45,126 nt of DNA from Planctomycetota bacterium. GTDB taxonomy: Bacteria; Planctomycetota; PLA2. The stretch's first letter is position 1. The number at the start of each line of letters is the position of its first letter. Position numbers and translations under genes: made by a program. The DNA is taken from contig JAPUHK010000183.1 in the NCBI GenBank assembly GCA_027297745.1, forward strand, positions 1 through 45,126. The letters run 5' to 3'. A model generated the notes under the pieces. It made no database searches. It saw only the letters and a program-made list of their open reading frames with translations, and was not told where the DNA came from. This document shows, one piece after another, positions 1-45,126 of this stretch.

Positions 1-162
1 CAGATGGCCGCGCAGATGAAGATGGTGAAGTTCATGCCGTACATGTTCTTCTTCTTCCTCTACAACTACGCGGCGGCGCTGGCGCTCTACATGTGCGTGT
101 CGTCGATCTGGGGCATCGTCGAGGGCAAGCTGGTGCGCAAAGCCATCGCCAAGATGGACTAG
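1..162 (+). CDS. yidC: Membrane protein insertase YidC, C-terminal end (5' truncated)
   Basis: Only the last 53 residues are in the window; the reading frame is open to the left edge. The visible part has a Met-rich amphipathic stretch, then a hydrophobic segment with an FMPYMFFFF run and a second one ending in a short basic tail. This matches the last two membrane segments of the YidC/Oxa1 insertase core, where the family typically has a KYMP-like motif followed by an aromatic-rich segment. YidC inserts membrane proteins with or without SecYEG. The TAG stop (160-162) lies in the palindrome CTAG, which also supplies the TAG stop of the convergent zinc-ribbon gene. Family assignment rests on a short piece, so confidence is moderate to high. 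Confidence 0.8.
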   Translation, partial: QMAAQMKMVKFMPYMFFFFLYNYAAALALYMCVSSIWGIVEGKLVRKAIAKMD

Positions 163-524
163 GCCTGCGGCGACTTGCGGCGGAGCAGCTTGTACGCCAG
201 GAGGCCCGCCACGACGAGGAGCACGCTGACTCGACCCTGCGCCTGAAGCCCGAGCGCCCAAATGGCAATCCAAGGAGCAAGCACGAGCACGTCGAGGGCC
301 CGCCTGCGCAGCGGCACTCCCCGAGTGAGACACGCTCTGCGAAAGATCAGGCCGAGGGACTGGCCCAGCACCAGGTAGTACTCGAAAGGCAGCGAGGCCG
401 CGTAGCCCCTCGGCGCGCCGCACTGCAGGCAGAAGTTCTGAAGCGGGTCCACCGGCCGGGCGCAACGCAGACAGATGGGCTGCGGCGGAGCCTCGGATCC
501 CGCAACGTTCGCTTGCGCCACCAC
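159..524 (-). CDS. Small zinc-ribbon membrane protein, function unknown
   Basis: The 121-residue protein has two CxxC pairs (C18/C21 and C32/C35), a typical zinc ribbon, followed by a linker and two hydrophobic segments at about 78-95 and 98-115, with a basic C-terminus. This suggests a membrane protein with a small metal-binding head; no function can be assigned. The start is the GTG at 524. A TACAAT hexamer lies 6 nt upstream and no Shine-Dalgarno sequence is visible, so the mRNA is probably leaderless. It sits downstream of radC on the same strand but seems to have its own promoter. Its stop codon shares the CTAG palindrome with the yidC stop. Confidence 0.75.
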   Translation of the reverse strand: MVAQANVAGSEAPPQPICLRCARPVDPLQNFCLQCGAPRGYAASLPFEYYLVLGQSLGLIFRRACLTRGVPLRRRALDVLVLAPWIAIWALGLQAQGRVSVLLVVAGLLAYKLLRRKSPQA

Positions 525-530
525 ACGTCC

Positions 531-536
531 ATTGTA
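531..536 (-). promoter_or_regulatory. -10 box TACAAT for a leaderless zinc-ribbon mRNA
   Basis: TACAAT on the minus strand is followed by six bases and then the GTG start at 524. The distance from a -10 box to the transcription start (about 6-8 nt) places the start at the GTG itself. The -35 region would fall at the radC 3' end and shows no consensus. Confidence 0.6.
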
Positions 537-547
537 GTGCCCGTGCG

Positions 548-1204
548 CTAGAGCAGCCCGGACTCCTTGAAGCTGGAGTAGGTGCCGTCGCCCACGATCA
601 CGTGATCGAGCACGCGGATGCCCAAGAGCTCCGAGGCGCGCAAGAGCCGGCGCGTGATGGCCACGTCCTCGTCCGACGGCGACGGGTCGCCCGACGGGTG
701 GTTGTGCACCAACACCACCGCGCCGGCGGACTCGCGCACCGCGGGCAGGAAGACCTCGCGTGGATGCACTATCGAGGAGGTCAGCGAACCCTCCGACACC
801 ATCTCGTCTCGCATCACGCGGTGGCGCGCATCCAGCAAGACGACCAGGAAGCGCTCTTTCTTCACGTCACGCAGCGCCGAGTGGTAGTGCTCGAACACCT
901 GGCGCGGGCTGGTGAACAGCGCACCGGGGCGCAGACGGCGCCCCATCAGCCGCCGCGCGAGCGCGAAGGCCGCTTGCAGCCGTTGCGCCTGCAGCGGCCC
1001 GATGCCGTGCACCGCGGCCAGCTCGCACACGCTGCTCGTGCTCAGGCGCCGCAGCGTTCCCGCCCGGCTGAGCAGCGTGCGCGCCGCCGTGTGCCCGCGG
1101 CCGTTGCGCGCGCCCGGCTCCAACACGAGCGACAACAGCTCGTCGTCGCCCAGTGCCTCGTCGCCCAGCCGCTGCATGCGCTCCCCCATAGGCTCGTCGA
1201 TCAC
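548..1204 (-). CDS. radC: RadC family JAMM/MPN-domain protein
   Basis: This 218-residue protein has the full RadC layout: an N-terminal UPF0758-type helical region (about 1-65), a helix-hairpin-helix-like GIGPLQAQRL segment near 67-76, and a C-terminal MPN/JAB domain. The JAMM metal site is visible as H167-x-H169-P...S177-x-x-D180. RadC proteins are widespread, but their biochemical role is not settled; the name comes from a disputed E. coli DNA-repair locus. The start is GTG at 1204 with a GGAGGG Shine-Dalgarno about six bases upstream. The gene is divergent from the PEP-CTERM gene across a 129-bp gap. The family call is secure. Confidence 0.93.
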   Translation of the reverse strand: MIDEPMGERMQRLGDEALGDDELLSLVLEPGARNGRGHTAARTLLSRAGTLRRLSTSSVCELAAVHGIGPLQAQRLQAAFALARRLMGRRLRPGALFTSPRQVFEHYHSALRDVKKERFLVVLLDARHRVMRDEMVSEGSLTSSIVHPREVFLPAVRESAGAVVLVHNHPSGDPSPSDEDVAITRRLLRASELLGIRVLDHVIVGDGTYSSFKESGLL

Positions 1205-1333
1205 GCCGTTCCCTCCGCTCCCACGTCGAGGCCGGTTGCGAACGGCGGGTAACCCCCTTTCACGGCGTTCTCTGCCTCATCCCCGCATGCCCTGCGCTCC
1301 CGCTACCGCCTCCGACGTAGGGGCGGAGAACTC

Positions 1334-2086
1334 ATGAAACCGCTCATGCTCTGCACTGCACTCATCCTGCTGGCCGCCTCCGCGCACGCCGGGCCGATCC
1401 TTATCACGGAGGTCGTCACCGACCCACAAGGCGACCACTCCGAGAACAGCGGCGGCAACGGGGTGGCCTACGACGCGGTCCCCGGCAACGGCACGATCTC
1501 CTCCGTGGACGAGTACGTGGAGCTCTACAACGCGGGCGGCACCGTCTTCGACCTGCGCGACTACGTGCTGCGCTTTTGGGACACCACCCCTTCGGAGTAC
1601 TTCTTCAGGGATACGCCCGGTGGCGTGCTGCGCTTCAGCGGCCTGAGCTCAGTGGACGCCTTCATGCCCGGCGACTTCGTCCTGCTGGGCAATCCCCCCG
1701 GCGCCTTGAACAACAGCCTGCGTGTCGACCTGGAGACGGTGCACGGCATGCTCTTCGATTCGGTCCGCATCCCGGACGGCAACGCCACCGGCGCCTCCGA
1801 CGAAGCCGTGGCGCGCGCCTGGACCGGCTTCGAGTTCAAGTCCCGCTTCGTGCGCGCGCCGATCTCGCCGCTCGGCTTCGGGGAGCCCGTCCCCGAGCCG
1901 CCCCTGGTCGTGCTGGCCGCGCTGCTCAGCCTTCTGCCAGCGTGGCGACGAAGGCCTCGAAGACCTGCGCCAGGGTGCGGCCGTACACGGCTTCGACGGC
2001 TGCCTCCGGCTGCCGGCCGCTGCCCAGCGCGCGCAACAGGTCGAGCATGCCGCGCTCTCCTCCACGCTCATGGAGGAAGTGGGTGA
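1334..2086 (+). CDS. Secreted lamin-tail-like protein with PEP-CTERM sorting signal and unusual C-terminal extension
   Basis: Residues 1-19 form a signal peptide ending in AHA. The mature part opens with ILITEVVTD and contains VDEYVELYNAG...FDLRDY, the pattern of lamin-tail (LTD) domains. Residues 186-210 read VPEPP, a hydrophobic stretch and then RRRPRR: a PEP-CTERM signal, cut by exosortase in bacteria that have that system (no exosortase is in the window). PEP-CTERM proteins normally end right after the basic cluster. Here the frame runs on for 40 Arg/Pro/Cys-rich residues and overlaps the convergent metalloprotease gene by 161 bp (1926-2086). No stop occurs near position 1964 in any forward frame. 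The original stop may have been lost, or the tail may be dispensable. GGAG precedes the ATG. Confidence 0.75.
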   Translation: MKPLMLCTALILLAASAHAGPILITEVVTDPQGDHSENSGGNGVAYDAVPGNGTISSVDEYVELYNAGGTVFDLRDYVLRFWDTTPSEYFFRDTPGGVLRFSGLSSVDAFMPGDFVLLGNPPGALNNSLRVDLETVHGMLFDSVRIPDGNATGASDEAVARAWTGFEFKSRFVRAPISPLGFGEPVPEPPLVVLAALLSLLPAWRRRPRRPAPGCGRTRLRRLPPAAGRCPARATGRACRALLHAHGGSG

Positions 2087-3149
2087 AGGCGAGCGCCAGG
2101 TCGTAGAAGCGTCGCGCCGAAGCGCGATCCGAACCGCGCAGTGCGTGTCCGTCCAGCTCGGCAAGCTTCGGGCGCGCCTGCCGGCTCAAACGGGCGCGGG
2201 ACGCCGCGACGGACTCGCCTTCGGCGCGCTCGGCGAGCCCTTCGTCCAGCCAGCGGGGAACGCGCGGCGTGATGCCGTGCACCAGCAGATGGCAGAACTC
2301 GTGCGTGAGCGTGCCGCGCACGGACTCCGGGTTGCGCCGTCCCGGCATCGAGATGCGGATCGTGCCGTCGTACAGCCCGCCGACCCACCCGTGGGTGCGG
2401 GTGGCCGAGCGGAAATCGCCGCGCGGGTAGAGCGTGACGACCGTGACCTTGTGCGGCACCGTATCGAGCTCGCGCGTCAGCTTGACGTAGGCGTCGTCAC
2501 AGAAGCCGAGTACCGCTTCCGCCACGTCGCGAGGGATGTCCGGGCTGTAGCGCACTACGAAGTTGCGGTCGCGCACGGTCTCGTAACGCTCCTCCACCGC
2601 GAGCTCGCGGGCGGCCTTGTCGCGCGCCGCCTGCACCTTCGGGTTGTCGGCCTGCAGCACGAGCGCCCGGTCGTAAAGCTGCACGCAACTCTGCAGCCGG
2701 CGGTCTGCGTAGTCCATGCTGGCCAAGTAGATCAGTGTGGGGTAGTAGTCCGGGTCGCGCTCCAGCACCCACTGGAAGTCCTCGCGGGCGTACAGGCGGT
2801 TGCCGTCGCCTCCGAGCCCCAAACGGGTTTCGCCCCTCAGGTGGCGGTAACGCAGCCGCTCGGGGTGAAGCTCGACGGCTCGCTCGAAGTCCACAAGCGC
2901 TTGGGAGAGCCGCTTCGCTTCCGAGTGGGCCCGCCCCCGCAGGGACAATGCCGCGGCCAGGTTGCGCTGGAGTACGCGGCTTTCCGGGCGTAGCTTCAGC
3001 GCCTCCTCGAAGTCGGTCACCGCGGCGTCCGGCCGGCTGGACAGGAGGTGGCGAATGCCGGTCTCATTGAAGGCCACGGCGCGCTCAGTGTCCGCGGTCC
3101 AGGCGTGCGTCGAGAGCAGCAGGAGCGCCAGAGCACTCGCGCGGCCCAT
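1926..3149 (-). CDS. Secreted TPR protein with gluzincin metalloprotease domain (peptidase MA-like)
   Basis: The 407-residue product begins with a signal peptide (MGRASALALLLLSTHAWTA). Residues about 22-185 form TPR-like helical repeats. The C-terminal half holds HEFCH (283-287) and a downstream glutamate in WLDEGLAE (E303), the HExxH...E zinc site of gluzincins. This resembles the peptidase_MA families often fused to TPRs. It is predicted to act outside the cytoplasmic membrane on an unknown protein substrate. The ATG at 3149 shares one base with the stop of the AMMECR1 gene (TGATG), which implies translational coupling. An in-frame start further upstream lacks a signal peptide and was not used. 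The last 161 bp overlap the convergent PEP-CTERM gene. Confidence 0.85.
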   Translation of the reverse strand: MGRASALALLLLSTHAWTADTERAVAFNETGIRHLLSSRPDAAVTDFEEALKLRPESRVLQRNLAAALSLRGRAHSEAKRLSQALVDFERAVELHPERLRYRHLRGETRLGLGGDGNRLYAREDFQWVLERDPDYYPTLIYLASMDYADRRLQSCVQLYDRALVLQADNPKVQAARDKAARELAVEERYETVRDRNFVVRYSPDIPRDVAEAVLGFCDDAYVKLTRELDTVPHKVTVVTLYPRGDFRSATRTHGWVGGLYDGTIRISMPGRRNPESVRGTLTHEFCHLLVHGITPRVPRWLDEGLAERAEGESVAASRARLSRQARPKLAELDGHALRGSDRASARRFYDLALAFTHFLHERGGERGMLDLLRALGSGRQPEAAVEAVYGRTLAQVFEAFVATLAEG

Positions 3150-3691
3150 CAGAAGACCTCCGCCTCGAAACGCTCGATCCGCGTTTGCGCCAAAGCGTCG
3201 CGGCCGATGCCGGCCTTGTCCGCGGCAGCCTCGACGAACTGCTCTCCGCTCCACCCCCGCGCTACGGCGACGTGCGGCAGCAGCACGCCCAGGCGCGTAC
3301 CGTGGGACACGGCCACACCGTGGCGCCCGGCTGTAATCTCACGCGGGCTCGTGATCGGCTCCAGCGCCCCCAGCACGGAAAGCTCCAGCTCCATGTGCAC
3401 CAACTCCTGCTCCCGGACCGGGGAAAAGCGGTCGTCTCCCACCGTCGCGGCTGCCGCGAGCCTCCCCGTCGCCTCGATTAAACCCTCCTCGCCGCGCAGG
3501 GTTCCCATACAGCCGCGCAATTGGCCGCCGACCCGCACCGTGACGAAGACGCCGCGACGGCCAAGGATCTCCTCGGGAGGGTCGGCCGGCACGGGAGAGG
3601 GCTTTCCGCCGCGCACCGCCGCCAGGGCGGCGGCCAAGGCGTGACGCTTGAGCCAGGCGCGTGCTTCCGGGCCGAGCGCGGACGCGCTCAC
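3149..3691 (-). CDS. AMMECR1 domain protein
   Basis: The 180-residue product matches the AMMECR1 family from end to end, with the hallmark LRGCMGTLRG motif (58-67) holding the conserved cysteine. The family is conserved from archaea to humans; its biochemical role is unknown and it often neighbours MEMO-like or radical-SAM genes. Neither is present here. It starts with GTG at 3691, four bases inside the OmpA-like gene (GTGA overlap), and is followed by a TGATG junction with the metalloprotease. It is thus locked translationally between two exported proteins. The open frame extends upstream, but that part is an out-of-frame copy of the OmpA gene. Confidence 0.9.
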   Translation of the reverse strand: MSASALGPEARAWLKRHALAAALAAVRGGKPSPVPADPPEEILGRRGVFVTVRVGGQLRGCMGTLRGEEGLIEATGRLAAAATVGDDRFSPVREQELVHMELELSVLGALEPITSPREITAGRHGVAVSHGTRLGVLLPHVAVARGWSGEQFVEAAADKAGIGRDALAQTRIERFEAEVF

Positions 3692-4398
3692 TCCGCCACG
3701 CGGATCTCGACGCGGCGGTTCTTGTAGCGCGCCAGCTCGCTCGTGTTCGGGACGCGCGGCCGCGTGGCGCCGAACCCGATCACGCTCAGACGCCCTTGGT
3801 CGATCTTGCCCTCGCCGATCAGGTAGTCCCAGACCACCAGCGCCCGCTCCACCGAGAGCTCGATGTTCCCGCGCGGGAAACTCTTGAGCGTCTCGGCCCG
3901 CTTGATGGGCACGTCGTCCGTGTGCCCCTCGATGCTCAGGTGGCCGGGCTGGTCGCGCACGGCCTCCGCCACGCGGCGCAGCGCCTCCCGGCCCTCGTCG
4001 GTCATGGCCGCCGCACCCGGAGCGAACAGCACACGCTCGCGCAGCACGAAGCGGTAGCCGCCCGGGGATGCTTCGACGAGCACGTCCTTGTCTCCCTGGA
4101 AGCGCTCGATAAGCATGCGGACCTTCTCCTCCAGCTCGTCGGTGACCTTCTCGGCCACCACCTCGGCACTTTCCGTCTTCTCGAGCTCGGCTTCCAGCTC
4201 GTCGACGCGCCGGCTGAGCTCGGAGCGCGCCTGGGTCAGCTGCTTGTTCTTGCCCTCGAGCTGCTCGATCGTCCCATCCAGCTGCTCGATCTGCGTGCGC
4301 ATGTGCTGGTCGGCGGGCGTAGACTCGCACGCCGCGCAGAGAAGCAGGGCCGAAGCCCACAGCACGTTCCTCCCCACGGGACCGAAGGGACGCGTCAC
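3688..4398 (-). CDS. OmpA/MotB-type peptidoglycan-binding lipoprotein with coiled coil
   Basis: The 236-residue protein has an N-terminal hydrophobic segment ending in LLLCAAC (C24 the likely lipidated cysteine; the -3 residue is atypical). A coiled coil follows at about 35-100, rich in Glu, Lys and Gln. The C-terminus (about 110-236) is an OmpA-C domain with IEGHTDDVPI and an RVEIRV end. OmpA-C domains bind the diaminopimelate of peptidoglycan, so it probably links an outer membrane or envelope layer to the wall. The start is GTG at 4398 with AGGAG eight bases upstream. It leads the NTGA-coupled trio with AMMECR1 and the metalloprotease. Confidence 0.88.
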   Translation of the reverse strand: MTRPFGPVGRNVLWASALLLCAACESTPADQHMRTQIEQLDGTIEQLEGKNKQLTQARSELSRRVDELEAELEKTESAEVVAEKVTDELEEKVRMLIERFQGDKDVLVEASPGGYRFVLRERVLFAPGAAAMTDEGREALRRVAEAVRDQPGHLSIEGHTDDVPIKRAETLKSFPRGNIELSVERALVVWDYLIGEGKIDQGRLSVIGFGATRPRVPNTSELARYKNRRVEIRVAE

Positions 4399-4448
4399 CG
4401 GAGTGACTCCTTTCCGACGCGACGTTTCAAGGAGACCGCGAACGCAGG

Positions 4449-5219
4449 CTAGCCGCCCGTGGAGGCCACCTCGGCCTCGAGCTGGAGCCCGCGCTTGAGC
4501 TGCTCGATGTCCTTCTCGACGATTTCCTTGGACCCCATGTCGTAGAAGATGTTGGACAGCTTCCTCGCCATGTCGCCCGGCGGGTTCGACCCGACCTCAT
4601 TGTCGCTCACGCTCCAGGCCAAGAACAGCCCGAGCATGCCGAGGATGGCGCCGAGCACCAGCGCGAAGGAGATGCCCGGGTTTCCGCCCGGAGCCGCCGC
4701 GGCCACACGCGCACGGCCTCCGGTCGCGACCGGCCGGCGGCCCGCACGCACCTCAACCTCCTCGACCTCCTCCTCCTCGACCCCCTCGGTCAAGTCGGCG
4801 CTGAGATCGATGGGCTCGGTGGTCATGCCCACGTCGTCGGCCACCTTCTCCTCGATGAACGTGTCCTGGCTCGAGATCTCCTCTGTCTTCAGGCCCGCGT
4901 CCGCGCCGATCTCCACCTGGTCGCCGGTGTCGGACTCGGCACCCTCGAAGACCAGATCGTCGGTCAGGGTCTCGCTCGAATCCTGGAAGGCGCCGCCCTC
5001 GTCCTCGAGCGTGATCTCGCTGAGGACGGTCTCCGAAGTCTCGGAGCCGGTTCCGGAGGTGGAGAGCTTGTCGATCTCCGCCTTGCGGAACTTCATCACG
5101 TCGCCCTCGCGGAACGCCGAGATCTCACCCTCGGAAACAAGACGTTTCAGCTTGTTCTCGTCGATGTGCAGCTGCCGGACGACCTCGTCGAAGGTGTAAA
5201 ACTCGCCACTCTTTGCCAT
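4449..5219 (-). CDS. HTH protein with long acidic linker and C-terminal membrane segment
   Basis: Residues about 6-52 look like an excisionase/MerR-type helix-turn-helix (FYTFDEVVRQL, then KRLVSEGEISAFREGDVMKFRKAEID). Residues 53-155 are strongly acidic and low in complexity. A basic patch (RAGRRPVATGGRAR) precedes a single transmembrane segment at about 182-202, followed by about 50 residues with an amphipathic helix. The DNA-binding head should be cytoplasmic with the tail across the membrane. Its targets are unknown. AGGAG lies five bases before the ATG. It follows the upstream membrane protein gene by 18 nt and precedes the OmpA gene by 50 nt, so one operon is likely. Confidence 0.75.
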   Translation of the reverse strand: MAKSGEFYTFDEVVRQLHIDENKLKRLVSEGEISAFREGDVMKFRKAEIDKLSTSGTGSETSETVLSEITLEDEGGAFQDSSETLTDDLVFEGAESDTGDQVEIGADAGLKTEEISSQDTFIEEKVADDVGMTTEPIDLSADLTEGVEEEEVEEVEVRAGRRPVATGGRARVAAAAPGGNPGISFALVLGAILGMLGLFLAWSVSDNEVGSNPPGDMARKLSNIFYDMGSKEIVEKDIEQLKRGLQLEAEVASTGG

Positions 5220-5237
5220 GACCGCTCCTGCCTCTGG

Positions 5238-5759
5238 TTAGTTCTTGCCCTTACTGTACTTGGCGGCCTTCGCCGCAATCTTCGCCAGGCTCTTCTCGTA
5301 CTCCTTGCGGAGCTCGTCGCGCGTGTACTCCGACCGGTCCTGGTATCCCGACAGCCGCAGATCGAAATCGAGCTGCCGGGCCGCCACCAGCTGCAGTCCC
5401 CCCCCCTTGCTACGCAAGTAGCGGTACATCAAGAGGCGCTCGGACTGCGTGTCCACCAGGGCCAGAACCGAATCGCCGCTGCCGATCGGGATGGTCACGG
5501 CGACGAACCGGTTGTTGCTGTCGGAATCGGACGCCTGCGATGCGACCGTGCGCGAATTGAGCCGGTCCGTGATGCGCGGCCTGTTCCCGCTGAAGGGGTC
5601 CGAGGGGATATTCACGGGCCCCACGGGCGTATCGATGGTGACGCCGCCCTGCGCACCGGCCTGCGGAAGCAGCGAGGCCCCCTGGCCGAGCAGCAGGCCC
5701 AGGCAGAACAGCAGCCCCCCACTGAGCAGCACGATCGCGAGATCACGACGGTCCGACAT
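5238..5759 (-). CDS. Single-pass membrane protein of unknown function
   Basis: The protein is about 173 residues from the ATG at 5759. A hydrophobic segment near the N-terminus (LAIVLLSGGLLFCLGLLLG) could be a signal anchor. The rest is soluble, Ser/Asp-rich in the middle (about 60-85), with a segment resembling a beta structure and a Lys/Ala-rich C-terminal helix ending in KYSKGKN. I do not recognise the family. An upstream in-frame GTG at 5777 is an alternative start. Just before the ATG the minus strand reads GAATACAGGTATTTC, an imperfect palindrome. It is the first gene of the likely operon with the HTH protein. Confidence 0.65.
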   Translation of the reverse strand: MSDRRDLAIVLLSGGLLFCLGLLLGQGASLLPQAGAQGGVTIDTPVGPVNIPSDPFSGNRPRITDRLNSRTVASQASDSDSNNRFVAVTIPIGSGDSVLALVDTQSERLLMYRYLRSKGGGLQLVAARQLDFDLRLSGYQDRSEYTRDELRKEYEKSLAKIAAKAAKYSKGKN

Positions 5760-5958
5760 TGAAATACCTGTATTCACAAGGGGTTACGCCCTGGCGGACG
5801 CAACCCGTCCTATGCACAGAAGCGTTATTGGAACAAGTCGCCCCGGGGGGCGCAAGACCCCCCTTGGAAACCCGCGCGGGGCGCTGTCCACAACCGAAAC
5901 GGTTTGTCCCAAAGGGGTTACAGACAGCCCCCCAGAGCCCGCCCAGGCCCCCCGAAGG
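5760..5958. other. 199-bp gap with overlapping GC hairpins and a 10-bp direct repeat
   Basis: No gene is seen here. CGCCCC/GGGGCG (5839-5852) and GGGGGG/CCCCCC (5845-5863) are two short hairpins sharing bases, so they cannot form together. AACCGAAACGGTT (5892-5904) is an inverted repeat. AAGGGGTTAC occurs twice in direct orientation (5778-5787 and 5912-5921). The region separates the sensor kinase 3' end from the next operon; it may hold a terminator and promoter but no U-tract is evident. Confidence 0.35.
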
Positions 5959-7362
5959 CTAGCTGGCGGCTCCCCGGTCGCCAGCCGGCAGGCGGATGCG
6001 GATGCGCGTGCCCCGCCCGAGCGCGCTGTCGATCTCCAGCGAGCCCCCGTGATCCGTGGCGATGTGCTGCACGATGCTGAGGCCGAGCCCGGTGCCCTCC
6101 CCGGCTCCCTTGGTGGAGTAGAAGAGGTCGACGCAGCGACGCAGCGTGTCCTCGTCCATGCCCACGCCGTCGTCGGCGACCTCGATGACCACGTCGGTGC
6201 CCTCCCGGCGGGCCCCCACTTTCACCTCCCCGCCGCGCCCGTCCGGGATCGCCTCGACTGCATTGAGCAACAGGTTCAGGACCGCCTGCTGCATTTCCTG
6301 CGGGTCGCCGAAAGCCCCCTCGACGGTCTCCGGCCCTTCGATCTCCAACCGCACCTTGCGCCCCTCGGCGCTGTGGCGGGCCAGGTCCGCCGCACGGCGG
6401 CAGACCGCCGCGGCGTTGAAGGCCCGCGGCTGCGACGCGCGCGGCATGAAGTCGAGCACGCGCTGCACGATGATGCGGATGCGCTCCAGCCCGTCGAGGA
6501 TGATCTCCAGATATTCCTCCTGCTTCTCGTGGCTGAGCGCCCCCTCCCGCAGCCGGCGGGCCGCGTTTGCGATGCCCCCCAGCGGGTTGTTGATCTCGTG
6601 CGCGATGCCCGCCGCGAGCGTGCCCGTGGCAGCCAGGCGCTGGGCCACTACCAGCCGCCCCTCCGCCGCCTGCACCCGACCGAGCGCGTCCAGCACCCGC
6701 GCCTCCAGGTGGTCCTGGTACTCGTGGACCTCCGCGGCCATGCGGTTGAAGGTGCCGATCAGCCGGTCCATCTCGTCGTTGTGCCCGGAGCCCTCCACCC
6801 GCTCCGGACGGCGGCCCGCGGCGATCTCGCCGGAGGCCGCGGCCAGCTTCTCGAGCGGCCGCAGCACGACCCGGTTGAGCAGCAGGAAAGTGACGCCGAT
6901 CAGAAGCACCGTGCCGGCGAACAGCACCAGGTAGACGTTGCGCAGCTGCTGCAGCGCCTCCTCCCGCGCGGCCTCCCGGAAGCCGACGTAGACCGCGCGG
7001 TCTCCGCCGCCGGCGGCCGGGTACACAATTGTCAGGCCGTCGCTGTCCTGCTCGACGAAGACCTCCTCGCGGGCGGCGAGCTCCACCAGCCGCCGGCCCA
7101 TGCGCTCGAGCTTGCGCTCGTCCGAAGCGGGACCCTGCACATAGACCTTGTCGGTGTTGCGCGGCAGGCGCGCAACGGAGCGCACGTAGCGGCTCTGGCT
7201 GATTTCGAAACCGGGGTCAGCCGCGGCGCGTTGGGCTTCCAGTAGCGCGGCTGCGCTGACCCGGGCATCGCCCCCGGCCACCAGGCCGGCGCCGAGCAGC
7301 AGCAGCAACAAGCCGACGTTGATGGCCGCGATCAGCAGGAGGAGGCGTAGCCGTAAGGACAC
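5959..7362 (-). CDS. Sensor histidine kinase (HAMP-HisKA-HATPase)
   Basis: The 467-residue protein has TM1 at about 5-28, an extracytoplasmic region of about 110 residues, TM2 at about 143-163, a HAMP-like linker, and a HisKA segment with GIAHEINNP (phospho-acceptor H255). The ATPase domain shows the N box (LNLLLNAVEA), G1 (DDGVGMDE) and G2 (GEGTGLGLS). It should autophosphorylate in response to an unknown signal. No response regulator gene is nearby, so it is an orphan in this window. It follows pilC by 24 nt on the same strand, which hints at a role in controlling the pilus or secretion apparatus. The start is a GTG with GGAGG about nine bases upstream. Confidence 0.92.
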   Translation of the reverse strand: MSLRLRLLLLIAAINVGLLLLLLGAGLVAGGDARVSAAALLEAQRAAADPGFEISQSRYVRSVARLPRNTDKVYVQGPASDERKLERMGRRLVELAAREEVFVEQDSDGLTIVYPAAGGGDRAVYVGFREAAREEALQQLRNVYLVLFAGTVLLIGVTFLLLNRVVLRPLEKLAAASGEIAAGRRPERVEGSGHNDEMDRLIGTFNRMAAEVHEYQDHLEARVLDALGRVQAAEGRLVVAQRLAATGTLAAGIAHEINNPLGGIANAARRLREGALSHEKQEEYLEIILDGLERIRIIVQRVLDFMPRASQPRAFNAAAVCRRAADLARHSAEGRKVRLEIEGPETVEGAFGDPQEMQQAVLNLLLNAVEAIPDGRGGEVKVGARREGTDVVIEVADDGVGMDEDTLRRCVDLFYSTKGAGEGTGLGLSIVQHIATDHGGSLEIDSALGRGTRIRIRLPAGDRGAAS

Positions 7363-7386
7363 CGCCGGGCGTCCTCCGCCTGGCGG

Positions 7387-8514
7387 CTAGCGCCCTCCAC
7401 TCGTGACCGCGTCGATGATCTTCATGAGCGGCAGGAACAGCGCCAGTACGATCAGGAAGACGGCGCCGCCCATGACCACGATCAGCAACGGCTCGAGCAG
7501 CGCGGTGAGGCTGCCGACGGCCACATCGACCTCTTCGTCGTAGTTGTCGGCCACCTTCAAGAGCATCTTGTCCAGCTCACCCGTCTTCTCGCCGACGTCG
7601 ACCATGTTGATCACGAGGTCGTCGAAGATCATCACGGGCTGCTGGCCCATGGGCTCGGCGATGGACTCTCCCTCGCGGATGGCGTCGTAGATGTTCGAAA
7701 TGACCCCCTCCACCACGCTGTTGCCCACGGCCCCCTTGATGATCTCCAAGGCCTCCAGAATGGGAACACCGGATGAGATCAGGGTCCCGAAGGTGCGCGC
7801 GAAGCGTGCCACGGCGATCTTGCGCTGCAGGTTGCCGATGACGGGCAGTTTCAGCTTGACCTTGTCCAGGAAGTAACGGCCCTTGGGGTACATCCCGATC
7901 AGCTTGGGCAGACCCCAGACGACCAGGAAGGCCGACACAGCGGCGACATGCCACCAGTGCACCAGCCAGGTGGACACCGACTGCAAGACCTTGGTGATTT
8001 TCGGCAGCTGCTCTACGCCGCCCGGCAGCGTACTGAACACCTTGGTGAACTTCGGCACCACGTTGGTGAGCACGAAGACGAGGATCACGACGATGACGAC
8101 CAGGACGGCGATCGGGTACATCGCCGCGCCCTTGATCTTGCGCTTGAGACGCTCGCTCTTCTCCTTGAAGGCGGCCAGGCGGGCCAGAATCACGTCCAGC
8201 ACACCGCCGGCCTCCCCGGCGCGGACCATGTTCACATACAAGACGTCAAAGTCGCGCGGGTGCTTTGCCAGAGCCTCGGACAGCGAGGAGCCCGACTCGA
8301 CGTCCTCGGTGACGGCGACCAGGACGTTCTTGAAGCGGCCCTTGGGCAGCTGGCCTTCCAGAATCCTGAGGCAGGAGACGATCGGCAGACCCGCATCCTG
8401 GAGGGTGCTCAGCTGGCTCGTGAACTGCGTCAGCAGCTTGTCCGAGACCCGGCCGAAACCGAAGCCCTTGCTGGGCTTCGCGGCGGCCGTCGCGGGCGTC
8501 ATCTTGGTCGCCAT
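7387..8514 (-). CDS. pilC: Type IV pilus / type II secretion inner-membrane platform protein PilC/GspF
   Basis: This 375-residue protein carries two T2SSF domains (about 25-150 and 230-355), each followed by hydrophobic segments; the TM segments lie at about 128-150, 185-205 and 340-365. It is the inner-membrane platform on which PilB and PilT ATPases act. AGGAG lies seven bases before the ATG. The pilB-type gene upstream ends 174 nt earlier, so pilC may have its own promoter although it is in the same run of genes. Length and domain order are typical. PilC and GspF cannot be told apart with certainty, but the neighbouring pilT favours a type IV pilus. Confidence 0.92.
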   Translation of the reverse strand: MATKMTPATAAAKPSKGFGFGRVSDKLLTQFTSQLSTLQDAGLPIVSCLRILEGQLPKGRFKNVLVAVTEDVESGSSLSEALAKHPRDFDVLYVNMVRAGEAGGVLDVILARLAAFKEKSERLKRKIKGAAMYPIAVLVVIVVILVFVLTNVVPKFTKVFSTLPGGVEQLPKITKVLQSVSTWLVHWWHVAAVSAFLVVWGLPKLIGMYPKGRYFLDKVKLKLPVIGNLQRKIAVARFARTFGTLISSGVPILEALEIIKGAVGNSVVEGVISNIYDAIREGESIAEPMGQQPVMIFDDLVINMVDVGEKTGELDKMLLKVADNYDEEVDVAVGSLTALLEPLLIVVMGGAVFLIVLALFLPLMKIIDAVTSGGR

Positions 8515-8688
8515 CCGTGCTCCTTTTGCTCCCTCAGGACCCCCGGGTTCCCTTGCAGTCCGGGGTCGAGCGGCCCCACATCATTCAAAACCGGCCCCGG
8601 AAACGCAACCCGGCCCGTAGAAGGAATTTGCGGCCCTTGAGAGGCCCTGCAGCGGGGCCCCAGGCCCCCTCCCTGCACGGCCCGGCGC
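8515..8688. other. 174-bp gap upstream of pilC
   Basis: No gene is seen. The stretch is rich in short G/C palindromes (for example GGGGCCCC near 8655) that could form a terminator after the PilB-type gene, but without a U-tract. A relatively A/T-rich patch near 8580-8625 is the likeliest place for a pilC promoter; no clear -35/-10 pair is visible. Confidence 0.3.
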
Positions 8689-10425
8689 CTAAAGAGTCGT
8701 CATGGTCTCCCGCAGCACCTCCTCGACGCTCGTAAGGCCGTCGAAGATGGCCAGGAGACCGCTCTCGCGCAGGGTCCGCATGCCCTCCTCGCGCGCGCGG
8801 GTGCGGATAGCGGAGTTGGCCTCCTGATCCACCACCATTACCCGCAACGCATCACTCATCATCATGATCTCGAACAGGGCCACGCGGCCGCGGTACCCCG
8901 TTCCATTGCAGTTGTCGCACCCTTTCCCGTAGACGAACTTGCGGCCTTCGACCTGCTCCGGCGAGATCTCGATCTCGCGCAGGACATCGACCGACGGCTC
9001 GTAGAGCTCGCGGCATTCCGAGCAGACGCGGCGCACCAGCCGCTGCGCCACGACCGCCTCCAGCGTGGCCGCGATCAGGAAGGGCTCCACGCCCATGTCC
9101 ACCAGCCTGGTGATGGCCAGCGGCGCGTCGTTCGTGTGCAGCGTGCTGAAGACGATGTGCCCGGTCAGCGACGCCTCGACGGCGATGGACGCCGTCTCCT
9201 TGTCGCGGATCTCCCCCACCAGGATCATGTCCGGGTCCTGGCGCAAGATCGACCGCAGGCATCTGGCATAGGTCACGCCGATGTCTTCGTTGATCTGCAC
9301 CTGCACCACACCCTCGAGGTCGTACTCGACGGGGTCCTCGGTCGTGATGATCTTGATACCGACGTCATTGGCCTCGTTCAAGGCGCTGTAGAGCGTCGTG
9401 GTCTTCCCGCAGCCCGTGGGGCCGGTGACCAGGATGATCCCGTGGCTCAGCTTGAGCAGCTGCAGCATCGTGTCGACCTCGTCCTTGCGCAGGCCCAGCT
9501 GCTCGAGGTCCAGGCTCACCACGGAGCGGTCCAAGATGCGCAGCACGCAGGACTCGCCGAACATCGTAGGAAGCGTCGAGACGCGCAGGTCCACGGGCCG
9601 GCCGCCGATGGCCAGGTCGATGCGCCCGTCCTGCGGCAGGCGCGTTTCGGAGATGTCGAGCCCGCTCATGACCTTCACGCGGCTGATCAACGCCGTGCTG
9701 AGGTGCAGCGGCGGCGCCTCTAGCTCGTAGAGCACCCCGTCCACGCGGTAGCGGATCTTGAACTCGTCCTCGAAGGGCTCCAGGTGGATGTCCGACGCGC
9801 GGTCGCGGATGGCCTGGTAGAGGATGTAGTTGAGCAGCTTGCGGACGGGCGCCGAGTTGGCCATCTCCTCCGCGTCGGCCAGGTCCGTGACGTCGCCGCC
9901 GCTCCGTCTCTGGGTCACCGGCGTGGTGGCCCCCTCCTCGATCTCCTTGAGGATGGTGGCCATCACCTGCTCTTCCTTGCCGTACGCCTTCTCGATCGCG
10001 ACCCGCACGTGCTCCGAGTCGGCCACGACGCCCTTCACCTCGCAGTTGGCGGTGAAGCGGATGTCGTCCAGCGCGCCCTTGTTGATGGGATCGCCCATGG
10101 CCACCACCAGCACCTTGCCGTCGAAGCTGACCGGCACGAACTGGAACGGACGGGCGATGGCCTCGTCGACCTTCGCGACGGCGGCGGGCTGCGGCTCGAA
10201 GCTGCTCAGGTCCAGCACCTCCATGCCGCCTTGCCGCCCCAGCGCGAGCATCAACTGCGCCTCTGTGATGTCGCCCTGCTTGACCAGGATCTGGCCGATG
10301 CGGCCGCCCTCGCGCTTTTGAATCTGCAACGCGGCCTGGATCTGACCCTCGTGGACCGCCTTCATGTCCCTGAGGACCTGGCCCAGCAGCTTCTTGCGGG
10401 CACCCTCGCGCAGTCCTGAGCTCAT
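8689..10425 (-). CDS. pilB: PilB/GspE-type secretion ATPase (copy 1)
   Basis: The 578-residue protein has an N-terminal MshEN/GspE-N domain (about 10-150) and the ATPase core: Walker A GPTGCGKTTT (335-344), TTEDPVEYD Asp box, Walker B ILVGEIRD, His box STLHTNDA, and a tetracysteine zinc motif (CSEC...CDNC). It powers pilus extension or pseudopilus assembly in the cytoplasm against PilC. The start is ATG 10425, overlapping the pilT stop by four bases (ATGA). The frame stays open far upstream inside pilT, but that part reads as an out-of-frame copy of pilT. A second PilB-type gene lies on the other side of pilT. Confidence 0.93.
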   Translation of the reverse strand: MSSGLREGARKKLLGQVLRDMKAVHEGQIQAALQIQKREGGRIGQILVKQGDITEAQLMLALGRQGGMEVLDLSSFEPQPAAVAKVDEAIARPFQFVPVSFDGKVLVVAMGDPINKGALDDIRFTANCEVKGVVADSEHVRVAIEKAYGKEEQVMATILKEIEEGATTPVTQRRSGGDVTDLADAEEMANSAPVRKLLNYILYQAIRDRASDIHLEPFEDEFKIRYRVDGVLYELEAPPLHLSTALISRVKVMSGLDISETRLPQDGRIDLAIGGRPVDLRVSTLPTMFGESCVLRILDRSVVSLDLEQLGLRKDEVDTMLQLLKLSHGIILVTGPTGCGKTTTLYSALNEANDVGIKIITTEDPVEYDLEGVVQVQINEDIGVTYARCLRSILRQDPDMILVGEIRDKETASIAVEASLTGHIVFSTLHTNDAPLAITRLVDMGVEPFLIAATLEAVVAQRLVRRVCSECRELYEPSVDVLREIEISPEQVEGRKFVYGKGCDNCNGTGYRGRVALFEIMMMSDALRVMVVDQEANSAIRTRAREEGMRTLRESGLLAIFDGLTSVEEVLRETMTTL

Positions 10426-11501
10426 TCCTCGGCCTTCCCGCTGCCGCCCAGCTTCTCGCGCAGTATGCGCGGATCCTGCGCCTTCATGCACGCCTCGTCG
10501 TTCGAGATCTTGCCCTGCCTGGCGAGCTCGAGCAGGTGGTCGTCCAGCAGGAACATGCCGCGGCCCTTGCTGGTCTGGATCGTGGACGGGATCTTGAACG
10601 TCTCCGCCTTGCGCACGTGGTTTTCCACGGCGGAGGTCATGAGCATGACCTCGAAGGCGGCGACCATACCCTTTCCGTCGGCGGTCGGCATCAGCACCTG
10701 GGAGATGACGGCGATGATCGACACGCTCAGCTGCACGCGGATCTGCTCCTGCTGCTCCGGCGGAAACTGGTCGATGATGCGGTCCATCGTGCGCGCGGAA
10801 CCCGTCGTGTGCAGGGTGCCGAAGACCAGGTGGCCGGTCTCGGCGGCCGTGATGGCCGTGGAGATCGTCTCCTGGTCGCGCATCTCGCCGACGAGGATCA
10901 CGTCGGGGTCCTGGCGCAGGGCGCGCCGCAGGCCCTCGGCGAACGACGGGACGTCGACGCCGATCTCGCGCTGGTTGACGATGGCCTTCTTGTGGTTGTG
11001 GTAGTACTCGATCGGGTCCTCGACCGTGATGATGTGGACATCGTGGTTCGTGTTGATGTCGTCCAGCATCGTGGCCAGGGTGGTCGTCTTGCCGCTGCCC
11101 GTCGGGCCCGTGACCAGCACCAGGCCGCGCGGCCGGTTGCACAGGTCGCGGACGGACTGCGGCAGCCCGATCTCGTCGAAGGTGAGCAGCCGGTTGGGGA
11201 TCAGCCGGGCGACCAGCGCCGCGTGCCCGCGCTGCCGGAAGATCGCGCAGCGGAAACGCGCGCGCTGGCCGTGGGCCTTGCCGAAGTCGGCGCTCCCCTT
11301 CTCGCGGAACTCCGTCAGCATGCGCTCGGGCGCGATCTCCTCCACGAGCCTCATGGTGTCCCCGGGCTCGAGCACGGGGTGCCGCACGTTCTGCAGGCGG
11401 CCGCGCCTGCGCAGGACGGGGGGACGCCCCACCGTGATGTGGACGTCCGAAGCGTTCTCTTCGACCATCAGGTCGAACAGTTGGGCCATGTTGACTGTCA
11501 T
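10422..11501 (-). CDS. pilT: Type IV pilus retraction ATPase PilT
   Basis: The 359-residue protein has the compact PilT layout without the MshEN domain or zinc motif. Visible are Walker A GPTGSGKTTT (132-141), TVEDPIEYYHN, Walker B ILVGEMRDQETI, GTLHTTGSARTMDRIIDQFP (typical of PilT) and a C-terminal region of regular length. PilT drives pilus retraction and twitching. The pilB copy 2 gene ends six bases upstream, and the downstream pilB copy 1 overlaps by four bases, so the three ATPases are one transcript. AGGA lies near the start. It is the best evidence that this locus makes a retractable type IV pilus and not only a type II secretion system. Confidence 0.95.
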   Translation of the reverse strand: MTVNMAQLFDLMVEENASDVHITVGRPPVLRRRGRLQNVRHPVLEPGDTMRLVEEIAPERMLTEFREKGSADFGKAHGQRARFRCAIFRQRGHAALVARLIPNRLLTFDEIGLPQSVRDLCNRPRGLVLVTGPTGSGKTTTLATMLDDINTNHDVHIITVEDPIEYYHNHKKAIVNQREIGVDVPSFAEGLRRALRQDPDVILVGEMRDQETISTAITAAETGHLVFGTLHTTGSARTMDRIIDQFPPEQQEQIRVQLSVSIIAVISQVLMPTADGKGMVAAFEVMLMTSAVENHVRKAETFKIPSTIQTSKGRGMFLLDDHLLELARQGKISNDEACMKAQDPRILREKLGGSGKAEE

Positions 11502-11507
11502 CGCGTC

Positions 11508-13169
11508 CTACTTATCCATCACGCTGCCCGTCACGCGCAGTATCTCATCTACTGAAGTCAGCCCCGCCAGGACCTTCTGTACCCCGTCCTCGCGCAGGCT
11601 GAGCATACCGCCGGCCCGCGCCTGCTCGCGCAGCTCCAGGGTCGAAGCCCCCTTGAAGGTCAGGTCGCGCATGCGGCTGTCCATCTCGTACATCTCGAAG
11701 ATGCCCTTCCGCCCGCGGTAACCCTCGAAGCGGCACTCCTTGCATCCGACCGCCTTGTAGATCGTCTTGCCGGCGATCGTCTCCGGGGTGACCCCCAGCG
11801 CCGCCAGCTTCACCGGCTCCAGCTCCCACTCCGCCTTGCAACTCTGGCACAGGATGCGGATCAGGCGCTGTGCCATGACCGCCAGCACGGCGGTGGACAC
11901 CAGGAAGGGCTTCACCCCCATGTCGATCAGGCGCGTCAGGGCTGAGGGGGCGTCGTTGGTGTGCAGGGTGCTGAAGACCAGGTGTCCGGTCAGCGCGGCC
12001 TGGATGGCGATCTCCGCCGTTTCGAGGTCGCGGATCTCACCGACCAGGATGATGTTCGGCGCCTGACGCAACATCGAGCGCAGGATCAGCGCGAAGTCGA
12101 GCCCGATCGTGTGGCGCACCTCGCACTGGTTGATGCCCTTGAGGTGGTACTCGACCGGGTTCTCCGCGGTGATGATCTTGACGTTGGGCTTGTTCAGGTC
12201 CGTCAGCGCCGCGTAGAGCGACGTGGTCTTGCCCGACCCGGTCGGCCCCGTGACCAGGAAGATGCCGTTCGGCCGGGAGATGATCTTATTGAAGCGCTCG
12301 TGGTCCTTCGCCCCGAAGCCGAGCCCCTCGAGGCCCACAAGCGCGGTCTCTTTGTCCAGCAAGCGCATGACTATGGACTCGCCGTGGCTCGCGGGCAGGG
12401 CCGACACGCGGACGTCGATCGGCCGGCCGAACAGGTCGATCTGGATGCGCCCGTCCTGCGGCTTGCGCTTCTCCGCGATGTCCATGGCCGCCATGATCTT
12501 GATACGGCTCAGGATGGCGTTCTGAATGTCCTTGGGCAGCGACGAGGCCTCGAAGCACACGCCGTCCACCCGGAAGCGGACGCGAATGCGGTCGGCCATG
12601 GGCTCGACGTGGATGTCCGACGCGCGCTGGCGGAGCGCATCCTCGAGCATCTTCTGCACGAGGCGGATGATGGGCGCCTCATCGTCGCCCTCGTCCTTCG
12701 TGTCGAGCGCCGCGGCACCCTTGCGCTCAACCTTCTCCCCCACGCCGTAGTACTCCGCCTTGGCGTTGGTCAAGCTCGTGGGCGTGGTCAGCGCGAACTT
12801 GATGTCCGCGTTGAGCACGAACTGCAGACCGTCGCCCTGGTAGACCTGAGCCGGGTCGCGGATGGCCAGGAAGATCTGGTTCCCGGCCTTCTTGATCGGA
12901 ACGGTGTCGTACTCCTCGACGACTTTCGAGTCCACCAGCGCGAGCACGGCGGCGTCGGGCTTGGCCTTGCCCAGGTCGACGAAGGGCAACTTGCTCTGGC
13001 GGCACAGCGCCCGCGCCACCTGCTCCTCGGTGGCCATCTGCATGTCGATCAGGGCCTCACCGATGCGCGTGCCCGCCCGGCGGGCCTGCACCAGGGCCTC
13101 GTCGATCTTCCCCTGCGTGACGACGCCCATTTCGAGCAGGATTTCGCCTAGACGCTTGCGAGGCTCCAA
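11508..13169 (-). CDS. PilB/GspE-type secretion ATPase (copy 2)
   Basis: This 553-residue paralogue has an MshEN-like N-terminus (about 5-150), Walker A GPTGSGKTTS (308-317), Walker B ILVGEIRDLETA, STLHTNDAPSAL and a tetracysteine zinc motif (CQSC...CKEC). Where copy 1 has TEDPVEY, this one reads AENPVEY, so the usual Asp of the Asp box is Asn. It should still be an assembly ATPase, perhaps for a second substrate such as a type II secretion pseudopilus. The start is TTG at 13169 with GGGAG about six bases upstream. It is the first gene of the ATPase operon and is divergent from the lipoprotein gene. Confidence 0.92.
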   Translation of the reverse strand: MEPRKRLGEILLEMGVVTQGKIDEALVQARRAGTRIGEALIDMQMATEEQVARALCRQSKLPFVDLGKAKPDAAVLALVDSKVVEEYDTVPIKKAGNQIFLAIRDPAQVYQGDGLQFVLNADIKFALTTPTSLTNAKAEYYGVGEKVERKGAAALDTKDEGDDEAPIIRLVQKMLEDALRQRASDIHVEPMADRIRVRFRVDGVCFEASSLPKDIQNAILSRIKIMAAMDIAEKRKPQDGRIQIDLFGRPIDVRVSALPASHGESIVMRLLDKETALVGLEGLGFGAKDHERFNKIISRPNGIFLVTGPTGSGKTTSLYAALTDLNKPNVKIITAENPVEYHLKGINQCEVRHTIGLDFALILRSMLRQAPNIILVGEIRDLETAEIAIQAALTGHLVFSTLHTNDAPSALTRLIDMGVKPFLVSTAVLAVMAQRLIRILCQSCKAEWELEPVKLAALGVTPETIAGKTIYKAVGCKECRFEGYRGRKGIFEMYEMDSRMRDLTFKGASTLELREQARAGGMLSLREDGVQKVLAGLTSVDEILRVTGSVMDK

Positions 13170-13323
13170 GATGGACTCCCGAGGCTTGTGAACATGTGGG
13201 TTTGTACGGATCCGCCAGATCCGAGCGGTCTAGTATTCCGGGCATCGCGCCCAAGTCAAACGGGACTCTGCAGGTACGGTCTTCCGCGACCCTGGGACGG
13301 CGCCTTCGGGGCCCGGTCCTGCG

Positions 13324-13329
13324 TAGAAT
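13324..13329 (+). promoter_or_regulatory. -10 box TAGAAT for a leaderless lipoprotein-ppdK mRNA
   Basis: TAGAAT is followed by seven bases and then GTG at 13337. No Shine-Dalgarno sequence is present. The upstream ATG at 13328 lies inside the hexamer, which argues against it as the translation start if this is the promoter. Confidence 0.5.
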
Positions 13330-13336
13330 GCGCCCC

Positions 13337-13984
13337 GTGCGAGCAGCCCTGTGCGTCGTGGTCCTGGCCGCAGCCGGCTGCTGCTCCACGCCGCCGCGGG
13401 TGGACGACCGCAGCACGCCCAAGGCCGCCTACGAGACCTTCCGCGGCGCGCTGGCGCGCGACGAGATCGAGCGCGAGTTCGGCTCTCTGACGGACGGCCT
13501 GCAGGCCCGGCTGGGAGTCCGCAGCCGCGCCGACTGGGACGACATGCGCGCGGTCGTACTCCGCGGTAGCCATCCGCTCGTGAAGGGCATCATCTGTTCC
13601 GACGTGGTCGCGCAGCGCAGCCTGGGCCCCGATACGACCGAGCTGGACGTCGATATGCCGCTCGGCAACAGCGGCCGGGTGCGCATGCGGCGGCTGACGC
13701 TCCTGCGCATCTGGGTCCGTCCGCAGGGCGCGGAGGAGGCTGAGCCCTGGGTCGACTTGGTCCTGCCTGACGTGACGCAAAGGGTTGCCGAGGACGGGCT
13801 GGTCGTGCTCGTCCCGCGCTCAGACCTCGCAGTCGTCCGGGAACAACTGAAAGAGATGCGACCGGGCGACGAGATCACTAAGATCGAAGCCGTGCAGGAG
13901 TGGTTTCTGGACGACTTCGAAGCCGGAGGCCAAACTCCCGAGGAGATCCAGAAGGAAGCGGATCGTCGGGAGGAAGCCCCCTGA
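13337..13984 (+). CDS. Lipoprotein of unknown function, upstream of ppdK
   Basis: From the GTG at 13337 the protein is about 215 residues with a lipoprotein signal (VVVLAAAGCCSTPP). The mature part begins with a segment resembling small secreted domains that start KAAYETFRGAL, followed by mixed alpha/beta sequence and an acidic C-terminus. I do not recognise a specific family. The ATG at 13328 is an alternative start three codons upstream, but it sits within a TAGAAT -10-like box. A still earlier in-frame start gives a non-secretory N-terminus. Its TGA overlaps the start of ppdK by four bases (CTGA), so the two should be co-translated, although the functional link is obscure. Confidence 0.75.
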   Translation: MRAALCVVVLAAAGCCSTPPRVDDRSTPKAAYETFRGALARDEIEREFGSLTDGLQARLGVRSRADWDDMRAVVLRGSHPLVKGIICSDVVAQRSLGPDTTELDVDMPLGNSGRVRMRRLTLLRIWVRPQGAEEAEPWVDLVLPDVTQRVAEDGLVVLVPRSDLAVVREQLKEMRPGDEITKIEAVQEWFLDDFEAGGQTPEEIQKEADRREEAP

Positions 13985-16608
13985 CCTCGGCTCAGAGAAA
14001 CGTCTACTTCTTTTCCGGGAACGAAGCCGACGGCGACGCCTCTATGCGCGAGCTGCTCGGCGGCAAGGGCGCCAACCTGGCCGAGATGTGTCGCCTGGGC
14101 CTGCCCGTGCCGCCGGGCTTCACGATCGCGACCTCGGTTTGCGAAGCGTTCTACAAGAACGGGGGGCGCATCCCCGACGACGTTGTGGCCCAGATCGAGA
14201 AGGGCTTGGCGCGCCTCGAGCAGGTCATGGGGCGCCGCTTCGGCGATCCCGAAGACCCGCTGCTGGTGTCGGTTCGCTCGGGTGCCGCCGTGTCCATGCC
14301 CGGCATGATGGACTCGGTGCTCAACCTGGGCCTCAACAGCGAGACCGCCGGAGGCCTGGCCCGGCTGAGCGGAGACCGCCGTTTCGCCCTGGACGCGCAA
14401 CGCCGCTTGACGCAGATGTTCGGAGACGTGGTGCTCGGCATCGAGCACGAGCGTTTCGAGAACGCGCTGGGGCGCATCAAGGCGTCGCGCGGCGCCACGC
14501 TCGACACCGACCTGGACGAAGAAGCGCTCGGCGAGGTCGTGGACCGTTTCCGCGCGGAGGTGCGCGCGGCTACCGGCGACGAGTTTCCGGACGACCCGCG
14601 CCAGCAGCTGCGCCTGGCCATCGAGGCCGTCTTCGCCTCCTGGAACGGAACGCGCGCAAAGCGCTACCGGGAGCTCAACGACATCCACGGGCTGCTGGGC
14701 ACGGCGGTCAACGTGCAGGCCATGGTCTTCGGCAACCTGGGCGCGGGCAGCGGAACCGGGGTTTGCTTCACGCGCGACCCGAGCACGGGCGAGAACGTGC
14801 TCTACGGCGAGTACCTCGTGAACGCGCAGGGTGAGGACGTGGTGGCCGGCATCCGCACGCCGGAGCCGCTCGAGCGCCTGGAGCGCGACCTGCCCGACTG
14901 CCACGGGCGCCTGCTCGAGATCAAGGGAATCCTGGAGCGGCACTACCGCGACATGCAGGACCTGGAGTTCACCGTGCAGGGGGGCAAGCTCTACATGCTG
15001 CAGACGCGGACCGGCACGCGCACGGCGCAGGCGGCCGTGCGCATCGCGGTCGAGATGGTCGATGAGGGCCTGATCGACGAGAGCGAGGCGCTGCGGCGCG
15101 TGGAGCCGGAGCAACTGGACCGGCTGCTGCATCCCACGTTCGACCCTCAGGCCGAGCGCGACGTGCTCGCTACCGGACTCCCCGCTTCGCCCGGCGCCGT
15201 GACCGGCCGTATGGTCTTTACGGCTGAGGATGCCGAGATCTGGGCGGGGCGCGGCGAGAAGGTGGTCCTCGTGCGCAACGAGACTTCCCCCGAGGACATC
15301 GGGGGCATGCACGCCGCGGAGGGCATCCTGACCGCGCGCGGAGGCATGACCAGCCACGCGGCGGTCGTTGCGCGCGGCATGGGCAAGTGTTGCGTAGCCG
15401 GATGCAGCGCGCTCTACGTCGACGCGCACGGCAAGACGATGGACGTCGGCGGCGCGCAGCTCGGCGAGGGGGATTGGATCTCGCTCGACGGATCGACCGG
15501 CGAGGTCATGCGCGGCCGTGTCGCCACCGCGCACGCTTCGCTGGGCGACCACTTCGAGCGGCTCATGAAGATGGCCGACGCCAAGCGCAGGCTGGGCGTC
15601 CGCACGAACGCCGACACACCGGCCGACGCGGCGTTGGCCCGCTCCTTCGGCGCCGAGGGCATCGGGCTGTGCCGCACCGAGCACATGTTCTTCGAGGAGA
15701 CGCGCATCCAGGCCGTACGCGAGATGATCCTGGCCGAGACCGCGCCGCAGCGGCACGCCGCCCTGCAGAAGCTGCTGCCCGCCCAGCGCGAGGACTTCAG
15801 GGGCATCTTCGAGGCCATGGACGGGCTTCCGGTGACGGTGCGCCTGCTGGACCCACCGCTGCACGAGTTCCTGCCCCACGACGACGCTGCGCGGGAAGCC
15901 GTGGCCGCGGCGCTCGACGTTCCGGTCGAGCGGGTGCGGCGTCGCTGCCGCGAGCTGCAGGAGTTCAACCCGATGCTCGGCCACCGCGGCTGCAGGCTCG
16001 GCGTGACCCACCCGGAGATCTACGAGATGCAGGCGCGCGCCATCGGCGAGGCCGCCTGCGACGCCGCCGCTGCAGGCATCCAGGTCGTGGCGGAAGTCAT
16101 GGTCCCCCTCGTCGGCACCGTCACAGAGCTGGATTTTTGCACGGAGCGCCTGCGTGCGGTGCTCGACGAGGTCCTGGAGGAACGCTCCACGAAGCTCACT
16201 TTCTTGATCGGGACCATGATCGAGGTGCCGCGCGCGGCGCTGGTCGCGGAGGAGCTCGCCCGGACGGCGGAGTTCTTCTCCTTCGGAACGAACGACCTGA
16301 CGCAGATGACCTTCGGCTACAGCCGCGACGACTCCGGCTCCTTCCTGCCGGAGTACGTGGACCGCGGGGTCTTGCCGAACGACCCCTTCCAGTCGCTCGA
16401 CACGGCGGGCGTGGGCCGCCTGGTGCGTATGGCCTGCGAGGAAGGCCGACGTGCGCGGCCCGATCTCAAGCTGGGGATCTGCGGCGAGCACGGCGGTGAC
16501 CCGCGCAGCATCCGTTTCTGCCACGAGGTGGGGCTCGATTACGTGTCCTGCTCGCCCTACCGCGTGCCCGTCGCTCGCCTCGCCGCGGCGCGCGCCGCGC
16601 TGGAGTAG
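13981..16608 (+). CDS. ppdK: Pyruvate, phosphate dikinase (probable CTG start)
   Basis: The enzyme interconverts pyruvate + ATP + Pi and PEP + AMP + PPi, allowing gluconeogenic or PPi-linked glycolytic flux. The 875-residue length fits the family. LLGGKGANLAEM starts the ATP-grasp domain; GGMTSHAAVVARG holds the phospho-carrier His (about H459); the C-terminal TIM barrel has GICGEHGGDP with the catalytic Cys (about C834). The conserved N-terminus VYFFSGNEADGDA lies upstream of the first downstream ATG (14044), and there is no ATG, GTG or TTG between the lipoprotein-internal GTG at 13900 and that point. CTG at 13981 has GGGAGG about seven bases upstream and forms a CTGA overlap with the previous stop, so CTG is the most likely start. 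Confidence 0.93.
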   Translation: MTSAQRNVYFFSGNEADGDASMRELLGGKGANLAEMCRLGLPVPPGFTIATSVCEAFYKNGGRIPDDVVAQIEKGLARLEQVMGRRFGDPEDPLLVSVRSGAAVSMPGMMDSVLNLGLNSETAGGLARLSGDRRFALDAQRRLTQMFGDVVLGIEHERFENALGRIKASRGATLDTDLDEEALGEVVDRFRAEVRAATGDEFPDDPRQQLRLAIEAVFASWNGTRAKRYRELNDIHGLLGTAVNVQAMVFGNLGAGSGTGVCFTRDPSTGENVLYGEYLVNAQGEDVVAGIRTPEPLERLERDLPDCHGRLLEIKGILERHYRDMQDLEFTVQGGKLYMLQTRTGTRTAQAAVRIAVEMVDEGLIDESEALRRVEPEQLDRLLHPTFDPQAERDVLATGLPASPGAVTGRMVFTAEDAEIWAGRGEKVVLVRNETSPEDIGGMHAAEGILTARGGMTSHAAVVARGMGKCCVAGCSALYVDAHGKTMDVGGAQLGEGDWISLDGSTGEVMRGRVATAHASLGDHFERLMKMADAKRRLGVRTNADTPADAALARSFGAEGIGLCRTEHMFFEETRIQAVREMILAETAPQRHAALQKLLPAQREDFRGIFEAMDGLPVTVRLLDPPLHEFLPHDDAAREAVAAALDVPVERVRRRCRELQEFNPMLGHRGCRLGVTHPEIYEMQARAIGEAACDAAAAGIQVVAEVMVPLVGTVTELDFCTERLRAVLDEVLEERSTKLTFLIGTMIEVPRAALVAEELARTAEFFSFGTNDLTQMTFGYSRDDSGSFLPEYVDRGVLPNDPFQSLDTAGVGRLVRMACEEGRRARPDLKLGICGEHGGDPRSIRFCHEVGLDYVSCSPYRVPVARLAAARAALE

Positions 16609-16611
16609 CGG

Positions 16612-18912
16612 TTACTGCTGGTCCGCGAGGCGCTTTTGGCGCACGAAGGTCGTGATGAAGCGGAAGATGGAGAGGTCGCGCGTGCGCTTGACCGCCAGGG
16701 GCTGCCTGGCGAAGACACCCTCCGCCGCCAGCTCACGCAATTGGGTGTAGTCGTAGCCGAGTCGGTCCATCGCGAAGGCCATGCGTTCCTTTGCGTCCTT
16801 GAGCCGCACGGCCCGCATCCCCTGCATGTCGAAGTGGTTGGCGCTGTCCAGCACCACGCCGTGGCCCACCGTGAACCACCCGGCCAGATTACCCTCCCCC
16901 CAGCGCGTGGCGCACTCGGGGCTGTCGATCAGCACCTCGAAGCGCTCGGGGTCCAGCACCTCGATCAGGTGTGAGCCGACCAGCTCGTACAGGGGCAGCG
17001 TGTGCTCGTCGAACACTCCGGCGGTGAACGGGCTGTGCACGGGGCAAGGGGTCGCAGCGACCGTGTCGAGCACCTGCGCCCGCGTGGGCCACTTGCGCAC
17101 GACGCCGGGGAAAGCGCGTTCCACGGTGTGGGTCAGCGCCCAGCAGGAAGCGAACAGGTAGCCGCCGGCCCGCACGTACCAGCGAATGCGCTCGACGTCC
17201 CTGTCCACGATCTCCCCCGGGCAGTTGGCCACGAAGAGACCGTGCGGATGCAGGCCGATCTTGTGGACCGAAGCGGCGCGCACGATGCGGTGCTCGATCT
17301 TGTAGTCCTCCAGCAGGGACTGGATGTTGTCACCGCCCTTGCGCGTCTGCAGGACGATGATGTCGAGGTCCTCGTAGACCTTGCGCGGAGCCACGGCATA
17401 GCCGTACTTCTTGGCCTGCTTGGCCTCCTCCCCGGGATCGCGAAAGGCGAAGTTGGGCTCGTGCTTGTGCCACCAGGCCTGCCAGGTCTTGATCTTGGGG
17501 CCGTCGCCGCGGCCGCTGATGTGCCGCAGGAACTCGAGCGCGGTGGCCTTGACGGTGAGCTCGCGATCCTTCAGCCCTTGGATCAGCACGGGCACCGCCT
17601 CCTTCTGCTTGATCCAGCCGAGCCCCACGATGGCCGCGGCGCGGCGGCGCCAGTCCTTGTGCTTGTAGAGCGCGGTCAGCGGCCCGACGGCTTGCGCGTT
17701 ACGCAGCTTCCCCAGCGAGACGGCGGCTGCGGTGCACACCTCCCAGGCGGGGTCGTCGAGCGCCTCGACGAGCACGCCGGCGGACTTCGCCAGCCCTCGC
17801 TTGCCGCAGATGACGGCCGCCTCCCCGCGCACGGAGAGATGGTCGTCGTTCCGGATGCGGTCCAGCAGCAAGGGCAGGGCTGCGTCCCCTTCCAGCCGCA
17901 CGACGGCCCGCAGGGCGTGGAAACGCACGCGCTTCGACGACGAGTGCTGGGCGGCACCACGCAGCCGCTCCAGCGCCGCCACGGCGCCGATGCGGGCCAG
18001 GGAGGCCGCGCTCGCGCACCGCACCTGGTCATCGCCGTGGCCCAGCCCGTGCTGCGTGAGCGCGTGGATGTAGTCCTCGACCGGACCCACGGCCGCACCC
18101 TTGCGGCCGAGCTCCCCGAGCAAGCGGGCGTAGCGCGCGTCCGCCTTCACATTGCCGGCCACGCCGAACATGCGCGCGCAGAATCTGGCCTGGAGGTCGC
18201 GCTTGCCGGTGTCCGGAATGGAGGAGAGCAAGGCGTAGAGCGCTGCGATGTGCCGGCGCTCCATCACCGCGGTCATGCGCTCCTCTTGCAGCGCGTCCCG
18301 CAGCGGCGCAACCGCGCGCGGGTCCCGCGTGTCCGCCAACGCCTGCACGGCCGCGGCGCGCACCTCGATGTCGCGGTCCTGCAGCAGGTCCGCGAAGTCT
18401 TCGATGCGTTCCGGTTGCCGGAACGACCCGAGAGCCCGCACGGCGGCAGCACGCACGCTGCCGTCCTTGCTCTTGAGCGTCCTTTGCAGTTCCTTCGCGG
18501 CGCCCGAGTAGGCGATGATGGCCAGGGCCTCGGCCGCAGCGTGAAGCGTCGGGCCGCGCAGCTTCTTTTGCAGCAGCAGGGAGGCTGCTTGGGCATCCAG
18601 CTCCCGCAGCGAGGTCGCGGCGGCCACGCGTATGCGCCGCGTCGGACCCTGCAGCGCCATGTTCACAAGCAGGGGCACCGAGTCCCGGCCGCCGCGCACG
18701 GCGAGCGCCTCGGTCGCACGCTGCAGCACTTCCCAGTCTCGGTCCTTGAGCGCCGCGTGCAGCAAGCGCTCCGCGTCCGGCGCGCCCTCTTGGGCCAACA
18801 GCTGCACGCCCTTCAGGCGCTGCATGACGTCCTTGCTCTGCAACAGCTCCGCGGCTGTAGGCTCCGCTCGAACCGCCGCACACAACAGCAACAGGAATCC
18901 GGCTGACCGCAT
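16612..18912 (-). CDS. Secreted HEAT-repeat protein with C-terminal amidotransferase-like (DUF4159-like) domain
   Basis: The 766-residue protein has a signal peptide (MRSAGFLLLLCAAVRA). Residues about 20-470 consist of HEAT/PBS-lyase-like repeats with the recurring pattern VRAAAVRALG. After a linker, residues about 520-740 (from YEDLDIIVLQTRKGGDN) resemble the DUF4159 / class I glutamine-amidotransferase-like fold seen in exported planctomycete proteins: FVANCPGEI, YVRAGGYLFASCWAL, and a final DSANHFDMQG region. The cysteine in ASCWAL is a candidate nucleophile position but the usual triad cannot be confirmed by eye. It is probably a periplasmic scaffold. AGGAAGG lies just before the ATG. It converges on ppdK with a 3-bp gap. 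Confidence 0.8.
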   Translation of the reverse strand: MRSAGFLLLLCAAVRAEPTAAELLQSKDVMQRLKGVQLLAQEGAPDAERLLHAALKDRDWEVLQRATEALAVRGGRDSVPLLVNMALQGPTRRIRVAAATSLRELDAQAASLLLQKKLRGPTLHAAAEALAIIAYSGAAKELQRTLKSKDGSVRAAAVRALGSFRQPERIEDFADLLQDRDIEVRAAAVQALADTRDPRAVAPLRDALQEERMTAVMERRHIAALYALLSSIPDTGKRDLQARFCARMFGVAGNVKADARYARLLGELGRKGAAVGPVEDYIHALTQHGLGHGDDQVRCASAASLARIGAVAALERLRGAAQHSSSKRVRFHALRAVVRLEGDAALPLLLDRIRNDDHLSVRGEAAVICGKRGLAKSAGVLVEALDDPAWEVCTAAAVSLGKLRNAQAVGPLTALYKHKDWRRRAAAIVGLGWIKQKEAVPVLIQGLKDRELTVKATALEFLRHISGRGDGPKIKTWQAWWHKHEPNFAFRDPGEEAKQAKKYGYAVAPRKVYEDLDIIVLQTRKGGDNIQSLLEDYKIEHRIVRAASVHKIGLHPHGLFVANCPGEIVDRDVERIRWYVRAGGYLFASCWALTHTVERAFPGVVRKWPTRAQVLDTVAATPCPVHSPFTAGVFDEHTLPLYELVGSHLIEVLDPERFEVLIDSPECATRWGEGNLAGWFTVGHGVVLDSANHFDMQGMRAVRLKDAKERMAFAMDRLGYDYTQLRELAAEGVFARQPLAVKRTRDLSIFRFITTFVRQKRLADQQ

Positions 18913-18986
18913 CTGCCTTCCTAGGGTAACTGACGCGCTCCCACTGGACCCAGCGGCTTCGGGTTCGGGCCCCTACGGGTCCTCCG

Positions 18987-18992
18987 TATAAT
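18987..18992 (+). promoter_or_regulatory. Consensus -10 box TATAAT for leaderless yebC mRNA
   Basis: A perfect TATAAT is followed by six C residues and then ATG at 18999, so transcription should start at or next to the A of the ATG. TTCGGG lies 17 bp upstream of the box but is a weak match to TTGACA. There is no Shine-Dalgarno sequence. Confidence 0.65.
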
Positions 18993-18998
18993 CCCCCC

Positions 18999-19748
18999 AT
19001 GGCCGGTCACAGTCATTGGGCGGGGATCAAGCACCGCAAAGCCGCGGCCGACAAGAAGCGCGGCAAGATCTTCAGCAAGCTGGCGAAGGCCATCATCTCC
19101 GCCGCACGCACGGGCGGCGGGGACCCCACCACCAACCTCGGCCTGCGCTACGCGCTCGACAAGGCGCGCGCGGCCAACATGCCCCGCGACACGATCGCGC
19201 GCGCAATCAAGAAGGGCACCGGGGAGCTCGAGGGCGACCAGATCCAGGAGCTGACCTATGAAGGCTACGGCCCAGGGGGAGCGGCCCTCTTGATCCAAGC
19301 CATCACGGACAACCCGAACCGCACGGCGCCCGACGTGCGGCACCTGATCGAGAAGCGCGGCGGCAGACTGGGCAAGCCCGGCTGCGTGGCCTGGAACTTC
19401 GAGAAAAAGACGCTGATCACGATCCGCACCGACGCCGTCGACGAGGACGCACTGATCGAGGCCGCGCTCGACGCAGGCGCGGACGACGTCACGAACGAGG
19501 GCGCCTCCTTCGCCGTGACCGGTCCGCCGGGCGCGTTTGGCGCGCTCGCGCAGGCGCTCCGGCAACTGGACCTCACCCTCGACACCTGCGACATCACCTA
19601 CCTGCCGAAGTCGCGCGTCATGCTCAGTCCGGAAGACGCGCGCAAGCTGATCGCGATCATCGAGGGCCTCGAGGACCACGACGACGTCCAGTCCGCCATC
19701 ACGAACGGCGACATCCCGGATGCGGTCCTGGCGGAGCTGGGCGCTTGA
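18999..19748 (+). CDS. yebC: YebC/PmpR family protein (translation factor / transcriptional regulator)
   Basis: The 249-residue protein matches YebC/TACO1 along its whole length: MAGHSHWAGIKHRKAAAD at the start, KIFSKLAKAI, the ARAANMPRDTIARAIKKG segment and TYEGYGPGG. Members have been described as DNA-binding regulators and, more recently, as factors that relieve ribosome stalling. The gene has a consensus TATAAT six bases before its ATG and no Shine-Dalgarno, so a leaderless message is predicted. In many bacteria yebC is next to ruvC; here it is followed by moxR with a TGATG junction. Confidence 0.96.
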   Translation: MAGHSHWAGIKHRKAAADKKRGKIFSKLAKAIISAARTGGGDPTTNLGLRYALDKARAANMPRDTIARAIKKGTGELEGDQIQELTYEGYGPGGAALLIQAITDNPNRTAPDVRHLIEKRGGRLGKPGCVAWNFEKKTLITIRTDAVDEDALIEAALDAGADDVTNEGASFAVTGPPGAFGALAQALRQLDLTLDTCDITYLPKSRVMLSPEDARKLIAIIEGLEDHDDVQSAITNGDIPDAVLAELGA

Positions 19749-20680
19749 TGCGCGAGGCCGTGGTGCGCCTCGAGCAGACGATCAACTCCGTCTTTCTGGG
19801 CAAGCCGCGTGTGGTCCGGCTGGTCATGACCACCTTCTTCGCCGGCGGCCACCTACTGCTCGAGGACGTGCCCGGCGTCGGCAAGACGATCCTGGCGCGC
19901 ACGCTCGCGCGCGCCGTGCAGGGCGAGTTCGCGCGCATCCAGTGCACGCCCGACCTGCTGCCGTCCGACATCCTCGGCACGAGCGTCTTCCACCAGGTCA
20001 GCGGCGAGTTCGAGTTCAAGCCCGGGCCGATTTTCCGCAACGTGGTGCTGGCCGACGAGATCAACCGCACCACGCCGCGCACCCAGTCCGCGTTGCTCGA
20101 GGCCATGAACGAGGCCTCGATCTCGCTCGACGGCGTGACGCACCCGCTGCCGGCGCCCTTCACGGTGCTGGCCACCCAGAACCCGTACGAGTTCGAGGGC
20201 ACCTATCCGCTGCCCGAATCACAACTGGACCGCTTCCTGATGCGCCTCTCGGTGGGCTATCCCGGGGCGGAGGACGAGATGCGCATGCTCAAGGACCAGC
20301 GCGAGGAGCACCCGCTGGACCGGGTCACGCCCGTGCTCGACTGCGAGGACGTGCTCGCGATCCAGGGGGCGGCGCGCAAGGTGCGCTTCGACGACTCCCT
20401 GCGGGGCTACCTGCTGAGCATCGTGCAGGCCACGCGCTCGCACGCGCGCGTGCGCATCGGCATCTCCCCGCGTGGTTCGCTCGGATTGCAGCGCGCCGCG
20501 CAGACGCACGCCTTCCTGGAGGACCGCGACTACGTCGTGCCGGACGACGTAAAGGGGCTCGCGGTGCCCGTGTTGGCCCACAGGCTCGTCCCGGCTTCCA
20601 CCCTGCCGGACGACAGTGAGATCGGCGAGCGGCGCCGCATCATGAAAGAGATCCTCGAGGAGATCGAGGTCCCGCTCTGA
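19748..20680 (+). CDS. MoxR family AAA ATPase
   Basis: The 310-residue protein has Walker A GVPGVGKT-like residues (EDVPGVGKTILA), Walker B LADEINR, the sensor segment TVLATQNPYEFEGTYPLPESQLDRF and a lid domain, typical of MoxR. MoxR ATPases act as chaperones, usually beside DUF58 and von Willebrand proteins, in metal insertion or envelope maturation. None of these partners follows here, so it is a solitary copy. The ATG at 19748 shares one base with the yebC TGA (TGATG); an adjacent TTG at 19745 is an alternative start. It is read convergently with hemD, with a long inverted repeat in between. Confidence 0.94.
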   Translation: MREAVVRLEQTINSVFLGKPRVVRLVMTTFFAGGHLLLEDVPGVGKTILARTLARAVQGEFARIQCTPDLLPSDILGTSVFHQVSGEFEFKPGPIFRNVVLADEINRTTPRTQSALLEAMNEASISLDGVTHPLPAPFTVLATQNPYEFEGTYPLPESQLDRFLMRLSVGYPGAEDEMRMLKDQREEHPLDRVTPVLDCEDVLAIQGAARKVRFDDSLRGYLLSIVQATRSHARVRIGISPRGSLGLQRAAQTHAFLEDRDYVVPDDVKGLAVPVLAHRLVPASTLPDDSEIGERRRIMKEILEEIEVPL

Positions 20681-20684
20681 TCTC

Positions 20685-20770
20685 CTACCTCCACCCCTAC
20701 CCTTACCCCTACCTCTCAACCCTACCGCTGCCCGTCGGCGGGTAGGGGCCAAGGGTAGGGGCAGAGGTAG
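20685..20770. terminator. Long imperfect inverted repeat between moxR and hemD
   Basis: The left arm (20685-20713) and right arm (20741-20770) pair over about 27 base pairs with two adjacent mismatches and a small bulge; the loop is 27 nt. The arms consist of repeated CCCCTACC-type units. The position between two convergent stops suits a bidirectional terminator, though no U-tract follows. A mobile palindromic repeat is the alternative. Confidence 0.55.
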
Positions 20771-20776
20771 AGGCGA

Positions 20777-21388
20777 CTAGAGCGCGAAGTCCGTGAGCGG
20801 CAAGCCGGCGTCGCGCACGACGGCCTCCGTCGTGGCCCCCAAGGCCCAGTAGCGCGCGTGGGTCTCGGGAGCAAGCGCACGGAAGGCGCGCAACGCGGAG
20901 GGCGCGAAGAAACAGATCACGTCGGCGCGGCGGAATGGTTCCACGTCGACCTGCTCCAGGGGCCGGGTTTCGTAGACAGCGACCGCGTCCACTTCGGCGC
21001 CCGCGTTGCGGAGTGCCTGCTCGAGGGCGGGATGGGCCTCCGCCGCCTGCGGCAGCAAAAGGCGTTGGCCACGGCACTCGCCCCACGCCTCGGCCAGCTC
21101 CCCGCCGCCGCCGACGCCGACGATGGCCGCGTCGACGCCTCGCTCGTGCAGGGCCTGCGCGGTCGTGGGCCCGACCGCGCCGACGCGCGGCCACTGCGCG
21201 GCCGCCGGGATGCGCTCTACCGCAGACACGCTGGTGAACAACACGCCGTCGTAGGGTGCGGGATCCGGAAACGGACCGGCGTCCCGGACCTCCGTCAGCG
21301 GCAGGTACACGACTTCGTGGCCCTGCGACTCGAGGCGGCGTCGGAAGTCCTCGCCCCGACCGACGGGGCGCGTCAGGACGATCTTCAA
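20777..21388 (-). CDS. hemD: Uroporphyrinogen-III synthase HemD
   Basis: The 203-residue protein matches the HemD fold of two alternating alpha/beta domains: KIVLTRPVGRGEDF at the N-terminus, VLFTSVSAVERI, GAVGPTTAQALHERG, then VAVYETRP and ICFFAPSALRAF in the second half. It closes hydroxymethylbilane to uroporphyrinogen III, the precursor of haem and cobalamin. HemD is poorly conserved, but these landmarks are clear. The start is TTG at 21388, four bases inside the FHA gene (TTGA overlap), with GAGGG just upstream. The frame extends far upstream but only as an out-of-frame copy of the FHA gene. No other haem genes are nearby. Confidence 0.85.
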   Translation of the reverse strand: MKIVLTRPVGRGEDFRRRLESQGHEVVYLPLTEVRDAGPFPDPAPYDGVLFTSVSAVERIPAAAQWPRVGAVGPTTAQALHERGVDAAIVGVGGGGELAEAWGECRGQRLLLPQAAEAHPALEQALRNAGAEVDAVAVYETRPLEQVDVEPFRRADVICFFAPSALRAFRALAPETHARYWALGATTEAVVRDAGLPLTDFAL

Positions 21389-22488
21389 CGGCCGCCCTCG
21401 AGCGCCTGTTTGAGCTTGCGCGCTTCCGCATGATCCGGGAGCGGGCCCAGGATTCGGTTGACGATCCTCAGGCCCGTCGCCTGCAAGTGCCGCCGTGCGC
21501 ACCAGTGCGCAAGGCGCAGGCGGTCCTCGATCGCGGACGGCAGCATGCCGGTCAGACGTTGCCGGGCCAGGTCCTGCAGAACACCGCGCGACTGCACGCT
21601 TTCGATCCGTTCCCGGTCCACCTCGTACAGGTACCCGTCGCCGCCGACGCACTCGACGCGCACCTCGTTCCAGTCCCGCACGCGCACGGGACGGAAGCTG
21701 CCGTCGTCGAGCTCCAGCAGGTAGGGATACGGCTCCGCATCGGCAGCCGCGTCGGGCGGCAGCGCACCCGCCTGGGCACGCGGTATGGCCGCGGTCGCAT
21801 CGGGCTTTGGATCGGGGTCCCTCGGCTCGGGCAGCGGCTCTGTTTCGGGCCTGCGCGTGTCCGGGGCCGCGGCCTTCGGAGTGGCCTGCTCAAGCTCGGC
21901 GTGCGGCGGCGGCTCGGCACGCATGAGCTCGGACTTCGGGGGCCCCGGCGCTGCGCCGTCCCCGTTCCCGAACAGGAACACCGCGGCCACCACGACGCCC
22001 CCCAACAGCGCTGCGCCCCCCACCCACAACTCGGGCCGGCGCCGGAGCGGTCGCGGCGCGGCGGGCGACGGCGCTCTGCTCGCCCCCTTGGCCGCGGCGG
22101 GCGCCTTGGGTGCAACCGGCTTGGGTTTCGGCTCGACCCTCGCCTTCGGGGCCGGCACAGGCATGGCCGTGGGCACCGCAGCGCCGAGCGGCGGCGGCGT
22201 CCTCAGCAACGTGACCATCACGTCCCCGAAGTGGACGAAGTCGCCGGGTTCGATCGTGCTCGGCATCTCCGGCGTGATCTGTGCACCGTTGATGCGCGTA
22301 CCCGCCGCGGACTTCAAGTCGGTGAGCCTGACCACGCCGTCGCGCACCTCGATCAACGCGTGGCGCCCGGACACCGACGGGGCGTCCAGCTGCAGGTCGC
22401 TGTGCGCCTCGCGGCCCACGACGATCAGCCGCTCCTCCAGAGGCATGACGATGCGGCCGCGCGGCGACTCCCACACCAACACAGACAT
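21385..22488 (-). CDS. FHA-domain protein with membrane segment and Pro/Ala-rich linkers
   Basis: The product is about 367 residues from ATG 22488. Residues about 1-95 form an FHA domain (GREAHSDLQLDAPSVSGRHALIEV, DLKSAAGTRING), which binds phosphothreonine peptides. A Pro/Ala/Lys-rich linker leads to one transmembrane segment (WVGGAALLGGVVVAAVFLF, about 180-200), a second Pro-rich region and a C-terminal domain of about 100 residues with a beta-rich YLLELDDGSFRPV start. The FHA head should face the cytoplasm. Partner kinases are not in the window. TATACT lies eight bases before the ATG with no Shine-Dalgarno, suggesting a leaderless message shared with hemD. Confidence 0.85.
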   Translation of the reverse strand: MSVLVWESPRGRIVMPLEERLIVVGREAHSDLQLDAPSVSGRHALIEVRDGVVRLTDLKSAAGTRINGAQITPEMPSTIEPGDFVHFGDVMVTLLRTPPPLGAAVPTAMPVPAPKARVEPKPKPVAPKAPAAAKGASRAPSPAAPRPLRRRPELWVGGAALLGGVVVAAVFLFGNGDGAAPGPPKSELMRAEPPPHAELEQATPKAAAPDTRRPETEPLPEPRDPDPKPDATAAIPRAQAGALPPDAAADAEPYPYLLELDDGSFRPVRVRDWNEVRVECVGGDGYLYEVDRERIESVQSRGVLQDLARQRLTGMLPSAIEDRLRLAHWCARRHLQATGLRIVNRILGPLPDHAEARKLKQALEGGR

Positions 22489-22496
22489 CGATCCGG

Positions 22497-22502
22497 AGTA
22501 TA
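22497..22502 (-). promoter_or_regulatory. -10 box TATACT for leaderless FHA-hemD mRNA
   Basis: TATACT on the minus strand is followed by eight bases and the ATG at 22488. No -35 consensus and no Shine-Dalgarno are seen. Confidence 0.55.
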
Positions 22503-22591
22503 CGGGGGCCGTGCTCCGCAGACGTTCGGTCGCTTGTGGGGGCGGCCCCATGTTGCCGCTCTGCCGTTGAGGTCTGCGTCCGGAGCGAGAT

Positions 22592-22987
22592 CTAGCGCTT
22601 GGAGAACTGGAAACGGCGGCGCGCGCCCCGCTGTCCGTACTTCTTGCGCTCCTTCATCCGGGGATCACGGGTGAGGAAGCCGCCCTCACGCAGGGCCGCT
22701 TCGGCGTCGCTCTCCTGCTTGAGCAGGCAGCGGGCAATGCCGAGCTTGACGGCGCCGGCCTGGCCGCGCGGGCCGCCGCCTTTCACGTTCACCAGCACGT
22801 CGTACCCGGCGCGGCTGTCGGTGGCCTTGAGCGGGCCCAGAACGTCGCGCTGCTGACCGACCGTCGGGAAGTAGACCTCGAAGTCCTTGCCGTTGATGAG
22901 GATCTTGCCGCTTCCCGCCAGCAAGCGAACACGGGCCACGGCGGACTTGCGCCGCCCGAGACCCCAGACCGGGTTGCTCGCCGCCAT
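22592..22987 (-). CDS. rpsI: 30S ribosomal protein S9
   Basis: The 131-residue protein has the S9 core (GLGRRKSAVARVRL, then KGGGPRGQAGAVKLGIARCLL) and ends in the typical basic tail RRRFQFSKR, which reaches into the ribosomal P site. It is coupled to rplM by a TGATG junction, the common bacterial L13-S9 pair. The start is ATG 22987. About 100 bases separate its stop from the FHA promoter region; no terminator hairpin is obvious there. Confidence 0.98.
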   Translation of the reverse strand: MAASNPVWGLGRRKSAVARVRLLAGSGKILINGKDFEVYFPTVGQQRDVLGPLKATDSRAGYDVLVNVKGGGPRGQAGAVKLGIARCLLKQESDAEAALREGGFLTRDPRMKERKKYGQRGARRRFQFSKR

Positions 22988-23433
22988 CAGGCACTCCTCC
23001 CGGTGTTGAAGGCCAACGGCTCCGGCTGTTGCGCCTCGTGCGGGTGCTCCGCTCCGGCGTACAGCTTGAGCTTACTCAGCATCTGCTTGCCGAGACGCGT
23101 CTTGGGCAGCATGCGCCGCACCGCCGAACGCAGCACCTCTTCGGGCTTCCTGACGCGCATGTCGGCCAACGTGCGCTCCTTGCGCCCTCCGTGCCAGCCC
23201 GTGTACCACTGGTACATCTTCTGCGCCTCCTTGGCGCCGGTGGCCTGGATCTTCTCCGCGTTGATCACGACGATATAGTCGCCGGTGTCGACGTGCGCGG
23301 TATAGGTCGGCCGGTGCTTGCCCTGCAGGATCATGGCGATGCGCGTCGCCGCGCGCCCCAGGACTTCCTTCCCGGCGTCGACCAGATACCAGCGGGGCTC
23401 AATCTCCCCGCGCTTTGCCATCGGTGTCTTCAT
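22987..23433 (-). CDS. rplM: 50S ribosomal protein L13
   Basis: The 148-residue protein matches L13: MKTPMAKRGEIEPRWYLVDA, RGKHRPTYTAHVDTGDYIVV-like core, GGRKERTLADM, RMLPKTRLGKQMLSKLKLY and AGAEHPHEAQQP near the C-terminus. L13 is an early 23S rRNA binder needed for 50S assembly. The ATG at 23433 is favoured over the one four codons later because MKT aligns with E. coli L13. A consensus promoter lies immediately upstream, so the ribosomal pair is expressed independently of the dcw cluster that precedes it on the same strand. Confidence 0.98.
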   Translation of the reverse strand: MKTPMAKRGEIEPRWYLVDAGKEVLGRAATRIAMILQGKHRPTYTAHVDTGDYIVVINAEKIQATGAKEAQKMYQWYTGWHGGRKERTLADMRVRKPEEVLRSAVRRMLPKTRLGKQMLSKLKLYAGAEHPHEAQQPEPLAFNTGRSA

Positions 23434-23452
23434 GAGGAGGCTCGAATCGCGC

Positions 23453-23481
23453 AAGGTAAGGGCGGCTCCGGGCCCTGTCAA
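23453..23481 (-). promoter_or_regulatory. Sigma-70-type promoter for rplM-rpsI
   Basis: A perfect -35 TTGACA (23481-23476 on the minus strand) is separated by exactly 17 bp from TACCTT (23458-23453). The start of transcription would be about 12 bases before the rplM ATG. The -35 overlaps the stop codon of the upstream membrane protein gene. Confidence 0.7.
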
Positions 23482-24743
23482 TCTTGGCGCACCGCCCGGA
23501 TGCGCAGGATGGGATCCGGGAAGCCGTTCGAAGGCCGGCCACGCTCCCCTACCAGCCAGGAGATCCAGCCGACGCCCTGGAACGGCTGCCGCTCCCCGGG
23601 CCAGGGCGACCGGAAAGGAACCACCGCGGGAACCGGCTCCGTACCGTTCTGACGTCGGATCGTCTCCTCGAGCGTGAAGCGCCAGCGCCCCTTGCGCAAG
23701 AGCATCCGCCGGTCCGGGTCGCTCCACCAGGGCGCCTCGGCGGCGTCGCTCAGAAGCGGCGTCTCCCGCTCGCCTACAGCCAGGCTCGGCTCCCCGGCCA
23801 CGGCGGTCCGCATGCGGTAGACACGCAGCCGCTCGTAGCCGCCCCCCTCCACCGCGACGTGGATCTCGCCCGAGGCCCAGGGCTGATATTCCCTGTGCGA
23901 CAGCCGCCCCATGAGCCCACCGCCCAGGCTGATCACGAGCAAGCCCAGCACGAGCGACCAGCGGCTGAAGTGGAAGCGCAACCCGAGCACGAGCAGCAGC
24001 GCGCTCGCCAGGGCGGATCCCCACATGGTCAGGCGAGCGGACTGCAGCGGTCCCGCGTAGATCTCCGCCTGAAGCAGTCCGAAAGCGCCGTACAGGTCCG
24101 GTCGCACCGCAGTCGGGCGCGTCGGGTGCGCCCGTTCCCATGGCGCCTCCGACACGGCGCGCATCAACCCGCCCACCGAATCGTCCAGGGCGAACCAACC
24201 GAGGCCGCCCCCTGCGCCGACGTAGTACGCTCCCGCGCGACCTAGCGCCGCCACCCGGCCGCCTGCGTGCGCCCATTCCACGAGCGCCTTGTCGGCACCG
24301 GCCTTCAACCGCGCGGGCGCAGCCGCCACGATCACCAGGTCGAAGAGGTCATAGGCTCGCCAGTCGTCCGGCAAGCGGTCCCGTTCGATGGGTTGCAAGA
24401 GCACGCGGCGGCCGGCCGCCTCGCCGATGAGCTTCTGAGCGGTGTCCGGAACGGTTCCTACTACGCCGACGAGGAAGACGTCGTCCGGGACCGCCTCGAG
24501 AGCCAACAGCTCCGCGCCTTCCGCGTCTCTGATGCGGCAGGGCACCCGCGGGACGAAGACGGTCGTGATGCCTCCGCTCACAAGCCACGCCGTCCAGCCG
24601 CCGTCGACCGTGACGCTGCCCTGGTCCGAGCTGTAGACGGGGACCGGCACGCCCGGCCGGGCGAAGCGCCCGAACGGTGCTTCCACCTCCCCTACCGCGG
24701 GCAGGCACCAAGCGAGGAAGAGCAGCGCCGCGGCAGGCTTCAT
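23478..24743 (-). CDS. Exported membrane protein with amidotransferase-like domain, last gene of the dcw cluster
   Basis: The 421-residue product has a signal peptide (about 1-18), an extracytoplasmic part that includes a Rossmann-like segment (FDLVIVAAAPARL...WAHAGGRVAALG, about 134-169) resembling class I amidotransferase-like folds without a visible catalytic Cys, then two transmembrane segments (about 238-256 and 262-280) and a C-terminal extracytoplasmic domain of about 140 residues. I do not recognise a named family. Its ATG overlaps the previous stop (ATGA) and has GGAGGG upstream, so it is co-translated with the six-TM protein downstream of ftsQ. These two genes sit where ftsA and ftsZ are usually found; a role in division or wall synthesis is an inference from position only. 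Confidence 0.75.
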   Translation of the reverse strand: MKPAAALLFLAWCLPAVGEVEAPFGRFARPGVPVPVYSSDQGSVTVDGGWTAWLVSGGITTVFVPRVPCRIRDAEGAELLALEAVPDDVFLVGVVGTVPDTAQKLIGEAAGRRVLLQPIERDRLPDDWRAYDLFDLVIVAAAPARLKAGADKALVEWAHAGGRVAALGRAGAYYVGAGGGLGWFALDDSVGGLMRAVSEAPWERAHPTRPTAVRPDLYGAFGLLQAEIYAGPLQSARLTMWGSALASALLLVLGLRFHFSRWSLVLGLLVISLGGGLMGRLSHREYQPWASGEIHVAVEGGGYERLRVYRMRTAVAGEPSLAVGERETPLLSDAAEAPWWSDPDRRMLLRKGRWRFTLEETIRRQNGTEPVPAVVPFRSPWPGERQPFQGVGWISWLVGERGRPSNGFPDPILRIRAVRQD

Positions 24744-25327
24744 CGAGCCCTCCTCGGCACCAATACGGAGGCCAGCGCCGGCCATAGCAGTAGCGTGACG
24801 CACGCGGCCACGGGAATTGCGTCCCCGCTCGCTGCTTCGACCGCTCCGGCCAGGGGCGACAACGCACGCCAGTTCAGCGCGGAGCTCGAAGCCCCAAACT
24901 CGGCCCGCAGATAGGCGGCCGCGTAAGGACCCAGGAAGATCAGAAGTGTGACCGGCAAATAGAAGCGCACGGCCCTGGTCCCTTCCAGTGCGCGCGCCGC
25001 TGCGCCCGACGCCAACGCGCAGGCGAGCAGCGCGAGCGATCCCGGCAGGTACGCTCCCGCCGCGGCGTAGGCCACGGACAGAAGACACGGGAGCACGAGC
25101 AGCAAGGGAAGCAGGGTCCAGCCCAGCCTCCCACGCGTGGCGATGGCCGGCCACAGGATCGCGCCATACACGACCGCGATCGCGGTGCAAAGCCCGGGCA
25201 GGTCCCACTGGCGCTCCGGACGGGCCAGCAGCAGCGCCGCGCTCAACGAGGCGAGCAGCAACAGGGCCGCGGCTCCCTCGCGGGAAGGCACGGTGCGTTT
25301 TCCTGCGTCGAGGCGCGGAGCCGCCAT
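24740..25327 (-). CDS. Six-TM integral membrane protein in the dcw cluster, function unknown
   Basis: The 195-residue protein is almost entirely hydrophobic, with about six predicted transmembrane segments (roughly 18-35, 45-63, 70-90, 92-112, 121-140 and 171-190) and short basic loops. The NWRALSPLAG stretch before the last segment is reminiscent of ABC-2-type permeases, but this is a weak resemblance and no ATPase gene is near. The ATG at 25327 has AGGAG four bases upstream; a longer in-frame extension overlaps ftsQ and reads as an out-of-frame copy. It lies 20 nt after the ftsQ-like gene and is coupled to the following gene by ATGA. Confidence 0.7.
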   Translation of the reverse strand: MAAPRLDAGKRTVPSREGAAALLLLASLSAALLLARPERQWDLPGLCTAIAVVYGAILWPAIATRGRLGWTLLPLLLVLPCLLSVAYAAAGAYLPGSLALLACALASGAAARALEGTRAVRFYLPVTLLIFLGPYAAAYLRAEFGASSSALNWRALSPLAGAVEAASGDAIPVAACVTLLLWPALASVLVPRRAR

Positions 25328-25347
25328 GTCTCTCCTAACGGATGGGC

Positions 25348-26145
25348 TCAGGACGCGCCCGATTGTCGGAGATAGGGCTCCCCGAGTCGAACGTCCAGCA
25401 CCTGTCCCGCCAGGAGATCGGCGTAACGCGCAAAGGCGCGCAGGTAGCGCACCTTCCGCTCGACCGAGTTCTCGGCCACCGTGGCGCCCGGCCGCCCCCA
25501 GAGCACGGACACATCCCGTGCGCCGCGCAGCACGACTCCCTTGCGCGCCTCTTCCGCGCCGGAGACGTCCAGCCCGCGTAATCCGAGGCCGTTGAGCTCG
25601 GCGAGGTGCGGGGCCAGCTGGAACAGCGTCAGGAGCCCCGCGTCGAGCCGCACATCGTCCCAGTATTCGCCCGGCAGGGGCGGCTGCGACCGCACCCCTT
25701 CGATCGCGAACAGCGTGGCCATGCGCTCCCGATAGGGCTCTGGGGGCAACACCATGCCGTCCAGGCAAACGGGCACGAAGTGCTCTCCCACGCGCACGGT
25801 GGCGTACGGGCGGCGCAACAAGACGTCGGCCGTGTAGCCGCGCGGCCAGCGGCGCCCGACGTTCAACACGTCGTACACGACGGGGTCTGCCAGCAGCGCG
25901 CCTGCCACCTTGTGGTCGAGCTCGGGATCGCACAGGTGCACCGGGCCAAGCACCTTCAGCCGCGCCACCAACCGCCCCACGATTCGGCCTTCAACCGCGT
26001 CCATGGGTGTCAGGTTGAGCTCCACCGGCATGGCCAGAAAACGCCGGTCCTGCATCAGCGCCCGTTGCGCCATGCGCACCAGCGTGGGGACCAGCAGCGC
26101 GATCAGCAGCAGCCAGGTCAGCCGCGAGCGAAGGAAAGCACGCAC
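25348..26145 (-). CDS. ftsQ: FtsQ/DivIB-like cell division protein (divergent)
   Basis: The 265-residue protein has a short cytoplasmic N-terminus, one transmembrane segment (about 9-25) and a periplasmic part. VGRRWPRGYTADVLLRRPYATV followed by VPVCLDGMVLP matches the FtsQ beta-domain pattern of an RxWP motif, an E/R-R-P strand and a DxxG turn. The end, RAFARYADLLAGQVLDVRLGEPYL, resembles the FtsQ C-terminal strand with its conserved basic residue. The POTRA portion is weakly conserved. Position right after murB supports the call. FtsQ bridges FtsL/FtsB with early divisome proteins. The start is GTG at 26145, one base after the murB stop. Confidence 0.75.
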   Translation of the reverse strand: MRAFLRSRLTWLLLIALLVPTLVRMAQRALMQDRRFLAMPVELNLTPMDAVEGRIVGRLVARLKVLGPVHLCDPELDHKVAGALLADPVVYDVLNVGRRWPRGYTADVLLRRPYATVRVGEHFVPVCLDGMVLPPEPYRERMATLFAIEGVRSQPPLPGEYWDDVRLDAGLLTLFQLAPHLAELNGLGLRGLDVSGAEEARKGVVLRGARDVSVLWGRPGATVAENSVERKVRYLRAFARYADLLAGQVLDVRLGEPYLRQSGAS

Positions 26146-26146
26146 G

Positions 26147-27031
26147 CTACAGCCACCTCCGAACCTCGAGCTCGAGCTCGGCTCCGCTAGCCCGGCGAAC
26201 GCGCTTGCGCACCCTGTCGATCAGGCGCTGGACGCTCTCCGCTCTGCCGCCGCCGACGTTCTCGAAGAAGTTGGCGTGCCGCCGCGAGACGCGGATGCGG
26301 CCTTCCGTCAGGCCCTTGCAACCCGCGTCGTCGATCAGCCGCCCAGCCGAAGCCCCCGGGGGGTTCTTGAACACGCAGCCGGCATTGCCGACCCATCCCG
26401 GCTGCGTCCGGTTGCGCTCGCGCACGATGTCCTGCGTGCGGCGCCCGACGCGCTCACGGTCGCCGGGCTCCACGCTCAATTCGACGCGCAGTACGACCGA
26501 GTCGCCCACCAACGAGTGCCGGTAGCCGAAGAAACTCCCGGAGGGCACGACGCGCTCGAGCTGCCCTTCGGGTCGCAAGAGCTCCAACGCCAACACGCGG
26601 GGTCCGATCGCCCCGTACTTGCTGCCGGCGTTGCCGAACACGGCCCCGCCGACGGTGCCTGGAATGCCGCCGAAGGGTTCCAGCCCACTGAGACCCTGTT
26701 CCGCCGCCACGCGCACGACCGTGGACAGGCGGGCGCCGCCGTCCGCGGTGATGCGCCCCTCGCTGCGCTTGATCTGCCGCAGGCGAGCGAGCGAGAGCAC
26801 CGCGCCTTCGACCCCGCGGTCCGCAACGAGCAGGTTGCTGCCGCCGCCGAGGATGCGATAGGGCATGCCGATGCGTCGCAATGCCACGACGCTCTCGACC
26901 AGGTCGGTGACCGACTCGGGCTCCAGGTACAGCTGTGCGGGCCCGCCAATGCGGAACGTCGTCTCCGGCGCCAGCAGGCGCCCGAGGGACCAGCGTCCCC
27001 TAAAGCGCTTGCGCCAGTCGGCCGGCAACAT
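26147..27031 (-). CDS. murB: UDP-N-acetylenolpyruvoylglucosamine reductase MurB
   Basis: The 294-residue flavoenzyme reduces UDP-GlcNAc-enolpyruvate to UDP-MurNAc using NADPH. Visible landmarks are TTFRIGGPAQLYLEP, the FAD-binding YRILGGGSNLLVADRG, GLSGLEPFGGIPGTVGG, NAGCVFKNPPG, and AGRLIDDAGCKG with the catalytic serine region (SAGRL). The sequence is of the compact type II MurB. The ATG at 27031 lies 32 bases inside the end of murC, the longest overlap in the cluster; no ATG, GTG or TTG follows the murC stop before the conserved region. It is thus almost certainly co-translated with murC. Confidence 0.95.
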   Translation of the reverse strand: MLPADWRKRFRGRWSLGRLLAPETTFRIGGPAQLYLEPESVTDLVESVVALRRIGMPYRILGGGSNLLVADRGVEGAVLSLARLRQIKRSEGRITADGGARLSTVVRVAAEQGLSGLEPFGGIPGTVGGAVFGNAGSKYGAIGPRVLALELLRPEGQLERVVPSGSFFGYRHSLVGDSVVLRVELSVEPGDRERVGRRTQDIVRERNRTQPGWVGNAGCVFKNPPGASAGRLIDDAGCKGLTEGRIRVSRRHANFFENVGGGRAESVQRLIDRVRKRVRRASGAELELEVRRWL

Positions 27032-28373
27032 CCCCGACGTCTCCCGCGCCCATCGTGACCAGCACGTCGCCCGTGCGCACCTGCGTGCGCACGTAGTCGA
27101 CGATCGCCCCGAAGTCCGCGAGGTGCACGGCGTTCCCGCCGCAGCTCCGAACCTCGTCCACCAGATCCTGGGCCGACACCCTGTGCTCGCGCTCCTCTTC
27201 GTCGCGCGCCGCGAAAATGTCGGGAATCACCACCCGGTCCGCGATGGCGAGCGCCCGCCCGAACTCCTTCAGGAAATGCTCCGTGCGCGAGTATTGGTGC
27301 GGCTGGAAGACGCACCAGAGCCGGCGCGGCCGGTACTCGGTACGCAGCGTCTCGAGACCGGCCCACACCTCCGTCGGATGGTGCGCGTAGTCGTCGACCA
27401 CGGGCACCCCGCGGGGCTTGCCCACTACTTGAAGCCGCCTCCCGACACCGCTGAAGGCGCGCAGTGCGTGCCGGACGCCGTCCATCTCCATGCCCCGCTC
27501 GCGGCACAGCGCGATCACCGCCGCCGCGTTGAGCACGTTGTGCAGGCCGGGCATGGCCAACTCGAAGTCGTTCCCCCCGGCCCGGAACTGCGTCAGCCCG
27601 CCGCGGCGGCCGCCGATCGAGATGCGTAGGTCCACGTCGGGCGAGGTCCCGTACGTGACGACGCGTGCGCGGATCCCACGCGCCCGCCCGATCGAGGCGT
27701 AGAGGCTCTCGTGCAGCACCAGGACCATGGACACGCGCGCCGCGAAGTCTCGGAACGCTTCGCGGATCTCCACGAGGTCCCTGAAGTAGTCCAGGTGGTC
27801 GGCCTCGATGTTGGTGACGATGGCGGCTTCGGGCGTGAGGTTCAGGAAACTGCGGTCGTACTCGCAGGCCTCGACGATGAAGCTGCGCGAACGCCCCACC
27901 GCGGCCCCGCCCCCGAGCTGCGGCACCTCGCCGCCGACCAGGCAGGAGGCATCGTCGCCGCAGGTGCGGAAGGTGTAGGCCAAAAGCCCCGTTGTCGTCG
28001 TCTTGCCGTGCGTCCCGGCCACCGCGTACGTGCGCCGCCCGGCGGAGAACTGTCCCACGGCCTGTGCGTACTTGAGCACGGCTACGCCCCGGCGCCGCGC
28101 GCCGCGCAGCACCGGTGCGCTCTCGGGCACCGCGGCCGAGTGGATCAAACCCTCGACACCGGTCGGCAACACGGCGCCGGCGCTGCCGGTCCACACGGTG
28201 AAGCCGGCCCGGCGCAGCCCTGCGACCCTGACCGACTCACAAGCGTCGGCCCCGGTGATGGCGTGCCCTTCCTCGGCCAGGATGCGCGCCAGCGGCGCCA
28301 TCCCGGAGCCACCGATGCCCGCCATGTGCAGGCGCCGCGGGCGCGACAGATCGAAACTGTCCCGTGCGATCAT
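27000..28373 (-). CDS. murC: UDP-N-acetylmuramate--L-alanine ligase MurC
   Basis: The 457-residue Mur ligase adds L-Ala to UDP-MurNAc. The N-terminal Rossmann domain has HMAGIGGSGMAPLA (16-28), the ATP loop GTHGKTTTT is at 120-128, and EACEYDRSFLNL, NIEADHLDYF, and VDDYAHHPTEV mark the central and C-terminal domains. The start is ATG 28373 in an ATGA overlap with murG; the frame remains open upstream but only as an out-of-frame copy of murG. Family length and motifs are normal. It is stand-alone and not fused to Ddl. Confidence 0.97.
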   Translation of the reverse strand: MIARDSFDLSRPRRLHMAGIGGSGMAPLARILAEEGHAITGADACESVRVAGLRRAGFTVWTGSAGAVLPTGVEGLIHSAAVPESAPVLRGARRRGVAVLKYAQAVGQFSAGRRTYAVAGTHGKTTTTGLLAYTFRTCGDDASCLVGGEVPQLGGGAAVGRSRSFIVEACEYDRSFLNLTPEAAIVTNIEADHLDYFRDLVEIREAFRDFAARVSMVLVLHESLYASIGRARGIRARVVTYGTSPDVDLRISIGGRRGGLTQFRAGGNDFELAMPGLHNVLNAAAVIALCRERGMEMDGVRHALRAFSGVGRRLQVVGKPRGVPVVDDYAHHPTEVWAGLETLRTEYRPRRLWCVFQPHQYSRTEHFLKEFGRALAIADRVVIPDIFAARDEEEREHRVSAQDLVDEVRSCGGNAVHLADFGAIVDYVRTQVRTGDVLVTMGAGDVGDVAGRLAQAL

Positions 28374-29485
28374 TCGCCGACCTCCGTCAACCAGCCCCCT
28401 TCGGCCAGCGCGCCGTCGAGGCTCTCCATCAGATGCGCCGCCATGTCCACGGCCGCGTCCGGACGCCCGAGCCGCGCGGCCGCCGCCGCCATACGCTCGC
28501 GCCCGGCTCGCGCCAACAAAAGCTCTTCGATCAGCGCGCGGAAGCGCGACGGCTCGAGCTCTTCTTCCCGCACGACCTGCGCCGCGCCCGAGCGCACGGC
28601 TTCCTCCGTGTTGCGCTCCTGGTGGCGGTCGGCGTGATGGGGGTAGGGCACATAGACCGCCGGCACGCCGAGCGCGAGGCATTCCGCCACCGTCGAGGCG
28701 CCGCTGCGCGCCAGCACCAAGTCCGCGGCCGCGTACGCGCGACCCATCTGTTCCAGGTACGGAAGTACGCGGGCGGGCAGGTCCAGGCCCTCGTAGGCCT
28801 CTTGAACCCGCCGTGCGTCGCGCGCACCCGCCAAATGCAGCACCTGAAAGTTGAGATCGGTACAGCCGGGCAGCGCCCGTAGGACCAGGGTGTTGAGACT
28901 CCGGGCCCCTTGGCTACCCCCCACAACCAGGAGCGTCGGCCGGCCGGGGTCGAGGTCGAAGTCGGCGGGCCCGCCCGTGGCCCTCAAGCCCCTGCGCAGG
29001 GGCGTGCCACAGACCCGCGTCCGCAGGCGTGGCGGAAGGCCGTCACGGGCGGAGGCGAACCCAAGGCCGGCGCCCGCGGCGAAGCGCGCCAGCAGGCGAG
29101 TAGCCCGGCCGGGCACGGCGTTGCACTCGATCAAGTAGTAGGACAGGCCGAGGGTCCGGGCGGCCAGGCACACGGGGACGCAGGCGTACCCGCCCAGTCC
29201 CACGACGGCATCCGCGCGAAGCTCCGTCAACTTGCGCCGCGCGCGCCCCACGGCCCAGAGCAGCCGCGCGGGATACAGCCACGGCCGGCGGTCGATGCGC
29301 GGCGAGGCCAAGGGCAGGCAACGGAACGCACCCCCGATGCGCTCTGCGTCGCCGCGTTCCGGAGGCACCAGGAAGACGGCATCCAACGAAGGCATGGCGT
29401 GGGCCAACGCCAGCGCGGGGTAGAGATGCCCCCCGGTCCCGCCTCCGGCGAAGACCACGGTCTTGCGATGGAGCGGCGCGATCAT
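28370..29485 (-). CDS. murG: MurG N-acetylglucosaminyltransferase
   Basis: The 371-residue glycosyltransferase (GT28) transfers GlcNAc to lipid I on the cytoplasmic face of the membrane to form lipid II. The GGGTGGHLYPALALA loop is near residue 14, LVVGGSQGARSLN lies in the middle, and RSGASTVAECLALGVPAVYVPYPHHADRH-type residues contact UDP-GlcNAc. The start is ATG 29485 in an ATGA overlap with ftsW; the long open frame upstream reads as an out-of-frame copy of ftsW. The C-terminus overlaps murC in the same way. Confidence 0.96.
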   Translation of the reverse strand: MIAPLHRKTVVFAGGGTGGHLYPALALAHAMPSLDAVFLVPPERGDAERIGGAFRCLPLASPRIDRRPWLYPARLLWAVGRARRKLTELRADAVVGLGGYACVPVCLAARTLGLSYYLIECNAVPGRATRLLARFAAGAGLGFASARDGLPPRLRTRVCGTPLRRGLRATGGPADFDLDPGRPTLLVVGGSQGARSLNTLVLRALPGCTDLNFQVLHLAGARDARRVQEAYEGLDLPARVLPYLEQMGRAYAAADLVLARSGASTVAECLALGVPAVYVPYPHHADRHQERNTEEAVRSGAAQVVREEELEPSRFRALIEELLLARAGRERMAAAAARLGRPDAAVDMAAHLMESLDGALAEGGWLTEVGE

Positions 29486-30579
29486 GAAGGCTCCTCCGCG
29501 GCACGGCCGACGTTCGCCACGAGCCCCACCGCCGCCATCACCACTACGAGGTTGCTGCCGCCCGACGAGACGAACGGCAGGCTGAGCCCCTTGGTAGGCG
29601 CGGCCCCGGTAGCCACGGCGAAGTTGAGCGCCGCCTGGAAGCCGATCACGAACGTGGCGCCGAGCGCCAGTTGGAACGCGAACGGGTCGCGGGCGCTCTG
29701 CGCCACACGCACGCCGTGCACGATGATCCACATGAAGAGCACGGCTACGATGAGGATGCCCAGGAAGCCCATCTCCTCGCCGACGACCGGCAAGATGAAA
29801 TCGTTGTGGCTCGCCGGCAGGAAGCCGAGCTTCTGCCGTCCCGCGCCGAGACCGTTGCCGAGCCAGCCGCCGGCGCCCAGCGCCAACAGCGCCTGCTTCA
29901 CCTGGTAAGAGCTCTCGCCCCGGAAGAAGCGCAGGCGTTCGATCACGTAGGGGAAGCGCGTAGCGGCCAGCAGCAACAGCGGAAGCGTCGCGGCCCCCGC
30001 GATCAGCAGCCGCCCGATGCGCGCACCCGCCACGAGCATCATCGTGGCGGCCACCGCCAGCAGGAACACCGTGGTCCCGAAGTCCGGCGCCAAGAGCACG
30101 AGCAGGCACAGACCGCCGACGGGAAGCGCCAGGCGCCAGAAGGACTCCTCGCGTGCATTCCGCTCGGCCAGCGCCCGCGCAAGGAACAGGACTACCGCGA
30201 GCTTGGCCAACTCGGACGGCTGCACGCGCCCGAAAAACGGCAGCGGCAACCAGCGCTGCGTGTTGTGCACGGACGGCGCGAACAGGAGCGCCGTCAACAG
30301 CAGGCCCGCCGTGATCACGAGCAGCGTCGGGGCCGCCCGGCGCAACCGTTCGAGCGGCACGTGCGCAGCGACGACCAGCGCGACCAGGCCCACGAGCGCG
30401 GAGACGATCTGCCGTTTCAAGTAGTAGGCGGGGTCGTCCGCTACGCCCGCTTGGGCCGCCCAGGCGCCGGCGGAATACGAGAAGACCAGCCCGATGCCTA
30501 TGAGCACCATGGCCGGCGCAACTACGCCGGCGACGTCGGAACGCGGCGAACGAGGCCGCAGGGCCGAGAGGATTCTCAC
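29482..30579 (-). CDS. ftsW: SEDS peptidoglycan polymerase FtsW
   Basis: The 365-residue, ten-segment membrane protein has the SEDS signatures RWLPLPFFGRVQPSELAKL and LPFVSSGGSNL near the C-terminus. FtsW polymerises lipid II together with its partner PBP FtsI, encoded in the same cluster. The start is GTG at 30579 in a GTGA overlap with the mraY stop. This direct mraY-ftsW junction is notable since murD usually lies between them. The open frame extending upstream is an out-of-frame copy of mraY. Confidence 0.95.
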   Translation of the reverse strand: MRILSALRPRSPRSDVAGVVAPAMVLIGIGLVFSYSAGAWAAQAGVADDPAYYLKRQIVSALVGLVALVVAAHVPLERLRRAAPTLLVITAGLLLTALLFAPSVHNTQRWLPLPFFGRVQPSELAKLAVVLFLARALAERNAREESFWRLALPVGGLCLLVLLAPDFGTTVFLLAVAATMMLVAGARIGRLLIAGAATLPLLLLAATRFPYVIERLRFFRGESSYQVKQALLALGAGGWLGNGLGAGRQKLGFLPASHNDFILPVVGEEMGFLGILIVAVLFMWIIVHGVRVAQSARDPFAFQLALGATFVIGFQAALNFAVATGAAPTKGLSLPFVSSGGSNLVVVMAAVGLVANVGRAAEEPS

Positions 30580-31823
30580 CGCAGCTTGAACAGGGCCAGG
30601 GCGACCAGGGACAGCACGACAGCGACGATCCACAGCCGCACCGTGACCTTGACCTCGTGCAGACCACCGAATTGGAGGTGGTGGTGATAGGGAGCGCAGC
30701 GGAAGATGCGCCGGCGCGTGCGCTTGAACCATGCGCGCTGAAGGAGGACGGAGGCCGCTTCCACGACGAACACGCCCCCCGCCACGAGCAGCGTGATCTC
30801 CTGGCGCGCGATCACGGCCACGAGACCGAGCGTGCCGCCCAGCGCCAGCGCGCCGGTATCGCCCATGAAGACCGTGGCCGGGTAGCCGTTGAACCACAGG
30901 AAGCCGAGGCCCGCGCCGGCCAGAGCGGCGCACACGATCGTCAGCTCCGCCGCGCCGGGCACATGGAAGACGTACAGGTGCGCGGCGCTGTCGGCGCGGC
31001 CCACGATGTAGGTCACGAGCGCGAACGTGAACGCGGTTATGGTCACGCAGCCCACGGCCAGGCCGTCCAGGCCGTCCGTGAGATTGACGGCGTTGCTGGT
31101 GCCGACGATCACGAGCGCGCCGAGCACCAGGAACAACAGTCCGAGGTCCAGGCAGAAATGCTTGAAGAAGGGCACCTGCAAGTCCGTGCGATGGTCGGCG
31201 CTCGGGTGGCCGACGTCGGTCGGGCCGATGTCCGTGAGCGACGGTCCGCGGCCGCTCCGGGACACCTCGGCCACGGCCGTCTCCTGCAGCCCGCGGTCGG
31301 GATAGGGCGAAGCTTCAAGCGAGGGACCGCGCAGCAACGCTGCCTGCGATCCGTGTCCGGCCTGCAGGTAGAGCACGAACAGCGCGGCGCCGGCGATCGA
31401 GAACTGGCCCAACAGCTTGCGCCGCTCGGAGATGCCCTTCCTGTCCGGGTGGCGCAGCTTGACCCAGTCGTCGATGGCGCCCAGCGTGCCCAGCGCCAGG
31501 AAGGCAAGCAGCACGAGCACGACGTAAACGTTGTCCAGCCGGCCTAGCAGCAGAATCGAGATCGTCACGCTCAGCAGGATCAGCAGCCCCCCCATCGTGG
31601 GGATGCCCTCCTTTTTGGCGTGCAGATCGCTCAGCTTTTGCGAGTCGTGCTTCTGGCGCTCGCCGATGCGTTTCTGCCGGAGCCAGGCGAGCACCCCCGG
31701 CGCGCACACGACCACGATCAGGAAGGACAGGATGGCCGCGAAGGCCGCCCGGAACGTGACGAACCGGAACAGGTAGAACCCCGGGAAGTGGGAAACCAGG
31801 GGATCGAACAGCCAATAGAGCAT
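30576..31823 (-). CDS. mraY: Phospho-N-acetylmuramoyl-pentapeptide transferase MraY with a long extracytoplasmic insertion
   Basis: The enzyme makes lipid I from UDP-MurNAc-pentapeptide and undecaprenyl phosphate. TPTMGG-like GIPTMGGLLIL, the catalytic IDDW (117-120), NAVNLTDGLDGLA (244-256), WFNGYPATVFMGD and the YHHHLQ motif are all present. The protein is 415 residues; E. coli MraY is about 360. The extra 50-odd residues lie at about 157-215, between LYLQAG and VPFFK, in the extracytoplasmic loop between TM4 and TM5. They are polar, rich in Gly, Ser, Asp and Pro, and keep frame. The ATG is 8 nt after the murF stop; no good Shine-Dalgarno is seen. Confidence 0.95.
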   Translation of the reverse strand: MLYWLFDPLVSHFPGFYLFRFVTFRAAFAAILSFLIVVVCAPGVLAWLRQKRIGERQKHDSQKLSDLHAKKEGIPTMGGLLILLSVTISILLLGRLDNVYVVLVLLAFLALGTLGAIDDWVKLRHPDRKGISERRKLLGQFSIAGAALFVLYLQAGHGSQAALLRGPSLEASPYPDRGLQETAVAEVSRSGRGPSLTDIGPTDVGHPSADHRTDLQVPFFKHFCLDLGLLFLVLGALVIVGTSNAVNLTDGLDGLAVGCVTITAFTFALVTYIVGRADSAAHLYVFHVPGAAELTIVCAALAGAGLGFLWFNGYPATVFMGDTGALALGGTLGLVAVIARQEITLLVAGGVFVVEAASVLLQRAWFKRTRRRIFRCAPYHHHLQFGGLHEVKVTVRLWIVAVVLSLVALALFKLR

Positions 31824-31831
31824 GGACGGCG

Positions 31832-33268
31832 TCAGGTTCGGACGGACGAGCGGCGGCTCTTGCGTGCGCCCCGCGGCGCGTTCTTCTTGCGCCGTGCTTC
31901 TCGCCGGGACAGGTCTGTGCGCACGGCTTCGTGAAGGCGCTCGAGCCTCAACAGGCGCGAGGCCTTGAACAGCACGACATCTCCGCGGCGCACCTGGAAG
32001 GGCGGGTCCTGGAGCGCCTCCTTCACGGTCGGCGACCAGAACACGTTGCGCAGCCCGGCGTTGCGGGCGGCGGCCGAGGTGGCCTGGCTGAGCGGCCCTA
32101 TGGCCCACAAGACGTCGATGCGCGCCTCGGCGGCCGCGCGTCCCACGCGGCGGTGAAGCTCGTCCGCCTGGGTCCCGAGCTCCAGCATGTCGCCCAGCAC
32201 GGCAATGCGGCGCCCGGAGCCGCCGCGGAAGCGGATCTCGTGCAGCGCGGCCACGGTCGATCGCGGGTTGGCGTTGTAGGCGTCGTGGATCAGGCGCACG
32301 CCGGACACGTGCTCGACCGTCATGCGCATCGGCAGCGGCACGAAGCCCTCCAGGGCGCGCCGGATCTCCTCGGGTTCCCGCTTCAGCCACAGGCCCACCG
32401 CCGTGGCGGCCAGGGCGTTATGCACGTTGAAGATGCCGAAGGCGCTCATGCGCACCAGCATGCGGTTGTAAAGGCGGAACGACAGCTTGCGGAAGCTGGC
32501 CTTCACGTCGCCCGCGTACACGTCCGCCGCGGGCCAGGTGCCGAACGACAGCACGTAGCCCGGCGCGTGTTCGATCATGGCGCGGGTGTGGTCGTCGTCG
32601 TAGTTGAGAATGGCGCAGCCCTCCTCGCTCAACGCTTCGACCAGCGCGAACTTCTCGCGCGCGACGCCGTCGAGGTCGCCGAGCCTCTCCAGGTGCGACT
32701 CCCCCACGTTGAGCACGACGCTCACGTCGGGGCGCGCCAGGGCCGCCAGCGCCGCCACTTGACCGGGCGCGCTCGTGCCCACTTCCACGACGCACACCGA
32801 GTGGTGGCGCCGGACGCTCAGCAGCGTCAGCGGCACGCCGACGTCGTTGTTGTACGAGTTCGGCGAGCCGACGGCGCTACGGCCGAGCACCCGCAGGATC
32901 ATCTCCTTCGTAGTGGTCTTGCCGTTGCTGCCGGTGACGGCCACGACCGTGTAGCCGAGTTGCTTGCGATAGGCCGCGGCCAGGTCCCCAAGCGCCCGGC
33001 GCGTGTCCCGCACCAGGACTACCGGGTGGTGTAGCGAGCGATGCAGTCGCGCGGCCTCCGGGTCGTCCGCGAGAGCCGCCGCAGCGCCGGAGACGAAGGC
33101 TTCGCCGAGAAAACTATGGCCATCAAAGTTGGGGCCGCGCAGGGGAACATAGAGGTTCTGAGGCTCCACCCGCCGGGAATCGACCGTGACTCCGGCCACC
33201 GGCAGATCGGGCCCTTCGTACCGTCCTCCTGTCCACGCGGCGACCTTGCGGATGGAGATCTGTTCCAT
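31832..33268 (-). CDS. murF: UDP-N-acetylmuramoyl-tripeptide--D-alanyl-D-alanine ligase MurF
   Basis: The 478-residue ligase adds D-Ala-D-Ala to UDP-MurNAc-tripeptide. The ATP loop GSNGKTTTK is at 113-121; SYNNDVGVPLTLL, NVGESHLERLG and HDAYNANPRS are the family hallmarks. The ATG at 33268 has GGAGG seven bases upstream. The C-terminus is extended by a strongly basic tail (about the last 25 residues, many Arg and Lys), unusual for MurF and possibly a membrane-surface or RNA contact. A 57-bp gap precedes it, holding a candidate promoter, so the cluster may have an internal transcription start here. Confidence 0.96.
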   Translation of the reverse strand: MEQISIRKVAAWTGGRYEGPDLPVAGVTVDSRRVEPQNLYVPLRGPNFDGHSFLGEAFVSGAAAALADDPEAARLHRSLHHPVVLVRDTRRALGDLAAAYRKQLGYTVVAVTGSNGKTTTKEMILRVLGRSAVGSPNSYNNDVGVPLTLLSVRRHHSVCVVEVGTSAPGQVAALAALARPDVSVVLNVGESHLERLGDLDGVAREKFALVEALSEEGCAILNYDDDHTRAMIEHAPGYVLSFGTWPAADVYAGDVKASFRKLSFRLYNRMLVRMSAFGIFNVHNALAATAVGLWLKREPEEIRRALEGFVPLPMRMTVEHVSGVRLIHDAYNANPRSTVAALHEIRFRGGSGRRIAVLGDMLELGTQADELHRRVGRAAAEARIDVLWAIGPLSQATSAAARNAGLRNVFWSPTVKEALQDPPFQVRRGDVVLFKASRLLRLERLHEAVRTDLSRREARRKKNAPRGARKSRRSSVRT

Positions 33269-33288
33269 CGAGTCGCCTCCAGGGCCCA

Positions 33289-33318
33289 CGGATACAACAT
33301 CCTGTGGACCTATGTCAA
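33289..33318 (-). promoter_or_regulatory. Candidate internal promoter upstream of murF
   Basis: A perfect TTGACA (33318-33313, minus strand) is followed after 18 bp by TATCCG (33294-33289), a partial -10 match. It lies in the only A/T-rich stretch of the cluster and leaves a leader of roughly 15 nt that contains the murF Shine-Dalgarno. Confidence 0.45.
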
Positions 33319-33325
33319 TATCTAC

Positions 33326-34792
33326 TCAACAATTAGGGCTAAGACGGGTCGCCAGAACCTCCCTGGCCACCGCGCCGTCGTCGAAAGGCAAATGGGTCCC
33401 CGCTACCTCCTGGAAGGTCTCGTGGCCCTTCCCGGCGATGAGCACCGCGTCACCAGGCCCGGCCGCGCGCAGCGCGGCCGCGATCGCCTTGCGCCGGTCG
33501 GGCTCGACCTGCACCCGGCCCGCCGCACCGACGGTACCGGCCCGGATCTCCTCGCAAATGCGCTCCGGCGGTTCGCTGCGGGGGTTGTCGCTGGTGATGA
33601 AGACGTGATCGGCCACTCGAGCCGCCACCGCTCCCATGCGCCCCCGCTTGCTGCGATCGCGGTCGCCCCCGCAGCCGAAGACGACGAGCAGACGATTCTC
33701 CGCCAACAGGCGCACCGCGCCGAGAGCCTTCTCGAGCGCGTCGTCGGTGTGCGCGTAGTCCACCAACACGAGGAACGGCTCGCGTTGCACCGGCTCCAAC
33801 CTGCCGCGCGCGGGCGGGGCCGAAGCCAGCCGCGCCGCGGCCAATTGCTCCGAGACACCGAGCGCCCGTGCGCACTCGAGCGCGGCAAGCGCGTTCTCCA
33901 CGTTGTGCAGTCCCACGAGCTGCATTGAGACCCACTGCCCGCGCCACCGGAAACTGGTTTCCCAGGCGCCGGCGCGCACCTCGCCCGGCTCGTACCAGAC
34001 CGTGCGTGCAGCCGTGCGCAAGGCGCGACAAGCGGCTTGCCCGCGGTTGAGTACGGCCACCGCGTCCGGCTCGAGCTGCGCGAACAGGCGCGCCTTGGCG
34101 GCGGCGTACGCCTCCATCGAGCCGTGGTAGTCGAGGTGGTCGCCGCTCAGGTTCGTGTAGACCCCGGCCGCGAGGCGCAAGCCCTCGACCCGCCGTTGGT
34201 CGAGCGCGTGCGACGAGACCTCCATCACGCAGTAACGGCAACCCGTGTCGACCATGGCGGCCAGGAAGCGGCGCAGCTCGGTCGGTCCGGGGGTCGTGTT
34301 GGCCGTCGTCCGCGTGCACCCGCGGAAGGACGCGCCCAGAGTTCCGATGCGGCCCGCGTCCTCGCCCAGGATGTGGGCCAGCAGATGCAGCGTCGTGGTC
34401 TTCCCATTCGTGCCCGTGACGCCGACCAGCGCCAGGTGCCGTGACGGGTCGCCGTAGATGAGGTCCGCAAGCGCCCCGACGGCCGCGCGGGGATCCTCGA
34501 GATACATCCAGGGCGTGCTCAGGGTCGGGTCCGCGGCGCGCGGGTCGACGTGGGAGGCGACGGCCACCGCGCCATGCGCGAGCGCATCGCGCGCGAAACG
34601 GAGGCCGTCGTCCCGCGTGCCGGAAAGCGCCACGAAAAGATCGCCCGGCTGACACGCACGCGAGTCCTCGCAGATCCCCGTGACGACGACACCACCTCCG
34701 GACGAGTCCGGTACGGCACAGCCGCCCACCTCCTCCGCCAAGCGGCCGAGCGTCCATACATCTGCGCGCACGTGGTGTTGGAGAGGCATCAT
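33326..34792 (-). CDS. murE: UDP-N-acetylmuramoyl-tripeptide synthetase MurE (meso-DAP type)
   Basis: The 488-residue ligase adds the third amino acid of the stem peptide. The ATP loop GTNGKTT is at 127-133, TTPGPTELRRFLAAM and MEVSSHALDQRR follow, and AAKARLF contains the lysine that is carbamylated (about K233). The specificity motif is DNPR (402-405), which in known MurE enzymes selects meso-diaminopimelate; lysine-adding enzymes lack it. The wall should therefore be of the DAP type. The start is ATG 34792 in an ATGA overlap with ftsI, with a second ATG immediately after. Confidence 0.96.
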   Translation of the reverse strand: MMPLQHHVRADVWTLGRLAEEVGGCAVPDSSGGGVVVTGICEDSRACQPGDLFVALSGTRDDGLRFARDALAHGAVAVASHVDPRAADPTLSTPWMYLEDPRAAVGALADLIYGDPSRHLALVGVTGTNGKTTTLHLLAHILGEDAGRIGTLGASFRGCTRTTANTTPGPTELRRFLAAMVDTGCRYCVMEVSSHALDQRRVEGLRLAAGVYTNLSGDHLDYHGSMEAYAAAKARLFAQLEPDAVAVLNRGQAACRALRTAARTVWYEPGEVRAGAWETSFRWRGQWVSMQLVGLHNVENALAALECARALGVSEQLAAARLASAPPARGRLEPVQREPFLVLVDYAHTDDALEKALGAVRLLAENRLLVVFGCGGDRDRSKRGRMGAVAARVADHVFITSDNPRSEPPERICEEIRAGTVGAAGRVQVEPDRRKAIAAALRAAGPGDAVLIAGKGHETFQEVAGTHLPFDDGAVAREVLATRLSPNC

Positions 34793-36657
34793 CGCGTGTC
34801 GCTCCGACACTCCACCGCCTCGAAGTTCTCTTCGCCCGCCGAGTCCGGGTTCCGGCCACCTGCCGGGGAGCCCACCTCCCCGACCGTCGCACCAGACGAT
34901 TGGACCGCCGCAACACGCACCATTCCAAAACCATGTCCTTTGAGCCGGACCCCGGACTCGGAAGGCGAAGAGATCGATGAGGAGTCGCTGAGCCGAAGCG
35001 CCTCGCGCAGGATGCGTCCCGCCGCCGGCGCCGCTACGATGCTGCCGTAGGGCGTGCCGCCGTCCGGACGCTGCGGCTCGTCGGCCACGACGAGCACCAC
35101 GAAGCGCGGCGCCTCCGCCGGCGCGAAGGCCACGAAAGAGGCCGTGTATTTGCCACAGCCCTTGGGAAACTTGCCGCTCGTGCCGGTCTTGCCGCCCACG
35201 CTGACGCCGGGGATGCGCGCCCGCCGGCCCGTTCCCTCGGCCACCACGCGCACCATCGCGCGCCGCACGAAGTCGAGAGCGTCGGGGCCGATCGGCAGAC
35301 GGCGCGGCTCCCGGACGGACGGGGCCAACTCACGGGAGACGAGCCGGGGCGGATGCAGCGTGCCGCCGTTCAAGAGGCCGCAGTACATGGTGGCTAGTTG
35401 CAGCGGCGTGACGAGCAGCTCGTGCCCCATGCTGACGGAGACGAGCGTCTGATCCGGATGCCAGCGCTTGAACGGCGTCAGGCGCCCGCGCTCCTCCCCC
35501 GGCAGCTCGATGCCATGGCGCGCTCCGAAGCCGGCGGCGCGCAGCGTGGCGTAGGTGGCGCGCATGCCGAGGGCTCGACCAACCTGCGCCATGCCGATAT
35601 TGCTCGACTTGACCAGCACGTCGGCGAGCGACAAGACGCCGTGCGCCGTCACGTCATGCAACAGGCGGCCTCCGAAGCGCTTGCGGCCGGGGCCGCAGTC
35701 GAGCGTCTGCCCGGGCCGCACGACGCCGGCGTGCAGCGCCGAGGCCATGATCAACGGCTTGAGCGTGGAGCCCGGGACGAAGTTGCAGTGCACCGCGGGG
35801 ACGCGAAAGGCCTCGGGCGGTGCCTTGCGGAAACGCCCGCCGTACAGCCCGGGCCGTCCGGCCATGGCGACGATCTCGCCGTTGCGCGGGTCCATGACCA
35901 GCGCGCACGACCAGCGCGGCGAGAACTCGTCTTGCAGCGCTTGCAGCTCGCGCTCCGCTACTACCTGGATGCCGAGATCCAACGTCGTGACCACGTCGAG
36001 ACCCGGCACGGCTTCCCGCCCCCGTTCCGGGAACAGCAACCACGGCACGCGGCCGCGGCCCTCCTTGAGCACGTAGCGCGTACCGGGGCGGCCGCGCAGG
36101 CGAGCGTCGAACGTGTACTCGAGCCCGCACAGTCCGCAGGCGTCGTCGCCGACCACGCCGAGGAGCGAGGCCGCTGCCGCACCGTGCGGGTTCTCCCGCC
36201 GCGGCTCCTCGAGCACCACCAGTGCCGCGCGGCCGCCGTCCTGCAGGGCCTCGACCGGTTCACGGTCGAGGCGACGCTTGACCCAGACGAAGCGCTTGCC
36301 GTGCTCCTTCTTGCGCGCCACGAGCCGGGCCAGCTCACGGGCCCGCTGCGGCTCGCCGAGCTGCAGCGTCAGCTCCAGGCTGTAAAGGCCCGGGTCGTCG
36401 ATGCGCGCAGGATCCACGGCCACGCTGCAGGCGTGATAAGACACCGCCAGTACGCGGCCGTTGCGATCCAGGATGCTTCCCCGCGTCGCCGGCACTTCGA
36501 TCTCGCGGAAGTGCTGGGCCCGGGCGCGATCGGCGTACTCCTCGCCGAGCCACACCTGGATGTAGCCCGTGCGCGCAACGAGTGCGGTGAAGAACAGCAA
36601 TAGGACGGCGAACAGGACGCGGGCACGATGGGCCATGGGGTCCGCAGTGCGGATCAC
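34789..36657 (-). CDS. ftsI: Class B penicillin-binding protein FtsI (PBP3)
   Basis: The 622-residue transpeptidase cross-links septal peptidoglycan with FtsW. It has one N-terminal transmembrane segment (about 12-30), a PBP-dimer domain (RGSILDRNGRVLA at 59-71) and the transpeptidase domain with STLK (S297, K300), SSN (351-353) and KTGT (490-493). All catalytic motifs are intact. The last 70 residues (about 553-622) are a Ser/Gly-rich, low-complexity tail without PASTA domains, an unusual extension. The GTG start at 36657 overlaps the ftsL stop (GTGA). Confidence 0.95.
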   Translation of the reverse strand: MIRTADPMAHRARVLFAVLLLFFTALVARTGYIQVWLGEEYADRARAQHFREIEVPATRGSILDRNGRVLAVSYHACSVAVDPARIDDPGLYSLELTLQLGEPQRARELARLVARKKEHGKRFVWVKRRLDREPVEALQDGGRAALVVLEEPRRENPHGAAAASLLGVVGDDACGLCGLEYTFDARLRGRPGTRYVLKEGRGRVPWLLFPERGREAVPGLDVVTTLDLGIQVVAERELQALQDEFSPRWSCALVMDPRNGEIVAMAGRPGLYGGRFRKAPPEAFRVPAVHCNFVPGSTLKPLIMASALHAGVVRPGQTLDCGPGRKRFGGRLLHDVTAHGVLSLADVLVKSSNIGMAQVGRALGMRATYATLRAAGFGARHGIELPGEERGRLTPFKRWHPDQTLVSVSMGHELLVTPLQLATMYCGLLNGGTLHPPRLVSRELAPSVREPRRLPIGPDALDFVRRAMVRVVAEGTGRRARIPGVSVGGKTGTSGKFPKGCGKYTASFVAFAPAEAPRFVVLVVADEPQRPDGGTPYGSIVAAPAAGRILREALRLSDSSSISSPSESGVRLKGHGFGMVRVAAVQSSGATVGEVGSPAGGRNPDSAGEENFEAVECRSDTR

Positions 36658-36920
36658 GGCCGCGCCTCCCGCACCGGCCCCTGGCCGGGTAGCGTGACCG
36701 AGATTCCGGCCGCGGAGGCGAGCTCGAGCAGCACCTGCGGAGAGCGCGCCTTCTCCAGCTCGATGCTCAAGTTGTCATTGCGCCGCTGCAAGCCCAGCAG
36801 CCGGTCGGCCAGGGCTCCGTTCCCCCGCCCCAGCGCGTAGACCTGCGTGCGCACGCTGACCGTGTGCAGCGCGGCGACCAGCAGAGCGGCCGCGGTGATC
36901 CAGACCACGAGGTCACGCAT
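36654..36920 (-). CDS. ftsL: FtsL-like small divisome protein
   Basis: The 88-residue protein has one transmembrane segment (VVWITAAALLVAALHTVSV, about 5-24) followed by a coiled-coil-like helix (about 30-62, with heptad Leu) and a short C-terminal part. Size, topology and position between rsmH and ftsI fit FtsL, which forms a trimer with FtsB and FtsQ and activates FtsWI. Sequence identity in this family is always low, so the call rests on topology and context. GGAGG lies seven bases before the ATG at 36920, which overlaps the rsmH end by eight bases. Confidence 0.8.
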   Translation of the reverse strand: MRDLVVWITAAALLVAALHTVSVRTQVYALGRGNGALADRLLGLQRRNDNLSIELEKARSPQVLLELASAAGISVTLPGQGPVREARP

Positions 36921-37785
36921 CCGCAAGCCTCCGTGCCGCGCGTAAGCGCGAGGAGCGCGCCCGCGGGTTTCGTTCGCATTCGCTGTCCGACGGCCGCAGA
37001 GGCTTCCGCGTCAAGACCTCGAGCCGCCGCTCCTCGCGAAAGAAACGCTTCACCACGCGGTCCTCACCGCTGTGAAACGAGATGGCCACGAGCCGTCCGT
37101 CCACCCTCAGGCGCCCCGCCGCGGCCTCGAGGCCGCGCTCGAGCTGGCCGAGCTCGTCGTTGACCGCCATGCGCAACGCCTGGAACGTGCGGGTAGCCGC
37201 ATCGATGCGGCTGCGGCCCCGTACGGCTTCGCGCACGACCCGCGCCAGGTCGTCCGTCGTGCTGAAGCGCCGGCGCCGGCGCCGTTCCACGATGGCGCGC
37301 GCTACGCGCCGCGCAGACCGCTCGCCGCCCAGCTCGAAGATCAAGTCCGCCAGGTGGCGCTCCGGGGTCCGGTTCACCAGCTCGACCGCGCTCTCGCCAC
37401 AACTGCGGTCCATGCGCATGTCAAGCGGCCCGGAGAGCCGGAAGCTGAAGCCGCGCTCGGCCGTCTCCAGCTGCAGGCTCGAGACCCCCAGGTCGAACAG
37501 CGCCGCATCGACACGCTCGATCCCCTCGGCCTGCAGCACCAGCTCGAGGTCGGCGAAGGCCGCGTGATGCAGGCGCGCCCGCTCCCCGAAGGGTGCCAGG
37601 CGTTCCCGCGCCACGTCCAAGATCTCAGCGTCCCGATCCAAACCGATCACCTCTCCGTCCACCTTCGCTTCCAAAAACGCGCACGCGTGCCCTCCGGCCC
37701 CCACGGTTGCATCGAGCAGCACCCGCAGCGCCGTGCCCTCCAGCAACTCCAGGGTCTCGGCAACCAGTACCGGGGTGTGCTCCAC
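36913..37785 (-). CDS. rsmH: 16S rRNA m4C1402 methyltransferase RsmH
   Basis: The 290-residue SAM-dependent enzyme methylates N4 of C1402 in the ribosomal P site. It begins MEHTPVLVAETLELL, with DATVGAGGHACAFLE (SAM loop), ALFDLGVSSLQL, RGFSFRLSGPLDMRMD, and FQALRMAVNDELGQLE, and ends in SFHSGEDRVVKRFFRE: the full RsmH/MraW signature. The start is GTG at 37785, six bases after the mraZ stop. Confidence 0.97.
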   Translation of the reverse strand: MEHTPVLVAETLELLEGTALRVLLDATVGAGGHACAFLEAKVDGEVIGLDRDAEILDVARERLAPFGERARLHHAAFADLELVLQAEGIERVDAALFDLGVSSLQLETAERGFSFRLSGPLDMRMDRSCGESAVELVNRTPERHLADLIFELGGERSARRVARAIVERRRRRRFSTTDDLARVVREAVRGRSRIDAATRTFQALRMAVNDELGQLERGLEAAAGRLRVDGRLVAISFHSGEDRVVKRFFREERRLEVLTRKPLRPSDSECERNPRARSSRLRAARRLADA

Positions 37786-37791
37786 TCCGAC

Positions 37792-38181
37792 CTATCCCGT
37801 GCCTTGCGCCTTTTCCCAAGCCGCCGGCGACCAGGCCTCCAAGTAGAGGCCCGCGCCCACGAACATCAGTTCACGCTCGGGAAAGCGAGGTACGAGTGAG
37901 GGAGGGAGGACGATGCGTCCCGTCCCGTCAAACAACCGAAAGATCGACTGGGAGAAGAAGCTCCGGTTGAAGTCCTGATTGCCGAAGGGGTCGCTCCCCT
38001 GCTCTTGCGCGTAGCGCAGGAGGTAGGATCGAGGCCACAAGGAGACGCACTCATCCGACGGAACGAAGAACAGCCCGCGGCGATCGTCGCCCTCCAACCC
38101 CTCGCGGACTTCGGAGGGGACGAGAACGCGGTTCTTGCCGTCGATACTGCGTCGGAAGAGGCCTGTGAACAGCGATTCCAC
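37792..38181 (-). CDS. mraZ: Transcriptional regulator MraZ
   Basis: The 129-residue protein has the two AbrB-like halves typical of MraZ: LFTGLFRRSIDGKNRVLVPSEVREGL at the N-terminus and RLFDGTGRIVLPPSLVPRF in the second half, each with the D(G/A)KxR or GRI core. MraZ forms ring-shaped oligomers, binds tandem TGG boxes upstream of its own gene and represses the dcw operon. Such boxes are present at 38210-38254. The start is GTG at 38181, six bases after a TAAGGT hexamer and without a clear Shine-Dalgarno sequence, so the leader is probably absent. Confidence 0.93.
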   Translation of the reverse strand: MESLFTGLFRRSIDGKNRVLVPSEVREGLEGDDRRGLFFVPSDECVSLWPRSYLLRYAQEQGSDPFGNQDFNRSFFSQSIFRLFDGTGRIVLPPSLVPRFPERELMFVGAGLYLEAWSPAAWEKAQGTG

Positions 38182-38187
38182 TCGACA

Positions 38188-38193
38188 ACCTTA
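38188..38193 (-). promoter_or_regulatory. -10-like box TAAGGT of the mraZ/dcw promoter
   Basis: TAAGGT fits TANNNT and is followed by six bases and the mraZ GTG start. A -35 at 17 bp would fall on the nearest MraZ box, which would explain repression by MraZ. Confidence 0.45.
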
Positions 38194-38209
38194 GGTACCC
38201 AACACATGG

Positions 38210-38254
38210 CGCCACTTGCTCCCACTTGGACCCATTTTCTACCACCAATCCCCA
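38210..38254 (-). promoter_or_regulatory. MraZ operator: five TGG boxes at 10-bp pitch
   Basis: On the minus strand, read towards mraZ, the boxes are TGGGG (38254-38250), TGGTA (38244-38240), TGGGT (38234-38230), TGGGA (38224-38220) and TGGCG (38214-38210), each separated by exactly five bases. MraZ of other bacteria recognises TGGGN repeats with five-base spacers, usually three or four copies. The array lies 29-73 bases upstream of mraZ and overlaps the expected -35 region. Confidence 0.85.
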
Positions 38255-38353
38255 CGGGCCTGCAAACACTTTCCGTAACCTCCTGGCAATGATGGACTTC
38301 GGGCGGCACGCACGAGCCGGCGGAAGAGGCCTCTGTACCGAGGGCTCCCACCG

Positions 38354-39151
38354 GTGATCCGCTACGAGGGCGGCAAGGTACTCACGCTGCACCCGCGCAT
38401 CGGACAGCGCCCCGATCTAACTATCTGTGAGGGCAGGATTTACGCCGACGGTGCGGTCGAGCGCAGCGTCCCGCTCAAGGGGCGCCTCGTGATTCCCGCG
38501 CTATGGGACGGCCTGCCCGCCCCCGCAAGCCAGGTGGACTACTCCTGCGGGCGCTGCGGAGTTCTCGAGGCCCGGGCAGACGACCTCCGTGCGCCGGACG
38601 CCCGGTCCGCAGAGGTTGCGGCGGAAGCCTTGCGCAAAGAGCCCGGAGACGGCCGGCGGCGCGTCGTCGGACTGCGCGAAGCAGGACAGGGAGTGCGACG
38701 CGCGTTGGGCTCGTTGCGGCCCGTCGTATGCCTGCGTCCCGTGTCGACCGTGGACGACGCAGGCAAGCGCAACCCCTACGCCGATTACCTCTTGCTTGCA
38801 CTCAAGCGGAGCGGTGTCCCCCTGGTGTTCGGGTCCGGCGACGGCGCGCCCCCGCTGCACCTGGTCGCGGAAGCGGTTTCGCGCCGGCGCGTGTCCACCG
38901 ACGGTGAACTGCAGGACTCCCCCACGCCGGTGCGGGACGAACCGTTGGCCGTGGCGGAAGCCATCGCGGCCTTGAGTGCTACTTGCGCCTACGCACGCGG
39001 CGTAGAAGAGCATGAGGGACGGCTGGCGCCCGGCTTCAGTGCAGACTTCCTCGTGTTGGAGAACGACGTCCTCGAGCTCGAGCCCGCGTGCATTGCGCGT
39101 ACGAAGATCGTGATGGCGGTGATGCGCGGCGAAGTCGTCTACGAACGCTAG
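38354..39151 (+). CDS. Shortened amidohydrolase-like protein lacking the metal site
   Basis: The 265-residue product resembles YtcJ-type amidohydrolases at both ends: an N-terminal beta segment (LTICEGRIYADGAVER, then LKGRLVIPALWD) and the C-terminal composite domain (EGRLAPGFSADFLVLENDVLEL, then AVMRGEVVYER). The usual HxH metal motif after the first segment is missing (GLPAP follows instead), and most of the TIM barrel is gone; a remnant (PYADYLLLALKRSGVPLVFGSGDG) remains. Family members are about 500 residues. It is probably catalytically dead, or has a new use, or is a decaying gene. It starts with GTG and is divergent from mraZ. A REP-like element follows it. Confidence 0.6.
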   Translation: MIRYEGGKVLTLHPRIGQRPDLTICEGRIYADGAVERSVPLKGRLVIPALWDGLPAPASQVDYSCGRCGVLEARADDLRAPDARSAEVAAEALRKEPGDGRRRVVGLREAGQGVRRALGSLRPVVCLRPVSTVDDAGKRNPYADYLLLALKRSGVPLVFGSGDGAPPLHLVAEAVSRRRVSTDGELQDSPTPVRDEPLAVAEAIAALSATCAYARGVEEHEGRLAPGFSADFLVLENDVLELEPACIARTKIVMAVMRGEVVYER

Positions 39152-39172
39152 GCCGAAGCCCGCCCTGCCCTT

Positions 39173-39286
39173 GTAGGGGCGCACCTACGTGTGCGCCCTC
39201 CCGTACGCAGGCCGGTTGCTCACGCCCACGGGTACGAAGGCAACCGGTCGTTTCACCGGAGGGCGGCCACACAGGGCCGCCCCTAC
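39173..39286. repeat. Nested palindromic element (REP/MITE-like)
   Basis: The element is bounded by 9-bp inverted ends (GTAGGGGCG at 39173-39181, its complement at 39278-39286). It contains two hairpins, GGGCGCAC/GTGCGCCC (39177-39198) and GGGCGGCC/GGCCGCCC (39261-39282), and a third pair CCGGTTGC/GCAACCGG (39212-39219 and 39240-39247). It lies between convergent genes and its right end contains the stop codon of the following minus-strand gene. Short elements with GTAGGGGCG ends are common in intergenic DNA of many environmental bacteria. Confidence 0.65.
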
Positions 39287-39834
39287 GACGCGGAGCGAGG
39301 CGAGTCCGGAGGAGGCGCAGCGTCGCCGGCTTCGGCGGCAGCGTCGTCGTCGTAGTCGCCGAACAGCCGCTCCAACTCCGCCTGGACGCGCTCGACCTTC
39401 TCGTCGTCCATGGGCGGCACGGCCACTTCAATCGGCTCCTCGTCTTCGGTGTGCGGCCAACGTACCTGGAGCAACTCGCGCTCCCCTTCCCGCCGCGAGC
39501 CCACGATGCGGATCCGCCGCTTGCGCGAGAGCAGCAACACCAAGGCGTAGGCCAGGCCCGCACGCTCCTCGGCCTCTTCGGCCAACAGGCGCATGAGGAA
39601 CTCGCGGGCGAGACTGAGATCGAGGCGGCGCTGCTCGTCCAGGCTCTCCGGCACGCGCGTGCGCCAGAACGAGAAGGCCCGGTCGGCACCCTCGAAGCAC
39701 TCCTCGCTCACGTCGTGGCGCTCGAAGCCGTCCTGGCCCTGGAAGATGACGGAAACGACCATGGACCCGGGCTTGAACTCCTCGCCCGACTTGGCGCACA
39801 CCCGGGCTCGCTTCGCGATGCGGTACTCGGCCAT
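39283..39834 (-). CDS. Conserved hypothetical protein, zinc-finger-like N-terminus
   Basis: The 183-residue protein starts with a segment of the type RARVCAKSGEEFKPGSMVVSVI and has a second cysteine in SEECF. The paired Cys suggests a small treble-clef-like metal site, similar to uncharacterised PVC-group proteins that begin with an C-x3-G-x5-PG motif; this is a weak recognition. The middle is helical (REFLMRLLAEEAEER), followed by a beta segment and an acidic C-terminus. Its stop codon lies inside the palindromic element at 39173-39286, so its last residues may derive from that element. A TTTAAG hexamer lies eight bases before the ATG. The function is unknown. Confidence 0.65.
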   Translation of the reverse strand: MAEYRIAKRARVCAKSGEEFKPGSMVVSVIFQGQDGFERHDVSEECFEGADRAFSFWRTRVPESLDEQRRLDLSLAREFLMRLLAEEAEERAGLAYALVLLLSRKRRIRIVGSRREGERELLQVRWPHTEDEEPIEVAVPPMDDEKVERVQAELERLFGDYDDDAAAEAGDAAPPPDSPRSAS

Positions 39835-39857
39835 ATCCCGAGCTTAAACGGCGGGGC

Positions 39858-40667
39858 CTACGATTCGAGCCCCGCCAGGCGGTTGAGCGCCTTGGCCGCG
39901 CGGCGGCGCACGCCGGGGTCGGCGTCGCTCTTGGCCGCTTCCCGCAGAGAGGCGGCCGCCTGTCGGTCGCCCAGATGCCCCAATGCCATGGCGGCGCCCG
40001 CCCGCACCTCCCAGGAGGGGTCGCTCTTCAGCGCGTCCTCGATGAACGGGCGTACGGCCCGGTCGCGCGTGGCCCCCAGGGCGGTGAGGACGAAGCGGCG
40101 CGCCTTGGGCGTAGTGTCCTTGCGCGCGTAGGCTTCGCGCAGCGTTTGGATCGCCGGTGTCCCTATGCGCCCCAGCACCTCGATGCACTCGCGGCGCATG
40201 ATGTCGTCGGGCCGGTACGGCTCCTGCCTGCGCCCGCCCGGGATCTCGTCCAGCACCATCAGGTTGACCAGGAACGGCACGCAGGGCTCCCCGATCGCGA
40301 CCAGCTCGGCCTGGATCAGGCGCAGCTGCTTCGGGTAGGCGGCCATGGGGATCCCCACCTGATGCGTGCTGATGCGGTAGTAATGGCGGATCAGGTGGCC
40401 GGAGATCAGATAGGCGCAGGCGTCGTTCTTGGCGGCGAAGGCATCGCGCGCCGCGGGCCAGCCCCGATCGCCCTTGCGGTAGAGCAGCCAGACCTTGTCG
40501 AACTCCCTTTGCTCCGCCTCCGTGGCTTTCACGAGCGGCCGCTCCCCGCTGAATTCCACGGCGCTGCGCCGGCGGGCGGGATTGGAGTAGGCGGGACTCT
40601 CGCCGGCGGCTCTGGGCGCCGACGAGCAAGCGGCGACGAGCAGGAGGAAGAGATATCCGCGCGACAT
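39858..40667 (-). CDS. HEAT-repeat lipoprotein
   Basis: From ATG 40667 the protein is 269 residues with a lipoprotein signal (MSRGYLFLLLVAACSS). The mature part has a Trp/Tyr-rich N-terminal region and, from about residue 150, PBS/HEAT repeats of the type WEVRAGAAMALGHLGDRQA. Such repeats form scaffolds; the partner is unknown. An in-frame start at 40772 would lengthen it without a signal peptide and would run through the dnaE promoter, so it was rejected. TAAACT lies seven bases before the ATG and there is no Shine-Dalgarno. It is divergent from dnaE, 70 bases apart. Confidence 0.8.
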   Translation of the reverse strand: MSRGYLFLLLVAACSSAPRAAGESPAYSNPARRRSAVEFSGERPLVKATEAEQREFDKVWLLYRKGDRGWPAARDAFAAKNDACAYLISGHLIRHYYRISTHQVGIPMAAYPKQLRLIQAELVAIGEPCVPFLVNLMVLDEIPGGRRQEPYRPDDIMRRECIEVLGRIGTPAIQTLREAYARKDTTPKARRFVLTALGATRDRAVRPFIEDALKSDPSWEVRAGAAMALGHLGDRQAAASLREAAKSDADPGVRRRAAKALNRLAGLES

Positions 40668-40674
40668 GCGCAAC

Positions 40675-40680
40675 AGTTTA
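40675..40680 (-). promoter_or_regulatory. -10 box TAAACT for leaderless HEAT lipoprotein mRNA
   Basis: TAAACT on the minus strand is followed by seven bases and the ATG at 40667. It is 44 bases from the divergent dnaE -10 box. Confidence 0.5.
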
Positions 40681-40724
40681 CGGGCAGCGGTGCGGATGCG
40701 GGGGAAGCGGGGGGCGGGCTCGGC

Positions 40725-40730
40725 TAGACT
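40725..40730 (+). promoter_or_regulatory. -10 box TAGACT for leaderless dnaE mRNA
   Basis: TAGACT is followed by seven bases and the dnaE GTG at 40738. No Shine-Dalgarno and no -35 consensus are seen. Confidence 0.5.
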
Positions 40731-40737
40731 GCCGCAT

Positions 40738-44235
<3,498 letters not shown>

Positions 44236-44334
44236 CCTGCCACCCGTTGCCAAGCGCGTTGCCCTTGCCTATGCCCGCCCGGGAACGGGGGACGGGTCTC
44301 GGGCAGAGGCACGGGCACGCGTACGGGGTTAAAT

Positions 44335-44371
44335 GAAGAAGGACCGGCACGAGGCTCGCCGGTCCGTCTTC
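44335..44371. terminator. Hairpin between dnaE and the convergent last gene
   Basis: GGACCGGC (44341-44348) and GCCGGTCC (44358-44365) form a stem with a 9-nt loop, extended by GAAGA (44335-44339) and TCTTC (44367-44371) across one mismatch. The position 100 bases after dnaE and 17 bases beyond the end of the convergent gene suits a bidirectional terminator, though no clear U-tract follows. Confidence 0.6.
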
Positions 44372-44387
44372 CGTACCGTATCCGCCG

Positions 44388-45126
44388 CTATTCCTTGAAG
44401 AGCGGCCCCTTTGTGGTCAGGATCTTCGGCGCGGGATCCGTCTGCACCTTCCAGCCCTCTCCCTCAAGCAGGATCGGATCCTGGTGCGGCGCGAACTCGT
44501 CGCCCTTGCGCCGGTAGGTCATCGACCACACCGCGTCGTGGAACAGGATCACCTGCTCCGCCTTGCCTTCCGTGTCGCCGGCCTTCTTCAACACCGCTGC
44601 GTTCCGCTTGGAGTGTGCGCGGTGCGGCACCGTGAAGTCCGCGCCGTACTTGACGACGCGCGTGCTGATCACACGCGGCTCGAGGCCGGACACCGTGATC
44701 CCGGCCACGTCCCACTCACGGTCGAAGGTCCCGAAGACGGCGATGCCCTGCAGGCTCTGGCCGGCTCCGAGGGCCCCGCGGAGGTCCTTGTCCTTGGCGC
44801 CGTTGCGGTTGATCTGCTGCACGTTCTTCAGCTGGCTGGCTCGCCCGATGCGCCGTACGGTCTCCTCGGCATCCAGGTGCGGAAGCGCGTAGAGCACCTT
44901 GCGCTTGAGGGGATGCGACCCAACCGTGGCCTTGAACTGAAGCGCGAGGGGAGCATCCGTGCCCCCCGAGTTCTTGACCCTGAAGGTCATGTAGTAGAAG
45001 GAGCGCGCCGAGCCGTCCTTGTAGTGGACCGTGACCACGTTCAGGGGATCGTGTCTGAAGTCCAGGTGCCAGTTCGCCGCGCCGCCCTGGGCCCAGGCCG
45101 TGCCCAGCACGCCCGCTGCAAGCAGC
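44388..45126 (-). CDS. Secreted protein of unknown function, N-terminus outside the window
   Basis: The frame is open to the right edge; the first visible residues (LLAAGVLGTAWAQ) are the end of a signal peptide with a likely cleavage after AWA. The mature part (about 233 residues) begins GGAANWHLDFRHDPLNVVTV and is rich in beta structure: FRVKNSGG, VLYALPHLDAEETVRRIG, GIAVFGTFDREWDVAGITVSGL and a C-terminal KILTTKGPLFKE. The pattern resembles conserved hypothetical exported proteins of planctomycetes, but I cannot name a family. A GTG at 45110 is an internal codon rather than the start, since the signal peptide continues upstream. Confidence 0.7.
   Translation of the reverse strand, partial: LLAAGVLGTAWAQGGAANWHLDFRHDPLNVVTVHYKDGSARSFYYMTFRVKNSGGTDAPLALQFKATVGSHPLKRKVLYALPHLDAEETVRRIGRASQLKNVQQINRNGAKDKDLRGALGAGQSLQGIAVFGTFDREWDVAGITVSGLEPRVISTRVVKYGADFTVPHRAHSKRNAAVLKKAGDTEGKAEQVILFHDAVWSMTYRRKGDEFAPHQDPILLEGEGWKVQTDPAPKILTTKGPLFKE

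Follow-up and report, generated by a model that had tools for sequence, protein, structure and literature searches.

GldF-GldG couples a small polytopic membrane protein to a membrane-anchored, extracytoplasmic partner with a GATase-like fold, and FtsEX is a membrane complex whose extracytoplasmic domain acts on septal wall enzymes. These are among the described systems closest to the locus analysed here, which lies in a window of 45,126 nucleotides (the whole stretch of DNA that was studied, contig JAPUHK010000183.1 of a Planctomycetota bacterium). The minus strand of the window reads, 5' to 3', mraZ-mraW-ftsL-ftsI-murE-murF-mraY-ftsW-murG-murC-murB-ftsQ-orfA-orfB, followed by rplM-rpsI. As the initial annotation had claimed, two membrane proteins fill the place of ftsA-ftsZ after murB and ftsQ, and neither ftsA nor ftsZ is present in this slot. 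On balance it is moderately probable that orfA-orfB is a planctomycete component of the dcw cluster, probably older than the loss of FtsZ, and forms an accessory membrane complex near FtsQ.

The features of the locus are collected in Table 1. The anchor gene of the slot gave no Pfam or NCBIfam match; its assignment as ftsQ rests on its position and on later profile matches, an iterated profile grouping it with FtsQs across Planctomycetota. The tight arrangement of the pair, described earlier as same-strand, within 20 nt of ftsQ and coupled by ATGA, was found as such: the spacing from ftsQ to orfA is 20 nt, and the 4-nt overlap of orfA and orfB recurs in five relatives and in several families. 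Both AGGAGA and GAGGAGG are good ribosome-binding sites. A promoter-like element ahead of rplM begins in the stop region of orfB and was missed by a consensus promoter scan because its -10 hexamer agrees at 3/6 positions only. A similar arrangement, TTGAC(A/C)-16/17-TACnnT, precedes rplM in nine relatives, so that the own promoter proposed for rplM is plausible; this argues that orfB is probably the final gene of the preceding operon. On the other strand of the window, near rpsI, an AAA-type gene (19748-20680) was seen that is MoxR-like by sequence; some sister-family genomes encode its homologue on the same strand instead, after yebC and downstream of rpsI.

Table 1. Features of the ftsQ-orfA-orfB locus in the window, and FtsZ genes of FtsZ-bearing relatives
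Feature	Position	Strand	Remarks
murB	26147-27031	minus	
ftsQ	25348..26145	minus	GTG start; anchor gene of the slot; phmmer family matches 1e-48 to 1e-49
orfA ribosome-binding site	25331..25336	minus	AGGAGA
orfA	24740..25327 (incl. stop)	minus	195 aa, six TM; homologues of 174-179 aa in three family members
orfB ribosome-binding site	24748..24755	minus	GAGGAGGG (GAGGAGG ahead of start)
orfA stop/orfB start overlap	24740..24743	minus	ATGA
orfB	23478..24743	minus	421 aa, predicted exported; other-family dcw-linked profile match 7.7e-16
OrfB residues 89-167	24243..24479	minus	predicted Rossmann/GATase-like domain without Cys (AlphaFold2 model, Foldseek)
OrfB residues 231-285	23889..24053	minus	two predicted TM helices and short basic loop (model, hydropathy)
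Promoter-like element ahead of rplM	23453..23481	minus	TTGACA-17-TACCTT, beginning in the orfB stop region
rplM	22987..23433	minus	next operon
FtsZ genes, families f64/f12/f76/f47 (dcw) and f39 (own contig)	L109:6375-7466, L032:538-1650, L112:3087-4160, L158:4964-6037		
FtsZ genes, same families, continued	L157:4918-5997, L198:1819-2889, L174:4236-5201, L213:6549-7355		

Hydropathy analysis revealed six hydrophobic segments in OrfA, and in OrfB a signal-like N terminus with two later TM segments. In the AlphaFold2 model of OrfB, built on a 12-sequence alignment and with a mean pLDDT of 63, a beta-sandwich (residues 32-84) precedes the Rossmann/GATase-like domain and the two TM helices, and a beta domain forms the C-terminal end. 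A Foldseek search with OrfB gave no match below E 0.001; the ThuA-like structure 4e5v came second by E-value (E 0.029, prob 0.97), and the GATase/ThuA-like fold assignment is suggestive. The earlier description of a six-TM protein and an exported protein with an amidotransferase-like segment thus agrees with the predicted architecture. OrfB contains Cys at residues 13 and 69 only, and the absence of the catalytic Cys of class I glutamine amidotransferases from its GATase-like domain led to its rejection as an active enzyme of this kind. The two TM helices are joined by a short basic loop that is read as cytoplasmic; because of this loop and the signal segment, the soluble domains of OrfB are predicted to lie outside the cytoplasm. 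Neither OrfA nor OrfB showed a Pfam or NCBIfam match, and no recognisable NTPase, nucleotide-binding, filament or polymer domain was found in them.

Within the family of the window (f1), gene order around the pair is conserved in the three relatives whose context could be read, although in two of them a further gene separates ftsQ from orfA. In the sister family (f2), a single fused protein of about 550 aa follows ftsQ in 8/8 genomes readable on both sides, with rplM behind it in 7/8. From its N to its C terminus this fusion comprises a TM bundle, a GATase-like region, two TM helices and a beta region; Foldseek with its model (mean pLDDT 57) returned no usable match. Direct profile comparison of f1 and f2 was weak (E 0.003-0.005), and the link between them runs via other families. 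The stable attachment to ftsQ that had been suggested for the pair was therefore observed in the window and three further f1 members, in eight f2 genomes as a fusion, and in other families. In one genome (G003, L019:8002-11028) a protein of 1008 aa with an N terminus that reads as ECF sigma-like, followed by repeats, is encoded between ftsQ and orfA. Four sister-family stretches (L021, L023, L028, L029) contain two opposite-strand genes upstream of ftsQ, encoding about 480 and 640-700 aa, which lie between murB and ftsQ wherever murB is in the stretch.

For the survey across Planctomycetota, 196 genomes with a completeness of 85% or more were searched for MurB, and 190 of them gave a match. 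The downstream regions comprised 60 chosen mainly to add families, 20 earlier ones and the order itself, with genes called by a home-made caller in what were mostly fragmented drafts. A family was counted as readable when ftsQ was available together with one or more genes downstream of it, giving 38 families (f60, at a contig end, was left out and f39 was counted though split), and the slot was defined as the next same-strand gene (next but one in two f1 genomes) or the gene after ftsA-ftsZ. In 19/38 readable families, f1 and f2 included, the slot holds OrfA, the OrfA-OrfB pair or their fusion. Fifteen of these 19 have sequence support, and for four (f4, f35, f49, f57) the assignment relies only on position and topology; in half of the 38 families the module is not at this place. 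The order module-rplM-rpsI of the window is also found in f28 and f9. In L123 (f4) and L182 (f57) the OrfA-like gene is followed by an apparent greA, with OrfB not beside it. Near ftsQ of f19, on the opposite strand, an OrfB-like gene of 732 aa was seen (L160:4896-7094), possibly an ABC-associated paralogue.

The f1 OrfB profile also matched proteins of other genomes across the phylum at 3e-8 to 7e-4. At the non-dcw OrfB-like loci read in context and with usable gene calls, an ABC ATPase gene lies beside the match in 7/8 cases, most also with an ABC-2 permease gene (L074, L075, L076, L077, L079, L081 and, by position, the low-GC L078, where gene calling missed the gene that had matched). In L073 no ABC gene was called, and L072 was read as a possible OrfB of an FtsZ-bearing genome. 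Comparison of OrfB with the ABC-2-associated proteins by hhalign gave 93.9% probability (E 1.6e-7) over the GATase-like domain. Some ABC-linked relatives show weak, sub-cut-off matches to DUF7408/DUF4350; OrfB has no Pfam match to either. Judged from these similarities, OrfB and the accessory subunits of ABC-2 transporters probably have a common origin. This neighbourhood and this profile match speak for the main rival explanation, in which the module would be an ABC-2-like envelope complex with its ATPase encoded elsewhere, kept in the dcw operon for coupling to expression or growth rate and with no direct role in septation. For OrfA, the pooled profile with fusion N-termini is faintly similar to ABC-2 permeases (E 7.6e-4), which also points this way, whereas f1 OrfA by itself is not significantly similar (E 0.018). 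No ABC2_membrane or other Pfam domain was found in 14 OrfAs, and the reading of OrfA as a plain ABC-2 permease was not adopted. Furthermore, no ABC ATPase or permease gene lies beside the module in the window, which is flanked there by dcw genes and rplM/rpsI; no ATPase gene adjoins it in the dcw contexts of the survey, going by their labels, and the retention of the module behind ftsQ or ftsZ in many families suggests a linkage to division. A transport-type complex of this kind is possible, although we regard it as rather unlikely.

Since the survey labels came partly from profiles containing the labelled genes, profiles without f1/f2 and leave-one-family-out tests, which are less circular, were also used. 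Against a background of several hundred proteins, the OrfB profile without f1/f2 recovered the window OrfB at the E-value given in Table 1 and one f2 fusion at 1.5e-7; its other matches below 1e-4 were dcw-linked or ABC-associated relatives. In profile-profile comparison with the other families, f1 OrfB scored 5e-14 and the C-terminal part of the f2 fusion 1e-8. A profile seeded with f1 OrfB only stayed within family f1, whereas other-family profiles did reach f1 OrfB. Leaving out one family at a time, the OrfAs of f12, f13, f28, f38, f64, f76 and f77 were recovered, as was that of f39, and so were the OrfB regions of f5, f9, f13, f21, f38, f58, f71 and f77. Fusion N-termini from other families matched split OrfAs at 1.4e-7 and f1 OrfA matched the pooled OrfA profile at E 1.3e-5, while OrfA profiles scored 0.066 or worse against FtsW and MraY. 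In the OrfB tree most deep nodes have less than 60% support and dcw-linked and ABC-linked members are not separated; orthology therefore rests largely on synteny. This tree, the weak f1-f2 similarity and the four families placed by position only would suit an explanation by unrelated membrane genes that recur as the last genes of the dcw operon, similar in architecture by chance or independent recruitment. This explanation is very improbable in view of the recovery of OrfB regions from ten families, f1 and f2 among them, and of OrfAs from seven by profiles of other families.

The proposed genome search for ftsZ and ftsA was carried out. With the tubulin/FtsZ model no FtsZ was detected in the own genome, and neither PF00091 (tubulin/FtsZ) nor PF02491 (FtsA) matched in any of the 17 genomes of the order; a profile of planctomycete FtsZs, including apparently degenerate ones, likewise gave 0/17 in a search without a positive control. 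The statement that many planctomycetes lack FtsZ can be extended, as the loss is nearly phylum-wide: PF00091 matched in only 6/294 planctomycete genomes. With so few matches, co-occurrence of the pair with FtsZ loss, which had been suggested as a check, is uninformative; linkage to ftsQ or to ftsQ-ftsA-ftsZ was found in the 19 families. Three of the six matches (f75) apparently belong to a different tubulin-family protein; the two read in context (L033, L035) are about 445 aa long with a long basic N terminus, unlike the dcw-linked FtsZs.

FtsZ-bearing relatives of three families (f64, f12, f76) have the cluster murB-ddl-ftsQ-ftsA-ftsZ-orfA. In f39, ftsQ-ftsA and ftsZ-orfA are on separate contigs, and here too the OrfA relative directly follows ftsZ; orfA and the OrfB relative lie on different contigs in f64 and f12. 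Both GGGTGAG and a D-(I/V)-PTFLRR tail are retained by the FtsZs of f64 and f39. The tubulin signature is missing from the FtsZs of f12 and f47 and altered in that of f76; f12 FtsZ keeps a D-I-P-(T/A)-(Y/F) tail. The FtsZ C-terminal Pfam domain matched at E 0.1 or better in 6/8 planctomycete FtsZs. Some planctomycete FtsZ genes are thus apparently degenerate in sequence, and the FtsZ-bearing relatives, in some of which FtsZ is devoid of the GTPase signature, may represent intermediate stages of FtsZ loss. According to a 2023 paper (PMC10632474), ftsZ has been lost from all Planctomycetes; the ftsZ loci of f64, f39, f12, f76 and f47 do not fit this statement, though misplacement of contigs in the drafts is possible. 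Separately, an FtsA-like gene with no ftsZ labelled behind it was seen after ftsQ in f11 (L127:9322-10620) and downstream of murB in f45 (L173).

The OrfA relative directly behind ftsZ in families with ftsQ-ftsA-ftsZ argues that the module probably predates FtsZ loss, and that it accompanied FtsZ and did not arise as its substitute. Replacement of FtsA-FtsZ by the pair as organiser of an FtsZ-independent division apparatus, one of the two roles offered in the initial annotation, has the position of the pair and the 17/17 order genomes without detected FtsZ and FtsA in its favour, but it is set aside as very improbable, and a cytoskeletal replacement as unlikely, given that OrfA relatives coexist with FtsZ, that a recognisable nucleotide-binding or polymer fold is lacking, that the soluble domains of OrfB are predicted to be extracytoplasmic, and that most of the phylum is devoid of FtsZ, families that do not have the module in this slot among them. 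The other role, an accessory division module, stands as a good hypothesis based on gene order only.

The preferred reading of orfA-orfB as a dcw-cluster component older than FtsZ loss is consistent with the observed gene order, architecture and profile relations and with no detectable FtsZ/FtsA. The ancestral order would have been murB-ddl-ftsQ-ftsA-ftsZ-orfA-orfB, from which ftsA-ftsZ would have decayed and then been deleted, so that orfA-orfB would have come to follow ftsQ directly, which is the order of the window; in several lineages, the sister family included, orfA and orfB would have become fused. The two proteins may form an inner-membrane complex with OrfA as the membrane core and OrfB anchored by its two TM helices, the beta-sandwich, the non-catalytic GATase/ThuA-like domain and the beta domain being placed outside the cytoplasm. 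Such a complex could contact the divisome, with a scaffolding or regulatory role in its FtsQ-centred late part, close to FtsQ-FtsL-FtsI/FtsW and to the synthesis of the septal wall, and it may derive from, or have a common ancestor with, ABC-2 transporter accessory subunits. A wider version, in which a divisome membrane module ancestral in Planctomycetota was recruited from an ABC-2 accessory system, worked with FtsA-FtsZ and stayed linked to FtsQ after their loss, is put forward tentatively, as somewhat doubtful. OrfA-OrfB have the look of an old part of the division machinery that has been overlooked, rather than of an FtsZ substitute. As a pair beside ftsQ or after ftsZ they provide named candidate proteins for division in planctomycetes without FtsZ, and a testable account of the division cluster as it stood before FtsZ was lost and as it stands since. 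The open-access PMC literature, as searched, yielded no description of the module; an earlier one, for example in a subscription journal, is possible.

Compared with known systems, OrfA-OrfB share with FtsA-FtsZ the chromosomal place after ftsQ; they differ in that no similarity between the two pairs was detected and in that rare lineages have both an OrfA relative and FtsZ. The likeness to the ThuA-like or class I glutamine amidotransferase fold is that of OrfB residues 89-167 to 4e5v, whereas the E-value is modest and the domain of OrfB, devoid of Cys, is fused to membrane helices and beta domains. FtsEX offers a comparison by mode of action, as OrfA-OrfB may work in a similar way; the pair differs in its domain content, in having no FtsE ATPase gene beside it and in showing no FtsX or other Pfam match. 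The general description of GldF-GldG resembles that predicted for OrfA-OrfB, but no GldA-like ATPase is encoded near the latter and OrfA is at most a putative ABC permease. The DUF7408/DUF4350-like ABC-2-associated proteins are encoded beside an ABC ATPase and an ABC-2 permease and are usually longer than OrfB, which in contrast is encoded in a dcw operon, next to a small six-TM partner and without an ATPase gene. With these proteins, as their architecture is read from sequence, OrfB appears to share the N-terminal beta domain, the GATase-like domain, the paired TM helices and the C-terminal beta region.
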